Below are positions 1-24,714 of a stretch of DNA of 24,714 bases, one piece after another (within the stretch, counting starts at the first letter, position 1; each line of letters opens with the position of its first letter). The translations under genes were made by a program, and so were the position numbers. A model generated the notes under the pieces. It made no database searches. It was not told the origin of the DNA and saw nothing but the letters and a program-made list of their open reading frames with translations. Source of the stretch: a virus; the IMG/VR virus record IMGVR_UViG_3300040807_002199, positions 1 to 24,714 of that record; one strand, given 5' to 3'.

Positions 1-2
1 TC

Positions 3-656
3 GGCACTGCTGGTTCCTTCACCGTCCCAACGAGCAACATCTCTAACGCTCTCCTCGATAAGTCTTACTTCAACCTCGTCCGCAAGGGTGCAGGTAGCGA
101 GGCTTATGGTCGTGAGAACGGACGCCCCGTGTTTGGCCTTGTGCTGAGTTCTGAGGCTTCCTACCAGCTTCAGACTGAAGCAGGTTTCCGCGACGATGTT
201 CGTTACAACAACAGCAAGGTAAGCGACCTCATCGCACCCCTCGGTGTTGAGAAATCCTTCCGTGGTTTCTATCACCTTGTCGATGACCTCGCTCCTCGCT
301 TCACTCTGGCGAATACGGATCAGATTACCCGCGTTCTTCCTTACACGGTTTCCAGTGGTGTGACCACTCCAAACAGTGCTTACGATTCTGCTGAATATGA
401 AGCAGCTTTCGTGATCCACCCACACGTTTGTGAGTCTCAGATCCCGAATCCGTTCAGCGGAGCGCAAGGTATCTCCTTCGATCCTGTTAGCTACCGTGGT
501 GACTTCAAGTGGACGAACATCCCTAACGAGATCACCAACCCCGATGGCACTATCGGTTTCTTCCGTGGCGTTCTCGCCAGCGCGACGAAGCCAATCAAGA
601 CCGACTTCGGTTTTGTCATCTTGTTCAAGCGGACATCCACAACTCCCGCTGCGTAA
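3..656 (+). CDS. Probable major capsid protein, C-terminal part (5' end outside window)
   Basis: The reading frame is open from the first complete codon of the window, so the gene starts upstream; about 217 residues are visible before the TAA. An internal GTG near 129 is a valine codon in this frame, not the start. The C-terminal part has a compact globular look, with motifs such as FVIHPHVCESQIPNPFSG and SYRGDFKWTNIPNEI, ending in a hydrophobic strand (FGFVILFKR). These remind me of major capsid proteins of environmental tailed phages. Position supports this: first in a run of structural genes, followed by a strong hairpin terminator, as is common behind capsid genes. No catalytic motif is visible. 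The family call is from memory; another abundant virion protein is possible. Confidence 0.6.
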   Translation, partial: GTAGSFTVPTSNISNALLDKSYFNLVRKGAGSEAYGRENGRPVFGLVLSSEASYQLQTEAGFRDDVRYNNSKVSDLIAPLGVEKSFRGFYHLVDDLAPRFTLANTDQITRVLPYTVSSGVTTPNSAYDSAEYEAAFVIHPHVCESQIPNPFSGAQGISFDPVSYRGDFKWTNIPNEITNPDGTIGFFRGVLASATKPIKTDFGFVILFKRTSTTPAA

Positions 657-671
657 TAACCCGCTTAGTTT

Positions 672-700
672 GAGGGGGGTGGTAATCCCACCCCTCTCTT
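672..700 (+). terminator. GC-rich hairpin behind the capsid-like gene
   Basis: Arms 672-682 and 688-698 pair over 11 bp with one G-T wobble around a 5-nt loop (TAATC). Only two T's follow directly, so the U-tract is weak, but the stem is nearly all G-C. It lies about 15 nt past the capsid-like stop codon and probably lowers transcription into the next small genes or protects the capsid mRNA 3' end. Confidence 0.6.
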
Positions 701-724
701 GCTATAGCTAACCCTAAGTATGCC

Positions 725-913
725 ATGCCTACTCTAGACGACGCACCAACCATCGAAACCCTTGCGGGTGACGACCTCACAACCGCTGACGTTTCAGACA
801 CCGAAAAAGTTGCGCGAGCAGACCTCGTTCAAGTTTTTGATGTCTCTGAGCAGAAGGTTAAGACTATCTCTGTCCAGGAGCTTGGAGAAGCCCTCGGCGT
901 AACATTCAGCTAA
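725..913 (+). CDS. Small acidic hypothetical virion protein
   Basis: Encodes 62 residues, acidic, Thr/Asp-rich in the first half and ending in a short helical part (SVQELGEALG). I do not recognise a named family. Small proteins of this type are often found just behind phage capsid genes, so a minor capsid or decoration role is a positional guess. The ATG at 725 is used because an ATG at 720 in another frame stops after a few codons. There is no clear Shine-Dalgarno sequence; upstream is CTAACCCTAAGT. Hairpins flank the gene on both sides (672-700 and 922-949), so it may be a single-gene transcript segment. Confidence 0.55.
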   Translation: MPTLDDAPTIETLAGDDLTTADVSDTEKVARADLVQVFDVSEQKVKTISVQELGEALGVTFS

Positions 914-921
914 ACTTTTTG

Positions 922-949
922 CAGGTAGCCTCTGTTATGGGGCTACCTG
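922..949 (+). other. Inverted repeat between two virion genes
   Basis: CAGGTAGCC (922-930) is exactly complementary to GGCTACCTG (941-949), with a 10-nt loop. The 5' side is preceded by five T's; the 3' side is not followed by a T-run, so it is not a textbook terminator on either strand. It could be a factor-dependent stop, an mRNA processing site or a stabilising stem. A TTG-initiated reading through it (from 919) is possible but unlikely. Confidence 0.4.
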
Positions 950-969
950 TAAAATCACTATCTATTATT

Positions 970-1929
970 ATGTCTTTCACTACTGCTCAAAAGAAGCGAA
1001 TCCAAGAGAAACTCAACAGTTTGGACTCAGATAGTCTCACTAACTTTGTTGAAGAACAGTCTCAAACTAGAACATTTAACCCTGATGTAGCTCAAAAAGA
1101 ATCAGGACGCTTCGCCTACCTTATGGGGACTAGAGAAGGGCGGGAAAGGTATGCCGCTGATAAAAAGATAGCGGAAGAACGACTCAAGGCACTGGCTGAA
1201 ATGGTTAAAGCGGAGGAACAAAAACGCTTTGACATTCGGCAGGGAGAGATAAAGAGAGGGGAAAATGTCCCGTCCGCTCCTGCGGGTAGTATGTTTGAAG
1301 TGAGAGATGACCCAACGGAATATGGGTTGAGCATGACCGAAGCGGTAGAGAAAAGGCTCGCAGAACAACAAGCAGTTGCAGACTCCGATACAGCGCAGTT
1401 GCAGAGAGAGCTAGGTGGAATCGACCCAGAGGCTATGCGAGCCGCTCGTAATGATCGTAATAGAGCTACCCAAAAATCTCTGGAGCGTGAGCTAAGAAAT
1501 ACTAGGGCTAGGGCCACAAGAGAAGACAAGGAAATGGCTGAGAAGAAAGCTGAAAGGAAGGGCTACAAGAAAAGCCTAAGAGACGCGGATGCTGGGTTTG
1601 AGGAAGCATTTGAGGAGAGTATAGGTGACTACGAGTCTCGTCAAGGGGTGGAGCAGGAAGCGGCTGAGAAAGCTGACTCCTTATTCAAAGAGCCTACACT
1701 CCGTGCAGAGCCTATACCACGCGCAAAGCTTACACCACGCGCAGAGCCTGTCCCAGATATGAATGAGGAGGAAGCAGGTCGCCTGTTTAAGATGATCATG
1801 GGCAGTTCCTTCGATCCCGTGTCTTCTATGGATAAAGGCAAAATGGAGATCTTGAAAAAAGCGAAAGCTGAAAATCCTGGCCTCACAGACAACCAGCTAG
1901 CACTTAAAATCTACAGGGACTATATGTAA
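970..1929 (+). CDS. Charged coiled-coil protein, hypothetical (scaffold or internal virion protein?)
   Basis: Encodes 319 residues, very rich in Glu, Lys, Arg and Ala, with long helical, coiled-coil-like stretches (about residues 45-80 and 165-235). Near residue 250 there is a short Pro/Arg repeat in which RAEPIP, RAKLTP and RAEPVP follow one another. The last 45 residues form a separate compact part ending in ALKIYRDYM. The ATG at 970 was chosen over an in-frame TTG at 919, because the TTG reading runs through the hairpin at 922-949 and the first residues after 970 (MSFTTAQKKR) look like a natural start. Immediately upstream is CTATTATT, with no Shine-Dalgarno. It lies downstream of the capsid-like gene; a scaffold would more often be upstream. 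Function unknown. Confidence 0.6.
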   Translation: MSFTTAQKKRIQEKLNSLDSDSLTNFVEEQSQTRTFNPDVAQKESGRFAYLMGTREGRERYAADKKIAEERLKALAEMVKAEEQKRFDIRQGEIKRGENVPSAPAGSMFEVRDDPTEYGLSMTEAVEKRLAEQQAVADSDTAQLQRELGGIDPEAMRAARNDRNRATQKSLERELRNTRARATREDKEMAEKKAERKGYKKSLRDADAGFEEAFEESIGDYESRQGVEQEAAEKADSLFKEPTLRAEPIPRAKLTPRAEPVPDMNEEEAGRLFKMIMGSSFDPVSSMDKGKMEILKKAKAENPGLTDNQLALKIYRDYM

Positions 1930-2246
1930 TGAACTACGCAGACAAGAAAGATCATGGGGAAGTTAAGGATCTGGAGATGGCGGAGCAGCAGCTTCGCAAC
2001 ATCCACGCTAACGTAGTGGATCTGCTTAGGCACTTAGATAAACACCCCAACTGCTCTCTCCTATCCCAAGCATGGGTTCAATCTAAAGTTACGTTGTCTA
2101 ACGCTTACGTTGATTCGGTTCGCGACTATGTAGTTAACAGCCAGAAAGAACGAGAGTCTATGGAAGAAGACGACGGAGTTTACGACAGCGACGACGGCCC
2201 TATGGGATTCCTTATAGCTGTTGAAAAAAACGCGTCTAAGTATTAA
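1929..2246 (+). CDS. Small phage protein with WVQSK...SVRDYV signature
   Basis: Encodes 105 residues, mostly helical. The motif AWVQSKVTLSNAYVDSVRDY near residues 48-67 resembles a small protein often found among structural genes of marine T7-like and T4-like phages (typically WVQSKITKAxDYLxxVxDYL). The role of that family is not established as far as I know; it is probably virion-associated. The start codon overlaps the previous stop by one base (TAATG), indicating translational coupling. The acidic tail (EEDDGVYDSDDGP) is disordered in appearance. Confidence 0.65.
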   Translation: MNYADKKDHGEVKDLEMAEQQLRNIHANVVDLLRHLDKHPNCSLLSQAWVQSKVTLSNAYVDSVRDYVVNSQKERESMEEDDGVYDSDDGPMGFLIAVEKNASKY

Positions 2247-2257
2247 GTTTAGATAAC

Positions 2258-2521
2258 ATGACAAACGACATCGAAAAACAATCAGCAGGTAGGGGCGGCG
2301 CAACTTTCGTTAGCACGACGGGAAGCCCAGTCAGTGGAGAATACTGCGCTATTCAGTGCGTCACCAGTAACACCAAGTTTACTTCTATTACGATGGATGC
2401 GCTGGATGGAGACACCATTGACTCCAACGTCCATTTCCCCGCTGGTTTTACTATCTTGGGAAGCATCAAATCCTTCACCGTCCACACTGGGTCAGTGATT
2501 GCTTACAAAGCAGTTAATTAA
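2258..2521 (+). CDS. Small beta-rich structural-type protein ending in SGxVIAYKA
   Basis: Encodes 87 residues, Gly/Ser/Thr-rich and predicted beta. The pattern AIQC...T.FTSIT...G...PAGFTILGSI.SFTVHTGSVIAYKA resembles a small phage protein family known to me from marine phages, where AIQ, PAG-T-I-G and SGKVIAYKA recur. Such genes sit among head/tail genes, so a virion role is likely but the exact function is unknown. The start is preceded by TTTAGATAAC, one of several A/T-rich, non-Shine-Dalgarno leaders in this region. Confidence 0.6.
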   Translation: MTNDIEKQSAGRGGATFVSTTGSPVSGEYCAIQCVTSNTKFTSITMDALDGDTIDSNVHFPAGFTILGSIKSFTVHTGSVIAYKAVN

Positions 2522-2541
2522 GGGAACTAGGAGGGACTGAC

Positions 2542-2844
2542 ATGAGTTGGGCGCAAGCCGTATCTGAGGTAAAGCCCGAACTACTTCGTTGGGCCGTAAA
2601 TTACTTCGGACTCGCCATTGTCTTGGGTGTTTGCTCCTGGCTACTATGGGGCGAGTATCAAGATCAAGTTGATGCTCGATTCGCCTCTATTGAGCGGGAA
2701 CTCAGCAGCTACAAAGACCGGGTAGGTTTCCTAGAGGCAGATGCACTCCATCGTAGGACTATTGAAGCAGAAGAGCAGAAGCAACGCGCCGAATTGTTCT
2801 CAGCTATTGAGAAGCACTTAGATAATATCAGTCGGGCTAACTGA
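2542..2844 (+). CDS. Membrane-anchored coiled-coil protein, hypothetical
   Basis: Encodes 100 residues: a short N-terminal part, one clear transmembrane helix (about residues 19-37, AVNYFGLAIVLGVCSWLLW), then a charged coiled coil to the end. This shape resembles inner-membrane spanins, holin accessory proteins and small phage membrane proteins. However, a better spanin pair is present at 9247-9610, so the role here is open. Unlike its neighbours it has a perfect Shine-Dalgarno (AGGAGGG, 2529-2535) six bases before the ATG, so it is probably translated strongly. It is the last gene of the first plus-strand block; the next gene is convergent. Confidence 0.6.
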   Translation: MSWAQAVSEVKPELLRWAVNYFGLAIVLGVCSWLLWGEYQDQVDARFASIERELSSYKDRVGFLEADALHRRTIEAEEQKQRAELFSAIEKHLDNISRAN

Positions 2845-2856
2845 GAAAGTTAGATC

Positions 2857-2877
2857 GGTAGTTCGCGGGAGCTAACC
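2857..2877. terminator. Possible bidirectional hairpin between convergent genes
   Basis: GGTAGTTC pairs with GAGCTAACC around a GCGG loop (8 pairs, one bulge, one G-T wobble). It sits between a plus-strand stop (2844) and a minus-strand stop (2879), where a shared terminator is expected. No T-tract follows on either side, so the call is tentative. Confidence 0.35.
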
Positions 2878-2878
2878 C

Positions 2879-3535
2879 CTAGTCAATTATTGCGAAGCCC
2901 CATCTCGCCTCGACTTGATATACGTCTATACCAAGTTCATCACGCAGTCTCTTCGGGGACTCCTTGTGTTTGATCCTATCGAGGTCGTCTAGAATAAGGC
3001 ATTTTATATTGCCCTCTCTTTTTGCAGCTTCTAAGATAACGCCTAGTTCCTTTTGTCCGTTAGGTCCACCTGAGTCAAGTCCTACCATAACACGCTGGTC
3101 TTTTTTCTCTTGGAGTATTTTAGACAGCCAGTTTTCTTCTTCCGCTACATTTTGAATTTGTATTCTCTCAACCCAGTTGCTGGGTATGTCTTTTCGTTCT
3201 AGGGAGTTCGCGTGATTGAGGAACACATGAGGTAGGTATCCTACGTTTTCCAGAGCCTTATTGTAAGACACCCAGTTAGTCTCACAAGAGTGAACATCTA
3301 GTCCTGTGAAAGCAAAAGAAGTTGTGGTCCCCCTTCCCAGAAAAGTTCCCGTCTCGATGATGCAGTCTATTTTATATTTCTTAGCTAGAAGACAAGCAAC
3401 TTCTGATAATCTCGCTGATGTGAGAGCCATCGCGTTATTAGTTTCTATCCGCTTAGATTTTAGCGAACTGACGCCTAGTTTATCCCTAAATGGTTTTGAA
3501 ATATTATGATTATCTTCTAGTATGTTTACTATCAT
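2879..3535 (-). CDS. SAM-dependent methyltransferase-fold protein (putative)
   Basis: Encodes 218 residues from the ATG at 3535. The motif CIIETGTFLGRGTTTS looks like class I methyltransferase motif I (E-T-G-x-x-x-G), followed by a strand ending in HSCETNW that could hold the acidic ribose-binding residue. Further on, VMVGLDSGGPNGQKELGVIL and CLILDDLDRI fit later strands of a Methyltransf_24-like fold. The target is unknown: a sugar, a protein or a small molecule. A longer reading from 3610 would overlap the divergent gene at 3551 by 60 bases, so the shorter start is preferred. It is on the opposite strand to its structural neighbours, as is typical of an acquired 'moron' gene, and lies back to back with a sulfotransferase-like gene. 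Confidence 0.6.
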   Translation of the reverse strand: MIVNILEDNHNISKPFRDKLGVSSLKSKRIETNNAMALTSARLSEVACLLAKKYKIDCIIETGTFLGRGTTTSFAFTGLDVHSCETNWVSYNKALENVGYLPHVFLNHANSLERKDIPSNWVERIQIQNVAEEENWLSKILQEKKDQRVMVGLDSGGPNGQKELGVILEAAKREGNIKCLILDDLDRIKHKESPKRLRDELGIDVYQVEARWGFAIID

Positions 3536-3550
3536 GGGGAAAACTATAAC

Positions 3551-4309
3551 ATGGACATAAGGGACATCAAGTTTGAACATCGAAGGGAGTATCGAGTATT
3601 TGGCCTTCAAAGGTCAGGGCTTCATGCAATTACGAACTGGATAATTGCATCTTTAATCGAGGAGGGAGAAGACCAACTCACTTACTTGAACTTTGTAAAT
3701 TCTTCGCCAGATATAAAAGGGAATCGGTTTAACTTAGGAAATGAAATGCCTGACTTACCAGAATCTTGTAGGACTCCTTTGGATAAATTAACGGGGACAT
3801 TAGTTTTGGGTTTTGAAGAGTGGGATGCGGCAAAATGGGTTAGGGAGCTAGATACTGGAGTGGATTCGGTAAACGTATTTGTAACTAGAGATTTAAAAGA
3901 TGTGTTTGCATCAAGGCTGGCTAGGCTGGAACAGCCAAAATCTCAGTTTTCTATCTCTGAGGATACATTGAAAGTTTGGGGGGAATGGATGACTGGGACT
4001 GACCCATCAGGTTATTACAAGATGCTAAAACACTACCGCAAATACACCCCGCTCCCTCCGAAAACCACCGCAGTTAAATTTGAGAACTGGATTAGTAGTG
4101 AAGAATACAGGAGGTCCAAGGCTACTAAATTGGGTATTCAGTTTCACAACTTAGGAATGGACAAAGAGTCTAAGCACGGAGGAGGTTCATCTTTTGGAAA
4201 GCCCCCCTCCCCAGGACAGACGAGGTGGGAGAAGTATAGGGAACACCCTATGATGAGAGAATTTATCCGCCAAATAGAGGATGGAAGCCCCTTGCCTTAC
4301 TACATTTAG
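3551..4309 (+). CDS. Sulfotransferase-like protein
   Basis: Encodes 252 residues. Near the N-terminus, VFGLQRSGLHAITNW (residues 16-30) matches the 5'-phosphosulfate-binding loop seen in sulfotransferases that carry R-S-G-x-H. At residues 109-122, VFVTRDLKDVFASR matches the 3'-phosphate motif (RDxxDxxaSr) of PAPS-dependent enzymes. Such enzymes move a sulfate group from PAPS to a hydroxyl on a sugar, protein or lipid. The acceptor here is unknown. The gene lies 15 bp from the divergent methyltransferase-fold gene and directly before the first poly-Ser gene, which makes a role in modifying phage surface proteins or attached sugars an attractive inference. P-loop kinases are a weaker alternative. 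Confidence 0.65.
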   Translation: MDIRDIKFEHRREYRVFGLQRSGLHAITNWIIASLIEEGEDQLTYLNFVNSSPDIKGNRFNLGNEMPDLPESCRTPLDKLTGTLVLGFEEWDAAKWVRELDTGVDSVNVFVTRDLKDVFASRLARLEQPKSQFSISEDTLKVWGEWMTGTDPSGYYKMLKHYRKYTPLPPKTTAVKFENWISSEEYRRSKATKLGIQFHNLGMDKESKHGGGSSFGKPPSPGQTRWEKYREHPMMREFIRQIEDGSPLPYYI

Positions 4310-4354
4310 ACTTGCACTTCTTGTAGAAAAGGGGGAAACTAAACACAACGAGAA

Positions 4355-4582
4355 ATGAAGTTGACTAAAGCTAATACTCTGTATGGGGTTGATAACCCCA
4401 CACTAATTGGAAACGCGGGAGGTGGGGGGAGTTCATCGAGTTCATCGAGTTCATCGAGTTCATCGGGTTCATCGAGTTCATCGAGTCCTTCGGGTTCATC
4501 GAGTTCATCGGGTTCATCGAGTTCATCGAGTTCATCGGGTTCATCGAGTTCATCGAGTTCATCGGGTTCTTATCAGCCTTAA
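4355..4582 (+). CDS. Stand-alone serine-repeat microprotein
   Basis: Encodes 75 residues: a 21-residue lead, four Gly, then a Ser tract (residues 26-72) with regular Gly and one Pro interruption, ending in YQP. There is no signal peptide and no other domain. The gene reads as real because the frame has its own ATG after an A-rich leader (AAACTAAACACAACGAGAA), ends just before the next gene, and three other genes nearby also encode poly-Ser with other codons. It could be a small virion attachment, a linker peptide or a carrier for O-linked modification. Other frames over the repeat give low-complexity shadows and should not be annotated. Confidence 0.6.
   Translation: MKLTKANTLYGVDNPTLIGNAGGGGSSSSSSSSSSSSGSSSSSSPSGSSSSSGSSSSSSSSGSSSSSSSSGSYQP
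4430..4570 (+). repeat. 9-bp in-frame tandem repeat AGT-TCA-TCG (poly-Ser)
   Basis: About 16 copies of a 9-base unit AGTTCATCG, with GGTTCATCG variants giving Gly and one CCT giving Pro. Unit length is a multiple of three, so slippage changes protein length without breaking the frame. Confidence 0.9.
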
Positions 4583-4594
4583 TATAGATTAGAT

Positions 4595-5860
4595 ATGCCC
4601 GTCAATTTTGGAAATCAACCTGCTCCCAAAAGACAAAGAGTTCTTACTTTTGTCAGCCCTAACGTAGCTGACATTCTATTTTATGAGACGGTAGATACTC
4701 AGAGAGTGGGGAAGAATATACCCGCTTACGGAACTAGCCATCCCGACTCTACTAAATGGCCCAATCATGAACTTGTCTACGTGCAGCAAGACAGTTCGGA
4801 GGGGCAGCTTTACAGGTATTATTACGCAGCCACTAGGGACTCACAGGATTCGTATAATTACGAGCTTCGGGATGGTTCTGAGCTTACTAGAACTTACATC
4901 ATCAAAAGGAGCGATTACCCGTCTTCTTTGACTCCCCCATCCGGCGGAACAGTAGACAGCGTGTTTACAGACTATGGGTTTGTGGGGGATACCATTAAAA
5001 GCGTGGGAGATCCTTTATCTGGAATTTACATAGCAGTCCAAAGAAGATTTGTAGTTCCACAAACGGTTGATTACGTGTATGATGCAAACCTAGAGGGAAA
5101 CATCAAGGTAACTAAGACCGTCGTTCCTTCGGGATATACCCTTGAGGGCGCAGGTATCACTAACTCTCCAGGGGACACTAATGAAGTAAGACACGGAAAT
5201 AATTTTCACGATGTGCTTATTAATCAGAGTATTAAGGATAGTGGGGGAACCATTGCCGACAGAGATCTTGAGACTATTTATGGATCTCAAAAGTATGAAG
5301 GAATTCCTCAGAGACTAGACTCAGTAGATTTTGATTTTGTTTCTGCTTGGGTTACGGGGTCTAATTCTAATGGGGATAACATAGGGCAATATAGTGAAGA
5401 CAGCACGGCAGAGTTCCCGGTTACCGCCCCCTCTTCTGGACCTTTCAAAACAAAAATCGAAAGAACCCTAACTACAAACCCAGAAACAAAAGTAAACTCC
5501 ATATTGTCCTCTTCGACGTTGCTACCCCGTCCAAAACGACAAGACATATCTTACAAGTATGCCGCATATAGCACTAACCCTCCTGTTGCACAAGCATCTG
5601 CTAGGCAGTTCACTCTCCCTGCTGCTATACACGGAGCGATTACTGTTGGTATAAACGGAACTACTAACGGATCTTCTACCGCACCTACTGGCTTAAATAT
5701 TGAACGAAACATTCAGCCTACCTCGTTAGCCGCTACGTCGGGCTTTAACGGGACTGACTTAGTTGGAGATTATTTGATAAATGTGTCCGTAAGACAAACA
5801 AGCCTCGATATGTTTATCGTTGAGTCTACGGAACTTCAACTGAACGGAGTCTACCCGTAG
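4595..5860 (+). CDS. Large tail/appendage structural protein (putative)
   Basis: Encodes 421 residues, rich in Ser, Thr, Asn, Gly, Tyr and Val, with a beta-rich composition typical of phage baseplate, tail or fibre proteins. There is no enzyme motif. The first 200 residues contain many Tyr and Asp-Ser pairs; the C-terminal part has Gly/Asn/Thr-rich repeats (TVGINGTTNGSST) and ends in SVRQTSLDMFIVESTELQLN. I do not recognise the family. Size and position between two poly-Ser genes suggest a virion protein that works with them. The start follows TAGATTAGAT with no Shine-Dalgarno, and the stop lies 4 bases before the next ATG, so the two are probably co-translated. Confidence 0.55.
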   Translation: MPVNFGNQPAPKRQRVLTFVSPNVADILFYETVDTQRVGKNIPAYGTSHPDSTKWPNHELVYVQQDSSEGQLYRYYYAATRDSQDSYNYELRDGSELTRTYIIKRSDYPSSLTPPSGGTVDSVFTDYGFVGDTIKSVGDPLSGIYIAVQRRFVVPQTVDYVYDANLEGNIKVTKTVVPSGYTLEGAGITNSPGDTNEVRHGNNFHDVLINQSIKDSGGTIADRDLETIYGSQKYEGIPQRLDSVDFDFVSAWVTGSNSNGDNIGQYSEDSTAEFPVTAPSSGPFKTKIERTLTTNPETKVNSILSSSTLLPRPKRQDISYKYAAYSTNPPVAQASARQFTLPAAIHGAITVGINGTTNGSSTAPTGLNIERNIQPTSLAATSGFNGTDLVGDYLINVSVRQTSLDMFIVESTELQLNGVYP

Positions 5861-5864
5861 ATTA

Positions 5865-6521
5865 ATGGCCGAAGATTTTCAGTATCCCCAGGTGAACGCA
5901 CCCCCACCCGAAGAGTCTTTTGGGGACTTAACTGGGGTAGAAACTCAGATACCTAACCCGGATCTGCTGTATGGACCCATAGAGGTTGGGCCTTGGCCCG
6001 ACAACCCCATTTCTGATTTTTCCCCGATAGGTTTATATTTAAATGACCCTGCTTTTATATTTAGCGAAGAAAGTAGTAGTAGTAGTAGCAGTAGTAGCCC
6101 CCCTAGCAGCAGTAGTAGTAGCTCTAAGTCCACCGCTATCGTCCCTTGTTCTTGGAATGAAACAGGGTATGCCGCTTTATTTATTGCTGAGATGCCGGAA
6201 GTTCGCTTTGATGACCACGTAGAGATTTTTCCTACTAAGAGGTTTAGTAAGACCCCGCTAGATGAAAAATTTTTAGAAGTGTGTGAGCCAGATACGGTTA
6301 GGGTAATTTCTGCTATCGGGGACTCAGGGGGTGTGAAATACGCCAGGGTTGAGGGTCAAGAAATAATCTTGTCTCTCCCCTTGTTCATGAGGCCCAAAAG
6401 AGTTTGCGTTCGTCTGAGTGGGATTCGCAAAGGGTTCCGAAACCTTAGATTCCCTGATAGAACTGAGAATCAATTTATACATAACGAGAAGTTCATTAAC
6501 TCAGCTTACCCAGACGAATAG
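5865..6521 (+). CDS. Putative tail protein with internal poly-Ser linker
   Basis: Encodes 218 residues: an acidic, proline-rich N-terminal part (to about residue 68), a Ser9-Pro2-Ser7 tract (residues 70-87), then a globular C-terminal part of about 130 residues with hydrophobic strands and a basic stretch (RKGFRNLRFPDR). The layout looks like two domains joined by a flexible, possibly modified linker. The function is unknown; the neighbours are structural. The ATG comes four bases after the preceding stop (TAGATTAATG). Confidence 0.6.
   Translation: MAEDFQYPQVNAPPPEESFGDLTGVETQIPNPDLLYGPIEVGPWPDNPISDFSPIGLYLNDPAFIFSEESSSSSSSSSPPSSSSSSSKSTAIVPCSWNETGYAALFIAEMPEVRFDDHVEIFPTKRFSKTPLDEKFLEVCEPDTVRVISAIGDSGGVKYARVEGQEIILSLPLFMRPKRVCVRLSGIRKGFRNLRFPDRTENQFIHNEKFINSAYPDE
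6072..6125 (+). repeat. AGT/AGC serine codon run
   Basis: A trinucleotide run of AGT and AGC codons broken by CCC-CCT, encoding Ser9-Pro2-Ser7. The codons differ from the TCA-TCG-AGT unit of the repeat at 4430-4570. Confidence 0.85.
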
Positions 6522-6526
6522 ATAAT

Positions 6527-6685
6527 ATGAGCGATAGTAGCAGTGGAGGAGGGTATGGAGGCAGCGACAGTGGAAGCAGTAGCAGCAGTAGCAGCAGTAG
6601 CAGCAGTAGCAGCAGTAGCAGCAGTAGCAGCAGTAGCAGCAGTAGCAGCAGTCATGGATCTCCGAAAACCTCTGGGTCCGTTTAA
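6527..6685 (+). CDS. Serine-repeat microprotein, 52 residues
   Basis: Starts at an ATG preceded by ATAGATAAT, six bases after the previous stop. Residues 1-16 are Ser/Gly-rich (MSDSSSGGGYGGSDSG), residues 17-42 are 26 uninterrupted serines from AGC-AGC-AGT codons, and the tail is HGSPKTSGSV. It has the same plan as the 75-residue protein at 4355: glycine-rich lead, poly-Ser, short tail. Its stop codon overlaps the stop of the convergent glycosyltransferase gene (6682). Short length and low complexity mean it would be skipped by most gene finders; the support is position, start context and the parallel with the other three poly-Ser genes. Confidence 0.5.
   Translation: MSDSSSGGGYGGSDSGSSSSSSSSSSSSSSSSSSSSSSSSSSHGSPKTSGSV
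6575..6652 (+). repeat. AGC-AGT-AGC tandem repeat (poly-Ser)
   Basis: A near-perfect 9-bp tandem array of AGC and AGT codons encoding 26 serines. The reverse strand reads as a low-complexity Thr/Ala frame with no support as a gene. Confidence 0.9.
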
Positions 6686-7683
6686 GTAAGGTGCTGCTTC
6701 ACCCCAGACCAAATTATATCGTTAACAGTCGGGGAAGCTCCCCCTTCGATATATTTTCTTATTGACCTCACAACGTCGTCGGAGGAGATCATGTCCATAC
6801 ACTTAGGGACGGCAATTCCCCCTCCCTCGGGGATAACAGGTAAGCTACACAGGCAGGAGTCTTGCTTAGACCCGTCATTTCTAGGCTCCACCCTAGACTT
6901 CCAACACCCACCTTTTTTACAACAGTCCAGCATCCCTTGTGTATGGAGGAACTGGTGAGGGGGGTAATGTTCCCAAGAAACTGGCTCCCTGCCTCCTGCG
7001 ACCACTACACAAGGTCTTGTAGACCCCGGTTGCTTTGTGGGGACCGCTGCTGCCATGTGCATAATTCCTGTAACCGGACACACGACTCCAGAACTATGGT
7101 AGACGAGTCTGACTAGCTGCCTGACATCGGTTTTCCCCCTTAAATCAATCGCCCCTTTGAGGGGAGGGTGGTGGTGGTTATCAGACCCTACTTGCACGAA
7201 TAGTATCTCCCCCTTTAGAGAATCGACCACTTGTTGATACTTTTTGTGATCCCACCACTTACAAGTAAAATCATACTTACCGCCCGAAACTATAATCCAA
7301 AAAGGAACCTCATATTTAGTGATGTTTTGAACTTGGTTCGTCCACCCCTTCTCTTCATCGGACAAATGGATGTCGCCCTTGAACTCTGTTACGGGGATTT
7401 TAAGGTAGAGCTTTTCTTCCAAGAACTCATGGTAAGCCCCAATGAAGTGTAGGGGGCGTTGATTGCTTGTGTTGATTGCGGGGTATTTTAATACTATTGT
7501 CTCAACTCCCCCCGTATCATTAAAATTTTCTATGTGGGGGTTATTCTTAAATAGTTCTGGCGCGGTTCCTGTGTAACCTGTTTTAAATTCCCCTGGATAC
7601 GCACGATGGAGGTCACGAATTGCTGCGGTGCATACCACGACATCCCCTAAGCTAAGTTTGTTTTGGAATATTATTTTTCTCAT
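6682..7683 (-). CDS. Glycosyltransferase family 9 (heptosyltransferase-like)
   Basis: Encodes 333 residues. The N-terminus MRKIIFQNKLSLGDVVVCTA is the first strand and glycine loop of GT9 enzymes, the family of ADP-heptose:LPS heptosyltransferases. The second domain contains WIIVSGGKYDFTCKWWDHKKY, then CPVTGIMHMAAAVPTK (the donor-binding [D/V]-x-G-x-x-H-x-A-A signature) and VVVAGGREPVSWEHYP. A Cys-rich patch, CCKKGGCWKSR, is also seen in some bacterial relatives and may bind a metal. GT9 enzymes transfer sugars from nucleotide donors. The acceptor here could be host LPS (blocking superinfection) or phage surface proteins; the second is suggested by four flanking poly-Ser genes. It lies on the minus strand inside a plus-strand block, with an AATTGAA-ATG start context. 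Confidence 0.8.
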   Translation of the reverse strand: MRKIIFQNKLSLGDVVVCTAAIRDLHRAYPGEFKTGYTGTAPELFKNNPHIENFNDTGGVETIVLKYPAINTSNQRPLHFIGAYHEFLEEKLYLKIPVTEFKGDIHLSDEEKGWTNQVQNITKYEVPFWIIVSGGKYDFTCKWWDHKKYQQVVDSLKGEILFVQVGSDNHHHPPLKGAIDLRGKTDVRQLVRLVYHSSGVVCPVTGIMHMAAAVPTKQPGSTRPCVVVAGGREPVSWEHYPPHQFLHTQGMLDCCKKGGCWKSRVEPRNDGSKQDSCLCSLPVIPEGGGIAVPKCMDMISSDDVVRSIRKYIEGGASPTVNDIIWSGVKQHLT

Positions 7684-7848
7684 TTCAATTAAATTACTAC
7701 TGACCTCTAATAGAAGATTAGATTATTTTCAAGAAAATTCACCCATAGTGTAGCAATACCCCCGAAACCCCCTAATAATTTGATTTAGCCCTATATTCTG
7801 ATTAGGCTTCTGACTTGAATAAAAGGGGTTTTGCCGTTAGAATGCCCT
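7684..7848. promoter_or_regulatory. A/T-rich divergent intergenic region
   Basis: This 165-bp gap separates the divergently read glycosyltransferase and tail-protein genes and must hold promoters for at least one of them. It contains a small inverted repeat, ATTTTC-AA-GAAAAT (7725-7738), that could be an operator, and A/T-rich stretches near 7780-7805. I find no convincing -35/-10 pair. Confidence 0.35.
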
Positions 7849-8637
7849 ATGGCAGTTACCGTAGCTACCTTAAAAACCACTCTCTCAAGCTATCTTGAGT
7901 CTGAATCTCAGTTTTTGCCTTATTTGAATCAAGTTCTCCCCAGACTATATGGTTTGGGATACTGGAGAGATTTGGTGTTTGAAAGGACTATCGTAACAGA
8001 CCACGAATACTTTTCTCTACCAGAAAACGCGGAGTCCGTGCTATCTGCTGTGGTTGATAACTTACCTAGTGATATGAGGGCTAGGTGGCAAGACTACAAG
8101 ACCTCTGGCCTTTATTCGGGGGGTCCAGGCCCAGTTTACGGAATTGTCGATGACGGTTTACACCCTACTATTATTGACTTAAACGAGTCTTCTCTTTATC
8201 AGATAAAGGTTGTTCCCATCACGCCCCGGACGGCACTCCCCTCTGAAGGGTCTGTGTTCGTAACTTACGAGAGGTCGGATGGATCTAAGAAAGTCCATGA
8301 GTTCGTGTTGGATGGGAGCGCGAGCATGATAACTACGGAGCCTCACGCCACAAAAGCAGTTTCTGTATTGGAGATACGGTTCAAAGGCTTTTATGAAAAA
8401 GTAGAAGTTCAAGCAGTGGAAGACGCTGAGTCGAGTTCTTCAAGTTCAAGTTCAAGCTCGTCAAGTGCATCAAGCTCGTCAAGTGCATCAAGCTCGTCAA
8501 GTGCATCAAGCTCGTCAAGCTCGTCAAGTGCGTCAAGTTCATCAAGTTCATCAAGTTCATCAAGTTCATCAAGCTCATCAAGCTCATCAAGCTCATCAAG
8601 CTCATCAAGCTCATCAAGCTCACCCGCACCACCGTAG
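7849..8637 (+). CDS. Structural protein with C-terminal poly-Ser tail
   Basis: Encodes 262 residues. Residues 1-190 are a folded domain starting MAVTVATLKTTLSSYL and containing LPRLYGLGYWRDLVFE; it then has beta-rich segments (VFVTYERSDGSKK, LEIRFKGFYEKVEV). From about residue 195 to 258 is a tract of about 60 Ser with four Ala, ending PAPP. I do not know the exact family; the N-terminal motif recalls small phage tail/adaptor proteins. A TTG six codons upstream (7831) is possible but the ATG at 7849 is preferred. The tail would be exposed or flexible, and could be a modification target or a spacer. The next gene (8659) is likely its partner. Confidence 0.6.
   Translation: MAVTVATLKTTLSSYLESESQFLPYLNQVLPRLYGLGYWRDLVFERTIVTDHEYFSLPENAESVLSAVVDNLPSDMRARWQDYKTSGLYSGGPGPVYGIVDDGLHPTIIDLNESSLYQIKVVPITPRTALPSEGSVFVTYERSDGSKKVHEFVLDGSASMITTEPHATKAVSVLEIRFKGFYEKVEVQAVEDAESSSSSSSSSSSSASSSSSASSSSSASSSSSSSSASSSSSSSSSSSSSSSSSSSSSSSSSSSSSSPAPP
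8431..8622 (+). repeat. TCA-AGC / TCA-AGT repeat (long poly-Ser tail)
   Basis: 192 bases of serine codons in units such as TCAAGCTCGTCAAGTGCA (three near-identical copies) and then TCA-TCA-AGT and TCA-TCA-AGC triplets. It encodes the C-terminal Ser tail, with Ala where AGT is followed by GCA or GCG. It is the longest of the four arrays and again uses its own codon pattern. Confidence 0.9.
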
Positions 8638-8658
8638 GAAAAAGATACTATTATTAAT

Positions 8659-9015
8659 ATGGCGACTCTCACATTAGCGAAAGGTAGAGGAAACGAAGTA
8701 GCTCGATACCGTAGGTTTCGGCTCTCCAACCCATCTAGTTCAGACAAATCAGTGTTTGTTCTTTTAAAGCGTGGGTTTGAGACGCTCTTTAACGACGATG
8801 ATATTGTCTATCTTTCTAACGTAAATGCTATTAAACATGGTCTTTTAGCTACGGTAGCAGAAGACAACGCAGATGTTCAACGCGCTGACTACCACTGGAA
8901 CGTCTGCAATGCGTTGCTAGATCAAGAAAAGAGTGCCTACCGTGGCATGGTGAAACCCGAAATGAACATAGAGCCTTTCGGTGGGGCAGCTTCCAGAGTA
9001 GTAAACATACTATAA
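8659..9015 (+). CDS. Small structural protein (DIVYLSN...HGLLATVAEDNAD family)
   Basis: Encodes 118 residues. The region DDIVYLSNVNAIKHGLLATV followed by AEDNADVQRADYHWNVCNAL is a recognisable pattern that I recall from marine phage structural modules, where it follows a protein like the one just upstream. The first half is basic and beta-rich (ARYRRFRLSNPSSSD), the second helical. No enzymatic motif is present. It is probably part of the tail or neck, but its place in the particle is unknown. The ATG follows CTATTATTAAT, the A/T-rich, non-Shine-Dalgarno type of start seen in several virion genes here. Confidence 0.6.
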   Translation: MATLTLAKGRGNEVARYRRFRLSNPSSSDKSVFVLLKRGFETLFNDDDIVYLSNVNAIKHGLLATVAEDNADVQRADYHWNVCNALLDQEKSAYRGMVKPEMNIEPFGGAASRVVNIL

Positions 9016-9030
9016 CCAATTTATGTTTTG

Positions 9031-9072
9031 AATAAATTCAAAACGACAAAACCCAAAAACACAAAAAACCAC
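9031..9072 (+). promoter_or_regulatory. A/C-rich unstructured leader of the holin gene
   Basis: The 42 bases before the holin ATG are almost only A and C, with a single G, and have no Shine-Dalgarno. Such unpaired leaders favour initiation in bacteria that rely little on Shine-Dalgarno pairing. A similar leader precedes the gene starting at 16884 (minus strand). Confidence 0.4.
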
Positions 9073-9246
9073 ATGAATAAAGAATCCATTCTAGGAGTCG
9101 TACGCCACCTTCTCACTTTTTCCGGGGGGCTTTTGGTCACTAAGGGCATTGGCCTCGATGAACAGATGATGCTTGAAGCGGTTGGTAGTATTATCACGCT
9201 TATTGGTATCGTCTGGTCTGTCCGCCAGAAAGCTGAAAAAGAGTAA
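9073..9246 (+). CDS. Holin (two-helix, r1t/Pam3-gp28-like)
   Basis: Encodes 57 residues from the ATG at 9073; an in-frame TTG at 9028 would add a very basic 15-residue extension and is less likely. Two hydrophobic helices are visible: about residues 5-25 (ILGVVRHLLTFSGGLLVTKG) and 31-50 (LEAVGSIITLIGIVWSV), joined by a short turn, with a charged C-terminus (RQKAEKE). The HLLTFSGGLLVTKG pattern is typical of small phage holins common in marine phages. Holins make holes in the inner membrane at a set time, releasing the endolysin. The spanin gene starts directly after the stop (TAAATG), and an amidase lies 1.2 kb downstream, completing a lysis cassette. Confidence 0.75.
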   Translation: MNKESILGVVRHLLTFSGGLLVTKGIGLDEQMMLEAVGSIITLIGIVWSVRQKAEKE

Positions 9247-9501
9247 ATGGGTGCAGCCCTGGCAGCAGTCACTTCAGCTTTGTCTGCTGTTGCTTCTTAT
9301 TACAAGTTTGTCTTTCCCATTCGGGAAATGCGTTCAATACAGCGAGAGATCCATAAATATGAAGATGAAATCCATCGTCTTGGTGATCGCGCTACCCCTG
9401 CTGACAAGCTGCGTATCGAAGTCCTCGCTAGAAGAAAGCGAGGCGCAGAAGAACAACTCCGCACTCTACGATCCGCCTACCCTGACCTTGGTAAAGGGTA
9501 A
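9247..9501 (+). CDS. Inner-membrane spanin (Rz-like)
   Basis: Encodes 84 residues. The N-terminal 24 residues are hydrophobic (GAALAAVTSALSAVASYYKF) and can span the inner membrane; the rest is a charged coiled coil (about 27-75). This is the usual shape of i-spanins, which link to an outer-membrane lipoprotein and fuse the two membranes in the last step of lysis. The strongest support is the neighbouring gene: a lipoprotein frame starts inside this gene in the +1 frame and runs past its end (9359-9610), the classical overlapping Rz/Rz1 design. Sequence families of spanins vary too much to identify by residue identity. Confidence 0.65.
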   Translation: MGAALAAVTSALSAVASYYKFVFPIREMRSIQREIHKYEDEIHRLGDRATPADKLRIEVLARRKRGAEEQLRTLRSAYPDLGKG

Positions 9502-9610
9502 GACCTATCAGTTTAAGGAAGGTGTGATCGAGGGTAGGGGGCAGAAGTTTCATTCTCACTACAGCTATATAATGGCTTTGCTAACAGGAAAGCCTTATGG
9601 TCAAAAATAA
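9359..9610 (+). CDS. Outer-membrane spanin lipoprotein (Rz1-like)
   Basis: Encodes 83 residues in the +1 frame relative to the inner spanin and overlaps its last 143 bases. MKMKSIVLVIALPLLTSC is a lipoprotein signal peptide with lipobox LTSC, giving a lipidated Cys at residue 18. The mature part begins SKSSLEESEAQKNN and goes on for about 65 residues, longer than minimal Rz1 proteins. A longer open frame from 9173 exists but lacks a sensible start; ATG at 9359 or 9365 gives the signal peptide directly. Finding a lipoprotein embedded in the coiled-coil gene beside a holin is strong evidence for a two-component spanin and for a host with an outer membrane. Confidence 0.7.
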   Translation: MKMKSIVLVIALPLLTSCVSKSSLEESEAQKNNSALYDPPTLTLVKGKTYQFKEGVIEGRGQKFHSHYSYIMALLTGKPYGQK

Positions 9611-9625
9611 AAAGATTGGATTTAC

Positions 9626-10492
9626 ATGAGTGATTCTTTTTTATCTGCGGTTGAAAACAAGGTTGCCGAAAACTCAAAAGATACTCCTTGGTTTAAAACC
9701 AAAGAGGGGTGGGCTGAATATTATTCTGAGCTAAAAAGATCAATTCCAGAAGACGTGGGCGACCTTTTAAATATAATATCTGACCCGGAGGGGGTAGTTA
9801 GAGGTGTAGCTTCTTTTTCAAAAAATGAATTAAAAAGTCTTTCAGACTTAGGAGCAAAAGGCTACGCGCAAAGGGTTGCTAAAGCAGGGTCTGATTTTGT
9901 TAGTGAAGCTGAAGAAGACCCAGAAGCAGCAGCAGATATAACATCTCAAGCTGTTCTTTCCTTGGCTTTAAAAGGCGGAAAAAAGGTGAAGTCTCCTTCA
10001 AAACCTAAGACTTCGGCCCCTGCCCCGAAGTTCGTGGCCACAGCCCCTGCCCCGAAGCTTATGCCCCCGAAGCAGAAGCAGAAGCCGAAGCCAAAGCCGA
10101 AGCCGAATCGAGAGTTAGCCGGGGCGGCACTGGCATTAAATGACGTAGGGCAAAGAGAGGAGCCGCGACTTTTTGATATGCTTCGAAGAAATATGGCGGA
10201 ATCTCAGATTGACACTGTAGGAAATGATAGAACCCTAGCTCCGGCATACAGATTTTTAAGGGGGGTGGACGCGGCTATTCAAAAAAACGTAGGCGAGCCA
10301 GTTTTAAGAGGTTTGTCTAACTCACCTTTTGAAAAAGGTTTTCAAGGATTGTATGAAGAGACGGTAGACGCAAGAATTACTAATGAGATCCTCTCTAGAC
10401 TAAATACAGAAGAGGAGAAGGCCGGAGATCGAGATAAGCTAAGATCTAACGCGAAAAAGTATTTCCCCAGCGCAAAGCTTCGAAACCTTTAG
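9626..10492 (+). CDS. Hypothetical protein with Lys-Pro-rich linker
   Basis: Encodes 288 residues: a helical N-terminal part (about 1-120), a Pro/Lys/Ala linker (about 122-162, with APAPK twice and KPKPKPKPN), then a helical C-terminal part. There is no signal peptide or transmembrane segment. The Lys-Pro linker can bind nucleic acid or act as a rigid spacer. The family is unknown to me. It lies between the spanins and the endolysin, so it could be a lysis helper, but an internal virion protein is equally possible. The ATG is preceded by ATTGGATTTAC with only a weak match to a Shine-Dalgarno. Confidence 0.55.
   Translation: MSDSFLSAVENKVAENSKDTPWFKTKEGWAEYYSELKRSIPEDVGDLLNIISDPEGVVRGVASFSKNELKSLSDLGAKGYAQRVAKAGSDFVSEAEEDPEAAADITSQAVLSLALKGGKKVKSPSKPKTSAPAPKFVATAPAPKLMPPKQKQKPKPKPKPNRELAGAALALNDVGQREEPRLFDMLRRNMAESQIDTVGNDRTLAPAYRFLRGVDAAIQKNVGEPVLRGLSNSPFEKGFQGLYEETVDARITNEILSRLNTEEEKAGDRDKLRSNAKKYFPSAKLRNL
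10016..10057 (+). repeat. Direct repeat GCCCCTGCCCCGAAG encoding APAPK
   Basis: Two exact 15-base copies (10016-10030 and 10043-10057) in the linker of the gene at 9626. They are followed by further AAG-CCG-type repeats coding Lys-Pro. Confidence 0.75.
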
Positions 10493-10499
10493 TTAGGCG

Positions 10500-11285
10500 A
10501 TGAACAAGAATGATCTATATACGCTCCGGTGGCATCTTAAAAACTGGACAAGCGATAGCCACGCTAAAGCACTGAGAGTAGTTAACCGTTTGTTGGGTGA
10601 GTCAGCAGCAGTTGATCGCGATAACTCTATCTCTCTTAGTAGTAAAGAATCTAAGAGATCCAACCAGCGGTCTTTGTGGTATCCCCAAGCAGAGACAAAT
10701 TTTACCCCGTCTAAGACAAGAGGGAGGTATCCAAGTGGTGGGCCAGAGGGCGCAATCGTCCACTGGACGGCTGGTAGAGAAAACCAGAGCCTAAAGTCCG
10801 CTTTGTCTTATCAGGCAAGGCAGGGGTTCACCTATTTTGTAATCGACGAAGAAGGGAATGTTGGACAAAACTTCCCACTGAATCAGTGGGGGTATCACGC
10901 GGGGAAAAGTTACTACGACGGGCTGGGGTCTTACGTTTCCAACAGAGTGGTCGGTATCGAGGTTATATGTCCAGGTCATTTGGACAAACGCAAGACCGCT
11001 TGGTTCGACCGGACTGAGCCTTACCCCGAAGATAAGTGTCGCTTAGAAGTAAGAAAAAACAAAAACATTGCTCCAGGGTATTACTACAAGTTTACCAAGG
11101 AGCAGGAAAATAGTTTAACTAAACTTTTACTGTGGTTGTGGGACCAATACGATTGTTTCCAAGTCCCCTACATCCTTGGTCACGATGAAGTTTCGCCTGG
11201 AAGAAAGGTAGATCCTGGTGGTTCCCTATCAATGCCTATGCCTGAGTATAGGACTAGACTATTATCCCTAACTAATTCCTCATGA
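10500..11285 (+). CDS. Endolysin: N-acetylmuramoyl-L-alanine amidase (Amidase_2)
   Basis: Encodes 261 residues. A basic N-terminal region (1-75) of unknown role precedes a clear Amidase_2 (type 2, PGRP-like) zinc domain. AIVHWTAG gives His88; YFVIDEEGNVGQ and WGYHAG (His133) follow; VVGIEVICPG forms the core strand; ILGHDEVSPGRKVDPGG gives His228 and Asp238. His88, His228 and Asp238 are the expected zinc ligands. The enzyme cuts the bond between muramic acid and L-alanine in peptidoglycan. No signal peptide is seen, so export must rely on the holin. The basic N-terminal part may bind the cell wall. ATG at 10500 follows GTTAGGCG eight bases after the previous stop. Confidence 0.9.
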   Translation: MNKNDLYTLRWHLKNWTSDSHAKALRVVNRLLGESAAVDRDNSISLSSKESKRSNQRSLWYPQAETNFTPSKTRGRYPSGGPEGAIVHWTAGRENQSLKSALSYQARQGFTYFVIDEEGNVGQNFPLNQWGYHAGKSYYDGLGSYVSNRVVGIEVICPGHLDKRKTAWFDRTEPYPEDKCRLEVRKNKNIAPGYYYKFTKEQENSLTKLLLWLWDQYDCFQVPYILGHDEVSPGRKVDPGGSLSMPMPEYRTRLLSLTNSS

Positions 11286-11309
11286 AGACTATACGCCCCC
11301 CTATTTATT

Positions 11310-11783
11310 ATGTCTAAAAAAAGTGAGGAAGAAGAGAAAAGAGAAATAAAAAGAAAAAAACAGCGGGAAGCACAGTATTGGAAGAAATGGAATAGAGACT
11401 TGTCGGTTAAAGTAAAGAAATACAACACTAGCTTTGAAAAATTCTTATCTATCCTATCGAAAAGTGGAGGTAAATGTGACATCTGTCGAGAACCTTTAAG
11501 CCAGAAGAACTATACCGTAGACCACAACCACAAAAACAACGAGATTAGAGGTATTCTATGTAGGAAATGCAATGCTGCTCTGGGTCTTTTAAAAGATAGT
11601 CCTGGGGTAATAGATAAAGCTAAGGAATACCTAACAGAGCGAGGTTACTCCGGTAGTAAAAGGAAGATCGGAAATAAACGTCCCTTTGGTAAAAAAAGAA
11701 CTCAAGAGTTCAAAGAATACTTAGAAAAATGGCATCCGAAGAGTTTGGAGACTCCCTTTTTGGGGAAGAACAAAAAGCGATAG
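11310..11783 (+). CDS. HNH / recombination endonuclease VII-like nuclease
   Basis: Encodes 157 residues. After a basic helical lead, the nuclease core shows C-D-I-C (Cys56, Cys59), DHNH (71-74) and RGILCRKCNAALGLLKDS (Cys84, Cys87). Two Cys pairs bind a structural zinc, and His/Asn act on DNA with a metal ion. This is the endonuclease VII type of HNH nuclease, which resolves branched DNA in T4; in many phages similar free-standing genes are homing endonucleases. The C-terminal tail is Lys-rich (KRKIGNKRPFGKKRTQEF), fitting DNA binding. Preceded by CTATTTATT-ATG. It overlaps the next small gene by 55 bases. Confidence 0.85.
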   Translation: MSKKSEEEEKREIKRKKQREAQYWKKWNRDLSVKVKKYNTSFEKFLSILSKSGGKCDICREPLSQKNYTVDHNHKNNEIRGILCRKCNAALGLLKDSPGVIDKAKEYLTERGYSGSKRKIGNKRPFGKKRTQEFKEYLEKWHPKSLETPFLGKNKKR

Positions 11784-11914
11784 ACGACACTATAACTAAA
11801 TCAATTCGATACTTGATTGATGAGGGATACAAAAAGACAGACATACTTCTATGCCTGTCTTGGATTATTGCGGAAATCGCTTCAGAAATCCAATTTGATG
11901 ACCCCAACCCTTAG
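11729..11914 (+). CDS. Small acidic hypothetical protein
   Basis: Encodes 61 residues, acidic, with helical segments and a hydrophobic stretch LLCLSWIIAEIASEI. The ATG follows TTAGAAAA within the end of the nuclease gene. Its stop overlaps the stop of the convergent primase-helicase, and a hairpin spans both. No family is recognised. The long overlap with the nuclease gene lowers confidence, but without it there would be a 130-bp gap in very compact DNA. Confidence 0.45.
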   Translation: MASEEFGDSLFGEEQKAIDDTITKSIRYLIDEGYKKTDILLCLSWIIAEIASEIQFDDPNP

Positions 11915-11921
11915 AAGGGTT
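11906..11921. terminator. Hairpin over two convergent stop codons
   Basis: AACCCT (11906-11911), loop TAGA, AGGGTT (11916-11921). It contains the plus-strand TAG and the minus-strand TAA. It separates the late plus-strand block from the minus-strand replication block. The stem is short and no strong T-tract follows. Confidence 0.4.
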
Positions 11922-14088
11922 CGTTTGTGTCTATTTCAGAATCATTGAAGGACAAGTAATTGTCTATGTCATATTTTGGACTTAAATCTATTGTCCACTT
12001 CTTTCCCCCACCATGTCCCGAAGATTTTATCGGGCGCAGTCTTGGGTTGGCTTTATGAGCTTCTTCCATAGCACAAAACCCTCTTCGAACAAACTCTAGG
12101 TTTTGTGACATACCAACAGAACGTCCGTTGTTAAATTCATGCACTAGGACTTGGAAGTTCGTCAATGTCCCCCTCCAAGATTCGTCATCTAAGTTTTCTG
12201 CGTCTCTGTATTTCTCTACAAAGAACTCTACAAGCTCTGCGATAGCACTTCTACTTGAGTTGTCGTATGCGGCAGAGACGATTGATTCATCAATGAATGA
12301 GTCAACTCCGAACCTGCTGAAATCATTTAGTTCTTGCGGGATCTGCCAATCAAGAAGAAATTTTGCAAAGTGAGGGAGTTCCATTTCAATAGTTTGCTCA
12401 AGGTCATGGCTAGGGGGGAAATCACTCGTTGCGAAATCTGAAATACGGAGTGCCATAATCTTATCCCGGTTTGATGAGTCAAGCGCGGGGATAACTGTGA
12501 GACTATTCGCATCCATGTTCAGAGACATAATCACCCTGCCCGTCCACGGGACTGAAAGCGTGTCGGCATACTTCGCTTGATACTCGATTCTTGGGTTGGC
12601 TACTGCTCTCTTGATAAGCTCAGTGGCTTTTCGTTGGTCTTCAAAAGATGCCGCACTAACCGTGTCATCAATTACCCAGGCCGCTGACCTGCCCAGGTCT
12701 TTATTGAATTTGGTGTGTCCGCTCAAATAGTCGCTCGCGTCAGCGAATCCCCCAACCAAATCCCCGATCACCCGGTTAGAAAGCAGTGACTTCCCTTTGT
12801 TAGTCATTCCCACTAAGAGGAGTGCTTGCCCCTGCTGGAACTTGAAGTTTAAGGCCGCATCATAGAAACGCTTCATCCAAGAATAAAAGTAATCTGTGGC
12901 TGGTCTGTCCTCCGCTGGGCTGAACAGTTGGGAAAGCCACCCGTGTAGGAAGGGCCAATTTTTTGGGTCGCCTGAGTCCGCTGGCTGGATTGCTTTATTG
13001 GATGCGTTGTTAAGGATTCGGTGTCCATTATAGGTCACTAACCTCTCGTTTGAGAAGACAACTGGTGCAATTTCGTCTACGCGGTTTTGGTTGCTGACCA
13101 TCAATACCGCCGAATCCACTTCAGAGATGGACTGCCCTTTCTTGGTTTTTGTCGAGAACCCCTTTTGTCTAAGCTCCAGAATTAACTGGTCCTTCGGTAT
13201 TGTAACAGCACACCCGTGCAGCAGCTTGTAAAATGACCTCCCATTGAACCAGTAGTCATCGAGGACCACTGCAATTTTCTTCTCCTCATATTTCTCAATG
13301 AAAGCAGAACCGAAGATGTCTCTCCACGACACAAACCCTTTTCCTGCCCTGTCGCTGTAGCAGATCATTCCATCTTCTCCGACTTGGCAACCTTCGCGGT
13401 TGATCCCATCCCCTATCCAGAATAGTGGACCTCGCGCCCCGATTTCGAAGTCCCCTAACCACCTACCGGGGAAGACTTCTTCTACTTTTTCGGCAATAAC
13501 ATCGAGCGGGACTGTGATGTCTGACGCTACGATTGGTTTCTTCTGGATCGCTCTGTTAAGAGCCGCATGAATAACGGAGCAGGGCAGGGGCTTGCCTATT
13601 TCTTTCCAATCTTCTCCCGCTTCAAAATATTGGTTAGGCTTGAAAGCGCAATCATCGAACCCCGCCAGCAATCGCTGTGCTTTCGTGGCTTTGCCAATCT
13701 CTCTTATGAAGGTGTCATAAAGGTTTTTATCAATGGGGAGCGGCTCTTCAAACTCCCAAATAGCCCTGGCGTATCCACTGAAGGTTTTGCAAATCCACTT
13801 CGGAGCGTAGGGAGTCGTATCATTTATTTGTATCTCTGCGACATCCCAATCTACTGGGGCATCATAGTCTGCAATGAACCCCAATACTCTATTGACGTGG
13901 TTGCTGTTTGAAACTCTCTCTCCAGGGGTATCTCCCTCGCACATACTAATGAAGGCGTGGTCAGTGTCCACGGAGGAACTCCAATCCCTAAACTCCGCTT
14001 TACTTTTGAAGTTCGGTTTATTCTTCGGGAGTTTACTTGGTTCAATGTTTCGGGCTTCTTTATCTCTCAGGTTTTTGATGTATCTCAT
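11911..14088 (-). CDS. Primase-helicase: AEP-like N-terminus plus SF3 helicase
   Basis: Encodes 725 residues. Around residues 70-80, GFIADYDAPVDWD resembles the metal-binding D-x-D strand of archaeo-eukaryotic-type primases, with FDDCAFKPNQYFEAG further on. The C-terminal half is a superfamily 3 helicase: Walker A GMTNKGKS (427-434), Walker B AAWVIDD (469-475), motif C VIMSLNMD (519-526) and a likely arginine finger NRDK (540-543). Such proteins prime and unwind DNA at replication forks. It is the last gene of the minus-strand replication run and overlaps the polymerase stop by four bases (ATGA), so the two are probably made together. The primase assignment is less sure than the helicase. Confidence 0.8.
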   Translation of the reverse strand: MRYIKNLRDKEARNIEPSKLPKNKPNFKSKAEFRDWSSSVDTDHAFISMCEGDTPGERVSNSNHVNRVLGFIADYDAPVDWDVAEIQINDTTPYAPKWICKTFSGYARAIWEFEEPLPIDKNLYDTFIREIGKATKAQRLLAGFDDCAFKPNQYFEAGEDWKEIGKPLPCSVIHAALNRAIQKKPIVASDITVPLDVIAEKVEEVFPGRWLGDFEIGARGPLFWIGDGINREGCQVGEDGMICYSDRAGKGFVSWRDIFGSAFIEKYEEKKIAVVLDDYWFNGRSFYKLLHGCAVTIPKDQLILELRQKGFSTKTKKGQSISEVDSAVLMVSNQNRVDEIAPVVFSNERLVTYNGHRILNNASNKAIQPADSGDPKNWPFLHGWLSQLFSPAEDRPATDYFYSWMKRFYDAALNFKFQQGQALLLVGMTNKGKSLLSNRVIGDLVGGFADASDYLSGHTKFNKDLGRSAAWVIDDTVSAASFEDQRKATELIKRAVANPRIEYQAKYADTLSVPWTGRVIMSLNMDANSLTVIPALDSSNRDKIMALRISDFATSDFPPSHDLEQTIEMELPHFAKFLLDWQIPQELNDFSRFGVDSFIDESIVSAAYDNSSRSAIAELVEFFVEKYRDAENLDDESWRGTLTNFQVLVHEFNNGRSVGMSQNLEFVRRGFCAMEEAHKANPRLRPIKSSGHGGGKKWTIDLSPKYDIDNYLSFNDSEIDTNEPF

Positions 14089-15845
14089 TTTTCGTATCTT
14101 TGCAGTATTTTTCCCTCGGCTTCAAGTGGAATCTTTGAAATCCACTCTGGTGGCGTGGATAATATCCTAGTTATGTCCTCCAGAGCCTTCTCAGCTTTGT
14201 CTTCGTCCACCTCTACGACCACCTCATCGTGGACGTGAAACAGTATCCAATATCCTTCTTTTCTGATTCGGAGCATCGCGTCAGTGAAAATATCCCTCGC
14301 CAATGCAGAGGCGGCGTTTTCCGCTAAAATCCCACCCCAAAGTTTCATAGCGACTTTGTTTGACCCTTTTGTAATTTTGGCTACTAGCTCTATCCCCCTA
14401 GATGTTTTATTGGAATACAAACTCCCATATCTAAGTTTCCTGCCAGAAGGCAAAGAGATTTCAAAAGGGCATTCTGAATCATAAGCAACATTCAAAGAAT
14501 CATTTAAGTCCCTCCAATACCTAGTTACTTTAGGGAGGCTGCTCCGGTAGAGTGCTACAGACTTAGCGGCTTCTTTTTCTGTTGTTCCGCTAAACTCACT
14601 AAATCTTTTCGCCCCCACTCCGTAGCCGCATCCAAGAGCCATCGTCTTTACGGTGTGCCTGAGAGAAGGGTCTTCCTTTTTCAAAGACCCTTTCGACTCG
14701 TCCCACAGCCCAAACTGGATAGCGAACGCTTCGTAGATGTCATCTGATTCCTCGATTCTCTTTAGCATCCCTGAGTCCCCCGACAACCAGGATAATGTTC
14801 TAACTTCGATCTGTGATAAGTCAACCACTACGAGTTTTTTTCCTTTTGGGGCGCAGATTACTTTCCTCATGTCTACCCCGAACAGTTCACCACGCGGCAT
14901 GTTCTGAAGGTTTAGGTTCCCGCCGCTGCCGCTGAATCTTCCCGTGTGCGCCCCCCAATACATCAACCCCCCGTAGTATCTTCCATTCTGCATAGTAGCG
15001 GCCCGGAAGGATAACATTTTTTTCTTGAGCGCATTTATTCGTCTCCAGTTCCTAGTTGCCCCGATCCAAAGAAACTTTTTACTGTGGGCGCGAAACCAGC
15101 GTTCGGTTTCTTCATTATCTTTCGCCAGTGATGCAGGGGGGACTAGCCCGTTCTTCCTGCACTCATCGTTAAAGGCCGCTCTCGATAAAAGTTTCTTCTC
15201 CCCAATCCAGGGGATGTTTTGTTCGGCCAAAAAAAGTTCTTTATTGAGGGTAGCGATACACTCCTCAATGTAGTCGGAGTCTACTGGGATACCTCCCTGG
15301 GCTGCTTTCCGATTCATAACGCTGATCTCTCTTTCCTTTTTCGGCCACAGGGGTTCAAGTTTCTGCCAAAGAGCCAAGCAATACTCGGAGTCTTTAGTGG
15401 CGTATTCCAGAACCTCTTCTTTGAATAAAGAGTCCATACCGTCCCACTTCTGCCCCTTCATTGTGTCGCGGGTTTCTTTACTTAGATCTATCCCTAAGAC
15501 AGCTTTTGAAGCCCCCTTCAAGTTCCTTGGATGCCCACAATACGCTGCCATATCAGCAGTGCAGTGCCATTCCGCGTAGTCCACTTCATCCCACCACTTC
15601 ATCCCAATGCCGAAAAGGTAAAGGGTTTCATCAAAAGCGGCGTTGTGTGACAGAACTCTATTTCCTTCTAGGATACTCCAATCAAACTCTTTCGGGTGTC
15701 CCACATAAACATATCCGTCATCTCCTACAACACTCACCATGTAAGCATCGAAGTCTGGGTGAGAGAAATAACCTAGCGGTCCCAGAACAGATATGGAGCA
15801 TTCCTTGTCGTAGTAGGACTCAAAGTCCAGCGCGTATGTTTTCAT
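14085..15845 (-). CDS. polA: Family A DNA polymerase with 3'-5' exonuclease
   Basis: Encodes 586 residues from the ATG at 15845, which overlaps the previous stop (ATGA); a TTG six codons upstream is less likely. The exonuclease domain is intact: DFES (Asp7, Glu9), HNAAFDE (67-73), Y-x3-D (148-152). The polymerase domain has TGRFSGSGGNLNLQNMP (301-317), motif A VDLSQIEVR (341-349, Asp342), motif B RHTVKTMALGCGYG (396-409) and motif C FHVHDEVV (536-543). There is no 5'-3' exonuclease domain, as usual for phages. In motif B the residue matching E. coli Phe762 is Leu (Leu404). It is the replicative polymerase, probably working with the phage clamp (20676-21752) and the primase-helicase next to it. 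Confidence 0.95.
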   Translation of the reverse strand: MKTYALDFESYYDKECSISVLGPLGYFSHPDFDAYMVSVVGDDGYVYVGHPKEFDWSILEGNRVLSHNAAFDETLYLFGIGMKWWDEVDYAEWHCTADMAAYCGHPRNLKGASKAVLGIDLSKETRDTMKGQKWDGMDSLFKEEVLEYATKDSEYCLALWQKLEPLWPKKEREISVMNRKAAQGGIPVDSDYIEECIATLNKELFLAEQNIPWIGEKKLLSRAAFNDECRKNGLVPPASLAKDNEETERWFRAHSKKFLWIGATRNWRRINALKKKMLSFRAATMQNGRYYGGLMYWGAHTGRFSGSGGNLNLQNMPRGELFGVDMRKVICAPKGKKLVVVDLSQIEVRTLSWLSGDSGMLKRIEESDDIYEAFAIQFGLWDESKGSLKKEDPSLRHTVKTMALGCGYGVGAKRFSEFSGTTEKEAAKSVALYRSSLPKVTRYWRDLNDSLNVAYDSECPFEISLPSGRKLRYGSLYSNKTSRGIELVAKITKGSNKVAMKLWGGILAENAASALARDIFTDAMLRIRKEGYWILFHVHDEVVVEVDEDKAEKALEDITRILSTPPEWISKIPLEAEGKILQRYEK

Positions 15846-16024
15846 TTTTGCTTCCCACAACAAAAGACATCGTTTTCATCTGTCCAGTATTCCAAGAGGA
15901 TGCTCTCCTCCTCTAAGAACCCGATTAAACGCTCTGTCTGGTCGGGGTCGGGTTCTAGGGCTTCTACCAACGAGTGGAGGAAGTCTATCATTTCATCTGT
16001 ATCAACGTCTTCAATATTTGTCAT
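15842..16024 (-). CDS. Small acidic hypothetical protein ahead of the polymerase
   Basis: Encodes 60 residues (MTNIEDVDTDEMIDFLHSLV...), strongly acidic, with an all-helical look and a Cys pair near the end (VFCCGKQK). Its stop overlaps the polymerase start, suggesting coupling. The start is unusual: only four bases separate the ATG from the T-run of a terminator on the same strand. An upstream in-frame ATG at 16048 lies in the hairpin loop and would give an MGGVFFLL lead. No family is recognised; an acidic protein here might modulate the polymerase, but this is a guess. Confidence 0.55.
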   Translation of the reverse strand: MTNIEDVDTDEMIDFLHSLVEALEPDPDQTERLIGFLEEESILLEYWTDENDVFCCGKQK

Positions 16025-16028
16025 AAGT

Positions 16029-16060
16029 AAAAAAAAGACTCCGCCCATAATGAGCGGAGC
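16029..16060 (-). terminator. Strong intrinsic terminator before the polymerase genes
   Basis: Read on the minus strand: CTCCGC, a 9-base loop, GCGGAG, then after GT-C a run of eight T's. This is the best Rho-independent terminator in the window. It lies inside the minus-strand replication run, after the 57-residue coiled-coil gene and directly before the small gene at 16024, so it should reduce expression of the polymerase and primase relative to upstream genes. Confidence 0.8.
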
Positions 16061-16078
16061 CTATATTATTTTTGTTGT

Positions 16079-16252
16079 TTATGCTTCTTCCAACGAATCA
16101 GAAAGCACTTGATGGGCTGCGCCTAGTCTTTTGAGTTCAGTCTCCAAGTGTTCTTTAGCGGCTTCAAGTTCATCGAGTTTCTGTTCTAATTCGGAACGCA
16201 CAGCCTCGATGTTGGCTACGTGTTCCTTGACGAGTTCAATGTCGTAGCTCAT
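16079..16252 (-). CDS. Coiled-coil microprotein, 57 residues
   Basis: Encodes MSYDIELVKEHVANIEAVRS, then a charged heptad region (EQKLDELEAAKEHLETELKR) and LGAAHQVLSDSLEEA. It is almost entirely one coiled coil of about seven heptads. Its ATG overlaps the stop of the upstream gene by four bases (ATGA), and the strong terminator follows the stop, so it is a well-framed gene although very short. It probably forms a dimer or binds the product of the upstream gene. The function is unknown. Confidence 0.65.
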   Translation of the reverse strand: MSYDIELVKEHVANIEAVRSELEQKLDELEAAKEHLETELKRLGAAHQVLSDSLEEA

Positions 16253-16884
16253 TGCTGAAACATTTCCAAGAACTGAACCACCTCATCAGCGGCTACCTCT
16301 GAGGAGTTTTCTAAGCTAGGAGAATACCAGCTATACTTGCCTTTGGTGAGCAAGATAGACTTCATATTCCAAACTTTAGCCGAAAGATCCGCCCCTGCGT
16401 TCACTGCTGCAAACGTAGCAAGACGCTTGTATGTGTTGCGGTAGGCATCCTTCTGGACGTTGATCCGTCCAAGAGCATACTGATTATCTCCAATCGGCAC
16501 GGTGTATACCGTTTGGTCAGCATCCTCACCTCCGTGGAAGAGGATGCGGATGTCAGCGAACTCAAGGATCTTATATCCTGAGTCTGCTTCCAAGGCATCA
16601 CGGTCTTCGTGGTTCCACGCGATGCGAGGCATCTCGTCCTCATCGAATGGAATGTCTTCACGCCAACCCTTACGGGCGGATACGATTGAAACCGCAACAG
16701 GTTCATCGGCTTCTGCGATGCAGTGCTTTTGATCCAGCATGATTGACCCAAGGGGTCCGTCGATCTGACTCATTTTCTGAACCAGGTTTACTTTGGGGAT
16801 GTCGATGTCCTCCGGGTCGATGATGAATCCTGGAGTCGCGGACGACAGTTCTTTCTTATCTTCTACTATTTCCGATTTTGCCAT
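16249..16884 (-). CDS. Hypothetical replication-module protein (possible ssDNA-binding role)
   Basis: Encodes 211 residues. The N-terminus is disordered, then comes a beta-rich part with IPKVNLVQKMSQIDGPLGSI and KGWREDIPFDEDEMPRIAW, and later VYTVPIGDNQYALGRINVQK. I recall related unnamed proteins in other phages next to a PD-(D/E)XK nuclease. Location between nuclease and polymerase, an acidic C-terminal part and an A/C-rich leader suited to high expression would fit a single-strand DNA-binding protein. No OB-fold signature can be proved by eye, so this is only a suggestion. It overlaps the coiled-coil gene by ATGA. Confidence 0.6.
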   Translation of the reverse strand: MAKSEIVEDKKELSSATPGFIIDPEDIDIPKVNLVQKMSQIDGPLGSIMLDQKHCIAEADEPVAVSIVSARKGWREDIPFDEDEMPRIAWNHEDRDALEADSGYKILEFADIRILFHGGEDADQTVYTVPIGDNQYALGRINVQKDAYRNTYKRLATFAAVNAGADLSAKVWNMKSILLTKGKYSWYSPSLENSSEVAADEVVQFLEMFQQ

Positions 16885-16911
16885 TTTTGTTTTTGTTTTG
16901 TTTTGTTGTTT
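16885..16911 (-). promoter_or_regulatory. A/C-rich leader without Shine-Dalgarno
   Basis: Read on the minus strand, the 27 bases before the ATG at 16884 are nearly all A and C, built of CAAAA-like units. No G-rich ribosome site is present. The leader resembles that of the holin gene and may drive efficient, structure-free initiation. Confidence 0.45.
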
Positions 16912-17784
16912 CTATTTCGAGAGTGTGAACCTCTCTTCAGACTTTGACATAATGCTCTTCTCTTCAAGCGTGTCAAGAAATTCTGTTTTTATTGCTGCTT
17001 TTTCTTTTGTTTTCGCGGTTTCAGATACCGCTTTCGCAAGCCTTCCGATAGGGAAAGATGCTAACTTCAAAAGATGGTCCTCGGTGATTCCGAAATCTTT
17101 AGCTGTCTCAATGAGTCCACCAACGTCTTCTATTTTAGACGTTGCGCCCATTGATTTTAATTTCAGCCCTGGGAAGACCATCCCCTCTTTCGCCAGTTGG
17201 ACCGCTTTTCTTTTGTAGGACATAGCCCACTTTTCAACGACTTTCGCGAGGTCATAAAGGACTTCAACTTGTTCGGGATCATCTGTCTCATCAAAATCAA
17301 CACCTTCAAATTGATGCCCTACTTTTTTAGCGACTTCCGAAACCAACCCCACCAGGGCAGGACACGACTCTTCGTGTCGGCAGAACCTGCAATTTTGTGT
17401 TGGGTTTAGGTTTTGAGTCGGAGGGGTTCCATCTTGCCAGTAGTGTCGAGTGCCAGTGGCTAAAGCGATCACCGTAGACAGTTCCTTTCTCAACGCGGGG
17501 ACATCCTCTCTGGTAAATGTGTGGTGAGGGGATTCGTTGTAAAGCGGGATGTAGAAAACAAACGTGACCTCTTCTACTTCGGGATATTTTTGGAATACTC
17601 CCAAGGTGTAGGCTTTTGCCTGGTAGTTTTTCGACGGGTGGTCAATCTGACTTATCCCCGTTTTGTAATCCGCGAGAAGTGCTTTTTTACCGTTGTAAAT
17701 GGTAAGCCTGTCGCATGTTCCGAACGTGGACAACCCATAGTCCAGTTCGATGTCTAAAACGATTTCATTGTAGTCTTCTTTCAT
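16912..17784 (-). CDS. PD-(D/E)XK Fe-S nuclease, C-terminal piece of a split gene
   Basis: Encodes 290 residues from the ATG at 17784, which overlaps the previous stop by ATGA (an ATG at 17799 would add five residues). It starts directly at nuclease motif II: LDYGLSTFGTCDRL (Asp25), then ALLADYKTG (Asp39, Lys41), and NYQAKAYTLG (Gln55, Tyr59), the core of RecB/Cas4/DUF2800-type nucleases. NCRFCRHEESCPAL (Cys132, Cys135, Cys141) looks like three of the four ligands of a 4Fe-4S cluster. The N-terminal part with the first cysteine and motif I (GTRIHEALE) is missing here and is found 1.1 kb upstream at 18868-19113. The C-terminal 130 residues are helical and may bind DNA. Likely role: DNA end processing for recombination. 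Confidence 0.8.
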   Translation of the reverse strand: MKEDYNEIVLDIELDYGLSTFGTCDRLTIYNGKKALLADYKTGISQIDHPSKNYQAKAYTLGVFQKYPEVEEVTFVFYIPLYNESPHHTFTREDVPALRKELSTVIALATGTRHYWQDGTPPTQNLNPTQNCRFCRHEESCPALVGLVSEVAKKVGHQFEGVDFDETDDPEQVEVLYDLAKVVEKWAMSYKRKAVQLAKEGMVFPGLKLKSMGATSKIEDVGGLIETAKDFGITEDHLLKLASFPIGRLAKAVSETAKTKEKAAIKTEFLDTLEEKSIMSKSEERFTLSK

Positions 17785-18014
17785 TTTACTAATCTCCATT
17801 TAAACTGACCCCTAGCTTTTTCGGGGAATATTTTCAACAACTTTCTTGAGTCTTTTCTAACCACCAAGTCTATTTTCAAATCTGACAAGGTTTTTACTAT
17901 GTTGGTTTTTTTGGGCCAAGCAACCTTCTCTTCTATTTCTTTGGAAGTGAGAACTTCCCCATCACTCAATTCTTTGAGTATCTTGTCTCTCAACGGACCA
18001 TATTTTAAATCCAT
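17781..18014 (-). CDS. Small winged-helix-like DNA-binding protein (putative)
   Basis: Encodes 77 residues. GEVLTSKEIEEKVAWPKKTN followed by IVKTLSDLKIDLVVRKDS reads as helix-turn-helix plus wing, common in phage regulators. The C-terminus is basic (KARGQFKWRLVK). It is the last of four small ORFs lying between the two nuclease pieces and overlaps the C-terminal piece by four bases, so it may be co-translated with it. It may be a regulator; the assignment is by pattern only. Confidence 0.5.
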   Translation of the reverse strand: MDLKYGPLRDKILKELSDGEVLTSKEIEEKVAWPKKTNIVKTLSDLKIDLVVRKDSRKLLKIFPEKARGQFKWRLVK

Positions 18015-18081
18015 GCGAAATTTCTAAAATACATTCTTCAATTTTTCATAAAACTCTCCGTGGTGGGCGCAATGTCCTTCC

Positions 18082-18297
18082 CTAGCGAATAATATCAAAT
18101 TCACCAAAGGGGATTTCAAATTCTTTCCCCATAGCGCAGGATGCCCATAATACTCCCTTATCCCAGTCGATATGATCGACCATAAGTCGCTCCGTCCAGT
18201 ATCGGATGATGCTGCCGACTTTGAGCGAGTCCGTGTCTAGCTCGTCGTCGCAATCGCAGTCTAGTCCTCCTTGGCAATTTGGGTAGTGGTGTTTCAT
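18082..18297 (-). CDS. Hypothetical protein with Cys-rich N-terminus
   Basis: Encodes 71 residues. The N-terminus MKHHYPNCQGGLDCDCDDEL holds three Cys and two His and could bind zinc. The rest has hydrophobic strands (VGSIIRYWTERLMVDHIDWD) and an acidic end. Preceded by the leader motif AAAAATTGAAAACGA just before the ATG, shared with the gene at 18579. No family is recognised. Confidence 0.5.
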   Translation of the reverse strand: MKHHYPNCQGGLDCDCDDELDTDSLKVGSIIRYWTERLMVDHIDWDKGVLWASCAMGKEFEIPFGEFDIIR

Positions 18298-18327
18298 TCG
18301 TTTTCAATTTTTATTTATAAATGCAAC

Positions 18328-18579
18328 CTAATTAAGCGATACAAAGCACGGAGTTAAATCTCCCATCCACGCCCCAAGGTGATTAAAGTGAAAAAACTCT
18401 ACAGCCTCGTCTCTGGACATACCACCATCATCTTGGAGTTTTTGTATTACCTTGTATTTGTCATAACAAACGATAGGGTCTTGACCGAAGCGTTCTACTA
18501 CCCCAACGATGCAGTCATCATACCCGTCCATTACCAATAGATGGTCTGGATCAAAACCTGAGAATAAATCTTTATTCAT
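18328..18579 (-). CDS. Conserved phage hypothetical protein (DGYDDCIVGVVERFG type)
   Basis: Encodes 83 residues. DGYDDCIVGVVERFGQDPIV, then YDKYKVIQKL, DEAVEFFHFNHLGAWMG and TPCFV match a pattern I recall from many phage genomes, where the usual text is D-x-A-x-x-G-x-x-x-R-F ... FN-x-x-G-A-W-x-G-x-x-TP. The function of that family is unknown to me. It is read from an ATG directly after AAAAATTGAAAA. Confidence 0.6.
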   Translation of the reverse strand: MNKDLFSGFDPDHLLVMDGYDDCIVGVVERFGQDPIVCYDKYKVIQKLQDDGGMSRDEAVEFFHFNHLGAWMGDLTPCFVSLN

Positions 18580-18631
18580 TTTTCAATTTTTAGAGAGAGA
18601 GCTACTGGGCGGACATCTATGCTGTCTCATT

Positions 18632-18657
18632 TAAAATTGGGAGCTTTCGACCCCAAT
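18632..18657 (-). terminator. Probable intrinsic terminator after the small ORF at 18670
   Basis: On the minus strand ATTGGG (18657-18652) pairs with CCCAAT (18641-18636), followed by TTTT. It lies 13 bases beyond the stop of the gene at 18670-18864, in an otherwise gene-free 90-bp gap. If active, the ORFs at 18579 and 18297 need their own promoter, which the rest of this gap could hold. Confidence 0.45.
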
Positions 18658-18669
18658 CCCCAGCTAAAA

Positions 18670-18864
18670 TTAGTCTTCGGTCAATTCAATCACCTTAGCG
18701 CATCTCTTTGAGATCACCTTTATCCCATCTCTGAGAAGGCTGCGCTGCTCATAAATGTCAAGGTCAGCGGAATTATCGGAAATGCTTTTCAACAGTTCGT
18801 CAAGGTCGTGTTTTAAAACTTTGTATTGAAGCACCAAAGAAGCCTCATTTGGGTCTTCATTCAT
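18670..18864 (-). CDS. Small helical hypothetical protein
   Basis: Encodes 64 residues, helical and charged (YKVLKHDLDELLKSISDNSA). It starts three bases after the stop of the N-terminal nuclease piece (TAAAATATG) and is followed by a probable terminator. No family is recognised. Tight spacing to the nuclease piece suggests they share a transcript. Confidence 0.5.
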   Translation of the reverse strand: MNEDPNEASLVLQYKVLKHDLDELLKSISDNSADLDIYEQRSLLRDGIKVISKRCAKVIELTED

Positions 18865-18867
18865 ATT

Positions 18868-19113
18868 TTATTTCTCAAAGTTCGACATAAACTCGCGCTC
18901 CATCTCGACGATCTGCTCGTAGATTGCGACCTCCTCTTCATCGTGGAGCGCACTAGGGTCATGGACTTCTAGAGCTTCATGAATCCTGGTTCCTCGTTCC
19001 GCTGCCTCTGAAGTGCCTTCTGTTCCGTGGAAGCCGGGACAAGCTGCCACATACTTCAATCCTGACGGGCCGAACTCTGCGTGTCCTCGATTTGAATGAT
19101 CTGGTGTGTCCAT
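18868..19113 (-). CDS. PD-(D/E)XK Fe-S nuclease, N-terminal piece of a split gene
   Basis: Encodes 81 residues. FGPSGLKYVAACPGF (Cys25) followed by EAAERGTRIHEALEVHDP (His45) is the standard start of DUF2800/Cas4/RecB-like nucleases: S-x-x-x-x-x-x-x-C-P and then motif I G-T-x-x-H-E-A-L-E. It then ends after a short helix (EQIVEMEREFMSNFEK) with TAA, just where an intact relative would continue into motif II. The missing part is found at 16912-17784. The ends are clean: the start overlaps the previous stop by one base and a new ORF begins three bases after the stop. Either two chains assemble into one enzyme or the gene has been broken by insertion. Confidence 0.75.
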   Translation of the reverse strand: MDTPDHSNRGHAEFGPSGLKYVAACPGFHGTEGTSEAAERGTRIHEALEVHDPSALHDEEEVAIYEQIVEMEREFMSNFEK

Positions 19114-19397
19114 TAGTTGTATGATAATTTAGATTTTTCTGGGTTAACTGTTTTCATCTTCACTATGCGCTCAAGGAAGTCAACATAATCTTCTGAGTAT
19201 TTTGACTCCTTCTCGTAGCAAACTTTATGTTCTATCTCTGAGTATGCCATGCCAGCGATGATGCCGAAGAGGATTGCAGCTTCCTCGTCAATAGAAGTCT
19301 CTTTTCCTTTGATGTCGAGCTTATAGCGTTCGATCTCTAAGAAGGCTATCGCTTTGGCTTTAGCAAAATCAATTTTGAATATCTCTTCAATTTCCAT
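19113..19397 (-). CDS. Hypothetical helical protein
   Basis: Encodes 94 residues, mainly helical (IDFAKAKAIAFLEIERYKLD and a hydrophobic ILFGIIAGMAYSEIEHKVCY). The first 11 bases overlap the end of the helicase gene, and its stop overlaps the next start, so it is part of the tightly coupled run. A GGAG lies about seven bases before the ATG. No family is recognised; position suggests a helicase or nuclease partner. Confidence 0.55.
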   Translation of the reverse strand: MEIEEIFKIDFAKAKAIAFLEIERYKLDIKGKETSIDEEAAILFGIIAGMAYSEIEHKVCYEKESKYSEDYVDFLERIVKMKTVNPEKSKLSYN

Positions 19398-20670
19398 GTA
19401 GCATCTCCATGTTTTGTATTTTCTTATTTATCGCTTTCACAACGTGTTCTTCAATCGAGTCAGCGGCCACAATGATTTGCTGAACCGCATCTGACTTAGC
19501 ACCGTTTCGGTGAATCCTCCCCAAGCACTGTAAGTAGTGCTTTGCTGAGAACGTGGGGCTAATCAGAGAGACTCTGGGTCGCTCTCCATTAACATCGTGG
19601 AGAGATATGCCTGTCCCCCCAGCCGCGATATTAACTACGAGAACCTCGACCTTATCTTCTTGAAAAGAATCAATCGCCTCTTGCCGTTCGGAAGCAGTCT
19701 GCCTACCGTCAATCTTGAGGCAGTCGAGCCTGGTGCAGAGGGCATCTACCGTGTCTGAGAAGTTTACGAATAGAACAACGCTGTTCCCCTCTAGCCTCAA
19801 CTCTTCGGCCATGTCCGCCAGGTCAGGAACCTTCATAGCTTCTGCTAACTGTCTAGCCCTCAACAGGTTCACCAGAACGTGTTCGCTATCCTCGACTGTA
19901 TGGTCTTCCAGTAGCTTGTCTATGATCTCAGGGGTGATGCCCAGTTCGTCATAGGCTTTGATAATATCTTTATAGCTGGAGAATTGTATCGGCTTTACGA
20001 AGACCCGGTTATGCTTGAAGGAGTCGGGGAAGTCTTTCACTGTCAGTTTTTTGACGTTGGAAGAATACATCTTCTCTTTGATGGCGGGTAAGGTGTTCTT
20101 CCGAACGCAGATCCACTGGTTCCAATCGTTTTTCACACATCCATTCCTCTTCATCCAGGAGAACCACGACTCATCTTTATTGAGGTTATGAAGCCCCAAC
20201 ATGAAACCCAATGCCCTCATCTCTGTTGGGTCTTCCGCTGCCGTAGCGGACATCCCGTGAACCCTATACCCCTGCTGGACTAAAGAGATTAGCATCTGGG
20301 CATTCTGGGTGAACGGAGACTTACAGGCGTGAATTTCATCAATAAAGACTAAGCACTTGGGGGGTAGGTTCCAAGTCATTAGCTTTTTTCCCTTCTTACT
20401 CATCCACTGAGTTCTCCCATTGCGGATCTTCTCATAGTTCAATACAAAGCAAGGCTCCACACCATGCTCCTTCAACTCACGCTCCCATGAAGGGACTACT
20501 GCCTTTGGGCAGATAACTGCCACGGGACCATCCCAATCCAAGGCAAGGTGGGCTGCGACTACTGTTTTGCCAGTGCCGACACTGGATGTGTCTAGGGTAT
20601 TCTGGCCTTTAGTGTGTGCCGCTACAAAGAATCCTTTGGACTCTTCCTGCTTCAAAAATAGAGATTTCAT
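19387..20670 (-). CDS. SNF2-like superfamily 2 helicase
   Basis: Encodes 427 residues. Motif I SSVGTGKT (29-36), motif Ia VAVICPKAVVPSW, motif II DEIH (111-114), motif III SAT (141-143), motif V AAGGTGISL (349-357) and motif VI QCLGRIHRNG (381-390) are all present in order, so both RecA-like domains are intact. The arrangement resembles phage SNF2/DEAD-type DNA translocases, used in replication start or fork remodelling. There is no extra nuclease or zinc domain. It starts five bases after the clamp stop with a purine-rich GGGGGA in front of the ATG. Likely partners are the clamp upstream and the nuclease pieces downstream. Confidence 0.85.
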   Translation of the reverse strand: MKSLFLKQEESKGFFVAAHTKGQNTLDTSSVGTGKTVVAAHLALDWDGPVAVICPKAVVPSWERELKEHGVEPCFVLNYEKIRNGRTQWMSKKGKKLMTWNLPPKCLVFIDEIHACKSPFTQNAQMLISLVQQGYRVHGMSATAAEDPTEMRALGFMLGLHNLNKDESWFSWMKRNGCVKNDWNQWICVRKNTLPAIKEKMYSSNVKKLTVKDFPDSFKHNRVFVKPIQFSSYKDIIKAYDELGITPEIIDKLLEDHTVEDSEHVLVNLLRARQLAEAMKVPDLADMAEELRLEGNSVVLFVNFSDTVDALCTRLDCLKIDGRQTASERQEAIDSFQEDKVEVLVVNIAAGGTGISLHDVNGERPRVSLISPTFSAKHYLQCLGRIHRNGAKSDAVQQIIVAADSIEEHVVKAINKKIQNMEMLHGN

Positions 20671-20675
20671 TCCCC

Positions 20676-21752
20676 CTACTTTCTCACGGGCATTACCACG
20701 TATTCGGTGTCCTCAGACAACACCCTGATCGGGTCAGCCGAGTCACCGACACAAATTGTAACGGACTCTCCCTTAGTCGTTTTCAAGAACTGCTGCATGT
20801 AGTGGGGCTGCAAGGCAGTGGAGAAACTTTGTCCTTCTCCCTCCACAACCTCGTTCGCTTCTCCTTCTTCGGGAGCTTTTGAGGTGATGGTGAGAGAACC
20901 GGAAACACACTCCAAGCGAGTTACCGGGGACTTCGGGTTTGAGAAGAGGGCTGTCCTGCGGAATGCTGAACTTAGCTCAAACTTATCAAAGGAAGCAATG
21001 CGGTCAGTATCCTCTGGTGAGGGCATCACCTTTCGGTAATCGGGGAACTCCGCAGCAATAGTTTTACTAAATACCTGGGTTGTTTTGGTCACCAGCCGGA
21101 CATAAGAACTTGCAACGTGGAACTCAATCTTCTCCTGCGAACCTGCCGCTTCAGAAATGATGTCTGCCGCCAAGGTAGGGAGGATTACTCCAGCCTTGGG
21201 GTGTTTTCCATCTTCAATCGAGCAGACGGACAGTCTCCTGCCATCTGTGGCGACTACGCGACATCCATTTTCGTCTGCCTCAAAATATACCCCATTGAGC
21301 ATGTGGCGTGTTGCATCGGCACTGGCGGCGAATACAACTGAGTTCAGAGCTTCTGAAAATCTTTCCCCGTTAAAATTAAAAACCTCTGGTTCCCCTGTCA
21401 GTGCGGGTCCACAATACTCATCCACCGGGAGTCCTTTGAGTTTCGCTGAGAAGCCCTCTGAGGATACCTCTATATCGTTTCGGACTTTCTTGATCTTTAC
21501 GGGACCAGACATTGACCCCACCAAGCTCCTCATTCGTGATCCGGGGATCAGGACGCTGCCTTCCTCTTTCACTTCAGCCGTATCCGTAGCTACGACTTCT
21601 TGGTCAAGGTTGGTCCCACTGATGGACAACTTGTCTCCCTCCGCTTTAAGGAGGACATTCCCCAAGGCGGGGAGATTGCTCTTGGGGGCGGTTGCTTTGT
21701 TCGCCGCGCTGAACAATCGCATTAATTTTTCTTTTTCGATTTCTAGTTTCAT
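20676..21752 (-). CDS. dnaN: DNA polymerase III beta-type sliding clamp
   Basis: Encodes 358 residues, close to the usual length of about 370. The bacterial clamp pattern is clear: MKLEIEKEKLMRLFSAANKA at the start, NLPALGNVLLKAEGDKLSIS, ATRHMLNGVYFEAD (147-160) with VVATDGRRLSV (166-176), FPDYRKVMP, and the terminal VVMPVR. Three clamp repeats fit the length. A ring clamp holds a polymerase on DNA. No clamp loader is in the window, so the host loader would be needed unless one lies outside. It overlaps the preceding gene by ATGA. A full-length beta clamp is uncommon in phages with a family A polymerase. Confidence 0.93.
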   Translation of the reverse strand: MKLEIEKEKLMRLFSAANKATAPKSNLPALGNVLLKAEGDKLSISGTNLDQEVVATDTAEVKEEGSVLIPGSRMRSLVGSMSGPVKIKKVRNDIEVSSEGFSAKLKGLPVDEYCGPALTGEPEVFNFNGERFSEALNSVVFAASADATRHMLNGVYFEADENGCRVVATDGRRLSVCSIEDGKHPKAGVILPTLAADIISEAAGSQEKIEFHVASSYVRLVTKTTQVFSKTIAAEFPDYRKVMPSPEDTDRIASFDKFELSSAFRRTALFSNPKSPVTRLECVSGSLTITSKAPEEGEANEVVEGEGQSFSTALQPHYMQQFLKTTKGESVTICVGDSADPIRVLSEDTEYVVMPVRK

Positions 21753-22027
21753 AATTCTTGATTACAGTTTTCTCTGGTTGGGTCTGTGTAAATTTCCAAT
21801 TCTGGGTAGGGAGTCTGCTCCTTCCCTTTTATTTCGTCAAGATGTTTTTTCCAGACGAGATCTTTTGCGTATCGAGTCAAGGTAGGTCTTCGGAGTCTTT
21901 CGCACTCTTGCGTCCTAGCTTCCAGTTCTCTGACCACAGAAAGAAACTTCTTCTTATCTGCGCCGCGCAAATGCTGGCAGAGTTCTTTAACTGCTTGGTT
22001 TACGTCTTTGTCTTTACTCACATTCAT
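21749..22027 (-). CDS. Hypothetical basic helical protein
   Basis: Encodes 92 residues, rich in Lys, Arg and Glu, helical up to about residue 70, then an acidic proline-containing tail (TPYPELEIYTDPTRENCNQE). The ATG overlaps the RuvC-like stop and its own stop overlaps the clamp start, both by ATGA; AAGGAG lies about ten bases upstream of the ATG. No family is recognised. Coupling to both neighbours suggests a role in replication or recombination. Confidence 0.55.
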   Translation of the reverse strand: MNVSKDKDVNQAVKELCQHLRGADKKKFLSVVRELEARTQECERLRRPTLTRYAKDLVWKKHLDEIKGKEQTPYPELEIYTDPTRENCNQEL

Positions 22028-22503
22028 TGGTATTTTCTCCTTCCAAATTCTGCTATCAGGTATGCGTCAATCATACCGTCGTGGGGTTTTGTGGATCTGC
22101 CTTTCTTTGTCCAATCTTCTTCTGGAGCAATTTCGGAAACCAAGTCGAGGGCGGCTGTTTTAGTTTGTCCAGCAGCTACCCTACCAAGAATTTCTACCTG
22201 CCATTCTCTTGGTTCTACGGCGGCGACAAGCCACTCTTTGATCTCACAAGCTCCAAGAAGTTTTCCAAAGTTGATGGACATTGACCTCATAGCTTGGCTA
22301 GACTTCGCATGTTTCAGAGGTTCTTCAATCAGGATAAAGGGTTCAGTGTTGAGGTCGAGAATCCACTTCTTGAACGCGGCAACATCAACCTCACGCTTTT
22401 CTTTCCGCTTTAGGATGGGCATGGGGCATTTATCAATGATCTTGCCGTGGGGGGAGATGGCGCATATACCCCCGTCGATGCCGTTGTCGATCCCAACAAT
22501 CAT
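22024..22503 (-). CDS. RuvC-like Holliday junction resolvase
   Basis: Encodes 159 residues, the normal length of RuvC. The RNase H-like fold is visible: MIVGIDNGIDGG (Asp6) as first strand, FILIEEP (Glu60/Glu61) as the second acidic site, and KPHDGMIDAYLIAEF near the C-terminus (Asp142, Asp146). These acidic residues bind two metal ions to cut four-way DNA junctions. Between them are a basic helix and a junction-binding part. In phages these enzymes clear branched DNA before packaging. It is coupled by ATGA overlaps to the gene before it and the gene after it. Confidence 0.85.
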   Translation of the reverse strand: MIVGIDNGIDGGICAISPHGKIIDKCPMPILKRKEKREVDVAAFKKWILDLNTEPFILIEEPLKHAKSSQAMRSMSINFGKLLGACEIKEWLVAAVEPREWQVEILGRVAAGQTKTAALDLVSEIAPEEDWTKKGRSTKPHDGMIDAYLIAEFGRRKYQ

Positions 22504-22799
22504 GAGTAGTGTTTTAAAAAGTCAGTGACAGTATCCGTTGGGTTACTGTTGTCCAGAGGGCCACACGGGGCAACTTCCTCCCCAGTCTCAGTTTCTTTCT
22601 TCCTCCGCTCGATTTCTCTCTTCAGATACCACTGGGCTTTCTCCAGGTCTTGAATGGTCGCCCCCTTGTGTTCCGCTCTCAAAATGTATTTCACCACGTT
22701 CCCCAAGCAAAAATTCATGTGTTCGGTGATCTGGATTACTTCAACACCAGAGGGGTGAGACTTGTAGTGAGTTGGGTGGTTAACAGCATCTCCTTTCAT
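22500..22799 (-). CDS. DUF3310 protein (nucleotide kinase-like family)
   Basis: Encodes 99 residues. VNHPTHYKSHPSGVEVIQIT and FCLGNVVKYILRAEHKG followed by DLEKAQWYLKREIER are the signature of DUF3310, small proteins widespread in phages. Some are labelled nucleotide kinase-like, but activity is not established. The C-terminal 30 residues are extra. It has a good Shine-Dalgarno (GGAGGA at 22806-22811 read on the minus strand) six bases before the ATG, unlike most genes in the window. It starts two bases after the stop of the terminase small-subunit-like gene. Confidence 0.85.
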   Translation of the reverse strand: MKGDAVNHPTHYKSHPSGVEVIQITEHMNFCLGNVVKYILRAEHKGATIQDLEKAQWYLKREIERRKKETETGEEVAPCGPLDNSNPTDTVTDFLKHYS

Positions 22800-22801
22800 A
22801 A

Positions 22802-23413
22802 TCAGTCCTCCACTTCAACGTCGATGATTTTACGGTTCTTGATTTTTACAGCTTCGCCTTTGCTGGCTTTTGAGTTGTTGAGAATCGAGATTTCAATGTG
22901 CTTGGTCCCTTTGTTGTTTTCTTTCGCGTTAATGCCGAACGACTCAAAGAGAAGTTTGTGATATGTCTCCAAGTCTTTTACGTTTCGGATTGGGGGGAGC
23001 TTACCAACTACATCTCGTAAGTGTTGGAGGTAGGCGTTCCCCAAGAACGAGCGAATCTTTTCTTGTTCGGTTAGACTTTTAGAGTCATCAATATTACGAA
23101 GAATAACCTCTGCCTCTTCTTTGTGCGCCTCAAGTTTGTCGGCACTGTTGAGGAAGTCGGGGTCAAGAATCTTTTTAGTCTGCTCTTGGAGTTCCGTGCT
23201 TACGGGGTCGTCGTCTTCAACTAAGTCGATGGGGTTATTGTTCACCTCTTCTTTTGAAGGCACGTTCATTTCTTTGAACCAGGCATACAGAGTCGAGCTT
23301 GAGATGCCCAGTTCTTTCGCAATGGAAGCCCTACCCCATCCGGCAGAGTCTAATTCTATCGCCCGTGCTATTTTTGCTTTCTTTTGGCGATCTCTTTCTT
23401 TTCTGGTAGCCAT
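22802..23413 (-). CDS. Terminase small subunit-like DNA-binding protein
   Basis: Encodes 203 residues. An N-terminal helix-turn-helix (about residues 15-50, with ELDSAGWGRASIAKELGIS and SSTLYAWFKEM) is followed by an acidic linker (NPIDLVEDDDPVS), a helical middle part that could form an oligomer, and a basic C-terminal part. This plan fits small terminase subunits, which bind the packaging start site and regulate the large subunit. The gene is 64 bp from the large subunit but points the other way, at the head of the minus-strand replication run. A Tn3/Hin-like or early transcription regulator is the main alternative. Confidence 0.55.
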   Translation of the reverse strand: MATRKERDRQKKAKIARAIELDSAGWGRASIAKELGISSSTLYAWFKEMNVPSKEEVNNNPIDLVEDDDPVSTELQEQTKKILDPDFLNSADKLEAHKEEAEVILRNIDDSKSLTEQEKIRSFLGNAYLQHLRDVVGKLPPIRNVKDLETYHKLLFESFGINAKENNKGTKHIEISILNNSKASKGEAVKIKNRKIIDVEVED

Positions 23414-23477
23414 ATTAAAATAGTCTGCCTCATGTATCTTTTAGTGCAACTAGAATCCTACGTGCTATTTTGTGTCC
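23414..23477. promoter_or_regulatory. Divergent control region between terminase-like genes
   Basis: This is the only gap between the minus-strand run and the plus-strand terminase, so it probably holds promoters for both. On the plus side TGCTATTTT could be an extended -10, with poor -35 candidates around TAGTGC. On the minus side TTGCAC and TATTTT are 21 bases apart, too far for a normal promoter. Confident promoter assignment is not possible. Confidence 0.4.
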
Positions 23478-24714
23478 ATGCCCGTCAATAAACTAGAACC
23501 CAGAGTCACCAACGCTGGTGATAAAATGATGGTGGGGGGATTGAAGATCCCTGTGACCAGCACCCTTACCGCACTCCTATACGGATTTGCGAATCATAAA
23601 AAACCAGAAGCTAAAGAATATTACTTTTGGCGCATTGCTGATGTTATATGGAATAACGAAGACCTGCCTGAGCCGCTCTTAGAGAGACATCCGTGGGCGG
23701 ACCTCATGATTAAAGAGGCGATAGCCAACAAGTATCTCGCAGTGGGGGGTTCGGCAAGTTCTAGTAAGTCACACACTATGGCAGCTTGGGGGATCGTGAA
23801 CTGGTTATCACGGCCCAGCGAAACCTTAGTCCTGATGACATCGACCACGCTTCGGGAGGCACGAAAAAGGATTTGGGGTTCAGTGATCTCTTTACTGTCA
23901 GTGGTGGAAGGGATGCCGGGTAAGATCAGGGACTCCATCGGAAACATCGCTTACATTAATGAAAAAGGCACTCTGATCGAGAAGGCTGGTCTTTCACTGA
24001 TCGCCGCAGAGAAGTCCAAGACAAGAGAAGCGGTAGGAAAGTTCATCGGTATTAAGCAGAAGAAGGTAATCTTGATCGGGGACGAGCTTTCGGAACTGAG
24101 TGAGGCAATCCTCAACGCTGGTCTGTCTAACCTGTCGAAGAACCCGGAACTTCAGATCATTGGTATGAGCAACCCGTCATCGAGGTTTGATGCGTTCGGG
24201 GTCTGGTCTGAGCCATTATTGGGATGGGAGTCTATGGACATCCTCCACGCAGATGAATGGAAAACAAAGTGGGGCGGCAAGTATATCCGGCTTGACGGTG
24301 AGCGCAGCCCCAACATCATGGCTGGGGAGACAAAGTATACCTACCTCCCAACAGAAGAGAAACTAGACGAGGACAAGAAGTTGCTGGGCGAAGAGTCGAG
24401 GGCATATATGCGAATGGTCCGCGCTGTGTTCTTCGATAGCGACGAGAACGAGGGCATATACCTGGAGTCGGAAATATCTCAGAGCGGAGCCATGAACCCT
24501 GCATCCTGGGCCGGGACTCCGGTTAAGGTCGCAGGACTAGACCCCGCTTTCACCAACGGAGGCGACCGCACGATTCTCTTTACGGGTCTGGTTGGATACT
24601 CGACCACGGGGCAGTTTGTTTTCGAGTTCGGGAAGCTATTTCAGCTAACAGATGACTCATCGAACAAGGCAGTGCCACGAACCTACCAGATCGTCACCCA
24701 GGTCATGAACATCT
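23478..24714 (+). CDS. Terminase large subunit, N-terminal 412 residues (3' end outside window)
   Basis: Open from the ATG at 23478 to the window edge without a stop. The packaging ATPase is clear: Walker A GGSASSSKSHT (90-100, a serine-rich form of G-x4-GK[S/T]), Walker B VILIGDE (197-203) and a coupling motif IIGMSNPSSRFD (227-238). The nuclease domain begins with VAGLDPAFTNGGDRTIL (351-367), where Asp355 is the first catalytic metal ligand. The enzyme pumps DNA into the prohead and cuts it. The start lies 64 bp from the divergent small-subunit-like gene. The rest of the nuclease domain, and presumably the portal gene, are beyond the window. Confidence 0.9.
   Translation, partial: MPVNKLEPRVTNAGDKMMVGGLKIPVTSTLTALLYGFANHKKPEAKEYYFWRIADVIWNNEDLPEPLLERHPWADLMIKEAIANKYLAVGGSASSSKSHTMAAWGIVNWLSRPSETLVLMTSTTLREARKRIWGSVISLLSVVEGMPGKIRDSIGNIAYINEKGTLIEKAGLSLIAAEKSKTREAVGKFIGIKQKKVILIGDELSELSEAILNAGLSNLSKNPELQIIGMSNPSSRFDAFGVWSEPLLGWESMDILHADEWKTKWGGKYIRLDGERSPNIMAGETKYTYLPTEEKLDEDKKLLGEESRAYMRMVRAVFFDSDENEGIYLESEISQSGAMNPASWAGTPVKVAGLDPAFTNGGDRTILFTGLVGYSTTGQFVFEFGKLFQLTDDSSNKAVPRTYQIVTQVMNI

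Follow-up and report, generated by a model that had tools for sequence, protein, structure and literature searches.

A DUF2800 phage nuclease encoded in two genes, with metal sites predicted to span two chains

In a 24.7-kb virus contig (IMG/VR record IMGVR_UViG_3300040807_002199, positions 1 to 24,714; this whole stretch of 24,714 nucleotides is hereafter called the window), two genes separated by other ORFs correspond to the N-terminal and the C-terminal part of a single DUF2800 nuclease of the PD-(D/E)XK type. Both halves are under strong purifying selection. Most probably, they encode the two chains of one working DUF2800/RecB-like nuclease whose sites would be shared across the chains. 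We infer the assembly, metal cluster, activity, and role of this enzyme; the role is probably to process DNA ends during phage replication or recombination.

Two genes and their single-chain relatives

The nuclease halves and their neighbors in the window are listed here in the direction of transcription.

19387-20670 (-): helicase, upstream flank (Helicase_C, E 2e-13); syntenic in fused and split phages
19113-19397 (-): 94-aa gene upstream of the N half, with a 1-base overlap; conserved in clade A
18868-19113 (-): nuclease N half, 81 aa, with the first cysteine C25, motif I GTRIHEALE, and active-site H45; PF10926 positions 1-68; 67-78% identical to the starts of fused relatives; these residues kept in 12/12 split pairs
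18670-18864 (-): insert ORF, 64 aa, starting 3 nt past the N-half stop; conserved in L003 and L005
18328-18579 (-): insert ORF, 83 aa (phrog_13182, E 1e-18); presence varies among clade A inserts
18082-18297 (-): insert ORF, 71 aa, no confident family; conserved in L003 and L005
17781-18014 (-): hth gene, 77 aa, helix-turn-helix-like by inspection only; sole insert gene common to all split loci
16912-17784 (-): nuclease C half, 290 aa, ORF open to 17799, with motif II GTCD, motif III DYK, Q-x3-Y, and C-x2-C-x5-C; PF10926 positions 92-340 (E 1.5e-19); PDDEXK_1 (E 2.8e-6); ATGA overlap with the upstream gene
16249-16884 (-): 211-aa protein, downstream flank; syntenic in fused and split phages
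14085-15863 (-): family A DNA polymerase, downstream (DNA_pol_A, E 3e-33); syntenic

Both nuclease ORFs of the preliminary description are open where it placed them. As it claimed, the 81-aa protein contains C25-P-G followed by G41-T-R-I-H45-E-A-L-E49 in the ORF translation, and the cysteines are divided 1+3 between the halves, an arrangement kept in all 12 distinct split pairs. The C protein carries in order GTCD, DYK, QAKAY (Q-x3-Y), and CRFCRHEESC (C-x2-C-x5-C). The RecB-like PD-(D/E)XK set (motif I His, motif II Asp, D/E-x-K, and Q-x3-Y) is kept entirely, divided over two chains. The further claim that the C protein begins exactly at motif II stood only in part: the motifs are present, but the start precedes the motif II Asp by ~24 residues and falls at the strand leading in. 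A mechanical ORF finder gives a C ORF of 295 aa starting at 17799. We prefer the 290-aa version beginning at 17784: its ATG shares bases with the TGA that ends the preceding gene (ATGA), and the resulting N terminus, M-x(1-3)-[DE]-Y-[NH]-E-I, is conserved across all three split clades. The gene ends are normal, as previously described, with the C-half start overlapping the hth stop and a 1-base overlap upstream of the N half. Scans for promoters and terminators gave matches no better than chance.

The PF10926 (DUF2800) profile, 368 positions long, matches the C half over positions 92-340 with 63.8 bits, above the cutoff of 21 by itself. The N half matches it in register (E 9e-4, 14 bits), a score that alone is below the family cutoff. 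PHROG 69 (exonuclease) matches both halves. DUF2800 proteins are usually single polypeptides, although this is not strictly defining; here, two ORFs encode the protein, in 18 contigs.

Searches of IMG/VR with each half as query identified fused relatives. Each is a single ORF, 375-418 aa long, with the N piece directly continuous with the C piece: residues 1-79 of the N piece run into the C piece from about its residue 4. Their identity to the window is 67-78% for the N piece and about 40-52% for the C piece, and they match PF10926 across positions 1-341. As the fused relatives carry both pieces in one ORF, a chance pairing of two ORFs is excluded, and the halves do not form two independent families. 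Wider searches confirmed 484 and 352 relative stretches. The best 80 of each were analyzed and yielded, after removal of duplicates, 128 distinct proteins, 116 fused and 12 split; as this set is a sample of the relatives, more splits may exist outside the analyzed best 80s. Among named phages, only distant DUF2800 matches were found. At the join, the fused protein L028 reads FMDNFSGIQEEHNEIQVDVEL, and the split proteins of clade C (see below) read FLETFTAG and a stop, then MITEYNEIQLEIPL, with no residue missing. The match of more than 100 distinct fused relatives from end to end bears out the proposal of one complete nuclease with nothing missing or doubled at the join. The loop at this position varies in length among fused enzymes, with several extra residues in L118, indicating that the break site tolerates change. 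The order of genes in fused phages is helicase, nuclease, 211-aa protein, DNA polymerase A, and 725-aa protein. It is identical in split phages, with the insert between the nuclease halves.

Distribution of the split and genes of the insert

The split, with both halves, was found in the window and in 17 other IMG/VR contigs, always at the same break point. These 18 contigs fall into three diverged clades: A (the window type), B (the L017 type and L216), and C (L169, L175, L176, L182, and L184). C-half sequences diverge by as much as about 45% between the clades, and real genes occupy the gap, which ranges from 465 to 3185 bp: every one of the five clade C contigs has 465 bp, L216 has 482 bp, and the longest gap, 3185 bp, is that of L006 in clade A. 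According to the phylogeny of 127 distinct nuclease proteins, the splits form one clade (SH-aLRT 97) nested among fused enzymes. Repeated independent splits were thus rejected in favor of one origin, and the sequences indicate that the split is old and arose in a single clade. The closest relative of the split clade in this tree is the fused protein L173, which has a very long branch (1.55) and shares the sequence DIELDYGLSTFGTCDR with clade A. The DNA polymerase of the L173 contig is likewise on a long branch. In the polymerase tree, clade A does not group with B and C, and a single clade is not rejected (p-AU 0.25 and 0.39); the split operon may therefore have been transferred sideways.

One contig, 3300040960_002552 (L003/L146), appears as a natural mix of clades. 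Its N half is of clade B: the first 3.2 kb are 99.2-99.5% identical to four contigs of that clade. The 7.3 kb that follow, beginning inside the insert, match the window at 100% identity. The C halves of clades A and B are only 55% identical. The recombination junction between the clade B N half and the clade A C half lies inside the insert at L146:3244-3262. About 17 nt at this junction are present in neither parent, which disfavors a simple assembly chimera, still a conceivable origin. If the mix is real, halves from different clades can pair.

The clade C insert consists of two genes only, hth (85 aa) and orf2 (72-74 aa), in the order N-hth-orf2-C with short overlaps of the ATGA type at all three junctions. 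In clade C and in L216, the whole insert of 465-482 bp is coding, the two genes overlapping or abutting each other and the halves. Clades B and C alone carry orf2. Family and PDB searches with hth and orf2 returned no reliable match, and an apolipoprotein match (E 0.007) was taken as chance. Both belong to families without annotation, and neither the minimal insert nor that of the window gave a homing endonuclease family match of note.

The larger inserts hold diverse cargo. That of 3300030430_004721 (L006:1887-4441) encodes QueD-like (PTPS, E 2.4e-31), radical SAM QueE-like (E 2.6e-13), and nucleoside deoxyribosyltransferase-like proteins, together with a phrog_15826 protein weakly matching a queuine transferase; judging from these matches, this is possibly a 7-deazaguanine DNA modification cassette. 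A 218-aa gene between the halves in clade B (L017:5261-5917) has a homolog at 2883-3535 (-) of the window, with about 70% DNA identity, so this cargo gene seems mobile between sites. An ORF of Gly-Ser/Gly-Thr repeats (GTGSGHGPG...) at L005:3868-4182 is absent from the closely related window insert. Finally, a noncoding stretch of 72 nt (window 18597-18668 (-); L017:5921-5992) is 98.6% identical between clades A and B, although their flanking genes are far apart. It is missing from L018, its exact core occurs in only four other viral contigs, and its predicted folding is little better than that of shuffled sequences (z -1.3).

Among the insert genes, hth stands out as the only one present in every split locus. 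In IMG/VR, its homologs were confined to the 17 other split contigs, all of which have one, and none occurred in 20 large fused contigs. Its position is immediately before the C half or one gene further upstream, with tight overlaps, and its dN/dS of 0.05-0.12 indicates purifying selection. These features would be expected if its product were a third subunit or regulator and the reason why the split persists, beyond a merely tolerated insertion. Such a role, compatible with a two-chain nuclease, is a possibility that we nevertheless consider unlikely: hth has no confident family match, and its association with the split counts only once because all splits share one origin. Slightly more doubtful again is a heterotrimer of the two halves and the hth product, with the cluster ligated across two chains and the hth protein steering or gating the enzyme; the insertion would then have introduced a new subunit.

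Predicted fold, conservation, and origin of the two chains

The fused protein L028 was modeled with AlphaFold2 using an alignment of 84 rows (mean pLDDT 87), which was preferred to a run with 12 sequences (pLDDT 68). In this model, the break maps to residues 79-82, within the loop that links helix 59-76 to strand 82-94. The segments bearing the first Cys and motif I would thus come from the N half, and the central sheet from the C half. The best fold matches in the PDB are the Cas4-family ACE1, AdnA, the Cas4 protein SSO0001, MGME1, 3L0A, and RecE. In SSO0001, Cys32 and Cys188/191/197 ligate a [4Fe-4S] cluster, and His62, Asp99, and Glu113 a metal (PMC4176176). If the motifs are aligned in order with those of SSO0001, each metal site receives one ligand from the N chain; by this analogy both sites, and not only the cluster, should span the chain interface. 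The four-cysteine site, divided 1+3 over the two chains, could by the same analogy be of the 4Fe-4S type. Its metal might be [4Fe-4S], [2Fe-2S], or zinc, as all three have been reported at this site in relatives: the DUF3799 structure 3L0A has zinc (PMC3466216) and the Cas4 protein Pcal_0546 a [2Fe-2S] cluster (PMC4176176). The site need not be essential, since Cys-to-Ala mutants of Pcal_0546 remained active (PMC4176176).

The residues concerned are strictly conserved. In fused numbering, C25, H45, E46, and E49 of the N half and D105, D120, K122, Q136, Y140, C213, C216, and C222 of the C half are kept in 12/12 distinct split pairs. One N-terminal Cys and C-x2-C-x5-C are found in all 12 and in every fused protein covering the site. 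The dN/dS values of split pairs are 0.02-0.21 for the N half and about 0-0.14 for the C half, compared with 0.03-0.05 for fused controls; single values are rough, as some pairs show few substitutions or saturation at synonymous sites. A second intact DUF2800 copy would have spoken against the preliminary description; none turned up in the window or in 15 related split records, which reach 58.7 kb. The largest split records (57-59 kb) are close in size to the larger fused contigs (55-76 kb); all are metagenomic and many are incomplete, so another nuclease could conceivably lie in a stretch that they do not cover.

These data bear on the idea that the C half is the nuclease alone and the N half a relic or a protein with another role. 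The C half does carry D, DxK, Q-x3-Y, and three cysteines, and its Pfam score passes the cutoff unaided. However, the N half is the better conserved of the two (about 75% vs. 50% identity to fused relatives), it holds the motif I His and the first Cys in every distinct pair, its dN/dS is about as low as that of the fused enzymes, and core helices of the modeled fold come from it. We therefore regard an independent C half as improbable.

Phage replication genes are frequent sites of introns and inteins, and the exact join without residue loss resembles that left by an intron. Restoration of a full-length protein by a self-splicing intron, a split intein, or ribosomal bypass is nonetheless very unlikely. 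The minimal insert consists of two small overlapping genes with ATGA junctions, which excludes an intron or intein; it is wholly coding in clade C and L216, with hth under purifying selection, and inserts vary in both content and length. No Rfam intron was detected in eight loci. There are no intein ends: the N ORF stops 2-17 residues past the join, and every C half carries a start codon of its own. Frameshifts confined to one contig are common in metagenomes, which could point to a recent break or to an error of sequencing or assembly, but a break shared by 18 contigs of three such divergent clades, with true genes in the gap, makes this explanation practically negligible. The recurrence of the split, the conserved residues, the low dN/dS, and the position of the break in a loop of a confident model of the fused enzyme agree with the earlier proposal of a working split enzyme.

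The two-chain nuclease probably arose as follows. An ancestral single nuclease gene within a helicase-nuclease-DNA polymerase replication module would have been interrupted once, most simply by a cassette of two genes (hth and orf2), at the loop that connects the first long core helix with the first core strand. This event would have left an N part with a stop and a C part with a translationally coupled start, and further genes would later have gathered in the gap. The chains, produced from one operon with coupled starts, would reassemble after translation into one enzyme. From the small chain (about 80 aa) would come the first cysteine and, in motif I, the active-site His; the large chain would contribute D, D-x-K, Q-x3-Y, and the other three cysteines. 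Both the catalytic metal site and the four-cysteine site (4Fe-4S by analogy) would form across the interface.

Comparison with known nucleases and split genes

Both halves match DUF2800 (PF10926) and the PHROG 69 phage exonucleases in order, but the members of these families found otherwise are single chains, and the present protein consists of two. The "iron staple" RecB-like nucleases Cas4 (SSO0001), AddB, and Dna2 share the fold, the order of motifs, and the N-terminal Cys with C-x2-C-x5-C. In them, one chain provides the four cysteines and the His, whereas here two chains would do so, the metal being assigned by analogy. We found no paper describing a split exonuclease or RecB-type nuclease in the open-access literature. 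If our reading is right, this would be, as far as these searches show, the first RecB-like nuclease whose active and four-cysteine sites are each built from two separately translated chains. It would provide a natural, old, and conserved split site for the Cas4/AddB-type fold, useful both for engineering split nucleases and for studying metal-cluster insertion across a chain interface. The locus also shows that a phage can hold a gap inside a core replication enzyme as a collecting place for other genes.

Other genes in pieces are known, and their features, namely genes between the halves and fused homologs in relatives, are present here. In fractured genes with split inteins (Dassa et al. 2009, as cited in PMC10448857), gene halves are similarly parted by other genes; the present locus differs in that it has no intein halves and its chains would not be rejoined by splicing. 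Closer parallels are phage replication enzymes split into two chains by inserted DNA: NrdA of phage Aeh1 (mobE) and the gp43A/gp43B polymerase of phages 25 and 44RR, which have been shown to work, and the T4 topoisomerase gene 60/39 (mobA), which probably does (PMC2988022). Their inserts are homing endonuclease genes or untranslated spacers, in contrast to the small unannotated genes found here, and, unlike in those enzymes, the putative metal ligands are divided between the chains. Judged from sequence, what appears new relative to known split enzymes is thus the distribution of two metal sites over two chains, an insert of unannotated small genes without a recognizable homing endonuclease, and a strictly associated hth gene.
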